DNA of 64,000 bases from Marinimicrobium agarilyticum DSM 16975 (GTDB taxonomy: Bacteria; Pseudomonadota; Gammaproteobacteria; Pseudomonadales; Cellvibrionaceae), in NCBI RefSeq assembly GCF_000423345.1, contig NZ_AUHU01000005.1, positions 1-64,000 on the forward strand. Reading direction: 5' to 3'. Under the pieces are notes generated by a model. It was not told where the DNA came from and did no database searches. It saw only the letters and a program-made list of their open reading frames with translations. Shown here piece after piece: positions 1-64,000 of this stretch. The position numbers and the translations under genes were made by a program. The first letter of the stretch is position 1, and every line of letters begins with the position of its first letter.

Positions 1-256
1 AGCCTAAGTCTTTGATTTTATGAAGGATCACCTCAGCGTTCCAGACACCTTCGGCCAACTGCTGGTCGATGAACGACTTGAAGGGATCGAGCTTGCTGCC
101 TCGGGGTTGATTACGGCGTCCGGTTTTGGGGGCGGGCAGTGCCAGGTAGCGACGTACCGTGCGCTCACAGCAGCCCAGACGGTGGGCAATATCCACGATG
201 TGTGCCCCCTCTTTGCGAAGTTGCTTTATCATGTAGAAGTCCTCTCGGCTCAACAT
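1..256 (-). CDS. istA: IS21-family transposase IstA, N-terminal part (runs off the window)
   Basis: The minus-strand frame opens at the ATG at 256-254 and stays open to the window edge, giving 85 codons. The protein begins MLSREDFYMIKQLRKEGAHI, continues with a helix-turn-helix (DIAHRLGCCERTVRRYL, about residues 22-38), and then has the SKLDPFKSFIDQQLAEGVWN block that is characteristic of IstA. IstA is the DDE transposase that works with the ATPase IstB; the DDE domain and istB would lie left of the window. IstA identity is secure from the N-terminal pattern. Whether the element is intact cannot be judged. Confidence 0.85.
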   Translation of the reverse strand, partial: MLSREDFYMIKQLRKEGAHIVDIAHRLGCCERTVRRYLALPAPKTGRRNQPRGSKLDPFKSFIDQQLAEGVWNAEVILHKIKDLG

Positions 257-357
257 GGTGGTGTCCTCGATGCTTGGTCGCAAACAAGGAAACCCCATTT
301 GGGTTGGGAGGACAATCTAAGTTGGTAATTTACGGACTTTTAACACCGGTGCTGACA
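1..357 (-). mobile_element. IS21-family insertion sequence, one end only
   Basis: This is the istA-proximal end of an IS21-type element; the rest lies outside the window to the left. Read on the minus strand, the tip starts TGTCAGCACCGGTG at 357, in keeping with the TGT-type termini of this family. About 100 bp of non-coding end sequence then leads to the istA start codon at 256. The reading frame of the neighbouring gene begins immediately after the tip, so the insertion seems to have removed or displaced that gene's 5' part. The exact boundary is inferred from the tip motif alone, because the other end and the target duplication are not visible. Confidence 0.75.
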
Positions 358-1418
358 TTGCAAATGATATTAACTCGGAGCAAACACCTCATTACGGCCA
401 ATTCGATGGTGACGGAGATTTCATTATATCCGTCCCTGACTCGGAGTCGGAGTCAGAGGATGGCACTATGGGTAATGATGATCTGATAACCATACCGTAT
501 GTAGATGAAGTAAGGAATGCGCAGACAACTGAGGAAAAGGTCGAATATCTCAAAGAATTGATATCATCCGATAGCTCACAAATAAAATTGCACGATTACG
601 TTATTGAGGAAGTAAGGCGTTTCCTGTCTTCTACAAGCGAAGATAATTTCGCAGTGAATGGAAGATTTTCTGACGAAGAATTATTGGAGCGGATCTCGGC
701 TTATGAAAGCCACACCAAAGACTTATCCGCAATAGTCGCTTGCTTGTCGCACTGGGCGAGTGACAATCAACTAAATTCGCTCTCCAAAATAATCTCTAGA
801 TCATGCGACAGGTTATTAGAAAGCCAGGGTGGTCTTGTAGTATGGGCGAATCTTAGGTGGTATCCCCTTTTGCTTTTGGTTTACAGTGCCGGAATAGCCG
901 CCGTTGAAAGGAAAAATTACAAGAGCCTCTCAACAATTTTTTATACGAAACTAGGGTTGTCAGGTAACGAGACTAGTGAATCACTATTTGTCCAAAAAGT
1001 TGGGAATGCCGCAGGGGAGCTGGCCGATGTTTTCAAACGAATACCCGAGCACGAGCGAAATTTTACACCAATGAGTGAATATCTTTACAAACTTCTACAA
1101 CCCGGCTTGGATGACCTATTTTTCCTAGGCAAGGCGTATGAACGGGTGTTTGATGAGTTTGAAATACTTTTTGCTTTGGTGGCGGCCGACCTCAAAAAGC
1201 AAGATGATGGTTATTGTTGGGGACCCGTTGGAAGATTTGGCTGGAAGGGCCGAAGAATGGGAATTTCTCCATTCCAAAAGCTTAGGAGCGAAGCCGCACA
1301 ACTCAAGGACAATTGGGGGCCTATGCGCGCAGGTATGTTCGGTGGTAGTTACGAGAGGTTTGAAGAAGTCGCGGAAATCTACCAAAAGGAGATTCTCGCG
1401 AATCAGAGATTGTTTTGA
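358..1418 (+). pseudogene. 5'-truncated gene next to the IS21 end (possible AlbA_2/Schlafen-like C-terminal region)
   Basis: The first ATG of this frame is at 468 (316 codons to the stop at 1418). The same frame is open further upstream through protein-like sequence (HYGQFDGDGDFIISVPDSES) right up to the IS21 tip at 357. The true start has therefore probably been lost to the insertion. The remaining part is mostly helical and soluble. A segment around residues 128-150 from the ATG (NLRWYPLLLLVYSAGIAAVE) resembles the C-terminal regions of bacterial AlbA_2/Schlafen-type putative DNA-binding proteins found in defence islands; this is recalled similarity, not a search result. Base composition is clearly more AT-rich than in the core genes. 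Translation from 468 is possible, but no strong ribosome binding site precedes that ATG. Confidence 0.6.
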
Positions 1419-1552
1419 GCCTTAGTGTCAGGTTTGAACCGCGACAGAAGTAACTATGCATAGTACAGCTCCTAGGGTGAGCGATATTGATGCGCCTAAA
1501 GCAAGAATGAATTTAAAGTAAAAGGGAGAGCATATTTCAGGCTTGTACTGTC

Positions 1553-1752
1553 ATGGAGAAAATAAAGGGAAAAGTACTTTTTATCAGTTCTTCAGAAGCA
1601 GAGGTTCTCTCAGCTAATAGCATTTCTTTTGAAAAAAGACACTTAAAAAGTTAATCAATGACGCCCATGGCTGGATTCCGTTGCTTTACGCTTCGGTCGT
1701 GCGACCATCGATGTGTTGGGATCAAGGAGAACAATCATTAAATCACTATTGA
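1553..1752 (+). pseudogene. possible remnant of a TIR-like nucleotide-binding protein gene
   Basis: From the ATG at 1553 a 33-codon frame (to 1654) encodes MEKIKGKVLFISSSEAEVLS. This resembles the first strand and loop of TIR-like predicted nucleotide-binding proteins, which typically read FIGSSSE or VLFVSSSE. The frame then stops. An overlapping frame from 1651 to 1752 carries HGWIPLLYASVV and MCWDQGEQSLNHY, the latter reminiscent of the W-x-x-G segment of the same proteins. Together they suggest a frameshifted, internally deleted 5' end. The pieces are short and the assignment is tentative; a free-standing small ORF is the alternative. Confidence 0.3.
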
Positions 1753-2489
1753 AGAGTGTTTTGCCAGAAATGGTAGGGGCAATATTTGCAGTCGCCCTGC
1801 TGGCATTTGCATATATCATTTTCTCTTTTTCATTGGAGGTGGTCTCTTCACCAAAATTTTCTAGTTTGGCCGATAAGGTTGCAAGTGGGAAAGCAAATAT
1901 TCTGCCTGCTACAGTAATTGTGGCAATATTACTTTTTATAGTTAAAGAGGTTTTAGAGTTTTTCAAAAAAAATCGAGAATCAAGAAGAAAGTTATTTGCA
2001 TATAAGTCTTTAATTTCTGAGGAGTTGGAGTTCAATCTTTGGTCATATAAAAGACTGGTTGGAATTGTAAATGATATAGAAGCACAAGAAGAAGATCATC
2101 CAAATGCTAGGTACACACTTCTCATAAAAGAGTCTGGCAAAGAGTACATACATGGATATGATGGCGATGAGTTGCTAGAAAGCAGCTTGATACCGGTAGT
2201 TCATGATAAGTGCTATGAAAAGTTCATTTCTGGCATTGCGGAGCTAGACGCCAATTTATTTAATCTAGCCCAGTCCTCATACGAAGGGGTGAGGACTATG
2301 GCTCACGTTAGGGGTGGGCTCATTAAGGGTCTTCTTGCTGAGAAAAATAACGAGCCGTTCCCGCATGATATTAGGAAAAGTGGATTTTTAGACTACGCCA
2401 AAAGGGAGTTAGAGAGAACATATAATCCAATGAACAAACTTTACAAGGAGTGTACAGGAAATGAATTGCAGGAACACAGGGTTAGATAA
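1713..2489 (+). CDS. two-helix membrane protein of unknown function
   Basis: The product is up to 258 residues with two hydrophobic segments near the N-terminus (about residues 21-42 and 64-84), followed by a basic KKNRESRRK turn and a roughly 170-residue, charged, probably cytoplasmic domain. The start is uncertain. GTG at 1713 gives the longest form but has no ribosome binding site, and the first hydrophobic segment begins right after an in-frame ATG (MVGAIFAV, at about 1770). The gene overlaps the remnant at 1553-1752, so it may itself be the 3' part of a larger rearranged gene. I recognise no family. AT-rich composition and position beside an IS and a toxin-antitoxin pair suggest a mobile or defence-related origin, which is inference. 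Confidence 0.55.
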   Translation: MLGSRRTIIKSLLKSVLPEMVGAIFAVALLAFAYIIFSFSLEVVSSPKFSSLADKVASGKANILPATVIVAILLFIVKEVLEFFKKNRESRRKLFAYKSLISEELEFNLWSYKRLVGIVNDIEAQEEDHPNARYTLLIKESGKEYIHGYDGDELLESSLIPVVHDKCYEKFISGIAELDANLFNLAQSSYEGVRTMAHVRGGLIKGLLAEKNNEPFPHDIRKSGFLDYAKRELERTYNPMNKLYKECTGNELQEHRVR

Positions 2490-2599
2490 ACCGAGCAAGC
2501 GGGATTTTTTTCTTTGCGTGATCTGGAATCTATTTTCTGCTGCGCTTCGCTACGGCCGAAAAGGCGGTAGTCAAGGCGAAAGTGAGGCAATTTTAGGAG

Positions 2600-3694
2600 A
2601 TGGCATTGTTGGAAGAGCTGATAGATATTGCTAGTGACCAAGTGCGAGAGGGTCTGATATTCCTTAGTGTATGGGCGAAGCAAAGCAAAGTCCTTCTACC
2701 AATTTTTTTATCGGTTTTTTCGGCAATTATTTTTTGGCTATCGTTCTCATATATTCCAGAGCGAAAACGTCGTAAAAAGCTAAGGCCGATCGTTGAGCTT
2801 TCGCTATTTGACGTATACAGTCAGTTGTTTTCGCTGTTTGACTTGCTGATGCGTCATAGTTCCAGTAGTCCGTCTTTCTTCCAGAAAGAGATTCGCTCAG
2901 GGAAACTTTCTGAAGATGACATCCATCTCGGACTTCAAAATAAGTGTCTTAACGAATCTTATTTGTATGACGCTAACATAAGAAATTCTTTCCTTGTGGT
3001 TGGCGAAGAGATCCTAGGTCGGGCTTTAGATATTGATGAACTGGCTAACAAGGTGCTAAGTTTTCATACCTACGCCACTGCCGAGGAGCTCGTTCTCCTT
3101 GAGAATATAAGGGAAAAAATCCGCGCATATGACTTTAACGGGCACAACGTTAAGAGACCCTGTGGAACCACTATAAATGGACATGTACTCCTACCGGTTA
3201 ACCCATCTATCAGTTACCGCTATCGTAATTTTTACGAGCTTTATGAGTTTTTCTGTCGCCTTCAAAAGATAGTTCTAAATCATAAGCCTCTGGACAGGAA
3301 CCGCTTTATCTACAAGATGCAATGGCTATACCATTCAGGTCAGTACCGTTTGTGCGTGAAGTTGATTAAATCCCAGGGGTCTCTCTTTGAGAAGAACCCA
3401 ACGCTCTGTATGAACTACTTGGCGCTGAGTGAGCGTGGTAGAGGGAGAATTAAGGCTTTCTACAGGATTGTTGAGGATACATATAAATCTAAGCCATCTG
3501 GGGGATCGCTGATTTCTTCGAGAAGTACATTCGCTGAAATTATTGGAGATGATGGGCTAATTGATATTTTGGCACGATTTTATTCTTCAGAAGAAATCTC
3601 TGCTTTGAGGGAGTCGGTAAAGAAAGATATAAAACATAAGGAAGAGTTCGAGAGCGCGAACCGAGCGTTGGCGGAGTATTTAGGGGGGAAGTAG
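2600..3694 (+). CDS. single-pass membrane-anchored protein of unknown function
   Basis: The 364-residue product has one strongly hydrophobic helix at about residues 31-52 (LLPIFLSVFSAIIFWLSFSY), then RKRRKK and a large soluble domain. The positive cluster after the helix puts the C-terminal 300 residues in the cytoplasm. GGAG lies directly against the ATG at 2600, leaving no spacer. The in-frame TTG at 2606, 6 nt beyond GGAG, is therefore an equally good start and would drop only two residues. The previous gene ends 110 bp upstream on the same strand and has a similar architecture (N-terminal membrane anchor, soluble tail), so the two may act together. No recognised domain; AT-rich like its neighbour. 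Confidence 0.65.
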   Translation: MALLEELIDIASDQVREGLIFLSVWAKQSKVLLPIFLSVFSAIIFWLSFSYIPERKRRKKLRPIVELSLFDVYSQLFSLFDLLMRHSSSSPSFFQKEIRSGKLSEDDIHLGLQNKCLNESYLYDANIRNSFLVVGEEILGRALDIDELANKVLSFHTYATAEELVLLENIREKIRAYDFNGHNVKRPCGTTINGHVLLPVNPSISYRYRNFYELYEFFCRLQKIVLNHKPLDRNRFIYKMQWLYHSGQYRLCVKLIKSQGSLFEKNPTLCMNYLALSERGRGRIKAFYRIVEDTYKSKPSGGSLISSRSTFAEIIGDDGLIDILARFYSSEEISALRESVKKDIKHKEEFESANRALAEYLGGK

Positions 3695-3880
3695 TCATCC
3701 CAGAAGTTGCCTAATGAAGCTTCTGCACACGGAAAACTAATCTCTTCCTCTACCCCAATTGTCCATTGAACAAGGCGCGAGTTGGGAGATTTTCATTAAA
3801 TCAGTTTTTCTTGCGGTATGTGCGTACAGTTATTGACAGAACTCCAAGGGCGTGAATCTTGGCGCCCTGACAATCGATAG

Positions 3881-4384
3881 CTAGGGGATCAATACGCACC
3901 GAAAGGTTTCTTTTATCGCATCTTTTGCCTTTTCATTCCATAAAAATTGAATCGATCTTGACCACACGACTTCTTTGTCAGACACAGAAAACGAAACCTG
4001 GCATTGCATTAGCGAATCTTTCTCGTCCAGTTTACGTATTGCCTCCTCTGCGTTCTCCGGAAAAATGTCCGCAGAGTAGAAGTTGGCCAGCGAGGGGCTT
4101 GCCTGGACGTGGTCGCATTTCACTTTAACGCTCCCATGCCCCGGCTTCTGTTCGCTCATGTAGGCCAGTGAGTGAGCAGTAAACTCCTTAATGGATGTTG
4201 TCTTCTCGTCGGAGCAATTTTGTTGTTCGGGGAAGCGGTAATCAAGGTGGTCAAACAGAGTGCTGAAAATAGCCTGGTTATCGCCGGAGTCAGAATTATC
4301 GGGGAGTGCTTCAGCGAATCCACACGCTGAGGTGGCGAACGCCAGGGATATTAGGCAGCCTTTCGCTACACATAATCTGTTCAT
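3881..4384 (-). CDS. small exported protein, candidate immunity partner
   Basis: This 167-residue protein starts with a typical export signal (MNRLCVAKGCLISLAFATSA, then CGF). The cysteine at position 21 could be lipidated, but the residue at -3 is a poor lipobox match, so a periplasmic soluble form is also possible. The mature part contains three further cysteines that could form disulfides. Its ATG overlaps the stop codon of the upstream gene by ATGA, so the two are translationally coupled. A small exported protein coupled to a cytoplasmic NlpC/P60-like enzyme is the arrangement seen for periplasmic immunity proteins of peptidoglycan-targeting type VI effectors. That role is inferred from arrangement only. 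Confidence 0.65.
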   Translation of the reverse strand: MNRLCVAKGCLISLAFATSACGFAEALPDNSDSGDNQAIFSTLFDHLDYRFPEQQNCSDEKTTSIKEFTAHSLAYMSEQKPGHGSVKVKCDHVQASPSLANFYSADIFPENAEEAIRKLDEKDSLMQCQVSFSVSDKEVVWSRSIQFLWNEKAKDAIKETFRCVLIP

Positions 4385-4902
4385 GCAATAAACTCTCCAC
4401 GATAGAAAGCCACGGGTCCGTTGCCGGCATACGCTGATGTGAAGGTATTTATAAAACTGGTGATATCTTCTTTTTTTACTTTGTTCTGATTATTGCTGTA
4501 GTGGTACACCCATGGCCATATCATAATGCCGATATGCTTGGCCGGCATGCTACCCATATCCCCGTTGGTTTGAATGTTTCTTTCCTGAGTGACAAAGACA
4601 AGCCCAGGTCTGTAACACATGTTGTTCACGAGCTTTTGTCGGTGGGCGGAGACGATTCTGTTGAAAATAACGTCGACGCGGATAGTGGCGCCCTTTACTT
4701 CATCGTCACGGCTGTCGGCGTACGTCAAGTATTTGCAGGAGGCACTTTGGGAAAAATCGTAACCCATTATGTGGCTGACATAGTGCGCGCACTGATTCTG
4801 GTCGAAGTCCGATCCTAACGTTGAATTGCATATCTCGTCGATGCGCTGACCAACTGATGACTCTAAATCGGTCTTTATCTGTTCCAGTTTTTGATCTTCC
4901 AC
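4381..4902 (-). CDS. putative NlpC/P60- or CHAP-like amidase, candidate effector
   Basis: The 173-residue protein has no signal peptide. It carries a cysteine in a NQCAHYVSHIMGY context (about residues 36-48), a likely catalytic Cys at the start of a helix as in NlpC/P60 and CHAP enzymes. A histidine follows in PAKHIGIMIWP (about 120-130), then WVYHYSNN, which fits the His-bearing strand and its neighbour. These enzymes cut peptidoglycan peptides or related amide bonds. The start is a GTG at 4902 preceded by GGAGG six bases away, a strong site. The gene overlaps the exported protein downstream by ATGA and follows a 112-codon ORF by 23 bp. Lack of export signal plus an exported partner is compatible with a secreted toxin/immunity pair. 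No secretion genes are present in the window. Confidence 0.6.
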   Translation of the reverse strand: MEDQKLEQIKTDLESSVGQRIDEICNSTLGSDFDQNQCAHYVSHIMGYDFSQSASCKYLTYADSRDDEVKGATIRVDVIFNRIVSAHRQKLVNNMCYRPGLVFVTQERNIQTNGDMGSMPAKHIGIMIWPWVYHYSNNQNKVKKEDITSFINTFTSAYAGNGPVAFYRGEFIA

Positions 4903-4925
4903 AATGAACCTCCATTTAATCCTTA

Positions 4926-5264
4926 TCAGCTTCTAAAAGCGATGCATTGTTTGGTTGTTAGATATCCTAAACATAATAACATGTCGTCTAACGAGGTGCG
5001 GTGATAGAAATCACGTCTTGTGCCTGAGGAGGCCTGCTCCCACTCTGTCAGCCGAGTTGTCCAGTTGGAGATTTTGCCTAAGCCCAAACCAGAGTGGGCG
5101 GTCCTGAGCAAGCTGCCGCCGACCAACCGGACCGTCGTGTCGGTCTCCTCGGTACTCTCTGAAATGTTCGTCAGCTCGCGGGCGCGCCTCTTGTCAAAGG
5201 CTTTAATTTCTTCCTTATATTGGCCGCTGTCGGCGGGGCTCCCTGGATGGGTGAGAGCGGACAT
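4926..5264 (-). CDS. hypothetical small protein upstream of the putative amidase
   Basis: This 112-codon minus-strand frame begins MSALTHPGSPADSGQYKEEI and is charged and helical over its first 80 residues. It lies 23 bp upstream of the GTG of the amidase-like gene and runs in the same direction, so it could be the first gene of a three-gene unit. The last 25 residues look atypical (hydrophobic, Cys-containing), which could mean a frameshifted or truncated end. A plus-strand frame over the same bases (5020-5310) has poorer protein composition. I recognise no family; coding status is uncertain. Confidence 0.4.
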   Translation of the reverse strand: MSALTHPGSPADSGQYKEEIKAFDKRRARELTNISESTEETDTTVRLVGGSLLRTAHSGLGLGKISNWTTRLTEWEQASSGTRRDFYHRTSLDDMLLCLGYLTTKQCIAFRS

Positions 5265-5284
5265 TTGCCTATTGCCTAATCCGA

Positions 5285-5308
5285 AAAGTGATACTATAGT
5301 GTCACTTT
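5285..5308. promoter_or_regulatory. palindromic operator of the Phd/ParE operon
   Basis: A 24-bp near-perfect palindrome with arms AAAGTGATACTA and TAGTGTCACTTT (11 of 12 positions pair) ends 23 bp before the antitoxin start codon. Phd/YefM antitoxins bind palindromes at their own promoters, alone and with the toxin, so this is the probable autoregulatory site. Confidence 0.7.
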
Positions 5309-5331
5309 AAGTTCATGTCTAGGGTAAGTCC

Positions 5332-5589
5332 ATGAAAGTCGAGCTTGTTACAAACCTCAAGCGCCAAGCCACTAAGATCTTGGCGGACCTGCACCTGACG
5401 AAGGAACCGGTGCTGATCACTGAGCATGGTCAACCATCCGCTTATCTCGTCGATGTTCAGGATTACGAGTTTATGCAGCGCCGGCTTGCATTGCTTGAAG
5501 GGCTTTCGCGGGGAGAGCGAGCTGTACTTGAGGGTAGAACATACAGCCAAAGCGAGGCCAGGGAGAAAATGAGTAAATGGCTGAAGTAA
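5332..5589 (+). CDS. Phd/YefM-family antitoxin
   Basis: The 85-residue protein matches Phd/YefM antitoxins. It has an N-terminal DNA-binding fold with KVELVTNLKRQATKILADL, then the family hallmark of two short strands, EPVLITEHGQPSAYLVD, followed by DYEFMQRRLALLEGL and a disordered acidic/basic toxin-binding tail. It neutralises the downstream ParE-like toxin and represses the operon. The toxin start lies 13 bp inside the antitoxin 3' end, so the two are translationally coupled. A palindromic operator lies just upstream. Confidence 0.9.
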   Translation: MKVELVTNLKRQATKILADLHLTKEPVLITEHGQPSAYLVDVQDYEFMQRRLALLEGLSRGERAVLEGRTYSQSEAREKMSKWLK

Positions 5590-5879
5590 TCTGGACGGAG
5601 CCAGCCCTGCAAGAATTGGACGCGATCGCTGAGTACATCGCTTTGGATAATCCGGCTGCGGCCGGTCGTTTGGTTGAGGCGGTCTTCGATAAAACCACCC
5701 GTTTAGAAGCGCTTCCTCAATCCGGACGGATTCCTCCGGAACTACCCGCTTCCGTATACAGAGAGGTCATCGTGCCCCCGTGTCGTATATTCTATCGTGG
5801 TGATGAAAAGCGGATTTTTATCCTATATGTCATGCGAGAGGAGCGGCAGCTTCGCGCTTTTATGTTGGAGGGTAGCTAG
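5577..5879 (+). CDS. ParE/RelE-superfamily toxin
   Basis: The 100-residue protein has the ParE-type layout. An N-terminal strand (AEVIWTEPALQELDAIAEYI) is followed by helices (NPAAAGRLVEAVFDKTTRL), the conserved segment PQSGRIPPEL, and C-terminal strands with CRIFYRGDEKRIFILYVMRE. ParE toxins poison DNA gyrase, whereas RelE toxins cut mRNA on the ribosome. The PQSGR block and lack of an obvious RelE catalytic set favour ParE. It overlaps the antitoxin gene by 13 bp, as usual for such modules. Confidence 0.9.
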   Translation: MAEVIWTEPALQELDAIAEYIALDNPAAAGRLVEAVFDKTTRLEALPQSGRIPPELPASVYREVIVPPCRIFYRGDEKRIFILYVMREERQLRAFMLEGS

Positions 5880-5910
5880 CAAGTCATCAATTATTGGAGG
5901 CGTGCGCTTT

Positions 5911-5940
5911 TGAGGTGTTCCCCAAAGGAGAAACACCTCA
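5911..5940. repeat. inverted repeat between the toxin gene and the convergent lipoprotein gene
   Basis: TGAGGTGTT at 5911-5919 pairs with AACACCTCA at 5932-5940. The second arm includes the stop codon of the minus-strand lipoprotein gene. No uridine run follows on either strand, so it is only a possible factor-assisted transcription stop for the two convergent genes. Confidence 0.45.
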
Positions 5941-6516
5941 AGGCATCTCCAGCGGCTCAAAAACTCTGTAGGTTTCACCGGTCCAATAAACAAAGGTATC
6001 GATTCCAGCCTCTGTGGGTAGTACCAACACGTCTCCAGTGAATGGTTGGGGTAACTCCGCTAACGTCGCCCCCGCTTTTGGTAGCGCGTTCACCCCTGTG
6101 CTGGTTAGAATTTTGGCCGCGTCGGTCGCCAGAACAGACACTTCGTTTGGGTCATAAAGCAGAAAGTCTTCCGGTTTTTGCTGCGTTCCCTTTTCTCCGT
6201 GCTCAATAACCAAAACGACCGGTCCCCCGTCGGCGGGGTCAGAAGGAGGAGCGTCATCTGAATAGTAGGGCCATGCAGAGACTGGTTGATAACGTTGGAT
6301 TCGATCTTCGTCCATTGCGCTATAGGGGATCAACATTGCCTGATCGGTGATCCCGTCTCCATTCAGGTCAGCTGCAACGCGGGCGAGCACGTCCTCTTTG
6401 GTCTGCTTATCCTTGACCTTTTGAGCTGCGTGGGACTCTGCCTGGCCTTTAGGGGAGCAGGCTGTTAAGGCGACAGACAAGAGTAGTAGGACGGTTGAGT
6501 GAGCTATTGAAAACAT
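5938..6516 (-). CDS. lipoprotein with an EF-hand-like calcium motif
   Basis: The 192-residue product has a clear lipoprotein signal with lipobox LTAC (cleavage before Cys20); the residues after the Cys (Ser-Pro) do not suggest inner-membrane retention, so outer-membrane placement is likely. At about residues 51-58 it has DLNGDGITD, the DxNxDG pattern of calcium-binding loops in FG-GAP/VCBS and dockerin-like proteins. The rest is acidic with no recognised fold. It converges on the ParE gene. Function unknown. Confidence 0.75.
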   Translation of the reverse strand: MFSIAHSTVLLLLSVALTACSPKGQAESHAAQKVKDKQTKEDVLARVAADLNGDGITDQAMLIPYSAMDEDRIQRYQPVSAWPYYSDDAPPSDPADGGPVVLVIEHGEKGTQQKPEDFLLYDPNEVSVLATDAAKILTSTGVNALPKAGATLAELPQPFTGDVLVLPTEAGIDTFVYWTGETYRVFEPLEMP

Positions 6517-6984
6517 TGTTCGGCCTATTTCAGAACCGGTACTCGATCCCGTTGTTGGATGTTTATCTTGGCGAACGATGGTGACTTATTTCGAGCGCGT
6601 CGGAGACAAGATCTGGGAATCATGGGCTAGCGTTTTCAGGTCAACGATACTATCATCGGGTTTGCAATTCGCTCATCCGGTTGAATAATCTGCCAAGATT
6701 GATTGACAGGACGTTCTGCTTCGTTATCTAGGCCATACGCCAAGAATGATCATAGCTCAGGGAGAGGATGCCACAATGAGCTTGCTCGCACAAAAACAAA
6801 CGCCAAAAGCTTCCGCCGCGACAGGTACGCGGGTTATTAACAAGGACCTTTCCGGCGCCAGAGCTCTTATCGCCCAGTTCAGCCAGACGATCAATTGCGC
6901 GTCATTTAAATCGAGTTTCACTGCCATTGGCAAGAACCACCACCCGCTAATTCTTCATAATCTCAGACAGGTCGCTGCCTTCCC

Positions 6985-8115
6985 GTGCTTGATGTGAAAA
7001 CGCTAGTGGGTTTGGTGTTAGCTGCGTTCGCCAGTGCCAGTTTCGGTTGCGAAATCGAAAAGCTTTACTCACAAAAACTCGATTTTAATCAGGTTGCGAC
7101 GACGCTAAAGTCCTCTGATACCGCGCCTGTGGTTTTGGTTGAAGAAGGCGTTGGGTCCTACTGGCTTATTAATCCTGGCAGCGGCGAGGGTGAAGGTGAC
7201 GTCTCGATAACGCCGGTCGATCTCAAGGGCGAGTCTGGTCGGGTGTTCGAGCACAGTCAGTGGCGCGGGGCACGGGTTGCTTTTTTCTCGCCCGAGGAAA
7301 CCATCGTATACGACGTTAAAGAGAACGCCGTGGTCTCTCGCTTAGGTGTTGATCAAAGCGGTCGAAGCGATTACCACTACTGGCTGGGACAGGGCAGAGG
7401 GCGCATTTCTGGAACCGAGCTTCTGGATGGAAAGAGCGCGGATGAAATTGAACCCGAGGAGCCACCTCATACGCCGCAGACGGCCCTGGCCGTCGCAGAG
7501 AAGGAAGGCGTTTATTTTACCGCGGGCTATCATGATCAAACGGTAAAGAAATGGTCGCTCGACACCGGTCGCCTCTTGGATAGCTGGACTCTGGGCCGCT
7601 GGTATTCTTCCCGGAAAATAACGGACCTTCGTTTGGTCGGGGATCAACTCCTGGCTGCCTCTAGCAGGGGGAAGGTTGAGGCCCTCAGTACAGGTGATGC
7701 TACAGTGGAGTGGAGTGCCTCCCTCTGTGAAGACGCGCCCTATTTTCTGCCGGTCGGCATTGGGGGTCAGGCCGAGGGCGGCGTTTTCTACCGCTGTGAG
7801 GGTGAGCCTGCGTATGGATACCTGCACAAAGAGGGCGGCTCCTGGGTTCATACGCCCATGCACTCTGCGACGGGCGTCAGTGCGGTTCTCGTTGCGGCGG
7901 TATCGTTGCCGGATGAAGAAAAAGCGATATTCGCTTTTGAGAATGGTTTGGTCGCGGCGGTTGACCGCCAGACCGGCCAGCTCGAACAGGAACTCTCCCC
8001 GGCGTTATCGGAAAATATACCCAGCCTGATTGCCTATAATGCCGCTCAGAGACAGATTTTTGTGGTCTCGGAAGGCGACACGCTGAGTGTTTACCGGCTA
8101 GGGTCGGATAAATAG
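6985..8115 (+). CDS. exported protein, probable beta-propeller (WD40/PQQ-like)
   Basis: The product is up to 376 residues with an N-terminal export signal (LVGLVLAAFASASFG, cleaved about residue 22). The rest is built of repeating blade-like units such as DQTVKKWSLDTGRLLDSWTL, GKVEALSTGDATVEWSASL and NGLVAAVDRQTGQLEQEL, which read like WD40 or PQQ-propeller blades. The start may be GTG at 6985 or GTG at 6994. Such propellers usually serve as periplasmic scaffolds or ligand binders; no enzymatic motif is seen. It stands alone between a lipoprotein gene and the BrkB-type gene. Confidence 0.75.
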   Translation: MLDVKTLVGLVLAAFASASFGCEIEKLYSQKLDFNQVATTLKSSDTAPVVLVEEGVGSYWLINPGSGEGEGDVSITPVDLKGESGRVFEHSQWRGARVAFFSPEETIVYDVKENAVVSRLGVDQSGRSDYHYWLGQGRGRISGTELLDGKSADEIEPEEPPHTPQTALAVAEKEGVYFTAGYHDQTVKKWSLDTGRLLDSWTLGRWYSSRKITDLRLVGDQLLAASSRGKVEALSTGDATVEWSASLCEDAPYFLPVGIGGQAEGGVFYRCEGEPAYGYLHKEGGSWVHTPMHSATGVSAVLVAAVSLPDEEKAIFAFENGLVAAVDRQTGQLEQELSPALSENIPSLIAYNAAQRQIFVVSEGDTLSVYRLGSDK

Positions 8116-8222
8116 TCATTGCAGCATCCGTAGAACGAGAATATCTACGCTCAGAGCCGCATAACTCTTATACTGGGTAGTACCGATCGACATAGCCTTC
8201 AAGGCTGAGGTACCTTCTACCC

Positions 8223-9149
8223 ATGGTTTTCAAGTTTTACGACAAACTCCCCGCAACGGTGAAGCACTGGCTTGGCATCCTGGCCGAAGCGGGCCGGTAT
8301 TGGTTGCAGAGCCAGGCCTTCATTTACGCCGCCGCGTTGGCGTTCTTCACCGTTTTCTCCATCGCGCCGATCCTGGTCGTGGTGGTCAACCTGGTGGGGC
8401 TGATTATCGGTGAGCAGGCGGTTCAGGGTCAGCTCTTCGAGCAGCTTGAGGGAACCTTGGGCCCTGAGGCGGCCGGGGTGGTGCAGACGGCGGTGATCAA
8501 CTCGCAGATTGACCAGAGCGGGATCTGGCCGGCGTTGATCGGGATCTGTGTGACCATTGTCGGTGCTACCACGGTGTTCGCGCAGATGCAGCAGTCACTG
8601 AATCAGATTTGGGACGTCGTGCCACGGCCTTCCAGAAGCAGTCTGTGGATTTTTATCAAGAGCCGGCTCTTGTCTCTGACCATTATTCTGGCCATCGGCT
8701 TCATCCTGCTGGTGTCGCTACTGCTATCGGTAGCGTTGCGCGCCGTCATGGCGTTCGCGGAAGAGTGGCTGCCGGTTCCTGGCTGGTCGATGGTGGTTAT
8801 GGAACTGTCTCTGTCGCTGTTTGTGGTTACCGTGTTGTTCGCGGCGATGTTCAAGATCCTTCCCGACGTCGTGCTGACGTGGCGCGATGTCCTGCTTGGT
8901 GCGTTCATCACTGCCGTGCTGTTCACGGTGGGCCGCTCCCTGATCGCTATATACCTGGCGTATTCGGCAACGGCGTCGGTCTATGGCGCGGCCGGTTCTC
9001 TGGCGCTGCTCCTGCTCTGGGTGAACTACTCCTCGATGATCCTTCTGTTTGGGGCGGCATTTACGCGCGCGCACCTCGAAGGCCGAGGCCTGCGCGTGCG
9101 GCCAAGAAGTACGGCGGTGGGTGTCCATCGACAATTGGTTGACGCGTAG
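8223..9149 (+). CDS. YihY/BrkB-family inner-membrane protein
   Basis: The 308-residue protein has about six transmembrane helices and the family hallmarks: an N-terminal FIYAAALAFFTVFSIAPIL helix (about 33-52), the QMQQSLNQIWDV loop (about 121-132), RDVLLGAFITAVLF near 220 and SVYGAAGSLALLLLWVNYSS near 253-272. The family was once annotated as ribonuclease BN in error. Its molecular role is unsettled; a transport or envelope role is proposed. GAGGTAC lies upstream of the ATG at 8223. It ends just before a strong hairpin shared with the convergent GST gene. Confidence 0.9.
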   Translation: MVFKFYDKLPATVKHWLGILAEAGRYWLQSQAFIYAAALAFFTVFSIAPILVVVVNLVGLIIGEQAVQGQLFEQLEGTLGPEAAGVVQTAVINSQIDQSGIWPALIGICVTIVGATTVFAQMQQSLNQIWDVVPRPSRSSLWIFIKSRLLSLTIILAIGFILLVSLLLSVALRAVMAFAEEWLPVPGWSMVVMELSLSLFVVTVLFAAMFKILPDVVLTWRDVLLGAFITAVLFTVGRSLIAIYLAYSATASVYGAAGSLALLLLWVNYSSMILLFGAAFTRAHLEGRGLRVRPRSTAVGVHRQLVDA

Positions 9150-9153
9150 AAAA

Positions 9154-9178
9154 GCCCGGCACGATGACTGTGCCGGGC
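9154..9178. terminator. bidirectional hairpin between the BrkB-type gene and the GST gene
   Basis: GCCCGGCAC at 9154-9162 pairs perfectly with GTGCCGGGC at 9170-9178 around a 7-nt loop. On the minus strand AAAA-rich sequence precedes and TTTTC follows the stem, and on the plus strand CCTCCCTT follows. It sits between two convergent genes. Confidence 0.7.
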
Positions 9179-9195
9179 CCTCCCTTCAATGACCG

Positions 9196-9819
9196 TTACG
9201 CACTCTTCTCTATTAGAGCATTGTCCAGATTATCGGCGCGTTTGGCGGCCGCTCGGTTTTCGCAGCGCTCTACGTATTGGGCAAATACCGGGTTGGGTTC
9301 CAGCACTTTCATCATCGTATGCCATCCAAGGTAACTCGACATCAGCAGGTCAGCGGTGGTGAATTGGTCACCGCACAGGTAGGGCTGTTGGGAGAGAGTC
9401 TGTTCGATGGCATTCAAAGTGTCCTGGATATGGCCGCATCCGACAGCGGAGGCGTTGTCATCGGTAATCTCCCAGCCATACGCTTTGGCCGTCAAAGCCA
9501 TTTCATAGGGGCCCGCCACAAAAAACAGCCAGCGATGGTAGCTGCCGCGCTCCGGGCTACCGAGCGCTGGCGCTAACCCAGCCTCCGGGAACAGCTCAGC
9601 GAGGTAGGTGCAGATGGCTACGACCTCAGTAATGACGGTGCCTTTATGAGTGAGGGTCGGGACCTTACCCATGGGGTTTAGCTCGAGGTAGACCGGGGAC
9701 TTGATGTCGCCGCCGAAGGTCATGATTTCCACATCATACGGCTGGCCGATCTCCTCCAGCATCCAGCGAACGACACGGCCTCGGGATTGCGGGTTGGTGT
9801 ACAGGGTCATTGTGTTCAT
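9196..9819 (-). CDS. glutathione S-transferase family protein
   Basis: The 207-residue protein has an N-terminal thioredoxin-like domain starting MTLYTNPQSRGRVVRWMLEE, with the cis-Pro/strand block GKVPTLTHKGTVITEVVAIC (about residues 51-70), where the TE-V-A part binds the gamma-glutamyl group. An all-helical C-terminal domain follows, with the N-capping motif FTTADLLMSSYL. It conjugates or reduces small molecules with glutathione in the cytoplasm. AAGGAG precedes the ATG at 9819. The gene is divergent from a WYL-type regulator at 9975, which may control it. Substrate unknown. Confidence 0.9.
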   Translation of the reverse strand: MNTMTLYTNPQSRGRVVRWMLEEIGQPYDVEIMTFGGDIKSPVYLELNPMGKVPTLTHKGTVITEVVAICTYLAELFPEAGLAPALGSPERGSYHRWLFFVAGPYEMALTAKAYGWEITDDNASAVGCGHIQDTLNAIEQTLSQQPYLCGDQFTTADLLMSSYLGWHTMMKVLEPNPVFAQYVERCENRAAAKRADNLDNALIEKSA

Positions 9820-9974
9820 AGGGTTTGCTCCTTGGCTTGGGTTGGTACCACGTTACATTCAGGTCGAATGGTTGGCCGCTGCAGCGCCACCAGAACCATC
9901 TTATGGGCTTAATAGGGTAGATTCCGTCCTATTTATGGGCGATCATTGATTTTTATTCTGATCGGAGTGAGCCG

Positions 9975-10934
9975 ATGGCGGGGCCGACTACCCGGGTGCT
10001 GGCATTGTTGGAGTTACTTCAGGCTCGGGGCCAGCTCTCCGGCGCGGAAATTGCCGAACGCCTGGGCGTCGACCGCCGTACGGCCAGGCGCTACATCTCG
10101 GTGTTGGAGGATTTGGGTATTCCCGTCACCACCGAGCAGGGGCGTTATGGTGGCTATAAGTTGGTGCCGGGTTTCAAGCTTCCGCCGTTGATGTTTACTG
10201 AAGCGGAAGTGCGGGTGATCACGCTCGCGCTACTGGCGGTGCGAGAGCACAACCTCCTGGAGGGTGAAGTGGCGCTGGCGAGTGTGCAGGCAAAGTTGGA
10301 GCGCGTCATGCCTGCCCACCTGAAAGCCCAAGTAAAGGCGATGGATGAAACCATTCAGTTGATTCCCTCGCGCCGCTCCTCCATCCATCAACAACTGCTG
10401 CAGCTGACTCAGGCAACCCAGGCCTGTCAGGTCGTCAGCATGGTTTATCGCTCGCCCAAAGGCGACACCATGCAGCGCCGGTTTGATCCCTACGGTTTGG
10501 TATTTTGGTCTGGCAATTGGTATGTCGGGGGCTTCTGTCACTTGCGCCAGGCGTTGCGCTCCTTTCGGTTGGACCGGTTGTCGGATATCACTCGGGGGGA
10601 TGAACGTTTTGTGCGGCCAGCCAACTTTGATGCGGCTCGGCATCTGCAAGAAAGTATGTATAACGCTGAGCGTTGTTTCCCTGTCAGCGTCTTGCTTCAT
10701 GCCGATATGAATTCGGTGACCACTTACATGAGTACGGCAACGACCTGTAAGAGCGACATGGACGGCATGTTTGAACAGCAGGAAGACGGCGTACTGCTCA
10801 CCACCAGTACGGACGATTACTACTGGTTCGCCTGGTGGCTGGCACAGCTGCCTTTCGGGTTTGTGATCCAGTCACCCGATGAGTTGAAGGCGGCGCTCAA
10901 CGAGCATATACAGCGGTTGCTTTCGGCGGTTTAG
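9975..10934 (+). CDS. YafY-type HTH/WYL-domain transcriptional regulator
   Basis: The 319-residue protein starts with a DeoR/HTH_11 winged helix (VLALLELLQARGQLSGAEIA, then ERLGVDRRTARRYISVLEDL, residues 8-48) and the wing GRYGGYKL. A WYL domain follows at about residues 150-235, with FDPYGLVFWSGNWYVGGFCH and the LDRLSDI strand, then a C-terminal WCX region. WYL proteins sense small ligands or nucleic acids. GGAG lies 7 nt before the ATG. The divergent GST gene at 9819 is its most likely target. Confidence 0.9.
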   Translation: MAGPTTRVLALLELLQARGQLSGAEIAERLGVDRRTARRYISVLEDLGIPVTTEQGRYGGYKLVPGFKLPPLMFTEAEVRVITLALLAVREHNLLEGEVALASVQAKLERVMPAHLKAQVKAMDETIQLIPSRRSSIHQQLLQLTQATQACQVVSMVYRSPKGDTMQRRFDPYGLVFWSGNWYVGGFCHLRQALRSFRLDRLSDITRGDERFVRPANFDAARHLQESMYNAERCFPVSVLLHADMNSVTTYMSTATTCKSDMDGMFEQQEDGVLLTTSTDDYYWFAWWLAQLPFGFVIQSPDELKAALNEHIQRLLSAV

Positions 10935-11223
10935 GTGTGATGGCGTTGGCGGCGCCGAGACACATGAGGGCAGTTCCGTTCGGGGATTACTATTTTGACT
11001 ATATTTCAGCATCTAGAGTGCATGCTTGTAATTATGGATTGCCTCCTTCATTAAGAGTAAAGTGAAGTGAAGTGCTCGCTACAGGCAATGCTGGGATTTT
11101 TATTTTTGGTTGGTTCTGGTTGGCTAGGTTGTTCGGGTACTCTTGCCAGCTAGACGAAAGAATGAATTGACACCAATTTCTGAATCGAGTTTGGCGCCAA
11201 TTCATTTCGGATCTAGTTGAACG

Positions 11224-12036
11224 TCAATGACATACTGGGTTGGAGCGCATACAGTGTGAACGGTATGGTTCCAGTGAAAGGGGACACCTAGCTAAACAAG
11301 CAGGTGAGTTGGGTCCGGTTTCATCTCCTGGATCTAGATCTGAGTACCAGTATCGCTCGCCGTTATACTCTGAGAAAAAGTTCCCGTCGAAGGCTTTGAC
11401 TCTTACAGCCAAATTGCAGTTTGATGATATCTCGTAAATTTCACTGGCGCTGTTTTGAGCTACAGTGGTCCAAGATCTTGAATCCCGGCAACTTTTTTGT
11501 ACGGTGTAGAGGGGCCCCTGCCCGTTACTACCTCTCTGAGAGTATGTTTCATCAAGGGACCCTCTAACCTCAAACTTAACATGTATGGTTGATCCCGTTG
11601 CATAAAAGTCAATGGTGTCGATCTCCTCCACAGAGGGTCTGTGCTCCTGAACGTTAACATTCATGCAGAACTCAGAGATATAAGGTGAGGCGTCCGAAAT
11701 CTCATTTGCTTTAACCCATGATGTCCCTAGACTGGATGCTTCATCAAAAACTATATCTATTTTTGACTCGGCGTCTGACCCAATGCTGCTATAGTCGCGA
11801 CTTCCCACAAAGAAATCCTCGGATGTGAAAAATTCTACATTTGGATCATCTAGCAAGTCTAAAAGGCTTACGGACGTACTGAATTGGTTTGGCTCGCCTA
11901 AAACCACATACCCCGGCCCCCTAAGGCTTCCTCGGTCATGGATCCCTTCTTCCGCACATGTTTCTCCAAAAGAGGGGCTGACTAGAAAGGCAAACAAGGC
12001 TCCTGTCAATACTTGTGGAATAGCCATTTTCTCCAT
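11224..12036 (-). CDS. secreted cysteine-containing protein of unknown function
   Basis: The 270-residue product has a signal peptide (VLTGALFAFLVSPSFGETC, cleavage about residue 25) and a strong AGGAGAAGG ribosome binding site. The mature protein is acidic and beta-rich; a middle part (IHVKFEVRGSLDETYSQRG) could be a jelly-roll or Ig-like strand region. The last 30 residues carry five cysteines (CLARCPLSLEPYRSHC). I know no family for it. A LacI-type operator-like site lies 131 bp upstream of its start, and a near-identical site lies before the TonB-dependent receptor on the other strand, so the two may be co-regulated. The region is AT-rich, suggesting acquisition. Confidence 0.7.
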   Translation of the reverse strand: MEKMAIPQVLTGALFAFLVSPSFGETCAEEGIHDRGSLRGPGYVVLGEPNQFSTSVSLLDLLDDPNVEFFTSEDFFVGSRDYSSIGSDAESKIDIVFDEASSLGTSWVKANEISDASPYISEFCMNVNVQEHRPSVEEIDTIDFYATGSTIHVKFEVRGSLDETYSQRGSNGQGPLYTVQKSCRDSRSWTTVAQNSASEIYEISSNCNLAVRVKAFDGNFFSEYNGERYWYSDLDPGDETGPNSPACLARCPLSLEPYRSHCMRSNPVCH

Positions 12037-12166
12037 GTTCCTTCTCCTGAGTGTTGATTTCGAAGTTGGCTAGTAATAAAAATTTCTTTTTGCTGTTGAA
12101 TAAAGCTACATCTTGCAGGTGGCTTCTGATCGTGAAACGTCTCTACACAACAAATATGTGGAATTA

Positions 12167-12184
12167 CGTGTAATCGGTTTCACA
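12167..12184. promoter_or_regulatory. LacI-type operator-like site A
   Basis: CGTGTAATCGGTTTCACA shares 16 of 18 bases with the site at 12649-12666. It lies 131 bp upstream of the leftward secreted-protein gene. The AAnCGGTTT core resembles binding sites of LacI/GalR-family sugar regulators. No such regulator gene is in the window. Confidence 0.45.
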
Positions 12185-12648
12185 GGAGGTAATCTAAATT
12201 ATTCGTGGAGATATTTGCAATACCAGTCTTATACGATTTTTTAATTATGGGGAAGAGGGCTAAAACTTTTACTTTGAGGTGATTACTTATTATTCTTTAA
12301 ATAAGTTTATTAATGTGAATCTGTACACTTTTGTAGGCTGTACAATTGGCTACTACAACAGCGTTTCTCGCATTTAGCACAACGACGTTCTTTCCCCCGC
12401 ATGGCAGAGCGGGCCCAGAGCGCTGGAAAATAAAAAGATGGTGAGCGAAAACGCTTGAACAAAACTATTGGGCGGGGGATAGCTAGCTGAATGTCCCAGA
12501 GCAATCTTAAACTCTCTACTTCTTCCCTTGACTCCTAAATTCCTCGGAATTTCGCCAAAAACAACATAAAGGTGGCTATTTACGCCATGCCCCTTAATTT
12601 CTAGTTAAAGGGGTTGATTCTCCTTTTACAACGGAATAATCTCCTCTT

Positions 12649-12666
12649 CGTGTAAACGGTTTCATA
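12649..12666. promoter_or_regulatory. LacI-type operator-like site B
   Basis: CGTGTAAACGGTTTCATA contains the palindromic core AAACGGTTT and matches site A at 16 of 18 bases. It lies 293 bp before the TonB-dependent receptor start, so it would act on a promoter with a long leader. Confidence 0.45.
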
Positions 12667-12959
12667 TCCGTTGCATTCCGCCAATTAGCCAATGAGAGCG
12701 AAGGCGGTGTTCAATAATGTGTCGGCATAGCTTCGGTATTCGGTCGCGTATAAAAGCCAATAACGGCGATTTTCAGTTGTACCGGTTGTTATTGTCCGGG
12801 GGTGGTTTACCTGGGCAGATAGTTCATCGCCAATAAATTGTGCCAAGCGGCTGGGAAGCCTTGTCGGAGTGTTAAATAAGTAAAAAGTGTGGTTTCCAGA
12901 GTATCCACCTTACGGTGAGGCTCAAGAAAACCCATTCTGACTAATATGGAGAGTTCAGC

Positions 12960-15900
12960 ATGAACCCAACACATTCTACCTTTCATAAACGCATCCTTTC
13001 GTCCGTGGTTGCCTCTCTAATGGCCAGCGGGGTTGGTGCGCCGGTTTTAGCTCAGCAAGCTACGAATGGTCCAATCGAAGAAGTCGTGGTGCGGGGTATC
13101 AAAAGCTCGCTGGAGCAGTCGATCGATCTTAAGAGAGAATCCACCCAGATGATGGAGGCGATTACCGCCGATGACATCGGTGAGATGCCCGATCAGAATG
13201 TCGCCGAGTCGCTGCAGCGTCTTCCCGGTGTGCAGATTGACCGTCGGGGCGGGGAGGGCACTAAGGTCCGTATCCGTGGCCTGGACCAGAACATCACTCT
13301 GCTCAATGGCGAAAATTTTGTTTCCGGTATGGAGTATTACCAGCTTGGTGAATGGCGTCAGAACTACGACGGCTCACTGGAGGGTATCCCGTCAGAATTG
13401 CTCGGTGGTGTCGAAGTCTACAAAACGCCTGTTGCCTCCATGGTGGAAGGTGGGATGGGCGGTGTTATCAATCTGAAAACCCGAAGTGCACTGGATCTTT
13501 CGGCCCCCTTGTTTGCTGCCAATATCAAAGCTGACCAGGGGCTGGATGCGGAGGACGTAAAGCCCTCCGCATTCATTGTGGCCGGTAACAACTGGGGTGA
13601 CTTTGGGGCCATTGCCTCACTGACCATTAACCAGAAGACTGTGCACAACGACATGATCCAGAACTTCTCTCGGGAGAATACCGGTGTGCTGTGCACGGAA
13701 GGCGGCGAATTCGATACCGACTCACTGACGTGTTCGGACGGAAGGTCTTATCTGGCACCGGGTATGTTTTATGTAATGGATACGGAGCAAGAGCGCGAAC
13801 GGTTAGGGGCCTCGGTCAATTTGAGTTGGCAGGCGACCGATGCACTGGAGTTCGGATTCGACTGGTTCCACTCCACGTTGGATATTGAAACTCGCTCCTA
13901 TACCGTGAAACACCCCATGGCCACTGATGATGCCACTGGTGTTAACGAAGAATTCGACTACGGTATCAATAGCGCCAATGAAGTCGGTATTCTGACCTAC
14001 GGCACTGTCGATGTGCCAGGTGGTGAGACCAACACCGCTGGTGAAGTGATGGAAGGCGACGCCGACAACTTGGCGTTTAGGGCCGATTTTGACAACGGCG
14101 GGGCGTTCCGGGCGAGTTCAGCGCTTACCTATGCCGAGGCTTCCCATGAGCGCCGAGCGGGTATGGTCGATAGCCGGTTTACTCCCTACACCTTTCGGGG
14201 CTATGTCGGCACCGATGAGTCCCCCAACGGTTGGGGAGACGTAGTCCCCAATCCACGCGACAGCGAAACCCGCTACGAGTATCGCGCTGGCTCTAAACCC
14301 TCTCTGGCTTACACCGATCCGAGCATTCTGACCAACCCCGACTACCACACCTACAAGTCTCACTGGGCACTGGGCTCTGATGTGGAGCAGGAAACCTACA
14401 GCGTTCGGTTCGATACCGAGTACGATATTGAATTGGGCGACCTGAAAACACTGAGTTTTGGCGTGCGCCGCGCTGAAGAGGAGGTGGATTTCAGAGAGCT
14501 TCGCTGGATGACTGACTTCAGTCGGACCGAAGGGGCCATGACGCCCAATATCTATGATGAAGATGGGAATATCGTTACTCCCACCAATTTTGATCCCGAG
14601 ACTCAGCCGGGCCCGTTGAACGACGGCGTACGGGAGGCGGTGTACTACGATTTATGTGGTAATGGCGGCATTCCCGCCAAGCAGACCTGTGACATTGATG
14701 GTGATGGCCTCGACGATAATCGGCCTTTCGGGCCTTGGGGGTATTTCATCGATGCGGCAATTGGTCTGAAAGCGTTCGAGCTGGAAACCTCAAACGGCAC
14801 GAATATGGCCGAAGCGTTGTATGGCCCGGATATCATGCTTGGCGGAGCGGGCCGTTGGAGTGGCAGCCCGGGATATTTGCCCTGGGAAAGCTTCACGGAT
14901 AACCCCGATCGTTATGTCGAGCTCAATAACTTCTTCCCTTCTGGTGGTTACCAGTCCAACGTGCTGATGCACGATGCCGCGCCGATTGTGAACGATGTCG
15001 AGGGCTGGATTGATGGCGTAGCTCCCAATACCCCAGGGCGTTGGTTTGAAGTGCCGCTGAACTCTTGGGTCGTGACCGAGACCAGCACTGCGCTGTACGG
15101 TGAGGCTGATTTCAGCGGTGATCGTGTGCCTTATACCTTGAATGTCGGTGTCCGTGTGGTGAATACCGAAGTGGATATCCAGCTGGCCACCCGGGATCCT
15201 CAGGCTGTTGCCGAAAACTGGACTCAAGCCACTGATGGCTGGAACAGTCAGGGCGTGTTGCTGGTGTGGAATAACGAAACCGTTACAGAAGAGTATTGGG
15301 ATATATTGCCCAGCTTGAACTTCGTCCTGGATACTACCGACGCCACCAAACTACGCTTCTCGGCCGCTAAGGTGATTGCTCGTCCCAACCTGCAGGACCT
15401 CGGCCGTGGGCAGCAATACAATTACACGCGGACCAATGAGCCGGGTTTTGGCGATTACTTCCAGTTCACTGGAGGCAGCTCGGGTAACCCGTCATTGGAC
15501 CCGTACCGTGCAACCCAAGCCGATGTCGCGTTTGAATGGTACTTTGATGATCTCGGCCTGCTTTCGGCCGGTGCCTTCACAAAGGCGGTAGAGTCGTTCA
15601 TTGCCAGCGAAACGCGCCTGGAGTTCGGTGCAGACGATGGACCTGATGGCGGTAGCTGGGGCGGTGTTAACCGACCGCAGAACGGATCGGGCGGCAGCGT
15701 CTCTGGTATTGAACTGGCGTTCCAGCAATCGTTTGAAAACGGTTTTGGGATGAGCGCCAACTATACCTTCTCCGACAGCAAGACCGATACGGATTCCACG
15801 TTGAATAGCAACCTGGGCCTGCCCGGCGTATCCGAGCACGCCTTTAATGTGATGGGCTTCTATGAGAACGAGTATCTGAGCACTCGCTTGGCGTACACGT

Positions 15901-16160
15901 GGCGTGATGAGTACCTGTCACCACATCGCTCGGTGTTTGATGTGGGCGGTCTGCAGAACGGTGCGTCGGAATTTTATGACGCTTATGGCCAGTGGGATGC
16001 CAACCTGACTTGGGATATCAACGATAACTTCTCGCTCACTGCAGAAGCGATTAATATTACCGGTGAAGAGCAGACCAGCTACCTGGGATATTCTTCACAC
16101 CCCATGACCTATACCTCTCAAGAGCCGCGGTTGGTTCTGGGGGTCAGCTTCCGGATGTAG
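12960..16160 (+). CDS. TonB-dependent outer-membrane receptor (carbohydrate-type)
   Basis: The 1066-residue protein has a signal peptide (to about residue 31, VLAQQA). The start of the plug follows, EEVVVRGIKSSLEQSIDLKR, the N-terminal signature of the Xanthomonas/Caulobacter-type TonB receptor family (TIGR01782). Plug motifs include NVAESLQRLPGVQIDRRGGE and RIRGLDQN. A large beta-barrel with long loops ends in LVLGVSFRM, where the terminal residue is Met rather than the usual Phe. It imports a large substrate across the outer membrane using TonB energy; relatives take up plant or algal oligosaccharides. No N-terminal signalling (STN) domain is present. Paired LacI-type sites upstream fit sugar-responsive control. 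Substrate unknown. Confidence 0.9.
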   Translation: MNPTHSTFHKRILSSVVASLMASGVGAPVLAQQATNGPIEEVVVRGIKSSLEQSIDLKRESTQMMEAITADDIGEMPDQNVAESLQRLPGVQIDRRGGEGTKVRIRGLDQNITLLNGENFVSGMEYYQLGEWRQNYDGSLEGIPSELLGGVEVYKTPVASMVEGGMGGVINLKTRSALDLSAPLFAANIKADQGLDAEDVKPSAFIVAGNNWGDFGAIASLTINQKTVHNDMIQNFSRENTGVLCTEGGEFDTDSLTCSDGRSYLAPGMFYVMDTEQERERLGASVNLSWQATDALEFGFDWFHSTLDIETRSYTVKHPMATDDATGVNEEFDYGINSANEVGILTYGTVDVPGGETNTAGEVMEGDADNLAFRADFDNGGAFRASSALTYAEASHERRAGMVDSRFTPYTFRGYVGTDESPNGWGDVVPNPRDSETRYEYRAGSKPSLAYTDPSILTNPDYHTYKSHWALGSDVEQETYSVRFDTEYDIELGDLKTLSFGVRRAEEEVDFRELRWMTDFSRTEGAMTPNIYDEDGNIVTPTNFDPETQPGPLNDGVREAVYYDLCGNGGIPAKQTCDIDGDGLDDNRPFGPWGYFIDAAIGLKAFELETSNGTNMAEALYGPDIMLGGAGRWSGSPGYLPWESFTDNPDRYVELNNFFPSGGYQSNVLMHDAAPIVNDVEGWIDGVAPNTPGRWFEVPLNSWVVTETSTALYGEADFSGDRVPYTLNVGVRVVNTEVDIQLATRDPQAVAENWTQATDGWNSQGVLLVWNNETVTEEYWDILPSLNFVLDTTDATKLRFSAAKVIARPNLQDLGRGQQYNYTRTNEPGFGDYFQFTGGSSGNPSLDPYRATQADVAFEWYFDDLGLLSAGAFTKAVESFIASETRLEFGADDGPDGGSWGGVNRPQNGSGGSVSGIELAFQQSFENGFGMSANYTFSDSKTDTDSTLNSNLGLPGVSEHAFNVMGFYENEYLSTRLAYTWRDEYLSPHRSVFDVGGLQNGASEFYDAYGQWDANLTWDINDNFSLTAEAINITGEEQTSYLGYSSHPMTYTSQEPRLVLGVSFRM

Positions 16161-16190
16161 TGATTTAGGTTCTCTGTGAGACCAACGTTT

Positions 16191-16216
16191 GGCGCCCCTT
16201 CGGGGCGCCTTTTTTT
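16191..16216. terminator. rho-independent terminator after the TonB-dependent receptor gene
   Basis: GGCGCCCC at 16191-16198 pairs with GGGGCGCC at 16202-16209 around TTC and is followed by seven thymines. It also sits at the 3' end of the convergent ribonuclease gene. Confidence 0.9.
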
Positions 16217-16221
16217 GGCCT

Positions 16222-18234
16222 TCAGTCAGTGCTTGCCGGAGCTTGCTCCCAGGCTTTCAGCCGCTCAGCGGTTGCCTCATCCACCACTTCCAGTACGACG
16301 CGCTGGCGCTCCTTATCGACGCCCTGAATAACGACGTTGACGGTTTGGTCCAGTTGGTACTGTTGCGCTTCGAGGGAAATTTTGAGGCGACGGGAGTCGA
16401 ACGCCGGCTTGGTGTCGCCGTCGGCGAGGCGAACAAAGCCGTCGATGCCCCAGTCATTCAGGCGCACGCCGATGCCCATGGAGTTTACCAGCGCGACGGT
16501 GCCGGTGTGGACGCTGCCAATTTTGTCGCTGACAAAGTCGCAGGCCAGCCATTGCTCCAGTTGCCGGCAGGCCTGGCGGGCACGTTGCAGTCGGCCCTGG
16601 AGGCTTTCCAGCAGCTCTTTGCTCGGCGTGCTCGGCGCTTCCTCGCGCAATATGCGTTTTACGGCCCGGTGGTTGTAAAAGTCATGGTAGCGGCGAATCG
16701 GTGAGGTCACCGTGGCGTAATGGGGGAAGCCCAGCCCAAAGTGTTCACTGGCATCGCCCGAGAGCGAGGCGGCCTGCAGCATGCGTTGAATGAGCGGCAG
16801 CAGCGTTTCAAACGCCGGCGCGTTGTCCGGGTTCTGTCGCAGGTCACGCAGGAGCTTCTGAAAGTGGGGCAGCTCCCGCAGGTCGCCCACCTCGTACTCG
16901 GGGGCGTCTTCTTTAAGCAGGCTGAGGGCATCCTCCAATCGCTCGGGCCGAAAGCCGATGTGATGGGAGAAAATGCCGTGCCCGGGGTGGCGGGTGAACA
17001 ATTCACCGGCGCAGATGTTGGTGGCGAGCATGGCCTCTTCCACGATTCGGTGCGCTTTGGTCCGCTCGCGCTTTTCAATGCGCTCGATCTTCTTTTGATC
17101 GTTCAGCACAAAGTAGTAGTCGGGCCGGTCTTCCATCAGCAGCGCGTGCTGTTTGCGGTAATCGCTACGGGCGGTGGCGCAGTCATACAGTTGGAGCAGG
17201 AGCTCTTGCCGTTCTGAGGGCAGGTCGGTGCCTTCAAGGTTGCCTTCGAGAATATCGCTCACGCCGTTGTAGCTCAGTTTATGGTGTGAACGGATCAGGG
17301 CTTCGCTGAAGCGGTAGTCGGTAATGCTTCCGTCGCGCTCAATGTGCATGCGACAGACCAGCGCGGGGCGGCGCTGCTCGGGTACCAGGGAGAAGGTGTC
17401 GTGAGACAGCTCTGCCGGCAGCATGGTGATGCTCTGGCCGAGCAGATAAACAGTGCTCGCGCGGTCGCTGGCTGCCTTGTCCAGCGGTGTGTCGGGGGCA
17501 ATAAAGCGGCTGGGGTCGGCGATCGCGACCCAGAGCTCCCACCCGTTTTCCCGAGCTTTTACATAGACGGCATCGTCCATATCCCGGGTGCTTTCGGCGT
17601 CGATGGTGACGAAGGGCAGCTCGGTCAGGTCTTCCTGCCCCGGCTCGGCGGTGATTGGGGTCAGGTTGATGGCCTGGGCCTGGTCCTGAGCCTTTTCGGA
17701 CCACTCGTTGGGGAGCTGGAACTTTGCGCTGACGTAGCGGGCTTCCACCCCCGGCTCGCCGGGCTTGCCCAGGGTGGCGGTGATGGTGATCTGGGCCTTG
17801 CCTTCGTGATGGAAGGGGTGGCGGCTGAGCCGACACTCGATCAGGTCCCCCTCTTCAAACCCTTTGCGCTGATTTGGCGGAATAAAGAGCCAACGGGTAA
17901 ACTGAGGGACGTCCGGCTCCACAAAGTGGGCTTTGCCCTTGATCCGGTAACGGCCCACAAAGGTGGAGAACTCACTCCCGATCAGACGCTCCAGCTGTGC
18001 TTCCAACTGGTCCTTTCGGTTGGTGGTGAGGGCGACTTCCACCCGGTCCCCGGGGACGACGCGCATGGTCTCCTCCGGCGGCAGAAATGCCTCCCGGCCG
18101 TCGTCAAGATTGACGAACGCAAAGCGACGGGTTGTGGTTCGTACCACGCCCTGGGAAAGGTCTTTCTGTGACCGTATGTTGGATTTCAGTTGGGAGAGCT
18201 GTTGCAGCGCGTTCGGATCAAACATGAATGACAA
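16222..18234 (-). CDS. rnb: RNase II-family 3'-5' exoribonuclease
   Basis: The 670-residue protein (E. coli RNase II has 644) has N-terminal OB-type cold-shock domains. The RNB catalytic domain holds TIDAESTRDMDDAVYV (about residues 210-225, supplying the metal-binding aspartates), HDTFSLVPEQRRPAL and the ATVTSPIRRYHDFYNHR block (about 530). A C-terminal S1 domain covers about residues 570-655. It degrades single-stranded RNA processively. The lack of the long N- and C-terminal basic extensions of RNase R supports RNase II. It is transcribed alone and converges on the receptor gene. Confidence 0.88.
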   Translation of the reverse strand: MSFMFDPNALQQLSQLKSNIRSQKDLSQGVVRTTTRRFAFVNLDDGREAFLPPEETMRVVPGDRVEVALTTNRKDQLEAQLERLIGSEFSTFVGRYRIKGKAHFVEPDVPQFTRWLFIPPNQRKGFEEGDLIECRLSRHPFHHEGKAQITITATLGKPGEPGVEARYVSAKFQLPNEWSEKAQDQAQAINLTPITAEPGQEDLTELPFVTIDAESTRDMDDAVYVKARENGWELWVAIADPSRFIAPDTPLDKAASDRASTVYLLGQSITMLPAELSHDTFSLVPEQRRPALVCRMHIERDGSITDYRFSEALIRSHHKLSYNGVSDILEGNLEGTDLPSERQELLLQLYDCATARSDYRKQHALLMEDRPDYYFVLNDQKKIERIEKRERTKAHRIVEEAMLATNICAGELFTRHPGHGIFSHHIGFRPERLEDALSLLKEDAPEYEVGDLRELPHFQKLLRDLRQNPDNAPAFETLLPLIQRMLQAASLSGDASEHFGLGFPHYATVTSPIRRYHDFYNHRAVKRILREEAPSTPSKELLESLQGRLQRARQACRQLEQWLACDFVSDKIGSVHTGTVALVNSMGIGVRLNDWGIDGFVRLADGDTKPAFDSRRLKISLEAQQYQLDQTVNVVIQGVDKERQRVVLEVVDEATAERLKAWEQAPASTD

Positions 18235-18403
18235 CTTTATGTGTGGCGTATCGGGTTCGGGTCAGGCGCGATCATAACAGGAAACCCGCCCTGGCGTTAC
18301 CAGCAGGGGCGGCAATTGGCAGGCTGCAGCGAGCCTTTTTCGCGGAGGGTTCTTCCCGTGTAGAGACTGGCCCGCCGCTTTAATGTAGTACTATTGGTTC
18401 CCT

Positions 18404-20119
18404 ATGGATACATTGAATCAACTGATTTTCTTTGGGGGAATGCTGTTTGTCATCAGCATCCTCGCGAGCACCCTGTCCCCGCGCATGGGGATGCCGTTGT
18501 TGCTGGTGTTTCTCATTATCGGGATGCTCGCCGGGGAGGATGGCCTCGGTGGGGTCCAGTACGACGATGTTGAGTCCGCCTATTTTATGGCGACATTGGC
18601 GTTGGCCGTTATTCTCTTTGATGGTGGTCTGCGCACCGACCGACACAATTTTCGGGTGGGGTTGCGCCCGGCGCTGTTGTTGGCCACCGTCGGGGTGGTG
18701 GTCACCGCTGGGCTGACCGGTGCCTTCGCCGCCTGGATTCTCGGGGTGGGCTGGATAGAAGGCTTTCTGATCGGCGCCATCGTCGGTTCGACCGATGCGG
18801 CAGCGGTCTTTTCGGTGCTCAACATGCAGGGGTTGGCGCTTAAAACCCGGGTCGGCGCTACCCTGGAAATTGAATCGGGCCTGAACGACCCCATGGCCAT
18901 CTTCCTGACCATACTGTTGGTCGAGTTCATGACCCGCGGCGATGGCGGCTTCAGTGTGATGATGCTCGGCCAGTTTGTCTGGCAGATGGGTGTGGGGGCG
19001 GCCATCGGCCTGGCCGGCGGTCGGATACTCGCCTGGGGGGTGGCCAAACTGGCCTTGAGCCCCGGCCTCTACCCATTGCTTGCCCTGTTCGGCGGGATCT
19101 CCACCTTTGGCCTGGCGGCCTCGTTACAGGCCAGTGGCTTCCTGGCGGTGTACCTGGCCGGTCTGGTGGTGGGCAACCGCCTGTCCCGGGGGCTTTACAA
19201 TATTCAGCGTTTTCACGATGGCATCGCGTGGCTCGCCCAGATCAGTCTGTTTCTGATGCTGGGGTTGCTGGTCTCCCCCAAAGAGCTGTTGGTGTACGCC
19301 CCCAGTGCGGTGCTGGTGGGTCTGTTCCTGATTCTGCTTGGCCGGCCGTTGGCGGTCTGGCTGTGCCTGATTCCGTTCCAGTTTGATTGGCGGGAAAAGC
19401 TGTTTATCAGTTGGGTTGGCCTGCGCGGGGCGGTGCCGATTGTACTGGCCATGTTCCCCTGGTTGGCGGGGTTCGACAACTGGCCGTTCTTCTTCAATGT
19501 GGCCTTTTTCATCGTGTTGGTGTCTCTGGTGCTCCAGGGGTGGACCGTGGCGCCGCTTGCGCGCAAGCTCAAACTGGAAGTGCCGACCAGCTCCACCCGG
19601 GTGCAGCGGGTCGAGCTGGGTGTGCCCGGGCAGGTGGGTTATGAGTTTGTGGGGTACAAACTGGCGGACGGCAGCCCGGCCCTGCGCTCGCCCACGGACC
19701 AGATGCCATTGCCCCAGGGCGCCAGCCTGCTTTGCGTTCTTAGGGAGGATCAGCCTCTCTCACTCAAGAGCAGCCACCGCTTGGAGCCGGGTGACCATGT
19801 CTACTTGTTGGCCTCGGCGACGGACTTGCCCGCCTTGGACAAGCTCCTGGTCGGTGTGGACGAGCCGGACCGGTTGTCGGCCCAGGCGTTCTTCGGGGAG
19901 TTTGTGGTCACGCCCCGGGCGAAGCTGGCGGACCTTGGCATGTTGTACGGCTTTGAGGTTCCCGAGGACAAAGCCAACTGGAGCATCGCCCGCTATATTT
20001 ACAGTCAATACCGGCACCCGGTGGTGGGCGACCGCGTGCGGCTGGGCGAGGTGGAGTTTGTGGTGCTGGATATGCGTGAATCCCGCTTGACGCAGGTCAG
20101 CCTGAAGCTTCACCAGTAA
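18404..20119 (+). CDS. nhaP2: potassium/proton antiporter, CPA1 family (NhaP2/CvrA type)
   Basis: The 571-residue protein (E. coli CvrA has 578) has about twelve membrane helices up to residue 390. These include the antiporter core motifs LLLVFLIIGMLAGEDGLGG (about 28-46), GAIVGSTDAAAVFSVL (about 123-138) and the acidic ESGLNDPMAIFLT (about 151-163). A cytoplasmic TrkA_C-like domain follows (GYEFVGYKLADGSPALRSP, about 415-435, to VYLLASATDLPALDKLL), then a CorC/HlyC-type C-terminal domain. It exchanges cytoplasmic K+ for H+ and helps volume and pH control. No clear Shine-Dalgarno precedes the ATG at 18404, although homologue N-termini begin the same way. Confidence 0.9.
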   Translation: MDTLNQLIFFGGMLFVISILASTLSPRMGMPLLLVFLIIGMLAGEDGLGGVQYDDVESAYFMATLALAVILFDGGLRTDRHNFRVGLRPALLLATVGVVVTAGLTGAFAAWILGVGWIEGFLIGAIVGSTDAAAVFSVLNMQGLALKTRVGATLEIESGLNDPMAIFLTILLVEFMTRGDGGFSVMMLGQFVWQMGVGAAIGLAGGRILAWGVAKLALSPGLYPLLALFGGISTFGLAASLQASGFLAVYLAGLVVGNRLSRGLYNIQRFHDGIAWLAQISLFLMLGLLVSPKELLVYAPSAVLVGLFLILLGRPLAVWLCLIPFQFDWREKLFISWVGLRGAVPIVLAMFPWLAGFDNWPFFFNVAFFIVLVSLVLQGWTVAPLARKLKLEVPTSSTRVQRVELGVPGQVGYEFVGYKLADGSPALRSPTDQMPLPQGASLLCVLREDQPLSLKSSHRLEPGDHVYLLASATDLPALDKLLVGVDEPDRLSAQAFFGEFVVTPRAKLADLGMLYGFEVPEDKANWSIARYIYSQYRHPVVGDRVRLGEVEFVVLDMRESRLTQVSLKLHQ

Positions 20120-20322
20120 ACGTTTCCGGTTCCTGTCTTCCGATCCCCCTTTTCCTTACAGTTCCAGCGCCTGCTGTCGATAACCCGATAGCGGGCGTGG
20201 ATTTTACGGTTGGACTACACTTCTAGCATTGATGTTGGAAGAAGCGTCCCGCACCGTAACGCGTTCATTGCAGGCGGAAGTTTGCTTCGGGTTTTTATGT
20301 CTTTGGTTTCAGAGGGTTTGCC

Positions 20323-21966
20323 ATGTTCAGCTGGTATAACAATATGGGTTTCCGTTGGAAACTGACACTGCCTTTAATGCTATTGGTTATTATTTTTATT
20401 GGCGTGAGCGTTTATGCGGTGCGCGCCACGACAACGCTTGGGAAGGATACGAACACCATAGCCGCGGTTAACTTGCCGGAAATTCAACTTCTGTTGCAGG
20501 CTGACCGGGATTTATACCAGGCGCTGACCGCTGAGCGCGCGATGCTGATGGCCGGCCCCGGGGCTGATCGCGAGGCGCTTTTTCAGGAGCACCAGGACAA
20601 CGCGCAGCAAACCTATGAACGTGCACAGCAATCCTTCGAGATTTCGGAGATCGTCACCCGGGAGGAGCGGGAGCGGTTCCAGACCCTCTACGACCGTTGG
20701 TTTGAACTCAGTACCGATGTAATACAAGAGGCCCGCACGGCCGACCCGTTGGCGATGCAGCCGCTGGTGAGCCGTTCGTTCGGGGGAGTCTACGAGGCTT
20801 TCAGCGAGCTTCGCACGCATCTGGATGTGGTGTCCGAGCGTCGCCTGCAGCAGGTCGAGGCGTTGAACCAGCAGGTGGATGAGAACGAGCAGCGCATGAT
20901 TTCGGTGCTTACCCTGTCCGGCATACTGGGTTCGCTCATTTCGTTCGGCGCCGCGGCTTTCCTGCCGATGCTGGTCACCCGGCCCCTGAACCAGATCAGC
21001 GCCCGGATTCAGGACATTGCCGAAGGGGAAGGGGATCTGACCTTGCGGGTCAACCTGGACCGGACCGATGAGTTGGGGCAGTTGGCGGGGCACCTCAACC
21101 GCTTCATGGCGCGCTTGCAGCAGTTGATCGGTGATATTCGAACCACGACAGAGGACGTTTCCGCCTCCACCGAACAACTGTTGCAGGCCTCGACCAGCAG
21201 CCAGAAGGCCGCTGACGATCAGGGCCAGGCCATCAACATGGTGGTGGCTGCGGTGAACGAGCTGACGGCCGCCATCGGTGAGGTCGCGCAGAATACCAAC
21301 GAAACCGCTGAAAGCGCCAAAAATGCCAATCACACCACCGATGATGGTCGCGAGCGCCTGGAACGGGCCGTTAACCGGGTGAACAGCCTGTCCACTCATA
21401 TTAGCGAAACTGCCGAGAGCATGCGTCGGCTGGAAGAGGAGGCGAAGAACGTCACCTCGGTCATTGATGTGATTCGCGGGGTGGCGGAGCAGACCAACCT
21501 CCTGGCCCTTAACGCGGCCATCGAGGCGGCTCGGGCGGGTGAGCAGGGTCGTGGTTTCGCCGTGGTGGCGGATGAAGTGCGCACCCTGGCAAGCCGGACA
21601 CAGCAGTCCACCGAGGACATCCGCAACATGTTGACCCGCTTGCAGGGCGGTGTGCAGGAAGCGGTGGCGGCGATGTCTTCCAGCCGTGAAATGACCGACG
21701 AGGCCGTCGCGGCCGCCGGTGAGGCCGGGCAATCTCTCGAGAATATTGCCGAGGCAGTGCAGAGTATTACCAATATGGCGATTCAGATTGCCAGTGCCGC
21801 CGAAGAGCAGAGCTCGGTCACCGCCGATATCGACAAGAACATGGTGGAAATCAACGAGTTGGCAGCACGCACCTCCGACGATGCAGCGACCACGGCGGCC
21901 GCCAGCGGGCGTCTGCAGCAGTTGGCTTCCAGCCTCAGGGAACTGGTGGTAAGGTTCAGGGTGTAA
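20323..21966 (+). CDS. methyl-accepting chemotaxis protein
   Basis: The 547-residue chemoreceptor has TM1 at about residues 14-32 and a periplasmic four-helix-bundle-type sensor (about 33-195). TM2 (about 196-216) is followed by a HAMP linker starting [20 protein letters not shown]. The long coiled coil has the invariant hairpin tip [19 protein letters not shown] (about 388-406). Signals pass to CheW/CheA. The periplasmic domain matches no ligand type I can name, and no CheB/CheR-tethering pentapeptide is seen at the C-terminus (VRFRV). It stands as a single gene, 38 bp before the shikimate-kinase-like gene. Confidence 0.93.
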
Positions 21967-22003
21967 GTTTCTGTCCCTGCTGCCAACAAATGAGGAGTTT
22001 TCT

Positions 22004-22537
22004 GTGGTTGAACCGGTCGGTAATAGTCTGATTCTTGTGGGAATGCCCGGCGCGGGCAAGAGCACCGTGGGTCTGTTGCTGGCAAAGGAACTCGTGAAAG
22101 CCTTTGTGGATACGGACATCCTCATTCAGACGCGAGCGGGCAAGGCGCTGCAGGATATTGTTTACGACAATGGCTACCAGCACCTGCGAGAGCTGGAAGA
22201 GGAAGTCTTGTTGGAGTGTCGGTATCTGAATCACGTGATTGCGACAGGTGGCAGCGTGGTTTATAGCGACTCGGGTATGAACCACCTGAAACGCTCGGGG
22301 CGTGTGGTGTTTTTGGATGTGCCGTTGGAGGAACTGGAGCGGCGGGTTCATAATTTTTCGTCTCGGGGGATCGCCTGCCCACCGGGTCAGAATTTGACGG
22401 ATGTTTTCAAGGAGCGTCGCTCACTCTACCAGCGTTATGCGGACATTGTGATTGACTGCGGCGAAAAGAATCAGGACCAGGTCGTCTCCGAGATCATATA
22501 CAGCGAAGGAGAGCAATTCGCCGATATGGACGCCTGA
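22004..22537 (+). CDS. shikimate kinase-like protein
   Basis: The 177-residue protein has a P-loop (GMPGAGKST, residues 12-20), the DTD motif (about 36-38), which binds shikimate and Mg in AroK/AroL, and an ATGGSVVY strand in place of the usual GGG. The lid/adenine region is divergent: RGIACPPGQNL where true shikimate kinases have an RPL motif. ERRSLYQRYADIVID near residue 140 fits the family. Shikimate kinase phosphorylates shikimate in aromatic amino-acid synthesis, but the changed GGG and lid make another small substrate possible. The start is GTG at 22004 with GAGGAG six bases upstream. No aroB lies beside it, so it may be a second, non-aro paralogue. Confidence 0.7.
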   Translation: MVEPVGNSLILVGMPGAGKSTVGLLLAKELVKAFVDTDILIQTRAGKALQDIVYDNGYQHLRELEEEVLLECRYLNHVIATGGSVVYSDSGMNHLKRSGRVVFLDVPLEELERRVHNFSSRGIACPPGQNLTDVFKERRSLYQRYADIVIDCGEKNQDQVVSEIIYSEGEQFADMDA

Positions 22538-22570
22538 TCCCGCTGCTCCGTGGCAATAGGGTTGATCGCC

Positions 22571-23059
22571 TTACAGGGGCAGTTCCGTGGTGTATTTCAC
22601 CTGCTTCAACGCGAAGTTGGAGCGAATAGAGGCGACATGGGGCAGGGCGCGCAGTCGCTCATTCAGCAGGCGTTCGTAGTGCTCGATACTGTTGACCACC
22701 ACTTTAAGAAGATAGTCGCAGTCTCCGGTACTGGCATAGCATTCCAGTACCTCGGGGATGTCCTGTATGCCCTCTTCAAATGCCCGAAGCGTCTCTACCT
22801 GGTGGCCGGTCAGGCGCACTGCGCCATGGACCACCACATTCATGCCGACCTTCGACGAGTCCAGCAAGGTCACCTTACCTCGAATGATGCCTTCGGATTC
22901 CAGCCGTTTGAGGCGCCGCCAGCATGGCGTATGGGACAGCCCGATCAAGTTGCCGAGGTCTGCCATGGAGTAGTCGGCACTCGCCTGAAGAGCGCGGAGG
23001 ATTTTTCGATCGTAGTCGTCCAGATCGATGGAGCCTGAGGGGGAGGTTGATAATGACAT
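22571..23059 (-). CDS. Lrp/AsnC-family transcriptional regulator
   Basis: The 162-residue protein has the Lrp layout. The N-terminal helix-turn-helix is IDLDDYDRKILRALQASADY, then SMADLGNLIGLSHTPCWRRL (about residues 11-50). The C-terminal RAM/ACT-type ligand domain has VPEVLECYASTGDCDYLLKV in its usual place. The CWRRLKRLESEGII segment (usually CWRRVKRLEEEG) is typical of this family's recognition helix. Such proteins sense amino acids and form octamers. Target genes are not evident; the gene upstream on the same strand is 157 bp away. Confidence 0.92.
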   Translation of the reverse strand: MSLSTSPSGSIDLDDYDRKILRALQASADYSMADLGNLIGLSHTPCWRRLKRLESEGIIRGKVTLLDSSKVGMNVVVHGAVRLTGHQVETLRAFEEGIQDIPEVLECYASTGDCDYLLKVVVNSIEHYERLLNERLRALPHVASIRSNFALKQVKYTTELPL

Positions 23060-23144
23060 AGTTGTTATCCTGATTATGGGTTTCTCTCATCAACCATTTT
23101 AGGGGGCGTTGGCGGTGCAATCAATTGCGTAATTGAAGGATGAG

Positions 23145-23173
23145 CCCACACCTGCCAGGAAGGCGGGTGTGGG
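23145..23173. repeat. stable inverted repeat upstream of the Lrp-type gene
   Basis: CCCACACCTGCC pairs with GGCGGGTGTGGG (one G-T wobble) around a 5-nt loop. It lies between the coiled-coil gene and the Lrp gene, both on the minus strand. No uridine run follows, so it may be a processing or partial termination hairpin. Confidence 0.5.
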
Positions 23174-23216
23174 AGCGGGGCGATGACCGAAAAAAAGGGG
23201 GGGGGCGACTCTGGGT

Positions 23217-23783
23217 TTAGCGGGCGCCGGGTCCCCGGCCTCGTCGACCCGCCGAAATCGGCGTGGCGGGCTCTTCCTCGGCGGTCGGGGTGTCCGACTC
23301 CTCAGAGGCGAAAGGTGAAGTGGTGGGGCTCGCGGGTGAGGCGGTCGGCGCGGGTGAGGGAGCCTGCTGTGGCCGGGCGTGTTCGAACCGTTCTTTTATG
23401 CGAATCAGCTCCTCCAGCGTGTGCGCCAGCTCCGAGAGCTCTGACTGCTTCTTGTCGATTTGCTTCTGCAGGCTTTGGATGTCCTGCTCAATACCTTGAT
23501 GCTCGCGACGGACCCGCTGCTCCTTCTGGCGCGCGTCCTGCAGAACGTCGTCGAGCCGGATGTGGGCGGATTCCAGCGTTTTACAGATCACCGCCATCAG
23601 CTCATCACTCGGCGCCTCGGGCAGGTCCCGTATCAGGCCGATGGCGTCGTCAAAACTGTAGCGTCCGGCCGGGCGGGTTCTGGTCTCCTCCACCAGGGGT
23701 TGGTGAAAATCATCCCGTGTGGGAAGCTCCAGGCTATCGTCCTCGGGTTGAGCGTCATTATCGTGTTTACTGAACAATCCCAT
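23217..23783 (-). CDS. coiled-coil protein of unknown function
   Basis: The 188-residue protein begins MGLFSKHDNDAQ and has a conserved-looking central part (GRYSFDDAIGLIRDLPEAPS). A long heptad coiled coil follows at about residues 80-135 (EQDIQSLQKQIDKKQSELSE), then a Pro/Ala/Thr-rich disordered tail. A perfect GGAGGA site precedes the ATG. There is no signal or membrane segment, so it is cytoplasmic. I recognise no family. It lies 121 bp downstream of the gene at 23905-24237 on the same strand and may be co-transcribed. Confidence 0.75.
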   Translation of the reverse strand: MGLFSKHDNDAQPEDDSLELPTRDDFHQPLVEETRTRPAGRYSFDDAIGLIRDLPEAPSDELMAVICKTLESAHIRLDDVLQDARQKEQRVRREHQGIEQDIQSLQKQIDKKQSELSELAHTLEELIRIKERFEHARPQQAPSPAPTASPASPTTSPFASEESDTPTAEEEPATPISAGRRGRGPGAR

Positions 23784-23904
23784 CGTGGTGTCCTCCAGTC
23801 AGAAACCCATAAGGAAGCAGCTCCGCTCCCCCGCACCTGTCGGTTGGGAAGCGGATCGTGCCTGATTGTTCAGCTTAGTTCATTTTTGCGCGTTCGGCGC
23901 GGGG

Positions 23905-24237
23905 TCAGGCGGGCTCGCCCTTGAGTTTGTGCAGGTGTTTCTGGCTCAGGGAGAGGAAACGGGGGGTGGGGCCCTCATCCCCGAAAATAGGGTCTCCTTC
24001 CTCGTCTTCAGCGACCACGGTGGAACCTTTGACGTACGGCATGCCGGACTCGAGCTCGGCCAGTGCTGCAGAGAGCAGGTCGGTGATCACGTTCTCCGGC
24101 GTCTTCTTGGGGTACATCTCGCACAGCGCCTCAATGCGCGCGGCGTCTTCCAGCGGTAGATGCACCGCATAGCTTTGTTCGGTGAGACGTCCGCTGGCGT
24201 TCTTTTCCCAGTGACTCATGAGTTCGCTGACTTTCAT
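23905..24237 (-). CDS. conserved small protein, DNA-binding-like fold possible
   Basis: The protein is 110 residues from the ATG at 24237, which has GAGG 8 nt upstream; longer in-frame starts lack one. It begins MKVSELMSHWEKNASGRLTE and has a ribbon-helix-helix-like stretch, SYAVHLPLEDAARIEALCEM (about 22-41). An acidic C-terminal part follows, with DPIFGDEGPTPRFLSLSQKH. Similar proteins occur in Pseudomonas and relatives, sometimes labelled pilin-assembly protein without clear support (recalled, not searched). The beta-strand/two-helix order suggests a CopG-type regulator. It is divergent from adk. Confidence 0.7.
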   Translation of the reverse strand: MKVSELMSHWEKNASGRLTEQSYAVHLPLEDAARIEALCEMYPKKTPENVITDLLSAALAELESGMPYVKGSTVVAEDEEGDPIFGDEGPTPRFLSLSQKHLHKLKGEPA

Positions 24238-24305
24238 CGATAAAACCTCATTTCTGGTCAGGGGTGGCGGGCCCCGGCGGGCCACGCCCTTCACTATCAG
24301 TATAG

Positions 24306-25157
<852 letters not shown>

Positions 25158-25193
25158 CGGCACGTCGTTTCAATTAATAGAAGCGTTTTTTTG

Positions 25194-25219
25194 ATGGGGC
25201 CCGCATTTGCGGGCCCCAT
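25194..25219 (+). terminator. rho-independent terminator of adk
   Basis: An 11-bp perfect stem (ATGGGGCCCGC with GCGGGCCCCAT) closes a 4-nt ATTT loop, followed by TTTGTTTC. It lies 37 bp after the adk stop codon. Confidence 0.9.
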
Positions 25220-25472
25220 TTTGTTTCAGTACAAAAAACTGAGAAGCGTTGCTTTTAAGCAACAAACAACCCACAAAAAAACGGGTTTAACCAACTAATC
25301 CATAAAAATTTCAAAAAAAGTGGAAAAAATCAGCAAAATATTTGCTAAAAACTCGCATTGTGTCTAATTTTTACATAGTATTTGTGGACGGACTGGATGC
25401 ACATTGAACTGTGCCCTGTTTTATTAATCAACTGATGTGTAAACAACGATACGAAGTTGAGGAGAAACATTT
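25220..25472 (+). promoter_or_regulatory. AT-rich promoter region of the histone H1-like gene
   Basis: These 250 bases are far richer in A and T than the surroundings, with A-tracts at 25275-25330. A possible sigma-70 pair is TTGCTA at about 25342 with TAATTT 17 bp later; the leader to the ATG at 25473 would be about 100 nt. A GAGGAG site lies near 25460. Such A-tract DNA suits binding by nucleoid proteins, perhaps including the AT-hook protein it drives. The promoter assignment is weak. Confidence 0.4.
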
Positions 25473-26195
25473 ATGGCCAGAGTAGCAAAAAAGCGTAAGG
25501 CAACTGCCAAACGCGCCACGGCAAAGCGCACTGCCACACCCGTAACAGCGGCTGATCCGGCGGTAGTCAAAGCAGAAGCTAAAATCGAGAAACTGCAGAA
25601 GGACGTCGACGCCCACGCCAAGAAAGTAGAAGCGGCGCGGAAGAAAGCGGCGGCGGCCAAAGCCAAAGCGGCGGGCTCAACCCGAGCCACTGACAAGCGG
25701 GCTGCTAAAACCGCGAACGCTGCAGTGAGCAAAGCCAACGAGCGGGCGAAGGCTGCGCGGTCCAAAGTATCCGAGGCGCGCGTGGAATTGGCCAAAGCCA
25801 AAGCCATGGCGAGCGCCAAAGCGGCTGCTGACGCGGCAGAGGCCAAAATCACTGAATTGCGTGAGCGTTTGGCTGAAAAGGCCGAGAGCGATCTCGAGAA
25901 GGCGAAAGAAGCTTATGAGCAGCGGTGGCGGAAGTCTCGTGCCAAGGCTGACGAGCGCAAGGTAAGAGCAGCGAAGAAGAAGGCCGCAGCCAAGGCCAAA
26001 GCCGCCGAGAAGAAGGCAAAAACCAAAATAGTCCAGGTGGATCGCAAGGCGGCCGCCAAGGCTAAGTCCAAAACTCGCAAAAAAACCGCTAAGAAGCGGG
26101 CGACCACCAAGCGCTCTACCACTGCGGCACCGGCGAAAACCCGTGCCCGCAAGGCAACTGCCAAGCGCCGTGGCCGTCCGGCCAAGAAAGCGTAA
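25473..26195 (+). CDS. AlgP/histone H1-like lysine- and alanine-rich DNA-binding protein
   Basis: The 240-residue protein is made almost entirely of Lys, Ala, Arg and Thr. It has a basic N-terminal tail (RVAKKRKATAKRATAKR), a central coiled coil (residues about 33-150), then KAAAK-type repeats and a C-terminal AT-hook (KRRGRPAKKA). This matches AlgP/KapB, the Pseudomonas histone H1-like regulator of alginate genes, and related bacterial H1 mimics. It probably binds and condenses DNA. The C-terminal repeats are prone to length change between strains. A terminator follows, so the gene is alone. Confidence 0.85.
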   Translation: MARVAKKRKATAKRATAKRTATPVTAADPAVVKAEAKIEKLQKDVDAHAKKVEAARKKAAAAKAKAAGSTRATDKRAAKTANAAVSKANERAKAARSKVSEARVELAKAKAMASAKAAADAAEAKITELRERLAEKAESDLEKAKEAYEQRWRKSRAKADERKVRAAKKKAAAKAKAAEKKAKTKIVQVDRKAAAKAKSKTRKKTAKKRATTKRSTTAAPAKTRARKATAKRRGRPAKKA

Positions 26196-26228
26196 GGACG
26201 TTTAGCAGGCCCCGGGCCTGAATCGTTC

Positions 26229-26272
26229 AAACCCGAAGGGTGTCGGTCAAGGCCGCCGCTCTTCGGGTTTTT
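26229..26272 (+). terminator. rho-independent terminator after the histone H1-like gene
   Basis: AAACCCGAAG at 26229-26238 pairs with CTTCGGGTTT at 26261-26270 across a 22-nt loop region and is followed by a T run. Confidence 0.8.
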
Positions 26273-26351
26273 TGCTTTTATGGTCCCTGTCATGCACTCG
26301 CCTGGGAAATCTGGCAGAATGCGGGCTCTCAGAGTTCGAGAGTCTGACGAT

Positions 26352-27068
26352 ATGCCCCGAATACTTGCCCTGGATACCTCCTCCGACGCCTGTTCCGTTG
26401 CTTTGATGGACGGTGAGCGCACATTGAGCCGTTTCGAATTGGCGGCCAAGAGCCATACTCGGCGATTGTTGCCCATGGTGGATGAAGTGCTGGCTGAAGC
26501 TGGCTGGAGTCTTGCGAATTTGGATGCGCTGGCATTTGGTCGCGGGCCGGGTTCCTTTACCGGGCTGCGAATCGGGTTGGGTGTGATACAGGGGTTGGCG
26601 TTCGCCCGGGACCTGCCCGTTGTTGGCGTTTCCACATTGGATGCCATGGCGCTGGGATACTATGAAGCGCATCCCGTTTTTGCGCAGGAGGGGCGACCAG
26701 TGCTGGTGGCACTGGATGCGCGCATGCAGGAAGTGTATTGGGCGCTCCTGTCCTGGACTGGCGAGCCCGATTGGCTGCGGCGGCTCGAAGCTGAAGCGGT
26801 ATCGCCCCCCTCAGAGGTCGCCGCACAACCCGGTGTACAGCGGTTGGGTTCGGCATTTGTGGCCATTGGTCCCGGCTGGCACTATCCCGAGCTTGCCACC
26901 CTGACGCCTGAACACCGGGACCTCGAAGTTTACCCTGATGCGCTGCATATGTTGCCTCTGGCCAAGCGCGCGCTGGCCAATGGTGAAGCGGTGCCGGCCG
27001 AGCAGGCGCAACCGGTGTACCTGAGAGACAAAATCAGCTGGAAAAAACGCCAGCGTATTCGCTCCTGA
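26352..27068 (+). CDS. tsaB: tRNA threonylcarbamoyladenosine biosynthesis protein TsaB
   Basis: The 238-residue protein (E. coli 231) begins MPRILALDTSSDACSVAL and carries FGRGPGSFTGLRIGLGVIQG near residues 62-81, the signature of this inactive ASKHA paralogue of TsaD. TsaB scaffolds TsaD and TsaE in making the t6A modification of ANN-decoding tRNAs. The ATG at 26352 is chosen because family members start at MxxILAxDTS; an upstream in-frame ATG at 26280 falls within the previous terminator. The uppP gene follows 40 bp downstream. Confidence 0.93.
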   Translation: MPRILALDTSSDACSVALMDGERTLSRFELAAKSHTRRLLPMVDEVLAEAGWSLANLDALAFGRGPGSFTGLRIGLGVIQGLAFARDLPVVGVSTLDAMALGYYEAHPVFAQEGRPVLVALDARMQEVYWALLSWTGEPDWLRRLEAEAVSPPSEVAAQPGVQRLGSAFVAIGPGWHYPELATLTPEHRDLEVYPDALHMLPLAKRALANGEAVPAEQAQPVYLRDKISWKKRQRIRS

Positions 27069-27108
27069 CCAACCCCTCGCTTGTCGCTTGTGACTGACGG
27101 AATCGACC

Positions 27109-27909
27109 ATGGAAACCTTGCACATCGTTTTGCTCGCCCTGATTCAGGGGATTACCGAATTTCTTCCCATCTCCAGTTCGGGCCATCTGTTGTTGCCCAA
27201 GGCGTTATTGGGCTGGCCCGATCAGGGGTTGGCGTTTGATGTGGCGGTTCATGTCGGCACTCTGACGGCGATAGTGCTATATTTTCGGGATGACCTCTGG
27301 CAAATGACGCGCGACTGGAGCCGTCAGGTGGTGGCGCGCGCGCCGGCCACCGAGAACAGCCGACTGGCCTGGCTGCTGATACTCGCCACCTTGCCCGCGG
27401 CCGTCTGCGGTCTGGTCTTTGATGGTTTTATTGAAGAGCACTTGCGTTCCACCCTGGTGATCGCGTTGACGACCCTGATTTTTGGTATCGCGTTGGGCTG
27501 GGCCGACTGGCGTGGCGGCCGCGCCCGAACCATCGCCGATATTACCTGGAAGGCGGCTCTGTTGATTGGGCTGGCCCAGGCGCTGGCGTTGATTCCCGGC
27601 ACATCTCGTTCGGGTATCACCATTACCGCCGCGTTGCTTCTGGGGTTTACCCGAACCGACTCGGCGCGCTTTTCATTTTTGATGTCCGTGCCGGTCATCG
27701 CCCTGAGTGGCGGGTACAAAGCGCTGCAGTTGGTGATGCAACAGGAGCCGGCGCCCTGGATGGAACTGCTGATTGGGGCCGCGTTGGCGGGCGTCAGTGC
27801 GTTTGTTGTTGTGCACTATTTCATGCAGTATATCAGCCGCTTGGGTATGATGCCGTTCGCGGTCTATCGTCTGATACTGGGTGGCGTTCTGTTATTGATC
27901 GCGCTTTGA
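27109..27909 (+). CDS. uppP: undecaprenyl-diphosphatase UppP/BacA
   Basis: The 266-residue integral membrane protein has the two family motifs. ITEFLPISSSGHLLLPK (about residues 15-31) contains the catalytic Glu and SxSSGH. ALIPGTSRSGITITAALLLG (about 160-180) contains the PGxSRSG phosphate-binding motif. It recycles the undecaprenyl carrier lipid for peptidoglycan and O-antigen synthesis and gives bacitracin tolerance. The length is standard. Confidence 0.96.
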   Translation: METLHIVLLALIQGITEFLPISSSGHLLLPKALLGWPDQGLAFDVAVHVGTLTAIVLYFRDDLWQMTRDWSRQVVARAPATENSRLAWLLILATLPAAVCGLVFDGFIEEHLRSTLVIALTTLIFGIALGWADWRGGRARTIADITWKAALLIGLAQALALIPGTSRSGITITAALLLGFTRTDSARFSFLMSVPVIALSGGYKALQLVMQQEPAPWMELLIGAALAGVSAFVVVHYFMQYISRLGMMPFAVYRLILGGVLLLIAL

Positions 27910-27989
27910 CGTCGTTCCGTAAACCACGAGTGTTTTCATTGGCTCGGCGCGTCAATGAATGAATACACCATGAAATTCTGCGAGTGTTT

Positions 27990-29309
27990 ATGACTTCCAT
28001 GTCGTCTCAAACCTTTAACGAAGGCCTGCTGGATTTTCTGCAGGCGTCCCCCACGCCGTTTCATGCCGCGGCCAATATCGCCGCTGAACTGACCCGCGCC
28101 GGTTTTCAGCCCCTGGCCGAAGGCGAAGCCTGGAAGCTTGAGCCCGGTGGTAAGTACTGGGTTATGCGCAACGGCTCGTCGGTTATCGGTTTTGTCTACG
28201 GTAAAGAATCGCTCCCGGCCAGCGGTATTCGCATGGTGGGCGCCCATACGGACAGCCCCTGCCTGAAAGTCAAACCCACGCCCGAGTTGTCGCGCCAGGG
28301 TTACGCCCAACTGGGTGTTGAAGTGTATGGAGGGGCTTTGTTGGCGCCCTGGTTCGACCGGGACCTCTCCATGGCGGGACGGGTCAGCTACCGGGACAAC
28401 CACGGCCGGATTCGCAGTGCCCTGGTGGATTTCAAGGCGCCGGTGGCTGTGGTCCCCAGCCTCGCCATCCACCTGGACCGCGAGGCCAATCGTCAGCGCA
28501 GTATCAACCCCCAGAAAGAGCTGCCACCGTTGTTGTTGAGTGAAACTCCGGGCGTGGATCAGCCCGAGTTCCGCGAGCGCCTGAAAGCCCAAGCGCTTGC
28601 CCAACACCCGGACCTTGAGGTGGACCGGGTGCTGGATTTCGAAATCAGCCTGTACGATACCCAGCCTCCGGCCATAATCGGAATGGCGGAGGACTTTCTG
28701 GCCAGTGCCCGGTTGGACAATCTGCTGAGCTGTTATGTCGGACTGCAGAGCCTCATTGACGCGGACGACCAGTACAGTAGCCTGCTGGTCTGTAACGACC
28801 ACGAAGAGGTGGGCAGTGCCTCGGCCTGTGGCGCCAAAGGGCCGATGCTGCAACAGTTTCTTGAGCGCCTCCTGCCCGACGTCGAAACCCGAATGCAGGT
28901 GATAGACGCTTCATTGATGGTCTCTGCAGACAATGCCCACGGCGTTCACCCGAACTTTTCTGACCGCCATGATGATAATCACGGCCCCCGGCTGAATCTG
29001 GGGCCGGTGATCAAGGTCAACGCCAACCAGCGCTACGCCACTACCAGCGAAAGCAGTGCCCTGTTTCGGGATTTGGCCGAGCGGGCGCAAGTGCCGCTTC
29101 AGACGTTTGTCTCCCGCACGGACATGGAGTGTGGCAGCACCATCGGGCCTATCACGTCCTCCGAAGTCGGGGTAAAAACGCTGGATGTGGGCGTTCCCAC
29201 TTTCGCGATGCACTCGATTCGCGAACTGGCCGGCCGGGATGATGCCTGTTATCTCTATCAGATACTGAACGAATACTTCCGTTACCCGCATGCACCGGGG
29301 CGGTCCTGA
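27990..29309 (+). CDS. apeB: M18-family aminopeptidase
   Basis: The protein is about 439 residues long and matches M18 di-zinc aminopeptidases. Metal ligands lie in [15 protein letters not shown] (about 76-90), in the [12 protein letters not shown] region (about 232-243), in [18 protein letters not shown] (about 264-281, with catalytic Glu-Glu) and in [12 protein letters not shown] (about 312-323). The last His is in the ECGSTIGPI block (about 375). It removes N-terminal acidic or neutral residues from peptides in the cytoplasm. ATG codons at 27990 and 27999 and GTG at 27984 are all in frame with no strong ribosome binding site; I chose 27990. Confidence 0.92.
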
Positions 29310-29328
29310 GACAAAGAGGGGAAGCGCT

Positions 29329-30006
29329 ATGAATCATACGGGAGTCTCTGTTCTGTGGGCTGCGGGCCTGTCTGTTCTCGCCGGTTATGCCAGTGCCAAC
29401 GGCGGCCACTTCATGGTGGACGATGCGAGTATCACGCCCCCGCAAAACTGTGAGTTTGAAACGTGGTACACCCACGCGGATCCCGTCAGCCATTCGGTGG
29501 TATCCCCGGGCTGCAATTTTACCGGCGGTTCGGACTGGACGTTGCCGGTGACCTACAACAATGAAACCGACGAAGTGTCGGACATTGGCTTGGAATACAA
29601 AAAGGTCGTGTGGACGTCCCGCAGCGGGCCCGCGTTGGCAGTCTCTGGAGGCGCCAACTACCATCGTTCCGCCAGCGAGCTTGATCGCTATTTTGTGAAT
29701 GTGCCGCTGAGCTTTCAGTTGGTGGACAGTTTGACTCTGCACCTCAATGGCGGTGTGGAGCACGATCGGGTAATCGACGATACCTATGCGACCTGGGGTG
29801 TGGCGGCGACCTTCAAACCGGTGGTCGGCCCGGTCTGGATTCTGGAGATGGCCGACAACGACCTGCGTCAGGATCCGATCTACGCCGGTGGCGTTCGTAC
29901 CGCCATTGGCAGCACCCGCTGGACCCTGGACCTGGGCCTGGCACACGATACTCAGTTGGATGAGACCGCCTATACTCTGGGAATCAATATTCCCCGCCTG
30001 TTCTAA
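29329..30006 (+). CDS. exported protein, probable small outer-membrane beta-barrel
   Basis: The 225-residue protein has an N-terminal export signal ending in GYASANGGHF (cleavage about residue 25) and alternating polar/hydrophobic strands to the end (TRWTLDLGLAHDTQLDETAY, last residue Phe). This is typical of an outer-membrane barrel without a TonB plug. GAGGGG precedes the ATG at 29329. It follows the aminopeptidase gene by 19 bp and is 37 bp before the cyclic-nucleotide-binding protein, so all four genes to 32187 may form one unit. No named family recognised. Confidence 0.7.
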   Translation: MNHTGVSVLWAAGLSVLAGYASANGGHFMVDDASITPPQNCEFETWYTHADPVSHSVVSPGCNFTGGSDWTLPVTYNNETDEVSDIGLEYKKVVWTSRSGPALAVSGGANYHRSASELDRYFVNVPLSFQLVDSLTLHLNGGVEHDRVIDDTYATWGVAATFKPVVGPVWILEMADNDLRQDPIYAGGVRTAIGSTRWTLDLGLAHDTQLDETAYTLGINIPRLF

Positions 30007-30043
30007 CCGGCGCTCGTTTGTTTTAACGGATGGTAGTAATGTA

Positions 30044-31066
30044 ATGACGCTCCAGCGAGATACGCTCCGGGCCTTTGCCCCCTTTGATCGACTGTCGGAC
30101 GAGTACCTGGACAAGGTCCTGGAGAAGGCCGAGTACTCGGCAATGTCCCGGGGCACTCTGATTTTCAAACGCGGCAAAACGCTTGAATCCCAATATTATC
30201 TGTTGTCGGGGCGGGTCGACCTGATCGATGCGCAGTTCGAGAAGCGCCCGCTGGAAGCCGGTTCGGAAGAAGCCCGCTTTCCGTTGACGGATCACTCCCC
30301 AACGCAGGTGTCCGCCGTGGCCATGTCCGATGTGGAGCTGGTGGCGCTCGAACGGGACTTTCTCGACCTGGTCATGGTCTGGAGCCAAAGTGGCGATCAC
30401 CCCGATGCCGAGCCCGGCGACGGCGAGCATGACTGGATGTCTTACCTGCTTGAATCGCCGCTGTTTACGCGTATCCCCCCCAGCCACATTCAACAGTTGT
30501 TCGTGCGCTTTGATGAAATCGATGTGGGAGAGGGCGATTGGGTCGTCCGCGAAGGCGAGCCGGGGGATTATTTCTATGTGCTCGAATCCGGCCGCGCCAA
30601 GGTGAGCAACAAAGCTGGCAAGGTATTGGCGGAACTGGGAGCGGGCTCCTATTTTGGAGAGGAAGCGTTGGTGGGTGACACTACCCGCAACGCCAATGTC
30701 CAGATGATATCCGCCGGACGCCTGATGCGTCTGGAAAAAGCCGACTTCAAAACACTGCTGCAGGAACCGGTGATCCAGACGATTCCGGCCGCCGACTGGC
30801 CCGAACGGCGCAATCAGCTCAAACAACCGGAAGTGTTGGATGTGCGTCTCGCCGTCGAACGTCGTTTTGGCAAGCTCGAAGGCAGCCGCAGCCTGCCACT
30901 GGCACAGCTGCGAGACACGCTCGAGCAGCTCGATAGCGACAAGGTGTACGTGGTGACCGATGACGCCGGTCGACGCAGCTACGTGGCCGTGCAACTGCTG
31001 GCTCAGAGCGGGCTTGAGGTCTATCTGCTGGAGGGGGCAAGCGAGCATTACGGAACCGCCGGTTAA
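30044..31066 (+). CDS. protein with two cyclic-nucleotide-binding domains and a rhodanese-like domain
   Basis: The 340-residue protein has two CNMP domains: about residues 12-110 (divergent) and 130-235, where GDYFYVLESGRAKVSNKAGK and GSYFGEEALVGDTTRNANVQ match the phosphate-binding cassette (GEEA...TRNA). A rhodanese-like domain follows at about 265-335, with VLDVRLAVERRFGKLEGSRS. The position of the catalytic Cys loop reads VVTDDAGRRSYVA, with no Cys, so it cannot act as a sulfurtransferase and is probably a binding module. No DNA-binding domain is present. Its stop codon overlaps the next start (TAATG), coupling it to the glycosyltransferase. Confidence 0.85.
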   Translation: MTLQRDTLRAFAPFDRLSDEYLDKVLEKAEYSAMSRGTLIFKRGKTLESQYYLLSGRVDLIDAQFEKRPLEAGSEEARFPLTDHSPTQVSAVAMSDVELVALERDFLDLVMVWSQSGDHPDAEPGDGEHDWMSYLLESPLFTRIPPSHIQQLFVRFDEIDVGEGDWVVREGEPGDYFYVLESGRAKVSNKAGKVLAELGAGSYFGEEALVGDTTRNANVQMISAGRLMRLEKADFKTLLQEPVIQTIPAADWPERRNQLKQPEVLDVRLAVERRFGKLEGSRSLPLAQLRDTLEQLDSDKVYVVTDDAGRRSYVAVQLLAQSGLEVYLLEGASEHYGTAG

Positions 31067-32187
31067 TGCGGATTCTGCTCCTGTCCGGTTACGACGCTCC
31101 CAGCCACCGGCGCTGGCGTGAGCAACTGGCCGCGCGTTTCCCGCAGTGGCAGTGGACTCAATTGGCCCTGCCGCCCCGGCACTTCAAGTGGCGGATGCGC
31201 GGCAGCGGCTTTCTCTGGGCGCATCAGGCGCGTGAAACGCTGCTACAACCCTACGACCTGCTGATCGCCACCTCCATGGTGGATCTTTCCTGTCTGCGCG
31301 GTCTGGTGCCCGAGCTGTGCCGAATTCCCACCTTGGTCTATTTTCACGAGAATCAGTTTGCCTACCCTCAGCGCAAGCAGCAGCGAGCGAACGTTGAGCC
31401 GCAGCTGATCAACCTGTACACCGCCCTGTGCGCCGATCAGGTCGCCTTCAATTCGGATTACAACCGAACCTCCTTCCTGGCTGGGGCAACCCGCCTTCTG
31501 CAACGGCTACCCGACGCTATCCCGGACGAAGTCATGGGCGGTCTTGAAGCACGCTCGCGGGTCTTGCCCGTGCCCATGGAGGCGGCCTGTTTTGTCCCCA
31601 ACCGGGCCGATAGCGTCGGCCCGTTGACCCTGGTATGGAACCACCGTTGGGAGTATGACAAGGGTCCGGATCGGCTGCTCCTGGGGTTGCAGCGGTTTTT
31701 TGAGCAGTGCCCGGACGCCCGGCTTCGCGTGCACATGGTGGGGCAACAGTTCCGCCAGCAACCGCCTGCCTTTGATGCCCTGAAAACATTGCTGGCGGAG
31801 CACGATGCCCTGGGCCACTGGGGTTATGAGCCCAGTCGGGAGCGCTACCGGGACCTTCTGGCGCAAAGCCATCTTGTGCTTTCCACGGCGCTGCACGATT
31901 TCCAGGGGCTGTCGGTGCTCGAAGCGGTGGCTGCCGGTTGCTGGCCTCTGCTGCCCGACCGTGAAGCCTACCCGGAATGGTTCCCGGAGGAGTGTCGGTA
32001 CACGAGTGATCGGGGTAACCCCTCGAGCGAAGCCGATGCTTTTGCCCGCGCACTGCAGAAGGTGTACGAGGCTTTCGAGGCGGGGCACTCACTTGAGGCT
32101 CCCTCCGTTGATTTTCTCCACGAACGCCATTGGCAGCAGCCCTACACCGACGCGTTGACCACGCTCGCCCAAACGGTCAAATTGTGA
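31066..32187 (+). CDS. DUF3524-type glycosyltransferase, tRNA-queuosine mannosyltransferase-like
   Basis: The 373-residue protein starts MRILLLSGYDAPSHRRWREQ. It has the DUF3524 N-terminal block (LPPRHFKWRMRG, ATSMVDLSCLRGL, YFHENQFAYP, about 37-110) and a GT-B C-terminal domain with WNHRWEYDKGP (about 192-202) and FQGLSVLEAVAAGCWPLLPD (about 280-299), where the E binds the sugar nucleotide. Relatives of human GTDC1/QTMAN add mannose to queuosine in tRNA-Asp; the bacterial substrate is inferred from that family. Translational coupling (TAATG) to the CNMP/rhodanese gene suggests a shared task or regulation. Confidence 0.8.
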   Translation: MRILLLSGYDAPSHRRWREQLAARFPQWQWTQLALPPRHFKWRMRGSGFLWAHQARETLLQPYDLLIATSMVDLSCLRGLVPELCRIPTLVYFHENQFAYPQRKQQRANVEPQLINLYTALCADQVAFNSDYNRTSFLAGATRLLQRLPDAIPDEVMGGLEARSRVLPVPMEAACFVPNRADSVGPLTLVWNHRWEYDKGPDRLLLGLQRFFEQCPDARLRVHMVGQQFRQQPPAFDALKTLLAEHDALGHWGYEPSRERYRDLLAQSHLVLSTALHDFQGLSVLEAVAAGCWPLLPDREAYPEWFPEECRYTSDRGNPSSEADAFARALQKVYEAFEAGHSLEAPSVDFLHERHWQQPYTDALTTLAQTVKL

Positions 32188-32199
32188 GCTCGAAGGTGC

Positions 32200-32236
32200 A
32201 AAAGCCGGTGGCCAACCTGTATCATTGGCGGCTTTT
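32200..32236 (+). terminator. terminator-like hairpin before trpS
   Basis: AAAAGCC at 32200-32206 pairs with GGCTTTT at 32230-32236, with a second inner stem (CCAA with TTGG). The stem ends in TTTT. It lies 13 bp after the glycosyltransferase stop and 36 bp before the trpS start, so it may end the upstream unit. Confidence 0.5.
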
Positions 32237-32271
32237 CTCCTTCCAACCTTTGGCAGCGATACGATAACGAC

Positions 32272-33279
32272 ATGAGCAAACAGCGGGTTTTAACAGGTAT
32301 CACCACCACGGGCACCCCCCACCTGGGCAATTACGTGGGCGCGATTCGCCCGGCGATTCGCTCGAGTGAGCGCGAAGACGCCGAATCGTTCTACTTCCTG
32401 GCGGACTATCATGCGCTGATCAAGTGCCAGGACCCGGAGCAGGTGCATCAATCCACCCGCGAGATCGCTGCCACCTGGCTCGCTCTGGGCCTGAATACCG
32501 ACAAAGCCATTTTCTACCGGCAGTCCGATGTGCCCGAAATTCCCGAGCTGTGCTGGCTGTTGACCTGCATGGCGGCCAAAGGCCTGATGAACCGCGCTCA
32601 CGCCTACAAGGCGGCGGTGGCGGCCAACCAGGAGACCGGCGAAGATCCGGACTTTGGCGTGACCATGGGGCTTTACAGCTACCCCGTGCTGATGGCGGCT
32701 GACATTCTGATGTTCAACGCTCACGAAGTACCCGTGGGCAAAGACCAGATCCAGCATGTGGAAATGGCGCGGGACATCGCGGCGCGTTTCAATCACCATT
32801 ACGGCGAGCACTTCGTATTGCCGGAGGCGAAGGTGGACGAGCATGTGGCCGTGTTGCAGGGCCTGGATGGCCGCAAGATGAGCAAAAGCTACGGCAACAC
32901 CATTCCACTGTTCTTGCCCGAAAAGAAATTGAAAAAACACATCAACAAAATCAAAACCAACCTGTTGGAACCCGGTGACCCGAAAGACCCCGATGACTCT
33001 ACCGTATTCCAGATCTGGCAGGCCTTCGCGACTCCCGAGCAGACCGAAGAAATGCGCCAGGCCTTTGCCGAAGGCATTGCCTGGGGCGAGGCCAAGAAGC
33101 AGTTGTTTGAATTGGTTAACGACCAGCTTGGAGAGGCGCGTGAGCGTTACGAAGCGCTGATGGCTAACCCGAAGCCGATCGAAGAAGTCCTGCACGCCGG
33201 TGCCGAGAAAGCGCGCGAGCGCAGCCGGCCTTTGTTGCAGAAATTGCGTGAAGCGGTGGGGATCCGGCCGATTGGTTGA
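32272..33279 (+). CDS. trpS: tryptophanyl-tRNA synthetase
   Basis: The 335-residue class I synthetase has the HIGH-equivalent [12 protein letters not shown] (about residues 14-25), DIGVTMG-type tryptophan-site sequence [20 protein letters not shown] (about 126-145) and the KMSKS loop [15 protein letters not shown] (about 201-215). It charges tRNA-Trp in the cytoplasm. The length matches the bacterial TrpS of 330-340 residues. The gene is followed by two kinds of intergenic repeat. Confidence 0.96.
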
Positions 33280-33293
33280 GCTATGGAGCGAAG

Positions 33294-33402
33294 GCTGGCG
33301 GTGGGGTAGACCCTTTCAAGACACGCCGTAAACCCATCCTTGGGGGCTCGAATCGAGGGTCCCCCGCTCCACGGTCTTGAAAGGGTCTACCCCACCGCCA
33401 GC
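33294..33402. repeat. 109-bp long inverted repeat after trpS
   Basis: Perfect 29-bp arms at 33294-33322 and 33374-33402 (first arm starting GCTGGCGGTGGGGTAGACCC) flank a 51-nt centre. The centre folds again (GGGGG with CCCCC, CTCGA with TCGAG). It could act as a strong terminator or cruciform; the compound structure looks like a genome-dispersed intergenic element or a miniature mobile element. No other copy is in this window. Confidence 0.85.
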
Positions 33403-33436
33403 TGGCCAGCACGAGCCATCGATTAACCCAGACTCC

Positions 33437-33466
33437 GTAGGGTAGGTAAGCGAAGCGCCACCTACC
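33437..33466 (+). repeat. solitary REP element (GTAG type)
   Basis: The element is the tetranucleotide GTAG followed by an imperfect palindrome whose arms are GGTAGGT and ACCTACC around a GCG/CGC inner stem. It is identical over all 30 bases to the minus-strand copy at 55463-55492 next to the REP-associated transposase gene. Confidence 0.85.
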
Positions 33467-33520
33467 CAATCAGACTGAGGTGTGGCACCTCACCGCGGGC
33501 CGGACTAACCGACCCAGCCA

Positions 33521-34822
33521 TCACCCTAACTCGGAAACCACCCGATAAATCCCCCCGGTCAACGTCCGCAACTCCTCCTCGGAGGTCACAAACGGCGGCA
33601 TAATGTAAACCAGCTTCCCAAACGGCCGCACCCAAATGCCTTCTTCCACAAACCGGGGCTGCACGGTCGCCATATCCACCGGCTCATGTAACTCCACAAC
33701 ACCGATCGCCCCCAATACCCGCACATCGGCTACCGCGTCTAACGCCCGACAGGGCTCCAGTTCGCGTTTCAACTGCGCTCCGATGGTTTTCACTCGTTGT
33801 TCCCAATCGCTTTCCAACAACAGATCAATACTGGCACTGGCCACCGAACAGGCGAGGGGGTTGCCCATAAAGGTCGGCCCGTGCATAAACACCCCGGCGT
33901 CTCCCCGGCAGATGCCGTCACTGACCCGGTCATTGCACAGCGTCGCTGCCAGCGTCATGTAACCGCCGGTCAGGCCCTTGCCCAGGCTCAGAATGTCCGG
34001 GCTGATGCCCGCGTGCTCGCAGGCGAACAGTTTGCCTGTTCGACCGAAGCCGGTGGCGATCTCATCGGCAATCAGCAGGACATCGTGCTCATCGCACAGC
34101 TCCCTCACCCGCTTGAGGTAGTGGGGAGAATAGAAGCGCATGCCGCCCGCTCCCTGGACGATGGGCTCCAGAATCACGGCGGCAAGCTCGCCCTTGTGAT
34201 CGACCAGAAGTTGTTTGAAATCGTCAATGTAGCGCTCGTCCCAGTCGGCATCAAAGTCGCATTCAGGCTGCGGCGCAAAAAGCTGTTGTGCCAGGGTGTG
34301 ACTGAACAACTGGTGCATGCCGGTGACCGGGTCGCACACTGACATGGCGCCGAAGGTGTCACCGTGGTATCCGCGACGCAGCGCCAGGAAGCGATGCTTC
34401 TCCGGCTTGCCCTGGGACTGCCAGAACTGCATGGCCATTTTCAACGCGACTTCAATCGATACCGACCCGGAGTCGGCAAGGAACACTTTATTCAGGCCCG
34501 GTGGCGTCAAATCCACTAGTTGTTTGGCAAGTCGCACGCCGGGTTCATGGGTCAGGCCGCCAAACATGACATGGGCCATTTTTCCCAGTTGCTCCTCGAT
34601 GGCCCGGTTGAGCGCCGGATGGTTATACCCGTGCAACTGGCACCACCAGGAGGCCATGCCGTCGATCAGCGTCCGGCCGTCGGCCAGGTGCAGGTACACG
34701 CCCTCGGCCCGCTCCACCGGGAACACCGGGGTCGGATTCAGGAAGGAGGAGTAAGGGTGCCAGACGTGCTGGCGATCAATGTCCAGGATCTGGTCGGCAG
34801 TGAGAGGCTGGGAACGGGACAT
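33521..34822 (-). CDS. bioA: adenosylmethionine-8-amino-7-oxononanoate aminotransferase
   Basis: The 433-residue fold-type I PLP enzyme has the BioA N-terminus ([20 protein letters not shown], about 15-34) and the substrate-binding block [36 protein letters not shown] lies near 116-132. The cofactor-binding Lys is in [15 protein letters not shown] (about 274-288), preceded by [16 protein letters not shown]. It makes 7,8-diaminopelargonate in biotin synthesis, using S-adenosylmethionine as amino donor. No other bio gene is adjacent. Confidence 0.95.
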
Positions 34823-35171
34823 AGCGGTTCTCTGACGGGTTGGAAGCGGTTGGTTTGGGGGCTCGTCCGAGGGCTGGACGCTCAGACCTGAGTCGTTAAA
34901 AGAGGCTCAAGCTAACAGAAAAACCGTTGAAAATCAGCCGCTTCGCCGTGAAGGTGGGAGGGGAAGCCAATTGGCGCCCAAATTTTTGTTGTTACCAGTT
35001 GACCCGGAGGGCCGCATGCAGTAACTTGTAGTCTATCTGACCAAAAGCGAGTGACCAACTCTGCCGGGATGCGGACTGTGAAAAGACGGTCTATGTAGTG
35101 GCGGTCGATTGACTATACTCCGGTGACATCAATCGGAGTAACTGTGTGATAACAATAATGGGGTTTTAATT
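34823..35171. other. gene-free region between divergent bioA and the GH10 gene
   Basis: No coding frame of note is seen. Possible promoter elements toward the GH10 gene are TTGACC near 35018 with TAACTT 17 bp later, and TATACT near 35115. A short inverted repeat, CTCCG and CGGAG, lies near 35116-35136. No BirA-type biotin operator and no copy of the LacI-type 18-mers could be found. Confidence 0.4.
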
Positions 35172-36641
35172 ATGAGGTTTACAAAGCGTTGTCTGGCCGG
35201 TCTGACTCTGGCACTGCCCCTGGCGATGGGGGCCACCGCACAGGAAGAGGGGCCGCTGGCCGCCGGTCAGGACAAGTTCCTGGGGGGCGTGTTTTCGCCC
35301 AGCCAGATCGAAGATTTTGAACAGTATTTCAATCAGGTCGTTGCCGAGAACGCCGGCAAGTGGGGCGTCGTGACCAACAGCGAGACCCGTCCTGCTCAGT
35401 ATCAGGACGAATGGTTCACCGCAGAAGGTGCCAACAGCTTCGCCGGTGGCCTGGATGAGTCCGTCACTTTCGCTGAAGAGAACGGTTTCCCTTACCGCTT
35501 TCACGTCATGCTGTGGGGCAACCAGCAGCCGCAGTGGATGGCTGATCTGGACTCGGCTGCTCAACTTGACGCCATTACCGAGTGGTTCGACGTGGTGTCC
35601 CAGCGGTATGAGGACTCAGAAGGCGTAAGCCGCTTTGATTTCGTCGAAGTGGTCAACGAACCGGTTAATGATGCGCCTGACGCTGCCGATGACAACGGCC
35701 AGGGCGGCAACTATGTCGACGCGCTGGGTGGTGCGGGCACCACGGGTTGGGATTGGATCATCGAAGGGTTCGAAATGGGGCGTACCTATTTCCCCGACTC
35801 TGAGCTCATGATCAATGAATACAACGTGTTGAGCAATGGTGACGTTCGCTCCTCTTACATCGAGATTATCGAGCTGCTGAAGGACCGCGAGTTGATCGAC
35901 GCTGTTGGTATCCAGGCGCATGCGTTTTCCACCACCGGATCTGCCGAGGAGATTTCAGCCGCGCTTGACGAAGTGGCCGCTCTGGAGTTGCCGATCTATA
36001 TCACCGAGATGGATATTGATGGTCCGACCGACCAGCAACAACTGAACGACTACCGCCGTGTCTTCCCCATTTTCTGGGAACATCCGATGGTGAAAGGGGT
36101 GACCTTGTGGGGCTTTCGTCCGGGGCACTGGCGTGATGAGCAGGGCGCGTTCCTGATCGATGAAGACGGCAATGAGCGTCCGGCCATGACCTGGTTGAAG
36201 TGCTACATGGACAGCCAGGTTTCTGGTGTTCCGGATGTGCTGGAAGGTCAGACCATTGAAGTCGATGTTGAGCCGCGTCCGGGTCAGTCCCTGGGACAGG
36301 CACTGGATTGCTTTGGCGCGAACTCCAGCCAAACCGAATCCTGGAGCATTGTCGGCGGGTCCGGTGAAAGCGTCCTGACCATCAATGATTCCGGTGCAAT
36401 TGCCCTGGTGGACGGTCAGAGTCTGACCGCTGGTGAGGATCTGACGCTCGATTTGGTGGCAGCCAATGCCGAAGGCGAAAGTGAAGCCACTACCGTCACC
36501 ATCTCTGTCAGTGACAGCCTGGTTGTGCCCCCCTCGGCGGAATTGCCTAAAGGTGCCGATCACGGTGGCTCGACTAACAGTCTGTTCCTGATGGTACTGG
36601 CGTTGTTGGGTGGTGCGCGCGTCCTGCGTCGTCGCTCCTAA
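35172..36641 (+). CDS. secreted GH10 xylanase-like enzyme with GlyGly-CTERM-like tail
   Basis: The 489-residue protein has a signal peptide (LTLALPLAMGATAQ, to residue 24), then a GH10 TIM barrel. The acid/base is Glu163 in EVVNEP and the nucleophile is Glu279 in YITEMDIDG. GH10 enzymes cut beta-1,4-xylan. The usual HTLVWHSQ strand reads HVMLWGNQ, and the usual NxMKW block reads AENAGKWGVV, so this is a divergent subgroup whose substrate preference may differ. A cadherin/Ig-like domain covers about 345-450. The C-terminus, after a Gly-Gly, is a hydrophobic helix ending in RVLRRRS, the layout of GlyGly-CTERM signals processed by rhombosortase, which implies surface attachment via type II secretion. 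Confidence 0.88.
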   Translation: MRFTKRCLAGLTLALPLAMGATAQEEGPLAAGQDKFLGGVFSPSQIEDFEQYFNQVVAENAGKWGVVTNSETRPAQYQDEWFTAEGANSFAGGLDESVTFAEENGFPYRFHVMLWGNQQPQWMADLDSAAQLDAITEWFDVVSQRYEDSEGVSRFDFVEVVNEPVNDAPDAADDNGQGGNYVDALGGAGTTGWDWIIEGFEMGRTYFPDSELMINEYNVLSNGDVRSSYIEIIELLKDRELIDAVGIQAHAFSTTGSAEEISAALDEVAALELPIYITEMDIDGPTDQQQLNDYRRVFPIFWEHPMVKGVTLWGFRPGHWRDEQGAFLIDEDGNERPAMTWLKCYMDSQVSGVPDVLEGQTIEVDVEPRPGQSLGQALDCFGANSSQTESWSIVGGSGESVLTINDSGAIALVDGQSLTAGEDLTLDLVAANAEGESEATTVTISVSDSLVVPPSAELPKGADHGGSTNSLFLMVLALLGGARVLRRRS

Positions 36642-36668
36642 ACAGTACCGTGCAGTAGAACAAAAAAG

Positions 36669-36693
36669 AGCGGCCAATGGCCGCTTTTTTTTT
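36669..36693 (+). terminator. rho-independent terminator of the GH10 gene
   Basis: AGCGGCC pairs with GGCCGCT around AAT, followed by a run of nine T. On the other strand AAAAAAG flanks the stem, so it may also serve the convergent aldo/keto reductase gene. Confidence 0.9.
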
Positions 36694-36714
36694 GTCAGTA
36701 ACGAACGTCAGCGT

Positions 36715-37695
36715 TTAATACACACCGCGAATATGCTGCTGCACCTGGTGTTGATAAAAGTCGTACAGCTCTTCGTGCAGTTCATCCGGGAGCGGGTTCA
36801 AAGTGCTGACACGGGCGTTCTCGCGTACCTGCTTGGCTGAGCTGGCACCCGGGATGATGCTGGTAACCGCGGGTTGATCGAGCAACCAACGCATGGCCAT
36901 CTGCGCCATGGTGTAGCCTTCCGGGACTTTCTTCTCCAGCTCGCGCACGAGCTTCACGCCGGTTTCAAACGGAATACCCGCAAACGTTTCGCCCACGTTG
37001 AAGGCATCGCCGTCGCGATTGAAATGACGGTGATCGCTCTCGGCAAACCGGGTTTTCTCGGTGAACTTGCCGCTCAGCATGCCGCTGGCCAGAGGCAGAC
37101 GGACGATGACGCCGATGTTTTTGTCTTCGGCGCGCGGGAGCAATTCATCCAGGAGTTTCTGGCGGAAAATATTGAAAATGACCTGCAGGGAAGTCAGGTC
37201 ATCGTGTTCGGCGCAAATCAGGCCTTCTTCCACGGTTTCCACGCTGGCCCCGAAGTAACGAATGTGGCCTTCCTGCTGGATGGTGCGCAGCCAGTCGAAA
37301 ATTTCACCGCGACGCACGATCTCGGTGGGCACGCAGTGCAATTGCAACAGGTCCAGCGAGTCGGTTTTCAGGCGATCCTGGGCACGCTTGACCGAGTCCC
37401 GCATATGGGTCAGGGAGTAGCCATCCGGGTAGCTACCATCGCCCCGGCCGTATTTGGTGGCGATCACCGGCTTGGGGTTGCGGGTTCCCAGGTGTTCCCC
37501 GAGATAGCGTTCGCTGGCACCGTCGCCGTAGACATCGGCGGTATCAAAAAACGTAATGCCCTCGGCCAGAGCCGTGTCGATAATCTCGGCGACGGTGTCG
37601 GCGGTAATGGGGCCGAAATCGCCACCCAGTTGCCAGCAGCCGAGACCGACTTCGCTCAGTGTCAGATCGCTTTTGCCTAGTTGTCGGGTTTGCAT
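36715..37695 (-). CDS. aldo/keto reductase
   Basis: The 326-residue (beta/alpha)8 NADPH-dependent reductase has the catalytic tetrad: Asp and Tyr in FFDTADVYG (about 49-57), Lys in VIATKYGRGD (about 76-85) and His in LLQLHCVPTE (about 115-124). NADPH-binding residues are in VTSIIPGASSAKQVREN near 275-291. It reduces sugar aldehydes, ketones or other carbonyls; the exact substrate cannot be read. AGGAG lies before the ATG. It is convergent with the GH10 gene and 93 bp from the GH84-type gene, which runs the same way and may be read with it. Confidence 0.92.
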   Translation of the reverse strand: MQTRQLGKSDLTLSEVGLGCWQLGGDFGPITADTVAEIIDTALAEGITFFDTADVYGDGASERYLGEHLGTRNPKPVIATKYGRGDGSYPDGYSLTHMRDSVKRAQDRLKTDSLDLLQLHCVPTEIVRRGEIFDWLRTIQQEGHIRYFGASVETVEEGLICAEHDDLTSLQVIFNIFRQKLLDELLPRAEDKNIGVIVRLPLASGMLSGKFTEKTRFAESDHRHFNRDGDAFNVGETFAGIPFETGVKLVRELEKKVPEGYTMAQMAMRWLLDQPAVTSIIPGASSAKQVRENARVSTLNPLPDELHEELYDFYQHQVQQHIRGVY

Positions 37696-37788
37696 AGGGG
37701 CTCCTGTTCGCTTTGGTTTTGGTCTGTTTGACTATTAAAAGTCTATCATTTTTTCCCGGCCGCCGTGTTGGTTGGCTCGGGTGCCGCG

Positions 37789-38904
37789 TCAGTCGGTGAG
37801 GCAGGCGGGGTCGAAGGCGTAGCGGTGATCGAGCCAATCCAGTAGCTCCCGCGCCTGGTGCGCGCCTGATGTTCCAGGTGACTGAACCGCGAGGGACTCA
37901 TAGTGTGACTTCAGAGCGGCTTTGTCTGCGTCACTCATGGCCGCCAGCCCCCGTTCTTCAATCAATGGCAGGTCCTCTCTCAGGCGCTCCCCCAACTCCT
38001 CGGGACACCAGCGCCGAAGGGCGAGCTCAAAGGCCTCGGTCGGGTCGTAGCCGGCGCCCTCAGCATAGGCCATCGGCAGGGTGGCCAGCGGCAGGCGGGA
38101 CAGGTAGGGCTGGTTCATCGGGTTGACCGCGTGACCCGCCACCGATCCGGTCAGCCGACCGTGGCTCTCGGGGTAGGGGGACAGCCGCAGAAAGTCGCAC
38201 AGCCTGGCGCTGTCGTTGACCGGGTAGTTGTCCCAGAGAAACGGGCGTCGGCCCAGCCAGTCGGTCACCTGGTTCAGGTGTTCAAGGGGGTATTCGCGCG
38301 AGCACACGTCGGGGCCGGTCCAGAACAGGTCAATGGCGGGATCGAGGCCATCGCCCAAATCTTGCCAGTAGCGCTCCGGCCGGGTTCCGAAAACTTTTTC
38401 CAGAATCGGGTCCGGGCTGTAGTAGGTGGGGCACAAGATGAGCGAGCTGGCCGTGCTGGCCTCGGCGGCGCTATGGGCCAGCTCGATCTGGCGAGCCGCC
38501 AATTCGGGCAGGTCACCGCGCATATCGTCGAACAGCAGGCACAGAATGTCTGGCTCCAACTGGTTCAGGCGCTGGATTTTGGTGGTCAGGGCGGCTCGGC
38601 TCTCGGCGGAGGGCTCCCGGTACAATTCCATCGGGCTCAGACCTATACCGAACCGGATGCCTCTCTCCCGGCTGTGCTGGCGCAGCTTCTGGAGGTGTCG
38701 CCAGTCGGCGGCCGGCCAGTCGTGGGTCCATTGGCGGCGCAAGTGGGCATCGGCCTTGGGGGCGTAGAGGTAAAAGTCGTAGCCCGCCTGGGCCATAAAA
38801 TCGATCGCGTCGATCCGCGCGGCCCAGGACCAGGGTCGGCCGAAAAAACCCTCAATCACACCCAGGGGAGGGGAGCTGCCTTCTTGGCTCGAGCGTCGGG
38901 GCAT
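37789..38904 (-). CDS. GH84-type beta-N-acetylglucosaminidase-domain protein
   Basis: The protein is 371 residues from the ATG at 38904; the longer start at 38973 would add 23 residues unlike the family. It starts its domain with LGVIEGFFGRPWSWAARIDA, the hallmark of GH84 (O-GlcNAcase/hyaluronidase-like). The catalytic Asp-Asp pair is in CLLFDDMRGDLPEL, and DNYPVND near 225 binds substrate. Enzymes of this family remove beta-linked N-acetylglucosamine by substrate-assisted catalysis. No signal peptide is seen, so a cytoplasmic role is suggested. It is divergent from pgi. Confidence 0.88.
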   Translation of the reverse strand: MPRRSSQEGSSPPLGVIEGFFGRPWSWAARIDAIDFMAQAGYDFYLYAPKADAHLRRQWTHDWPAADWRHLQKLRQHSRERGIRFGIGLSPMELYREPSAESRAALTTKIQRLNQLEPDILCLLFDDMRGDLPELAARQIELAHSAAEASTASSLILCPTYYSPDPILEKVFGTRPERYWQDLGDGLDPAIDLFWTGPDVCSREYPLEHLNQVTDWLGRRPFLWDNYPVNDSARLCDFLRLSPYPESHGRLTGSVAGHAVNPMNQPYLSRLPLATLPMAYAEGAGYDPTEAFELALRRWCPEELGERLREDLPLIEERGLAAMSDADKAALKSHYESLAVQSPGTSGAHQARELLDWLDHRYAFDPACLTD

Positions 38905-39279
38905 GGGCGTAGACTCACGACAAAAGAAAGCGGCCAGCTTACCGCCTGACCGGCCGTCTGGAAAGCCCGCCAAATTGACTTTTTCACCCTAAGTGCTTAT
39001 TATGCCTGCCCTTTTAAAGCACGCTCAATCTCTCGCCAAGCCAGAGGTGGCGGTGCTGTCAGGCCTGAGAACCGGTCTGTGAGTGCAGTCAGGCCGACGC
39101 ACTTGGCACCCAAACGCCATGGCGTTACCTCGCTTTTTACCCGCGCTGACTTTCGCGTCGGTCAACCGAAGCGGCGGTTGGGCCAACGGCGGGCTGGTGT
39201 TGAGCCGGGCGACGGGTGTCGCCAGTGATGCACGCTTCCAACCCAAGTGACCCGCTCTGCGGAAATATGAGGTCGATAC
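38905..39279. other. gene-free leader region between the GH84-type gene and pgi
   Basis: The region holds the probable pgi promoter at 38975-39003 and a leader of about 270 nt. A GAGG site lies 7 nt before the pgi ATG. A 43-codon frame at about 39118-39249 (MALPRFLPALTF...) is open, but nothing else supports it as a gene. Confidence 0.5.
38975..39003 (+). promoter_or_regulatory. sigma-70 promoter upstream of pgi
   Basis: TTGACT at 38975-38980 and TATTAT at 38998-39003 are separated by exactly 17 bp, close to consensus. Transcription would start near 39010 and run to pgi through a leader of about 270 nt. Confidence 0.65.
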
Positions 39280-40923
39280 ATGGCAAGTCCTACCCAGTTA
39301 CCGAGTTGGCAATCCTTGACCCGGCACGCCGAGAGCCTGCGTCAGCGGGAGCTGAAATCCCTGTTCGCCGAGGACCAGACGCGGTTCGACAGTTTTTCCA
39401 TCAAAGCCCCGCACCTTCTGCTCGATTACTCCAAGAATTTGATCACTGAAGAGACCCGCAAAGGCCTGCTGGCGCTGGCGGAAGAGTCCAATGTGGCCGA
39501 CTGGCGTGACCGTATGTTCGGCGGCGAGCACATCAACCGCACCGAAGACCGCGCCGTCATGCACGTGGCACTGCGGGACAAGTCCGGCGAGCCGATCATG
39601 GTGGACGGTAAAGATGTTCGCCCCCAGGTCGAGCGTGAGTTGAACCACATGCGCGAGCTGACCGAGAGCGTTCGCTTCGGTGAGTGGACCGGTTTTTCCG
39701 GCAAGCGCATCACCGATGTGGTCAGTATCGGTATCGGCGGCTCCAACCTCGGGCCCTTGATGGTGACCGAAGCGCTGGACGCCTACAGTGACGACACCCT
39801 GAACGCGCACTACGTCTCCAACGTAGACGGTTTCCAGATCGCGCAGGTACTCAAGCGCGTCAACCCGGAAACCACCCTGTTTATTGTCGCCTCCAAGACG
39901 TTTACCACCCTGGAAACCATCACCAACGCCAATACGGCGCGCGAGTGGTTTCTGAAAGGCGGCGGCTCGGAAGAGACCACCAGCCAGCACTTTGTTGCGG
40001 TGTCCTCCAACGTGGAGAAGGCCGTCGAGTTCGGTGTGGCCGAGAAGAACATTTTTGAAATGTGGGACTGGGTCGGCGGCCGCTTCTCACTCTGGTCCAC
40101 CATCGGCTTGCCGATCGCGCTGCAACTGGGTTTCGACCAGTTTGAAGAGCTGCTGCAAGGCGCCTACGACATGGATCGCCACTTCAAGGAAGCCCCACTG
40201 ACGGAAAATGCGCCGGTGATGCTGGCGCTGGTGGGTGTCTGGAATCGCAACTTCCTGGGCTATCCCGCCCATGCCTTGCTGCCGTACGACCAGTGCCTGC
40301 ATCGCTTCCCGGCGTACATGCAGCAGGCGGAGATGGAAAGTAACGGCAAATCCGTCAACTGGGAAGGCGAAACCCTGACCTACGGCAGCGTGCCGCTGAT
40401 CTGGGGCGAAGTCGGCATTAACGGTCAGCACGCCTTCTATCAGTTCCTGCATCAGGGTACCGACATTATTCCTGCCGATTTCATCGGCTCGGTGAAGCCC
40501 ACTATTGAGGTAGAGGGGCATCACGACGCCCTGATGGCCAATATGTTTGCCCAGACCGAAGCCATGATGAAAGGCATCGACATCGATGAGGTTCGGGCGG
40601 ACCTGAAGGCCAAAGGCATGGACGACGCCCGGATCGAGGAAATTGCCGCGCATAAGGTGCACCGCGGTAACCGGCCCACCAACACATTGCTGATGGAAAA
40701 GGTCACGGCCCGCTCTCTGGGGGCACTGATCGCCCTGTACGAGCACAAGATCTTCACCCAGGGCATCATCTGGCAGATTCATTCCTTCGACCAGTGGGGC
40801 GTTGAGCTCGGCAAGATCCTGGCGAAGGGCATTCAGCCGGAACTGGCTGCGGGAGCGCCGGTGAGCGACAAACATGATGCCTCCACCCGCAGTCTGATAA
40901 ACTACTACAAAGAATCGAAGTAA
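39280..40923 (+). CDS. pgi: glucose-6-phosphate isomerase
   Basis: The 547-residue enzyme has the PGI signatures. SIGIGGSNLGPLMVTEAL lies near 149-166 and ASKTFTTLETITNANTAREW near 206-225. VGGRFSLWSTIGLPIALQ (about 266-283) and the C-terminal QIHSFDQWGVELGKILAK (about 501-518) follow, with the catalytic Lys in the latter. It interconverts glucose-6-P and fructose-6-P. It heads the sugar-catabolic block and feeds glucose-6-P to the zwf-edd-eda pathway downstream. It has its own promoter and terminator. Confidence 0.97.
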   Translation: MASPTQLPSWQSLTRHAESLRQRELKSLFAEDQTRFDSFSIKAPHLLLDYSKNLITEETRKGLLALAEESNVADWRDRMFGGEHINRTEDRAVMHVALRDKSGEPIMVDGKDVRPQVERELNHMRELTESVRFGEWTGFSGKRITDVVSIGIGGSNLGPLMVTEALDAYSDDTLNAHYVSNVDGFQIAQVLKRVNPETTLFIVASKTFTTLETITNANTAREWFLKGGGSEETTSQHFVAVSSNVEKAVEFGVAEKNIFEMWDWVGGRFSLWSTIGLPIALQLGFDQFEELLQGAYDMDRHFKEAPLTENAPVMLALVGVWNRNFLGYPAHALLPYDQCLHRFPAYMQQAEMESNGKSVNWEGETLTYGSVPLIWGEVGINGQHAFYQFLHQGTDIIPADFIGSVKPTIEVEGHHDALMANMFAQTEAMMKGIDIDEVRADLKAKGMDDARIEEIAAHKVHRGNRPTNTLLMEKVTARSLGALIALYEHKIFTQGIIWQIHSFDQWGVELGKILAKGIQPELAAGAPVSDKHDASTRSLINYYKESK

Positions 40924-40939
40924 CAGCGGACGACAACAA

Positions 40940-40967
40940 GCCGCCAGCGGTGCAAGCCTCTGGCGGC
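40940..40967 (+). terminator. rho-independent terminator of pgi
   Basis: GCCGCCAG pairs with CTGGCGGC around a 12-nt loop, followed by AAAATCATTTT, 17 bp after the pgi stop codon. Confidence 0.75.
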
Positions 40968-40984
40968 AAAATCATTTTAACGCC

Positions 40985-41278
40985 GCTGAACGGAGACGTG
41001 TGAGAGAGCCGAACGGTACTGGGTGGCAATGAATCACCCGGACCCGGAGGAGCATTAGACCGTGAATGAGTAAGCCAGGCAGGGCGGCGAGGCAGATTCA
41101 CACCTTTCAAGTGTGGCAGCCACCGTCCAGGTCGCATCAACCGGTGTTTGGAACCGGTATCAGCCCGTCCGTGACCGGGCGTGAATGCACCTGTAGCCGC
41201 CTCTGAGGCGTTAACCCTCCCGCCAGACAGGCGGAGTGGGCGCCGCTGGCTGGAAGTAAAGTTATCAATGGTGCTGAA
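40985..41278 (+). ncRNA. hairpin-rich leader upstream of edd (candidate structured RNA)
   Basis: About 290 non-coding bases between the pgi terminator and edd contain successive stems. They are GGGTG/CACCC (41021-41039), CACAC/GTGTG (41099-41115), CCGGT/ACCGG (41141-41157), GCCCG/CGGGC (41163-41180), CGCC/GGCG (41198-41210) and CTCCCGCC/GGCGGAG (41217-41236). The last is 42 nt before the edd ATG. A four-codon frame (MVLK, 41268-41282) overlaps the edd start as ATGA. I match no known riboswitch class. The position suggests a cis-regulatory element sensing a pathway metabolite, or a separate small RNA. Confidence 0.4.
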
Positions 41279-43096
41279 ATGACTCACAAAAGACTCTCCG
41301 AAATTACCCAGCGGATTATTGACCGCAGCCGCGATACCCGCGCCGCCTATCTGGAGCGCGTGGAGCGGATGAGGTCTGATGGTCCGCACCGTCAGCGCCT
41401 GTCCTGCGGTAACCTGGCCCACGGCTTTGCCTCCGCTGACGGAGAAGACAAGCAGATGCTGGCTCATGGCGATACCCCCAACCTCGGGATCGTGAACGCC
41501 TACAACGATATGTTGTCGGCCCACCAGCCCTATGGCGACTACCCCGACAAAATCAAAGCCGCGGCCCACGCCAACGGCGTGACCGCCCAGGTGGCGGGCG
41601 GTGTGCCCGCCATGTGTGACGGCGTCACCCAGGGGCAGGACGGCATGGACCTGTCCCTGTTCAGCCGGGATGTGATCGCCATGTCCACGGCCGTGGCCCT
41701 GTCTCACGACATGTTTGACGCGGCGCTGTGTCTGGGGATTTGCGACAAGATCGTGCCGGGGCTGATGATCGGCTCCCTGTCCTTCGGCCAGTTGCCCATC
41801 GTGTTTGTCCCCGCCGGGCCCATGACGCCGGGGCTGCCCAACTCGGAAAAAGTAAAGGTCCGCCAGCTTTTCGCCGAAGGCAAGGTCGGCCGGGAAGAGC
41901 TGCTCAAAGCGGAGAGCGAGTCCTACCACAGCCCGGGTACCTGTACCTTTTACGGCACCGCCAACAGCAACCAGATGCTCATGGAAATGATGGGCATGCA
42001 GCTGCCCGGCAGTTCCTTTGTGAACCCCGGCACCGGTATGCGCGATGCGTTGACCACCGAAGCGGTGAACCAACTGGTCAAGCTGACCCGCCGCGGCGAT
42101 CAGTACACGCCCATGGCCGAGATTATCGATGAGAAGGCCATTATCAATGGCATCATCGGTCTGTTGGCGACGGGCGGCTCCACCAACCACGCCATTCACT
42201 TGGTCGCCATTGCCCGGGCCGCCGGCGTGATCATCAACTGGCAGGACATGGCGGACCTGTCGGAGATCATCCCGCTGATGTGCCGTATTTACCCCAACGG
42301 CCTGGCGGATGTGAACCGTTTCCAGGCCGTGGGCGGCATGGGCTTCCTGATCCGCAGCCTGCGGGCGGAAGGCCTGATGCACGACGACGTCAAGACCATC
42401 ATGGGGGAGGGCGGCATGGCCCCCTACGCCAAAGAGCCGTTTATGGAAAACGGCAAGATCGAATGGCGCGACGCCCCGGAGAAGAGCCTGGACGACGACG
42501 TGCTGCGCCCCGCCGGCAAGGCCTTCAGCCCCACCGGTGGTATGGCGTTACTCAAAGGCAATATGGGGCGCTGTGTCATCAAAGTGTCCGCCGTCAAGCC
42601 GGAGAATCGCAAGGTGAAGGCCCCGGCGCGCGTCTTCTACCGCCAGGAAGATCTGCAGAAGGCCTTCAAGGCGGGCGAGCTGGACCGGGACTTTATTGCC
42701 GTGGTCCGCTTTCAGGGGCCCAAGGCCAACGGCATGCCGGAGCTGCACAAGCTGACCCCGCCCCTGGGCGTACTTCAGGACCGGGGTTACAAGGTGGCGC
42801 TGGTCACCGATGGCAGGATGTCCGGTGCCTCTGGTAAAATCCCCGCCGCCATTCACCTGACCCCTGAGGCCCTGGATGGCGGTCCGATCGCGCAGGTACG
42901 CGATGGCGACATGATCGAGCTGGATGCCGACGCGGGCAAGCTGGAGCTGCTGGTTTCTGAGGAAGAGCTCAAAAGCCGCACTCCTGACCAAACGGATATC
43001 TCCGCGAGCCATTATGGGATGGGCCGCGAGCTGTTCGCTCCCCTGCGTGCCGAAGTCGGCCTCGCAGAGGAGGGCGCCACCGTCTTCCGCTGGTAG
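41279..43096 (+). CDS. edd: 6-phosphogluconate dehydratase
   Basis: The 605-residue IlvD/Edd-family enzyme dehydrates 6-phosphogluconate to KDPG, the key Entner-Doudoroff step. Visible motifs are [15 protein letters not shown] (about 70-84), [20 protein letters not shown] (about 104-123), [16 protein letters not shown] (about 151-166) and [20 protein letters not shown] (about 220-239). The three Cys in these blocks hold the Fe-S cluster. [17 protein letters not shown] lies near 507-523. Only a weak ribosome binding site precedes the ATG, consistent with control by the leader. The zwf gene follows after 72 bp. Confidence 0.97.
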
Positions 43097-43107
43097 TGAG
43101 AGCGCTC

Positions 43108-43129
43108 GAGCCCGGCCTCGGCCGGGCTC
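43108..43129 (+). terminator. GC-rich hairpin between edd and zwf
   Basis: GAGCCCGGCC pairs perfectly with GGCCGGGCTC around TC, 11 bp after the edd stop. No T run follows, so it is more likely a message-stabilising or attenuating element within the operon than a full terminator. Confidence 0.5.
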
Positions 43130-43168
43130 CACACAAACCGCCAATACAGAACACAAGGTTTTAAGTCC

Positions 43169-44647
43169 ATGCTGAAAGCATTTGATTTCGTTATTTTCGG
43201 TGGTGCCGGTGACCTGGCGCTGCGCAAACTGATCCCCGGCCTGTATCGTGCCTACTGCAATGACGAGCTGCCCGAAGGCACCCGCATTTTCGGCACCTGC
43301 CGTCGCCAGGAGGCGGTGGCCGAGTATCAGGACAAAGTGCGCGCTGCCGCCGAAAAGCACTTGCGCAAAGGCGAGTTCGTGGCCGAGACCTGGGATCGCT
43401 TTGCCAAGATGATTCACCCCTTGTTTCTGGATATCAGCTCCCTGGACGAACACTGGGAGAAGATGGCGGAGATTCTGAAGTCCGGTAACGATCAGCGGGT
43501 TTTCTATCTCTCCACGCCCCCCAGCGTATTTGGCACCTGCTGCAAACACATTTCTGAAAGCGGTCTGATCAGCGACACCACCCGCGTGGTGGTGGAAAAG
43601 CCGCTGGGCTATGACGCTGAGTCGGCCGACGAGATCAATACCGAGATCGGCGAGTATTTTGACGAGAAGGCCATCTACCGTATCGATCACTACCTGGGCA
43701 AGGAAACGGTTCAGAATCTCCTGACCTTGCGCTTTGCCAACGGTATTTTCGAGCATCTGTGGGATGCCAAAACCATCGACCACGTGCAGATCAGCATCGC
43801 CGAGAAAGTGGGCCTGGAAGGTCGGGCCAGCTTTTACGATGACGCCGGCGCATTGCGGGATATGGTTCAGAATCACCTGCTGCAGTTGCTTTGCCTGGTG
43901 GCCATGGAGTCCCCCAATAAACTGACCGCCGACAGCATCCGGTCTGAAAAAATCAAAGTGCTGGAGTGTCTGCGGCCGTTGAATGGCGACGCGGTCAAGT
44001 GGCACACCGTGCGCGGCCAGTACGTGGCCGGCGAAATGGATGGGCAAAAAGTGCCGGGTTACCTGGATGAACTGGGCAAGGACAGCAACACCGAGACCTT
44101 CGTCGCGATTCGGGCGCACATCGACAACTGGCGCTGGTCCAAGGTGCCGTTCTACCTGCGCACCGGCAAGCGTATGACCGACCGCTTTGCGGAAATCGTG
44201 ATTCAGTACAAAGATGTTTCGCACGAGGTCTATCCTGACTCCGCCGGCCCCACCATTCCGAACCGTCTGGTCATCCGTCTGCAACCGGAAGAGAGTATTC
44301 AGATGGTGCTCATGTCCAAGAACCTGGAAAAACATGAAACCGAACTGGCGCCGGTCGTGCTCAACCTGAACCTGGCCGAGAAGTACAAGCATTTTGTCAG
44401 CGACGCCTACAAGCGCCTGATGCTGGATGCGGCCGCTGGTGACCCGAGCCTGTTTATTCACCGCGCCGAAGTGGATGCCGCCTGGTCCTGGATCGACCCG
44501 ATCATCGAAGCCTGGCAGCGCCCCGAGAACAAGCCCATGGGTTATCGGGCGGGAAGCTGGGGCCCCGAGGCCTCGGAAGAGCTGCTCAGCGGCGATGGCC
44601 GCAGCTGGTTCAACATTGATGAATTTCTGGGAGAAGGGCAGGACTGA
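43169..44647 (+). CDS. zwf: glucose-6-phosphate 1-dehydrogenase
   Basis: The 492-residue enzyme has the N-terminal NADP fold (DFVIFGGAGDLALRKLIPGL, residues 4-23), the active-site signature YRIDHYLGKETVQNLL (about 170-185, with catalytic His and Lys) and EKPLGYD (about 143-149). It oxidises glucose-6-P to 6-phosphogluconolactone with NADP+ (or NAD+). Its stop codon overlaps the pgl start (TGATG), coupling the two consecutive steps. Confidence 0.97.
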   Translation: MLKAFDFVIFGGAGDLALRKLIPGLYRAYCNDELPEGTRIFGTCRRQEAVAEYQDKVRAAAEKHLRKGEFVAETWDRFAKMIHPLFLDISSLDEHWEKMAEILKSGNDQRVFYLSTPPSVFGTCCKHISESGLISDTTRVVVEKPLGYDAESADEINTEIGEYFDEKAIYRIDHYLGKETVQNLLTLRFANGIFEHLWDAKTIDHVQISIAEKVGLEGRASFYDDAGALRDMVQNHLLQLLCLVAMESPNKLTADSIRSEKIKVLECLRPLNGDAVKWHTVRGQYVAGEMDGQKVPGYLDELGKDSNTETFVAIRAHIDNWRWSKVPFYLRTGKRMTDRFAEIVIQYKDVSHEVYPDSAGPTIPNRLVIRLQPEESIQMVLMSKNLEKHETELAPVVLNLNLAEKYKHFVSDAYKRLMLDAAAGDPSLFIHRAEVDAAWSWIDPIIEAWQRPENKPMGYRAGSWGPEASEELLSGDGRSWFNIDEFLGEGQD

Positions 44648-45351
44648 TGTTGCAGGAAAAAATATTTGACCACCGCGAAGCGTTGCTCGCGGCACTTCAG
44701 GAAGATTGTGTAGATGCGCTCGAGTCGGCGCTGAAAGAGCGGGATCAAGCCAGTTTTCTGGTTTCCGGTGGCAGCTCTCCGGCACCGCTGTATCAGCGCC
44801 TGAGCCAGATCGCCCTGGACTGGAAACGCATTCAGGTCGCGCTGGTGGATGAGCGTTGGGTCGAACCCGGCCACGCCAAGAGCAACGAGAGTTTTGTTCA
44901 GAAAAACCTGCTCCAGCACGCTGCCGGCCAGGCGCCGTTTCTGGGCATGAAAAACTCGGCGGCGTCTGCCGCTGAAGGCCTCTCGGCCTGTGAACAGGCC
45001 TACCAGAAGCTGCCGCAGCCGTTTGACCTCACCATTCTGGGCATGGGCCCGGACGGTCATACCGCCTCTCTGTTTCCCAACGCCGAAGGCTTGGAAGAGG
45101 CTCTGACCACCGATCAGGTCTGCTCGGCCATTACCGCGCACCAGAGCGACGTGACCGGCGAGTACACCGAACGTATGACCCTGAGCCTGACCGGCATTCT
45201 GAATTCCCGCCGGTTGGTGCTGCTGATTACGGGCGAAGACAAACTGCAGGCGCTCAGAGCGGCCCAGGCGGGTGATACCGTCAACGACATGCCGGTGCGC
45301 GCGGTGCTGCAACAAGACAAAGTACCCGTGACGCTGTACTGGGCGCCCTGA
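44647..45351 (+). CDS. pgl: 6-phosphogluconolactonase
   Basis: The 234-residue DevB-type lactonase has SGGSSPAPLYQRLS (about 37-50), the active-site block LVDERWVEPGHAKSNE (about 66-81) and LGMGPDGHTASLFPNAEG (about 136-153). It hydrolyses 6-phosphogluconolactone to 6-phosphogluconate between Zwf and Edd. It is coupled to zwf by overlap and followed by eda after 53 bp. Confidence 0.96.
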   Translation: MLQEKIFDHREALLAALQEDCVDALESALKERDQASFLVSGGSSPAPLYQRLSQIALDWKRIQVALVDERWVEPGHAKSNESFVQKNLLQHAAGQAPFLGMKNSAASAAEGLSACEQAYQKLPQPFDLTILGMGPDGHTASLFPNAEGLEEALTTDQVCSAITAHQSDVTGEYTERMTLSLTGILNSRRLVLLITGEDKLQALRAAQAGDTVNDMPVRAVLQQDKVPVTLYWAP

Positions 45352-45404
45352 AGCAGGGCCGCTCAAACGAATCAACCGAACCATCGAATAGTGAGGAAAG
45401 CATA

Positions 45405-46037
45405 GTGGCGTTAAGTATCGACAAAATTGTTCAGGTCGCTCCCGTAATTCCGGTCATGGTGGTAGAGCGCCTGGAGGACGCCGTTCCTCTGGCTCAGGCG
45501 CTGTACAACGGTGGCCTCAAGGTGCTCGAGATTACCTTGCGCACCCCCGTGGCGCTGGATGCCATTCGCGCCATGGTGGACGCGCTGCCGGATGACGCCG
45601 TTATCGGTGCCGGCACCATCGTGACTCCGGACGACCTGAAAAAGGCCGTGGAGGCTGGCTCCACTTTCCTGGTCAGCCCCGGCACCACAGCGGAGCTGAT
45701 TGAAGCGGCCAAAGCGAGTGACGTGCCCTTGCTGCCGGGTATCGCCACACCGAGCGAAGCGATGAACCTGCTGGCTCACGGCTTTACCCACATGAAGTTC
45801 TTCCCGGCGGAATCGGCCGGTGGCGTGTCCATGGTGAAGTCCATCGGGGGCCCCCTGCCGCAGATTACTTTCTGCCCGACGGGCGGCATTAACCTCGCCA
45901 AGGCGCCGGAATATCTGAGCCTGCCCAATGTCGCTTGCGTCGGCGGCACCTGGATGGCTCCGAAAAATCTGATCGCTGAAAAGCGCTGGGATGAAATTGA
46001 AAAACTGGCTCGCGAAGCGGCCCAGTTGGAGCGCTGA
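45405..46037 (+). CDS. eda: 2-dehydro-3-deoxyphosphogluconate (KDPG) aldolase
   Basis: The 210-residue class I aldolase has the catalytic Glu in KVLEITLRTP (about 35-44), IGAGTIVTPDDL (about 66-77) and the Schiff-base Lys in THMKFFPAESAGG (about 127-139). It splits KDPG into pyruvate and glyceraldehyde-3-P, the last step of the Entner-Doudoroff pathway; it may also act on 4-hydroxy-2-oxoglutarate. The start is GTG at 45405 with GAGGAAAG upstream. Confidence 0.97.
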   Translation: MALSIDKIVQVAPVIPVMVVERLEDAVPLAQALYNGGLKVLEITLRTPVALDAIRAMVDALPDDAVIGAGTIVTPDDLKKAVEAGSTFLVSPGTTAELIEAAKASDVPLLPGIATPSEAMNLLAHGFTHMKFFPAESAGGVSMVKSIGGPLPQITFCPTGGINLAKAPEYLSLPNVACVGGTWMAPKNLIAEKRWDEIEKLAREAAQLER

Positions 46038-46093
46038 AACGCGACAAAAAAATTGTCATAACGCTTGACCGAATTGTAACCAGGAGATGAGTA

Positions 46094-47104
46094 ATGACCA
46101 TTAAAGTAGCAATCAACGGCTATGGCCGTATCGGACGCAACGTGCTGCGTGCCCTGTATGAATCCAACTATCGCGATCGCATCCAGGTGGTCGGTATTAA
46201 CGACCTGGGCGACGCCAACCTGAACGCGCACCTGACCAAGTACGATTCGGTCCACGGCCGCTTCCCGGGCGAAGTCTCTGTCGATGGCGACAAAATGATC
46301 GTCAATGGCGATGCCATTCGCATCACCTCCGAGCGCGATCCGAGCAAACTGCCCTGGGGCGAACTGGGTGTGGATGTGGTATACGAGTGCACCGGTATTT
46401 TCACCAGCGGCGATAAGGCCAAGGCGCACCTGGAAGCGGGCGCCAAAAAGGTGATCATCTCCGCACCGGGTACCGATATCGACGGTACGGCCGTTTACGG
46501 TGTGAACCACAACACCCTGAAGGCAAGTGACCAGATCATTTCCAACGCCTCCTGCACCACCAACTGCCTGGCACCGGTTGCCAAGGTACTGAACGACAAG
46601 TTCGGTATCGAGCAGGGCTCCATGACCACCATTCACGCCTACACCAACGATCAGAACCTGAGCGATGTGTACCACAAAGACATCTATCGCGCCCGTTCCG
46701 CCACCCAATCCATGATCCCGACCAAAACCGGTGCGGCCCGTGCCGTGGCCCTGGTATTGCCGGAACTGGAAGGCAAGATCGACGGCATGGCCGTTCGCGT
46801 ACCGACCATCAACGTTTCCCTGGTGGATCTGAACGTGCTGGTGTCCCGTGATGTGACGGTTGAGGAAGTCAACGCCGCGATGAAAGAAGCCTCCGAAGGC
46901 GAAATGGCGGGCGTGCTCGAGTATTGTGATGAGCCGCTGGTGTCCATCGACTTCAATCACCACCCGGCCTCTTCCAACTTTGATTCCCTGCAGACCAAAG
47001 TCTTTAACGGTCGCTGGGTCAAAATCATGTCCTGGTATGACAACGAATGGGGCTTCTCCAACCGCATGTTGGATAACACCCTGGCACTGATGCAGGCCAA
47101 GTAA
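46094..47104 (+). CDS. gap: glyceraldehyde-3-phosphate dehydrogenase
   Basis: The 336-residue type I enzyme has [20 protein letters not shown] (residues 3-22) for NAD binding, the catalytic Cys in [12 protein letters not shown] (about 150-161) and the catalytic His in [12 protein letters not shown] (about 178-189). The [12 protein letters not shown]-terminal block is present. It uses the glyceraldehyde-3-P released by Eda. AGGAG precedes the ATG at 46094. The 56-bp gap before it holds an A-rich inverted repeat (GACAA and TTGTC around 46042-46056). The pyk gene follows after 17 bp. Confidence 0.97.
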
Positions 47105-47121
47105 AAAACCGAGAGAGAGTT

Positions 47122-48561
47122 ATGTTGAGACGTACCAAAATCGTCAGCACCCTGGGGCCCGCTTCTGAGTCGCCGGAAATGCTGGAAAAACTGATTCTGG
47201 CGGGCGTGAACGTCTTCCGCCTGAATTTTTCCCACGGCTCTCCGGAAGAGCACAAGCAGCGCGCGGAAAACGTGCGCTCGCTGGCCGCCAAGCACGATCG
47301 CTTTGTGGCCGTGCTGGGCGATCTGCAGGGGCCCAAGATCCGGATCTCCCGCTTCAAGAATGGCAAAATCCATCTCAAACTGGGTGACAAGTTCATTCTG
47401 GATGCGGAGCTCGGACGCGACGAAGGCGATCAGGACCAGGTCGGCATTGACTACAAGGAATTGCCGGGCGACTGTAAGCCGGGCGATAACCTGTTGCTCG
47501 ACGATGGCCGCGTTGTGTTGGAAGTGGAAAAAATCGAAGGTAACCGGGTGTACTGTGTCACCCGCATTGCCGGGCCGCTGTCCAACAACAAGGGCATCAA
47601 CCGACAGGGCGGTGGTCTGTCTGCGCCGGCACTGACCGAAAAGGATATCGCGGATATTAAAACCGCCGCCGAAATTGATGTGGATTACCTGGCCGTTTCG
47701 TTCCCGCGCAGCGCGGACGACATGAACCGCGCGCGGAAGCTGCTTAACGAAGCCGGTAATGATCGTGCGGGGCTGGTCTCCAAGATCGAGCGCGCCGAAG
47801 CGGTGGCCGACGATGAAACGCTGGACTCAATCATCGAAGCCAGTGACGCCGTCATGGTAGCCCGGGGCGATCTGGGTGTGGAGATTGGTGATGAATCCCT
47901 GATTGGGGTTCAGAAGCGCATTATTGAACGCTCGCGCGCGTTGAACAAGGTGGTGATCACGGCAACCCAGATGATGGAGTCCATGATCAACAGCCCCATG
48001 CCGACCCGCGCGGAAGTGTTCGATGTGGCCAACGCCGTGCTCGATGGCACCGATGCGGTCATGCTGTCCGCCGAAACGGCGGCCGGTGATTTTCCGGAAG
48101 AAACCGTCAAGGCGATGGTGCGCGTTATTATCGGCGCCGAGAAGCATCCCACGGCCAGCCAGAGCACCTACCGGGTGGACCAGCAATTCTCCACCATTGA
48201 CGAGTCCATCGCCATGGCGGCCATGTACACGGCCAACCATTTGAGTGGTGTGAAAGCGATTATTGCGCTGACCCAGTCCGGTGCGACACCGCGTCTGATG
48301 TCTCGCATCGGCTCTCAGTTGCCGATTTTCGCCTTCTCCGGACGCACGGATACCCAGCGTCGAGTCGCGTTGTACCGTGGCGTGCAGCCGGTACCGTTCG
48401 ACACCGACGTCGTTCCGGGCCCTGAAGAACACACTCGTGCTCTGGATATCCTCAAGAGCAAGGGCGTGTTGAATGACGGCGATCTCGTGATTGTCACCAA
48501 CGGTGACACCAACGTACTCGGTGGCACCAATACCATGAAAGTTCTTCGCGTTGGCGATTAA
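47122..48561 (+). CDS. pyk: pyruvate kinase
   Basis: The 479-residue enzyme begins [20 protein letters not shown]. It has [15 protein letters not shown] (about 30-44), the active site [20 protein letters not shown] (about 218-237), [16 protein letters not shown] (about 243-258) and the [19 protein letters not shown] Mg/pyruvate block. It makes pyruvate and ATP from phosphoenolpyruvate. It closes the operon that starts at edd and is followed by a strong terminator. Phosphoglycerate kinase, mutase and enolase are encoded elsewhere. Confidence 0.97.
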
Positions 48562-48593
48562 TCTCATCGCGTCGTACTGAAAGGTATTTCAAG

Positions 48594-48621
48594 AAAACGG
48601 CAGCCTCTGGCTGCCGTTTTT
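48594..48621 (+). terminator. rho-independent terminator of the edd-pyk unit
   Basis: AAAACGGCAGCC pairs with GGCTGCCGTTTT around TCT and ends in TTTTTG, 33 bp after the pyk stop. Confidence 0.93.
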
Positions 48622-48699
48622 GTATCCACTCTCAGCGCCGGGCCGGTTCGTGCTAACCTTGCCTTTCCCGGGCTTACATAACGCTCAAAGAGGACCGTA

Positions 48700-49548
48700 A
48701 TGACACTCTGGCTTCGACATATCGCACTGCTACTTCTGGCACTGACGGCGGGTTCGGCCCAGGCCCTGGAGATTCGGGATGGGCAATGGCAGCAAGGCGC
48801 CGTTATCCGCGGCTCGGTTCCGCCCGGCACGGCGATCACGGTTGACGATAAACCCGTTCGGGTCTCCGAAGAGGGGCTGTTTGTGTTCGGGTTGGACCGG
48901 GATGCCCCCGCCTCGGTCACAGTGACGGTCAAGACTCCCGAGGCGGAGCCCCAGGTGCGGCGGTTCGATGTCAAAGCCCGGGACTATCGCATTCAGCGAA
49001 TTGAGGGGGTGCCCCAAAGCACGGTGACGCCGAATCCGGAGCAGGTGGCCCGTGCCCGAAAAGAGGCCGCGATGGCCTGGAAAGCCCGGCAGAAAGCGCT
49101 CGAGCGAACTGACTTCATGACGGATTTCCAATGGCCGCTCACCGGTATCATTACCGGCGTCTACGGCAGCCAACGCTTTTACAATGGCGAACCCCGTCGG
49201 CCCCACTACGGTGTCGATATCGCCGCTCCCCAGGGGACAACCGTTGTGGCCCCGGCACCGGGTGTGGTGACCCTGGTTCACGACGATATGTTCTTCTCCG
49301 GCGGGACTCTGATCGTGGACCACGGGCAGGGTCTGTCGTCGACCTTCATCCACCTTCACAAAATCCTCGTGGAGGAGGGCGATGAAGTCGCCCAGGGGCA
49401 GGCCATTGCCCAGGTGGGCGCCACCGGTCGGGCCACGGGCCCGCATCTGGACTGGCGCATGAACTGGTTCGATCATCGCGTGGACCCGACCACTCTGGTT
49501 GGTCCGATGCCCGATCCGGAAGCCAGTGCCGAACAGAGCGCCCCCTGA
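48700..49548 (+). CDS. secreted M23-family metallopeptidase
   Basis: The 282-residue protein has a signal peptide ([13 protein letters not shown], to about residue 22), a beta-rich N-terminal region, and a C-terminal LytM/M23 domain. Zinc ligands are His and Asp in [20 protein letters not shown] (about 167-186) and His in GPHLDWRM (about 247-254); [15 protein letters not shown] supplies another His. It cuts peptidoglycan peptide bridges or regulates amidases from the periplasm. All expected metal ligands seem present, so it is likely catalytic. It ends in a perfect GAGCGCCCC/GGGGCGCTC stem (49536-49557). Confidence 0.92.
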
Positions 49549-49621
49549 GGGGCGCTCCCGCTACACTCAAGCCGCGCCCCGGTGTAAGATAGCGGCTTTT
49601 ATTGCATCCCCAGAGGGCTCT

Positions 49622-49819
49622 ATGATCGACAAAAAACTGCTCAGCCTGCTGGTCTGTCCGGTCAGCAAAGCGCCGCTTGAGTACGACGCCGACAAGCAGG
49701 AGCTGGTGTGCCGGGCGAGTGGCCTGGTCTACCCGGTCCGGGACGGCATACCGGTCATGCTCGAGAGCGAGGCACGCCAGTTGACCCTGGAAGAGCGCGA
49801 GCAGCTCGATCGTCAGTAG
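49622..49819 (+). CDS. Trm112/YcaR-family small protein
   Basis: The 65-residue protein starts [20 protein letters not shown] and has [20 protein letters not shown], the typical Trm112 sequence. In some members two CxxC-like sites bind zinc, but here only one Cys is left in each half (CP at 12-13, C at 31), so zinc binding is doubtful. In bacteria these proteins are usually next to lpxK/kdsB and have no settled role; eukaryotic Trm112 activates methyltransferases. The start is ATG at 49622; longer frames run back into the M23 gene. Confidence 0.85.
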
Positions 49820-49867
49820 CGGCTTCCGTCGCCGCCCCCTTTTTTGTTTCTCAACCACGGATATAGC

Positions 49868-52468
<2,601 letters not shown>

Positions 52469-52659
52469 TGGATATCAGCGCGTGTTAAGGTGTAAAAAAC
52501 TATTTCGCGACGAGGCGAATTAGGCTTTAATAGCGGGCGGTCTTTTGGCGCAATAGTTTGCGCTCAACGGGCTCAGCGTCACTATCTACGACGTCTGGCA
52601 CCAGTATTTGAAGGCCAGGCGGCACTGGTTTGGGAAGCGTTCGGAGGAAGAGCTCAAGA

Positions 52660-53907
52660 ATGAGTTTGTTCGTTCAGAAGTACGGCGGCACGTCGGTGGG
52701 AACCATCGAGCGGATCGAGGCTGTGGCCGACAAGGTGGCGGGATTCCGCGCCGAAGGGCACGATATGGTGATTGTGCTTTCCGCCATGAGCGGAGAGACC
52801 AACCGTCTGATCGCCCTGGCCCAGAGTATTCAGGAAACCCCGGACCCCCGGGAGCTGGATGTTCTGGTTGCCACGGGAGAGCAGGTGACGATCGCGCTCT
52901 TGTGCATGGCGCTGAAAAAGCGCGGGTGTGACGCTCGTTCTTATACCGGTGGACAGGTGCGCATCCTGACCGACAATGCCCATACCAAGGCCCGGATTCA
53001 GTCGATTGATGAAGCCAATATGCGGGCGGATCTCGATGCCGGCCGCGTGGTGGTGGTCGCGGGTTTCCAGGGCGTTGATGACAGTGGCAACATTACCACG
53101 CTCGGACGCGGTGGCTCGGATACCACGGGCGTGGCGCTGGCCGCCGCGCTCAGGGCGGACGAATGTCAGATCTATACCGATGTGGACGGCGTATATACCA
53201 CCGACCCCCGCGTGGTCGAACGGGCCCGCCGTCTGGACAAGATCACCTTTGAGGAGATGCTGGAGATGGCCAGCCAGGGCTCCAAGGTGCTCCAGATCCG
53301 CTCGGTTGAATTCGCCGGCAAATACAAAGTTCCCCTGCGGGTGCTGTCCAGCTTTAAAGAAGGCCCTGGCACCCTGATCACACTCGATGAGGAAGACGAT
53401 ACTATGGAACAACCGGTTGTCTCGGGCATTGCCTTCAATCGCGATGAAGCCAAGGTGACTCTGGCCGGCATCCCGGACACGCCGGGCGTCGCCGCCCGCA
53501 TTCTGGGGCCGGTGGGTGCCGCCAATATTGAAGTGGATGTCATTGTCCAGAACGTCGGGGCGGACAACACCACCGACTTGACGTTTACCGTCAACAAAGG
53601 CGACCTGAAGAAGACCCTGGGTATTCTCGAGGGTGTCGCCAGTAGCATCAATGCCCGCGAAGTACGTGGGGATGACCGTGTGGCCAAGATCTCGATCGTC
53701 GGGGTAGGGATGCGTTCCCACGCCGGGGTTGCCTCCACCATGTTCAATGCCCTGGCGGAAGAGAATATCAACATCCAGATGATCACCACCTCTGAGATCA
53801 AGATTTCGGTGATTATTGAAGAGCGCTACCTGGAGTTGGCGGTACGTTGCCTGCACAGTGCCTTTGGACTCGACAGCGAGCCGGAGGAAAGTCGCGACCG
53901 CGGTTGA
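52660..53907 (+). CDS. lysC: aspartate kinase
   Basis: The 415-residue enzyme begins MSLFVQKYGGTSVG with the kinase K-Y/F-GG motif. It has AMSGETNRLIALA near 39-51, GRGGSDTTGVALAAAL near 149-164 and YTDVDGVYTTDPR near 171-183, then two ACT domains (about 265-405) for feedback control by lysine and threonine. It phosphorylates aspartate, the first step to Lys, Thr and Met. ATG at 52660 is preceded by GGAGGAAGAGC. An internal start at 53404 may give a separate regulatory subunit. Confidence 0.95.
   Translation: MSLFVQKYGGTSVGTIERIEAVADKVAGFRAEGHDMVIVLSAMSGETNRLIALAQSIQETPDPRELDVLVATGEQVTIALLCMALKKRGCDARSYTGGQVRILTDNAHTKARIQSIDEANMRADLDAGRVVVVAGFQGVDDSGNITTLGRGGSDTTGVALAAALRADECQIYTDVDGVYTTDPRVVERARRLDKITFEEMLEMASQGSKVLQIRSVEFAGKYKVPLRVLSSFKEGPGTLITLDEEDDTMEQPVVSGIAFNRDEAKVTLAGIPDTPGVAARILGPVGAANIEVDVIVQNVGADNTTDLTFTVNKGDLKKTLGILEGVASSINAREVRGDDRVAKISIVGVGMRSHAGVASTMFNALAEENINIQMITTSEIKISVIIEERYLELAVRCLHSAFGLDSEPEESRDRG
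53389..53406 (+). promoter_or_regulatory. possible internal translation start of the aspartate kinase regulatory subunit
   Basis: GAGGAAG at 53389-53395 precedes an in-frame ATG at 53404 that begins MEQPVVSGIAFNRDEAKVTL, exactly at the ACT-domain part. In Bacillus and Corynebacterium lysC an in-frame start at the same place makes the beta subunit of an alpha2-beta2 enzyme. Whether it is used here is inference. Confidence 0.45.
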
Positions 53908-54203
53908 GAACAGATAGAGAAAAACAGAAGGGAGAGGGGTTGGCGATTGGCACGCTTTTCTACAATAGGTTGAATAGCGATCGTTCAACAAATCTGTTAC
54001 AGTTAGCGCCGTGTATTGCAACCAGGGAGAGAAAAGCCACAAAAAGGGTGAAAAATGTTTGTCCAATACGCCGATCATGGTCAATACTTGCAAGGGGGTT
54101 TGCAGTTTGGCTTCCCTTCGGCGATTGGGGTTAGCCGAGAAGCGGCAGAGGACGATGGAGTCTACAAGCCGTGATCTTACAGGATGAGTGAAGGAGATTT
54201 ATT

Positions 54204-54395
54204 ATGTTGATTTTGACCCGCCGTATTGGCGAAACTCTGATGGTTGGTGACGAAGTTACCGTTACCGTTCTGGGCGTAAAGGGCAACCAGGTCCGTATCG
54301 GCGTTAACGCGCCCAAGGACATTGCTGTCCACCGCGAAGAAATCTATCAGCGTATCCAGCGTGAGAAGCAGAGCCAGGACGAGCAACCGGAGTAA
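54204..54395 (+). CDS. csrA: carbon storage regulator CsrA/RsmA
   Basis: The 63-residue protein is a canonical Csr[21 protein letters not shown] with the conserved RNA-binding Arg at 6-7, then [20 protein letters not shown] with Arg44. It binds GGA motifs in mRNA leaders and controls carbon flow, motility and biofilm. AAGGAG lies upstream of the ATG. The 296-bp gap after lysC carries its promoter(s) and an inverted repeat, GTTGAA/TTCAAC (53969-53989). Confidence 0.97.
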
Positions 54396-54419
54396 ATCCC
54401 GGTTTCTGAGTCCAGGGTG

Positions 54420-54448
54420 CTCGGGAGCGTGCTGACCCACCTCCCGAG
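54420..54448 (+). terminator. hairpin after csrA
   Basis: CTCGGGAG pairs with CTCCCGAG around a 13-nt loop, 24 bp after the csrA stop. TCACTTTT follows, a weak T run. Confidence 0.6.
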
Positions 54449-54553
54449 TCACTTTTCGGAGCGAATACCGTCCGCCCCTCTGGGGGACGTTTGGTCTCAG
54501 AGTTTTCTGCGGACCAGCAACACACTTTTTCGCATTCATTCCACCTCAACCCT

Positions 54554-54580
54554 TTGATTTTCCGTGAGATATGGTATGAT
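54554..54580 (+). promoter_or_regulatory. promoter of the tRNA-Ser gene
   Basis: A near-consensus -10 box, TATGAT (54575-54580), follows TTGATT at 54554 with a short 15-bp spacer. GCGCCGC right after the -10 box is the kind of GC-rich discriminator seen at stringently controlled stable-RNA promoters. The tRNA begins about 80 nt downstream. Confidence 0.55.
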
Positions 54581-54662
54581 GCGCCGCACTTGTCGAGAGG
54601 CATTCCCGGCGGGTGAGAAACACTAGGCCCAGTGCCATGCGTTTCCAAGACAAAGAGAACAC

Positions 54663-54753
54663 GGAGAGGTGGCCGAGTGGCTGAAGGCGCTCCCCTGCTA
54701 AGGGAGTATACCCTAATCCGGTATCGAGGGTTCGAATCCCTCCCTCTCCGCCA
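54663..54753 (+). tRNA. tRNA-Ser(GCU)
   Basis: This 91-nt tRNA has the acceptor stem GGAGAGG/CCTCTCC, the anticodon stem-loop CTCCC-CTGCTAA-GGGAG with anticodon GCT, and the long variable arm typical of serine tRNAs. The T arm is GAGGG-TTCGAAT-CCCTC, with discriminator G and an encoded CCA. It reads AGC and AGU codons. The position next to csrA is conserved in related bacteria. Confidence 0.97.
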
Positions 54754-54757
54754 TACA

Positions 54758-54788
54758 AAAACCGTCCCCAACAGGGGGCGGTTTTTTT
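54758..54788 (+). terminator. rho-independent terminator of tRNA-Ser
   Basis: AAAACCGTCCCC pairs with GGGGGCGGTTTT (one G-T pair) around a 4-nt loop and is followed by TTTT, 5 nt after the CCA end. Confidence 0.9.
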
Positions 54789-54925
54789 ATGGCTGAATGA
54801 AAGCCTTACAATTTGATCTCCTTCGCAATAACTCAGATTCCTGTCACCTATTCCCGCCAAATTCTTGGTTAATCGATCGCTATTGGGTAATCTCAAATCC
54901 CTATTTCCAAGGATTGGAGACTCCC

Positions 54926-55444
54926 ATGTCGAATTACCGACGAAACCCCGTTCCGGGTGGTACTTTCTTTTTCACTGTGACACTGGCCGATCGGCAGGCG
55001 GATTGGCTCGTTCGCCATGTTGATGTATTGCGCGAAGTGGTTAAAGCGGTCAGGCAACGAAGCCCCTTCCTAATCGACGCTTGGGTGGTCTTACCGGAAC
55101 ACATTCATGCCGTCTGGACGTTACCCCATCTCGATAACGATTACCCTGGCCGCTGGCGGGAGATAAAAAAGCAATTCTCAAAAATGGTGCGTGCCCTTGA
55201 GGGGCCTGACCGGGTACCCGATGCGGGGGCATTGTGGCAGCGGCGTTATTGGGAGCATACGATCAGAAACGAGCGCGATTATCGGGCCCATATCGATTAT
55301 GCGCACTTTAATCCCGTGAAACATGGGTGGGTGGATCGTGTCGTGGATTGGCCTTATTCCACATTCCATCGGGCGGTAAAAGCGGGATGGTATCCCGAGG
55401 ATTGGGGTGGAAAGGGAGTGGTGAATTTGCAGGCGGGGGAGTGA
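54926..55444 (+). CDS. REP-associated tyrosine transposase (RAYT)
   Basis: The 172-residue protein belongs to the Y1/HUH (IS200-like) TnpA_REP group. It has YRRNPVPGGTFFFTVTLADR at the N-terminus, the HUH-type pair in VLPEHIHAVWTLP (His-x-His, about 57-69), and the catalytic Tyr region RNERDYRAHIDYAHFNPVKHG (at most one of the Tyr is the nucleophile, about 113-133). Such single-copy, domesticated transposases bind GTAG-headed REP hairpins and are thought to spread them. Two REPs in inverted order begin 19 bp after its stop codon. ATG 54926 has GGAG 7 nt upstream; the longer frame from 54797 overlaps the tRNA terminator. Confidence 0.9.
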   Translation: MSNYRRNPVPGGTFFFTVTLADRQADWLVRHVDVLREVVKAVRQRSPFLIDAWVVLPEHIHAVWTLPHLDNDYPGRWREIKKQFSKMVRALEGPDRVPDAGALWQRRYWEHTIRNERDYRAHIDYAHFNPVKHGWVDRVVDWPYSTFHRAVKAGWYPEDWGGKGVVNLQAGE

Positions 55445-55462
55445 TGGGTTGTGCGGGGCAAT

Positions 55463-55547
55463 GGTAGGTGGCGCTTCGCTTACCTACCCTACGCGCGGAT
55501 TAAATTTCGTCACCGTGTAGGGTAGGTAAGCGCAAGCGCCACCTACC
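55463..55547. repeat. inverted pair of REP elements (BIME) next to the RAYT gene
   Basis: A minus-strand REP (55463-55492) and a plus-strand REP (55517-55547) face outward around 24 bp. Each has GTAG followed by a hairpin with GGTAGGT and ACCTACC arms. The second has one extra base in the inner loop. Together they also separate the RAYT gene from convergent valS and may end transcription of both. Confidence 0.9.
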
Positions 55548-55565
55548 ATCTAAACATCAAACGCT

Positions 55566-58424
55566 CTACAAACTCTCAATCCGCCGCAACTGCTCCTGCA
55601 GTTTACCCAAGGCGGATTTCAACCCTTCCAACCGATCGCGCTCCTTATCGACCACGGCTTTCGGCGCCTTGTCGACAAAGCTCGCATTGCTAAGCTTGCC
55701 CTCGGTTTTCTGAATATCCTTCTCCAACTTGGCGACTTCCTTATTCAATCGCTCCAGCTCCGCTTCCTTGTCGATCAAGCCGGCCATGGGAACGAGCAAC
55801 TCAAGGTTGCCCGCCAGGGCGGTGGCGGAGACCGGGGCTTCATCCCCCGGGTTCAACCAGGTGACGCCTTCCAACGCGGCGATTTTGATCAGCGACTGGC
55901 GGTTTTCCTCCAGGCGGCGTTGATCATCGTCCGAGCCGTTGTAAAAGAACAAAGGCAACTTCTTGGCGGGGGAGATGTTCATTTCCCCGCGGATATTGCG
56001 GATACCCAGAATCACCGCCTTGAGCCATTCGATATCCGCCGAGGCGGCTTCGTCGATTTTGGCATCGTCCGCGACCGGGTAGGGCGCCTGCATGATGGTC
56101 TCGCCCGAGGCTCCGGCCAAAGTCTTGATCTTCTGCCAGATTTCTTCGGTGATAAACGGCATCAGAGGGTGAGCCAGACGCAGGGTGGCTTCGAGCACCC
56201 GGATCAGAGTGCGACGCGTGCCACGTTTTTGCTCGGCGCTGGCGTTTTCGTCCCACAGGGTGGGCTTGGACAGCTCCAGATACCAATCGCAGTATTCGTT
56301 CCAGACGAACTCGTACAGTGCCTGCGCGGCCAGATCCAGACGGTAGCTGTCCAGGGCCTCGGTTACCGCCTTCTCCGCCACCTGCAGACGGGAAACGATC
56401 CACCGGTCGGCCAGTGAGAGAGCGATTTCACCGCCGTTTTCCCCGCAGTCCTCGCCCTCGCACTGCATCAGTACATAGCGGGTGGCGTTCCAGATTTTAT
56501 TGCAGAAGTTGCGGTAGCCTTCCACCCGGCCCATATCGAATTTGATGTCCCGCCCGGTGGAGGCCAGGGAGCAGAACGTAAAACGCAGCGCATCGGTGCC
56601 GTAGGCGGCGATGCCATCCGGGAATTCCTTGCGAGTCTGCTTTTCAATTTTCTGGGCATCCTTCGGACGCATCAATCCGTGGGTGCGCTTGGCGACGAGG
56701 CTTTCCAGATCGATGCCGTCAATGATATCGAGCGGGTCCAGCACGTTGCCTTTGGACTTGGACATCTTCTGGCCGTAGCTGTCGCGTACCAGTCCGTGAA
56801 CATAGACGGTTTCGAACGGTACCTGGGGCTTGCCGTTCTCGTCTTTGATCAGGTGCATGGTCAGCATGATCATCCGGGCGACCCAGAAGAAAATGATATC
56901 GAAACCGGTGACCAGCAGATCCGTCGGGTGGAATTTTTTCAGGAAGTCGGTCTGCTCGGGCCAGCCCAGCGTCGAGAAGGTCCAGAGTCCGGAGCTGAAC
57001 CAGGTGTCGAGCACGTCCTCGTCCTGGTGCAGTTTCGTGCTCTGGTCGAGCCTGTATTTGCTGCGGATTTCCGCTTCATTGCGGCCCACATACACCTTGC
57101 CGTTGTCGTCATACCAGGCAGGAATACGGTGGCCCCACCACAGCTGACGGCTGATGCACCAGTCCTGAATGTCACGCATCCAGGAGAAGTACATGTTTTC
57201 GTATTGTTTGGGGACGAACTGAATCCGCCCGTCTTCCACCGCCTCAATGGCCGGCTCGGCCAGCGGCTTGGTGCTGACATACCATTGGTCGGTGAGCCAG
57301 GGTTCGACCACCACGCCGGAGCGGTCGCCGCGAGGCTGCTTGAGCGCGTGGTCTTCGATTTTATCCATCAGCTCGGCGGATTCCAGCGCCTCGACAATGG
57401 CCTTGCGCGCCGCGTAGCGGTCTTTGCCGGCCAGTTCGGCGGGCAGAGCAGTGTCGATGTCGGTGCGGGTCTGACCGGCGTAGTTGAACACCTGGGCGGT
57501 ACCCAGAATGGCCGCGTCTTTATCCAGCACGTTGATCAGGGGCAGGTCATGGCGCTTGCCCACTTCGTAGTCATTGAAATCGTGCGCCGGCGTGATTTTC
57601 ACGCAGCCGGTGCCGAAGTCCTGATCCACATAATCATCGGCAATGATCGGAATGCGACGGCCCACCAGGGGCAGTTCGATGAACTTGCCCACCAGAGAGG
57701 CGTAGCGCTCGTCTTCCGGGTGCACGGCGACGGCCGAGTCGCCCAGCATGGTTTCCGGGCGGGTGGTGGCGACCACGAGATAGGTTTTGCCTTCGGCCGT
57801 CTTTTCGCCATCGGCGAGCGGATAGCGCATGTGCCAGAAAAAGCCTTTCTCGTCGTGGTTTTCCACTTCGAGGTCGGAAATGGCGGTGTGCAGCTTCGGG
57901 TCCCAATTGACCAGGCGTTTGCCCCGGTAGATCAGACCGTCTTCGTACAGGCGCACGAACGCTTCCTGAACCGCGGTGGACAGGCCATCGTCCATGGTAA
58001 AACGCTCGCGGCTCCAGTCCAGGGAGGAGCCCAACCGGCGCAGCTGGCGGGTGATGTTGCCGCCGGACTCGGCCTTCCACTGCCAGACCTTCTCCAGAAA
58101 CTTTTCCCGCCCCAGGTCGTGCCGGTCCTGCCCTTCGGCGGCCAGCTGCCGCTCGACCACCATCTGGGTGGCAATGCCGGCGTGGTCGGTGCCCATTTGC
58201 CACAGAGTGTCGTCGCCCTTCATGCGGTGGTAGCGGATCATGGCGTCCATTACCGCGTTGTTGAAGCCGTGGCCCATGTGCAGGCTGCCGGTCACGTTCG
58301 GCGGTGGGATCATGATGCAGTAGGGGTCACCCTCACCGCGGGGTTTGAAGTAACCTTTCTCTTCCCAGGTCTGGTACCACTCGCGCTCGATGGCGTGGGG
58401 GTTGTACGTTTTTTCCAAAGACAT
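55566..58424 (-). CDS. valS: valyl-tRNA synthetase
   Basis: The 952-residue class I enzyme begins [20 protein letters not shown]. It has the HIGH motif in [16 protein letters not shown] (about 42-57), the editing domain with [10 protein letters not shown] near 220, the KMSKS loop [20 protein letters not shown] (about 553-572), the anticodon-binding domain and a C-terminal coiled coil ([20 protein letters not shown]). It charges tRNA-Val and edits Thr-tRNA-Val. Start at 58424 chosen because relatives begin MxKTYxPxxIE; an upstream in-frame start at 58487 adds 21 unlike residues. Confidence 0.97.
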
Positions 58425-58559
58425 GCGGTAACCTGTACTAAGCTTGGAAGGAATCTTTTTCTGAAGCTCAAGTCTCTGAGGCGACAAGATTCCCTACGGA
58501 CTGGCGTGAAACCCGCGATTATACAGCTTCACGCCCCACCGGCCTACCGGGAGGTGACG

Positions 58560-60224
58560 ATGGCACAGCACGGTTCTGACGATTCACTCAAGGGTCTGGG
58601 GGCGGAGACCCACGAAGTCTTCAATGTACCGCCCGCCCTGGAAGGCTACGACGCCTACCGCGAGGATGTGGCGCTGCAAGAGGCCGTAAAGGCCGGCGGC
58701 GCCCTTGCCTCCGAGCATGAACTGCATCGTCAGGGGTGCGACCTGGGCTCGCCCGAGTGGATTCAGCTCGGGTTCGACGCCAATGCTCATCCCCCCGAGC
58801 TGCAAACCCACGATCGCTGGGGTCATCGGCTGGACCGGGTGCGTTACCACGAGAGCTACCATCGCCTGATGCGCAAAGCCATCGGGTTGGGTCTGCACTC
58901 CTCGCCCTGGCGTGTACCCGGAGAGGGGGCTCATGTCCGGCGCGCGGCACTCGTGTACCTGCAAACCCAGCTCGAACAGGGCCACGGCTGCCCCATCACC
59001 ATGACCTTTGCCTGTGTGCCGGTGCTCCAGGCCCAGTCGACCCTGCCGCCGGCGTGGCTCAGCGGTATCCTGTCGCAGGAATACGATAGCAGTGACAGGC
59101 CCTATCGGGACAAGTGCGGCCTGACCATCGGCATGGCCATGACCGAGAAGCAGGGCGGTTCCGATGTGCGCGCCAATACCACCCGGGCAAAACCGGAGGG
59201 CGATCACTACCGGCTGACGGGCCATAAGTTTTTTATGTCGGCGCCCAACTCCGATGCCTTTCTTACCCTCGCCCAGACCGAAGCGGGTCTTTCCTGCTTC
59301 CTTGTGCCCCGCTGGCGCGACAGTGGTGACAAGAACGCGCTCTTGCTTCAGCGGTTGAAAGACAAAATGGGCAACCTGTCGAATGCCTCCAGTGAGGTCG
59401 AACTGCGGGCGGCCGAGGGCTACCTGCTGGGAGAGCAGGGCAGGGGCGTGGCGACCATTATCGAGATGGTGGCCTTGACCCGCTTTGACTGCACGCTCGC
59501 CTCTGCGGCTGCCATGCGCCAGGCCGTGGTCCAGGCGATTCACCACTGTGCTCACCGGCGGGCGTTCGGGCAGGCGCTGATTCGCCAACCCCTGATGCAG
59601 AATGTGCTGGCCGACCTGGTCGTGGAGAGCGACGCGGCGCTTGCCTTGGCCATGCGGCTGGCCCGGGCGCTGGATCACCCCGATGACCCGGATGAACGCG
59701 CGTTGCTTCGCATCGGCACGGCGCTGGGCAAATACTGGGTGTGTAAGCGGGTGGCGGGCCACAACGTGGAAGCGATGGAATGCCTCGGCGGCAGTGGGGT
59801 GATGAACGAATTTATGACAGCGCGCCTGTACCGCGAAGCCCCGATCAACGCCATCTGGGAAGGCAGCGGTAATATTCAGTGCCTGGATAGTTTGCGCTCT
59901 TTTGAAAAACAACCGGAAGTGCGCGCTGTCTTGATGGCGGAGTTGCGGCGTACGAAAGGGGTGGATGCCCGGTTGGACGCTCACGTCCAATACCTGGAAA
60001 CGGCCCTGGACGATCGCGAGGCGCAGGAGTATCAGGCCCGGCACCTGGCAGAATCCATGGCGCTGGCGTTGCAGGCTTCGCTCTTGTTGCGCCATGGCGA
60101 TTCTCGGGTGGCGGAAGCGTTTATCGCCAGCCGGATTGAACGCCCCCATGGGTTATACGGGAATCTGCCCAAGGGCACGCCCACCAGAGAAATAATAGCT
60201 CGGGCATTGCCAATGTATGGCTGA
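58560..60224 (+). CDS. AidB-like acyl-CoA dehydrogenase family protein
   Basis: The 554-residue flavoprotein resembles AidB/isovaleryl-CoA dehydrogenase-type enzymes. FAD-binding MTEKQGGSDVRANTTRAKPE lies near residues 198-217, LTGHKFFMSAPNSDAFLTLA near 224-243 and AMECLGGSGVMNEFMTARLY near 407-426, then REAPINAIWEGSGNIQCLD. AidB binds DNA and is part of the adaptive alkylation response in E. coli. Whether this one is a DNA-repair protein or a dehydrogenase of branched acyl-CoA is not clear. It is divergent from valS with GGGAGG near the ATG at 58560. Confidence 0.88.
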   Translation: MAQHGSDDSLKGLGAETHEVFNVPPALEGYDAYREDVALQEAVKAGGALASEHELHRQGCDLGSPEWIQLGFDANAHPPELQTHDRWGHRLDRVRYHESYHRLMRKAIGLGLHSSPWRVPGEGAHVRRAALVYLQTQLEQGHGCPITMTFACVPVLQAQSTLPPAWLSGILSQEYDSSDRPYRDKCGLTIGMAMTEKQGGSDVRANTTRAKPEGDHYRLTGHKFFMSAPNSDAFLTLAQTEAGLSCFLVPRWRDSGDKNALLLQRLKDKMGNLSNASSEVELRAAEGYLLGEQGRGVATIIEMVALTRFDCTLASAAAMRQAVVQAIHHCAHRRAFGQALIRQPLMQNVLADLVVESDAALALAMRLARALDHPDDPDERALLRIGTALGKYWVCKRVAGHNVEAMECLGGSGVMNEFMTARLYREAPINAIWEGSGNIQCLDSLRSFEKQPEVRAVLMAELRRTKGVDARLDAHVQYLETALDDREAQEYQARHLAESMALALQASLLLRHGDSRVAEAFIASRIERPHGLYGNLPKGTPTREIIARALPMYG

Positions 60225-60246
60225 TTGCTATCAATCGGATTTTTAC

Positions 60247-60317
60247 GGCGGGTGCGCTTCGCTTACCACGCCCTACGACAATATCGGGTAGGGCGCGGTA
60301 AGCGAAGCGCACCCGCC
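60247..60317. repeat. second REP pair (BIME), GC-rich variant
   Basis: A minus-strand copy (60247-60276) and a plus-strand copy (60288-60317) differ at one base from each other. They share the GTAG head and GGTAAGCGAAGCGC core with the RAYT-adjacent REPs but have GC-rich outer arms (GGCG/CGCC-like). They lie between the convergent acyl-CoA dehydrogenase and glutathionyl-hydroquinone reductase genes. Confidence 0.88.
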
Positions 60318-60328
60318 GCAGCGGCAGT

Positions 60329-61306
60329 TTACCGATTATGCGGCGCGTTCAAATCCAACTGGGGGCCTGCTGGCACCACTCGCGTCGGGTTGATGGTATC
60401 GTGGCTGTAGTAGTAGTGGTGCTTGATATGGTCCAGGTGCACCGTCTGCGCCACGCCCGGCACCTGATATAACTGACGCAGGTAATTCGACAGGTTCGGG
60501 AAGTCGGCAATCCGGTTGCGGTTGCACTTGAAGTGCCCTACATACACCGAGTCGAACCGTATCAGCGTGGTAAACAGGCGCCAGTCCGCTTCGGTCAGCT
60601 CGCTTCCGGCCAGAAACGCCTGCTTGTCCAGAATCGCCTCGACCTCATCCAGGGCATCGAACAGGGCGTGATAGGCCTTTTCGTACTTGTCCTGTCGGGT
60701 CGCAAAGCCGGCCCGGTACACGCCGTTGTTGATCTTGTGGTACACCTTTTCGTTCACCGCGTCGATGTCGGCGCGCAAGGCTTGAGGGTAAAAATCCCGA
60801 GGGGTTTTCGCCAGGTTCCAGAAGCCGCTCACCAGCATGCGGATGATTTCCGCTGACTCATTGTTGACGATGGTTTCCCGTTGTTTGTCCCACAGCACCG
60901 GTACGGTCACTCGGCCGGAGTAATCGCTTTGGGCGTGGGTGTACACCTGGTGCATACAATCGAAACCGTAGAGGGGTTCCGGTCCCTGCGTCTGGAACGC
61001 CTCATCCTGGCGGAACTCCCAGCCGTTTTCCAGCATATGGGGGTGTACCACCGACACGCTTATCACATCCTCAAGGCCCAACAGAGAGCGGAAGATCAAG
61101 GCGCGGTGAGCCCATGGGCAGGCATAGGAAACGTAAAGGTGATAGCGTCCGGCCTCGGCTTTGAATCCGCCTTCGCCGCTGGGCCCGGCGCTGCCGTCGG
61201 GGGTGACCCAATGACGAAACTGGGCGTCCTCTCGAATGAATTCGCCGCCGGTCTTCTCGGTGTCGTACCACTGGTCGTGCCACTTGCCTTTTACTAACAG
61301 GCCCAT
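60329..61306 (-). CDS. yqjG: glutathionyl-hydroquinone reductase
   Basis: The 325-residue protein is an ECM4/YqjG-type GST (Xi class). It has the catalytic Cys in YVSYACPWAHRALIF (about residues 57-71), VPVLWDKQRETIVNNESAEI (cis-Pro and glutathione Glu/Ser, about 136-155) and a C-terminal helical domain with RFDSVYVGHFKCNRNRI. It uses glutathione to reduce glutathionyl-hydroquinones. The gene converges on the acyl-CoA dehydrogenase gene across a REP pair and is divergent from the efflux adaptor gene, 280 bp away. Confidence 0.94.
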   Translation of the reverse strand: MGLLVKGKWHDQWYDTEKTGGEFIREDAQFRHWVTPDGSAGPSGEGGFKAEAGRYHLYVSYACPWAHRALIFRSLLGLEDVISVSVVHPHMLENGWEFRQDEAFQTQGPEPLYGFDCMHQVYTHAQSDYSGRVTVPVLWDKQRETIVNNESAEIIRMLVSGFWNLAKTPRDFYPQALRADIDAVNEKVYHKINNGVYRAGFATRQDKYEKAYHALFDALDEVEAILDKQAFLAGSELTEADWRLFTTLIRFDSVYVGHFKCNRNRIADFPNLSNYLRQLYQVPGVAQTVHLDHIKHHYYYSHDTINPTRVVPAGPQLDLNAPHNR

Positions 61307-61586
61307 TGCTTGCGCTCCTTTGAAATGGGTGTGTAGGGGAACGGGTGTGTGGGGTAGAGCCTAAAGGCCTTTGCCTCAGATATCCACTTGACTGTTAAGG
61401 CGAATAACCAATCTTTACATTTACTGCCTGGCCCGGCGCGGCGCTTGTCTCGTCATTTGTATGATTTTAGAGTAGCCTTTGCAGGCAAAGAGTATGCGTG
61501 TGGTGATCCATGCCCCCTCTCAAATAGTAATCATTTCCACCGCGTCGAATAACGACTTCCAAGAGCGAGATTGAGACCCTTTTACT

Positions 61587-62714
61587 ATGGCGTTATATGA
61601 GATTTTAAGGCCTTCCATCCGGGCTGTCCTGGCACTGAGCGTTGTGGTGTTGGTGGCCTGTTCTGACTCCGAAGAACAACCCGGTGGAGGGCCCCAAGGC
61701 GCTCCCGGAGAGGATCGCGAACAGCCTGTGCGGACCGAAGGGGTGACCTACCACTATGAGCAGACTTTCGTTGAAGCGGTGGGTACGTCTCGGGCGCTGA
61801 AGTCCGTTGACATACGCCCGGCGGTGACCGGGGAGGTCACCGAAGTCAATTTTGAAACGGGTGAAAAAGTTCAGAAAGGGCAGGTTCTGGTTCGTTTGGA
61901 CGATCGTGATGAACGTCTGGCGGTGGAGTTGGCGGAAGTGGCACTGAAAGATGCCGAGCGTCAGCTGGATCGTTATCGTCGCTCTCAAGAGGCCGGGGGT
62001 GTGACCCAGAGCATGATGGACGAGGCCACCAGTGCGGTCGACCGGGCTCGCATTGCCCTGAAAAGGGCGCAGGTAGAGCTGGATTACCACACGATTGAAG
62101 CGCCGTTTTCCGGTTATGTCGGCATAACAGATGTCGACCCCGGTGCCTGGGTGTCTACCGATGATGTCATTGCCACCCTGGATGACCGCGACACGCTGCT
62201 GGTGAGCTTTCAGTTGCCCGAGTTACTGTTGGGCCAGTTGGAACGTGGCCAGGGCATTCAGCTCAGTACCTGGAGTGACCGTTTCACAGTGGCCGAAGGT
62301 GAAATCGTGGAGATCGGTTCCCGCGTTGACGAAACCCGACGCACCTTCACCCTTCGCGCTCACGTCAACAATGCCAACGACTACCTGCGTCCGGGCATGA
62401 GTTTTCGAATTCAGTTGAGCCTGCGTGGCAACCGCTACCCGCGAGTGCCGGAAATTTCTCTGCAGTGGGGTGGCGAGGGCGCTTACGTCTGGACGGTCGA
62501 AGATGGCCAGGCCAAGCGGGTCACGGTCAATGTGGTGCAGCGCACCGACGATGGCGTGTTGGTCGAAGCCGATTTGCCGGAAGGCACACCGATTGTGACC
62601 GAAGGAGTCCACATCGTCAGGGCGGGGATGGATGTCCGCGTCTTGAACGCTGAGCTGGGCGATAACGACAGCTCACAACGCGCCGTGGAGACCACCGTCG
62701 GAGAAGAGTCGTGA
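61587..62714 (+). CDS. RND efflux periplasmic adaptor lipoprotein
   Basis: The 375-residue membrane-fusion protein has a lipoprotein signal with LVACS (lipobox, Cys25). The lipoyl/barrel-sandwich half VDIRPAVTGEVTEVNFETGE lies near 72-91, then an alpha-hairpin (about 105-150) and IEAPFSGYVGITDVDPGAWV near 168-187. A beta-barrel domain follows. It joins an inner-membrane RND pump to an outer-membrane channel. Its stop overlaps the permease start (GTGA). Several features (the short hairpin, acidic tail) fit the MexH/VexA-like heavy-metal or drug pumps; the substrate is not readable. No outer-membrane channel gene is visible. Confidence 0.92.
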   Translation: MALYEILRPSIRAVLALSVVVLVACSDSEEQPGGGPQGAPGEDREQPVRTEGVTYHYEQTFVEAVGTSRALKSVDIRPAVTGEVTEVNFETGEKVQKGQVLVRLDDRDERLAVELAEVALKDAERQLDRYRRSQEAGGVTQSMMDEATSAVDRARIALKRAQVELDYHTIEAPFSGYVGITDVDPGAWVSTDDVIATLDDRDTLLVSFQLPELLLGQLERGQGIQLSTWSDRFTVAEGEIVEIGSRVDETRRTFTLRAHVNNANDYLRPGMSFRIQLSLRGNRYPRVPEISLQWGGEGAYVWTVEDGQAKRVTVNVVQRTDDGVLVEADLPEGTPIVTEGVHIVRAGMDVRVLNAELGDNDSSQRAVETTVGEES

Positions 62715-64000
62715 GTGATGACAAGTCTGTACGTCCGGCATCGGATGTGAACGATCTGCCCAGCCTGAGTATTCGTCGGCCCATTCTGGTACTGGTGATC
62801 AATCTACTGATTGCGATTGCAGGTGTCGCCGCCATTCTCGCGGTGGAAGTGCGGGAGTTACCGGACATCGACTATCCCTTTGTGTCCGTTAACGGAAACT
62901 ACCCCGGTGCCTCTCCGGAAACCATGGATGCGGAAGTGACCAGCATTGTTGAAGGGGCGGTCGCCCGAGTCGAGGGCTTGCGCAACATCCGCTCCGACAG
63001 TGAGGAAGGCAACTTCCGTATGAACCTGGAGTTCAATCCAGGGATCGACCTGAACGACGCCGCCTCTGAAGTGCGCGAAGCGGTCAGCCGGGTGCAGCGC
63101 GAATTGCCGGAGGATGTGGAGCAACTGGCGGTGACCAAAGCCGATCCGGATGCCCAGGCCATTATCAATATTGCCGCTATCAGTGATGTTCTGTCCGGAA
63201 CGGAACTGACCCGACTGATCGAGCAGGATGTAATCCCCGAGCTGATTTCGGTAGAGGGGGTGGCGGATGTTCAGATATTCGGTGGCACCGACCGTGTGCT
63301 TCGAGTGGTGATGGATCCGACCCGACTCGCCAGTTTTGGCCTGGGGGTTTCGGATGTGGCCGACGCCTTGCGCAACGCGCCCTACGATGTGCCCAGCGGC
63401 AGTTTCCGCTCCAATGATCAGGAGCTGTTGGTTCGCGCCGATGCCACCGCGATTTCCGAGGAAAAGCTGCGCAGTATTGTCATCCAGGGTGATACCCAGG
63501 TAGGCGACGTGGCCCGCGTGTTTTTCTCTCCCCAGGATGCCGATTCTCTGGTTCGTTTTAATGGCCAGCCGGTGGTGGCCATGGGAGTGATCCGCCAGGC
63601 CCAGTCCAACACGTTGGAAATTTCCAATGGCATTCACGAGGCGCTGGGGCCCCTGGATGAGCGCTTGACCAACGTCGAGCTGATCGTGACCGAAGACAAC
63701 GCGACCTTCATCAAAGGCTCCGTTAAAGAGGTGATTACCAGCCTGCTGCTGACCGTGGCGATTGTGGTCGCCATCATCTGGCTGTTCATCGGCTCATTGC
63801 GAATTACGCTGGTTCCGAGCCTCGCCATTCCCATCGCGCTGGTGGGAACCGTGGCGGCCATCTGGGCCATGGGTTTTTCCATCAACATCCTGACGTTGTT
63901 GGCTTTGGTGTTGGCCACCGGCCTGGTGGTGGATGACGCGATTGTCGTACTGGAAAACATCCAGCGCCGGCGCGCCCAGGGGCTGGGGGCTCGGGCCGCC
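62711..64000 (+). CDS. RND-family efflux permease, N-terminal part (runs off the window)
   Basis: A GTG at 62711 overlaps the adaptor stop and opens a frame of 430 codons to the window edge. It has TM1 (RRPILVLVINLLIAIAGVAA, about 23-42), the porter subdomains with VPSGSFRSNDQELLVRADA-type loops, and TM2-TM4, where GLVVDDAIVVLENIQRR supplies the Asp-Asp proton-relay pair. It is the proton-driven inner-membrane pump of a tripartite efflux system. The remaining part of the 1000-residue family length lies beyond the window. Confidence 0.95.
   Translation, partial: MSDDKSVRPASDVNDLPSLSIRRPILVLVINLLIAIAGVAAILAVEVRELPDIDYPFVSVNGNYPGASPETMDAEVTSIVEGAVARVEGLRNIRSDSEEGNFRMNLEFNPGIDLNDAASEVREAVSRVQRELPEDVEQLAVTKADPDAQAIINIAAISDVLSGTELTRLIEQDVIPELISVEGVADVQIFGGTDRVLRVVMDPTRLASFGLGVSDVADALRNAPYDVPSGSFRSNDQELLVRADATAISEEKLRSIVIQGDTQVGDVARVFFSPQDADSLVRFNGQPVVAMGVIRQAQSNTLEISNGIHEALGPLDERLTNVELIVTEDNATFIKGSVKEVITSLLLTVAIVVAIIWLFIGSLRITLVPSLAIPIALVGTVAAIWAMGFSINILTLLALVLATGLVVDDAIVVLENIQRRRAQGLGARAA

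Follow-up and report, generated by a model that had tools for sequence, protein, structure and literature searches.

The question raised by this locus is whether a RAYT (REP-associated tyrosine transposase) gene with REP hairpins of its own, accompanied on the same DNA by REPs of a second sequence type, belongs to a single transposase system or reflects two transposases with different specificities. The stretch analyzed, called the window here, is 64,000 nt long (positions 1 to 64,000 of contig C4) and belongs to a 4.5-Mb genome in 29 contigs (G000). It carries the following features.

33290–33406, plus strand: repeat element "E", a long hairpin whose apical part is conserved, separated by 30 nt from the 33437 REP.
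33437–33466, plus strand: dispersed class A REP standing alone, with the same sequence as the one at 55463–55492.
54663–54753, plus strand: tRNA-Ser(gct), the upstream neighbor of RAYT, kept in three species.
54926–55444, plus strand: RAYT of TnpA-REP group 2, 172 aa, identified by NF047646, the 4ER8 match and alignment.
55463–55492, minus strand: class A REP, GTAG-GGTAGGT-AA-GCGAAGCGCC-ACCTACC, 3′ of RAYT.
55517–55547, plus strand: class A REP with one extra loop base, in a tail-tail dimer with 55463–55492.
55566–58487, minus strand: valS (valyl-tRNA synthetase), so named from its sequence, the conserved downstream neighbor of RAYT.
60247–60276, minus strand: class B REP (GGCG-T-GGT ... ACCCGCC) with a bulged T.
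60288–60317, plus strand: class B REP with a bulged C, in a tail-tail dimer with 60247–60276 across an 11-nt spacer.

The earlier note on this DNA had described a RAYT gene with its own outward-facing REP pair, and the gene and the pair are both real: an ATG at 54926 opens the 172-aa ORF, and two REPs follow within 55463–55547. "Outward-facing" is right for the hairpins, but the GTAG heads lie inward and face each other across the 24-nt spacer, as in a tail-tail dimer. The REP at 55463–55492 folds as DNA at -8.2 kcal/mol (z -3.9). The identity that had been noticed with the copy at 33437–33466 is borne out by an exact 31-nt inverted match between 33436–33466 and 55463–55493, 21,996 nt apart, and the pair at 60247–60317 is, as had been said, a GC-rich variant with the GTAG head and the TAAGCGAAGCGC core in common with the RAYT-adjacent REPs. 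The same note had spoken of a complete system, which is correct as regards the RAYT and the ~160 REPs of the genome but not as regards the upstream side, since no REP was found between tRNA-Ser and the RAYT start and both REPs are 3′ of the gene. According to a definition said to go back to Nunvar in 2010, a RAYT unit is a gene with inverted REPs on both flanks; with inverted REPs absent from the upstream side the locus is therefore not a canonical flanked unit, while the protein is still filed as a RAYT. REPs on the upstream side do occur beside the RAYT in sister species, and the missing one here was probably lost secondarily.

The protein matches the NCBIfam model NF047646 (REP_Tyr_transpos) with 179 bits (cut-off 80) and the general Pfam model Y1_Tnp with 15 bits only. 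Its residues 1–172 match E. coli TnpA-REP (4ER8) end to end with an E-value of 1.6e-53, and residue roles were assigned through this alignment, which places the HuH motif at H59xH61 and the catalytic tyrosine at Tyr125 and recovers an equivalent of K82. Besides the family match, the HuH motif and the tyrosine, the group-2 features found comprise the NP(L/V)(R/K)xG motif, here NPVKHG, and the C-terminal Gly-Glu extension (G171-E172, aligned with G160-E161 of 4ER8), which group 3 lacks. In its full-length protein, HuH, Tyr, K82 equivalent and Gly-Glu the system thus resembles the E. coli group-2 REPtron (REP y, z1, z2; PMC8266576; 4ER8), in which K82 and the C-terminal Gly-Glu contact the bulge and the GTAG. 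By analogy with the E. coli enzyme, this RAYT would bind the REP as folded single-stranded DNA and cleave it in a strand-specific manner, with contacts to the GTAG head, to the internal loop of unpaired AA and GC(C) and to T11 in the lower stem; it would cut next to the REP and move or copy REP dimers (REPINs) between genes. Searches of the genome with Pfam Y1_Tnp and NF047646 returned one intact RAYT gene and no second group-2 RAYT, together with the relic of a Y1 transposase, degraded and interrupted by internal stops (C8:178833–179120); its 18 bits to NF047646 make it a remote match, and no REP was found up to about 1.5 kb to either side of it.

The REP population was counted with the general pattern GTAGGN{4,7}TAAGN{4,16}CAYCNNMC, using the reversed pattern as control. 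As there were 160 matches genome-wide against 1 for the control, REPs are far above chance, and 158 of them were parsed with their flanks into stem classes.

Class A: GGTAGGT/ACCTACC, 42 of the parsed REPs.
Class A′: GGTTGGT/ACCTACC, with a T.T mismatch, 25.
Class B: unpaired pyrimidine in the 5′ arm, GGYR-Y-GGT/ACCYRCC, 33.
Class C: GGCGGAT/ATCCGCC and near variants, 23.
Class D: GTCRGGT/ACCYGAC and kin, 19.
Other stem classes: 16.

There are thus more than two classes, and they form a graded series with compensated stems: pair 6-33 is GC in 98 copies and TA in 16, pair 7-32 is TA in 74, CG in 38 and other in 2, pair 10-29 is GC in 95 and AT in 19, and pairs 5-34 and 11-28 are invariant. Class A folds into GTAG, a 7-bp stem, AA facing a 3′ internal loop (GCC) and a short tip stem, with the first G of that loop shown paired in the tip by energy folds; the class B stem consists of 4 bp, the bulged C or T and 3 bp, and short B copies have GC in place of the GCC of class A. 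Apical tips such as GGCGTCAGCC are common to A, A′ and B. Folds of A, B and C all present the GTAG head, imperfect hairpin and AA-GC type internal loop of GTAG REPs, and the copies are numerous, extragenic in the sampled regions and arranged in inverted dimers (28 TT, 17 HH and 4 HT genome-wide). At C1:656125–656481, a short unit (acccaaccgcggttgacgcaccc...) is repeated in tandem between two A′ REPs, an arrangement absent from the sister species.

E. coli TnpA-REP requires the GTAG, the unpaired AA-GC bulge, T11 and G32 and leaves the tip sequence free; G32 is a contacted base, and the change G32C impairs both binding and cleavage (PMC8266576). The REPs described here share with those of E. 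coli the GTAG head, the stem interruption of AA versus GC, an invariant T11 (in all three species compared below), variable tips and inverted dimers. They differ from them in the 3′ loop (GCC versus GC), in the lack of a REP upstream of the gene and, in the main class, in an A at position 32 instead of the contacted G: this position is A in 74 of the 114 unbulged copies here and G in 193 of the 201 REPs of the sister species. The GTAG-3 REP family (Di Nocera et al., 2013, PMC3733652) is likewise similar in its non-complementary di- or trinucleotides between stem and loop, its GC/GC and GGC/GCC loop termini and its excess of TT over HH dimers, but may differ from the present REPs in the stem sequences of A, B and D.

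What the classes mean was addressed by comparison with two congeners (G001 and G002), in which the RAYT likewise lies between tRNA-Ser and valS, at the same locus. The RAYT is 65% identical between this species and the sisters, as compared with 93% in ValRS and Ask and 98% in CsrA. Horizontal replacement of the gene was considered and is not supported, as the RAYTs of the three congeners form one clade in a tree of 92 proteins (support 100/99). The gene is under purifying selection: dN/dS between the sisters is about 0.08 (dN 0.045, dS 0.60), and dN from the sisters to this species is 0.27, at which distance synonymous sites are saturated. The REPs adjacent to this gene are of class A here and of class C (GGCGGAT...ATCCGCC) in both sisters, where class C is also the dominant class. 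Genome counts in G000, G001 and G002 are 65, 0 and 0 for A, 33, 3 and 8 for B, 15, 48 and 229 for C, and 19, 0 and 0 for D, so that 15 class C copies are still present in this genome; classes A and B were not found in the other 55 relatives searched, and the RAYTs of the closest outgroups are accompanied by REP classes that are related yet different. An orthologous, syntenic RAYT is thus associated with differing REP classes, each abundant in its own genome. In a further relative (G024, locus L038), REP dimers lie in a tandem array with a period of ~212 nt, next to a RAYT copy interrupted by internal stops.

We therefore favor, with a probability of roughly 85%, a single group-2 REPtron in which one vertically inherited RAYT has undergone a switch of REP class (orthoswitch), the classes not being targets of separate enzymes. 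According to this reading, classes A, A′, B, C and D would be variants of one lineage, and after the split from the two sisters the RAYT-adjacent REPs would have switched class, probably from C to A, a direction based on two sisters that are themselves close to each other; class A would then have risen to be the commonest genome-wide, leaving class C as a minor remainder. That the RAYT has a REP family of its own is supported by the ~160 copies, the one intact RAYT and the species-specific class found beside it, and this REP population is presumably mobilized by the RAYT, by analogy with the biochemistry of E. coli TnpA-REP.

In order to follow individual sites, a gene-by-gene alignment with G001 and G002 was made for two stretches, namely the window and 117 kb of contig C1. 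The latter was picked for its REP density, so that the frequency of sites in it is not representative while the association within it is. A first scan, in which many matches came from element E and not from unique flanks, was replaced by this gene-anchored table. Intact REPs were present here in 13 of the 70 gaps of 1 kb or less, and G002 has a REP in 13/13 of these against 8/57 of the rest (p 4e-9); among tandem gaps alone the figures are 3/3 and 5/44 (p 0.0035). The class at these shared sites differs between this genome and G002. All 11 G001 sites, counting remnants, are G002 sites too, and G001 holds REP remnants in several of the shared gaps.

These data bear on a variant of the favored reading, in which ancestral REP sites were kept and class C was converted in place to A, B or D, by gene conversion or driven by the RAYT. 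The coincidence of sites with a change of class, also in the tandem gaps, and the remnants in G001 are consistent with it. On the other hand, the dimer spacers at shared sites, where homology was sought as proof of such conversion, have no recognizable homology between species, several G001 sites are clean short gaps as independent insertions predict, gaps between convergent genes or at operon ends are natural hot spots, and one of the two regions was selected for REP density. The pattern can be read either as replacement in place or as repeated insertion into the same permissive gaps, and we regard the former as possible, though on the doubtful side. The fuller proposition that the class at nearly every persisting site was overwritten to that found beside the single RAYT while the RAYT contact at pair 7-32 changed from G32 to A32 appears rather unlikely.

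The earlier note had suggested that the two subclasses reflect two transposase specificities, such that the RAYT acts on class A while class B, as at 60247–60317, was spread by another RAYT that is lost or elsewhere. Copies are not few, and class B does differ from class A in two stem pairs and by its bulged pyrimidine; its copies in the window also have a shorter internal loop on the 3′ side. It also occurs in the sister species, which means that it at least partly predates the split; the site of the 60247–60317 pair in G001 has no insertion. Tail-tail dimers are mostly of one class (14 same-class, 3 mixed A/B), and the Y1 relic might be what is left of a second enzyme. Against this, the only candidate is that remote relic without nearby REPs, mixed A/B dimers exist, the tips are common to A, A′ and B, and E. 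coli TnpA-REP accepts three REP types, tolerating changes in the tip and the upper stem (PMC8266576). Since the repeat class has changed around the same RAYT gene, two REP types do not point to two transposases, and the suggestion is improbable, although some partial specificity may persist given that the dimers pair assortatively. Another reading, in which selection maintains the hairpins for a role in RNA, as terminators or mRNA stabilizers, and the RAYT is incidental, is scarcely credible. The REPs of the sampled regions do lie in gaps between genes, often convergent ones, which would suit such a role, but a function as terminators alone does not account for species-specific changes of class that follow the copy beside the RAYT, for a GTAG head that is conserved and unpaired, or for the arrangement in dimers.

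Element E, the neighbor of the 33437 REP, does not belong to the REP/RAYT system. It consists of a conserved apical part of 51–52 nt on a long stem, whose arms are complementary in 93 of 98 copies, with a median of 28 paired bases and no mismatch in 63, and differ in sequence among all 93; a three-way junction was predicted in 2 of 3 folded copies. The three congeners hold 144, 82 and 99 copies, and the element was found in 21 of 58 relatives, many of them without this RAYT (further copies are, e.g., L173, L166, L172 and L315), while an Rfam search gave no family above the gathering score. The orientation of E with respect to the GTAG end of REPs is biased 34:0, which at first suggested a composite unit, an idea that was rejected: many E copies form inward-facing pairs, the bias arises because REPs lie within such pairs, and no functional link is claimed. 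At an aligned site at C1 ~727,940 (L317, L323 region) the orthologous E arms are the same in both sisters, unlike those of different copies within a genome. Element E may be more unusual than the REP finding itself.

As regards the class switch around a single RAYT, systems of a RAYT and its REPs are known already, and such a switch has been named in print. In the orthoswitched REPs of Pseudomonas and Stenotrophomonas (Nunvar et al., 2013, PMC3686654) there are likewise several related classes of which one is RAYT-associated, and the RAYT of close relatives is linked to another class; unlike those cases, the present one concerns a different genus and bulged group-2 REPs. In the model of Nunvar et al. 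old copies decay in place while new ones spread, whereas here the sites are largely shared in the sampled regions; the mechanism, according to those authors, can only be guessed. New in the present case, a clean one with three species, are the change of stem pair 7-32 from C-G to T-A, at a base contacted by E. coli TnpA-REP, and the observation that each REP-bearing gap of the sampled regions is also REP-bearing in one sister, with another class. The joint change of a RAYT and its repeat specificity is an unsolved problem, and three congeners with one RAYT locus and two REP classes make cross-cleavage tests of their co-evolution straightforward. The shared-site pattern further allows in-place replacement to be tested against re-insertion and, if true, in-place REP replacement would supply a mechanism for the orthoswitch.
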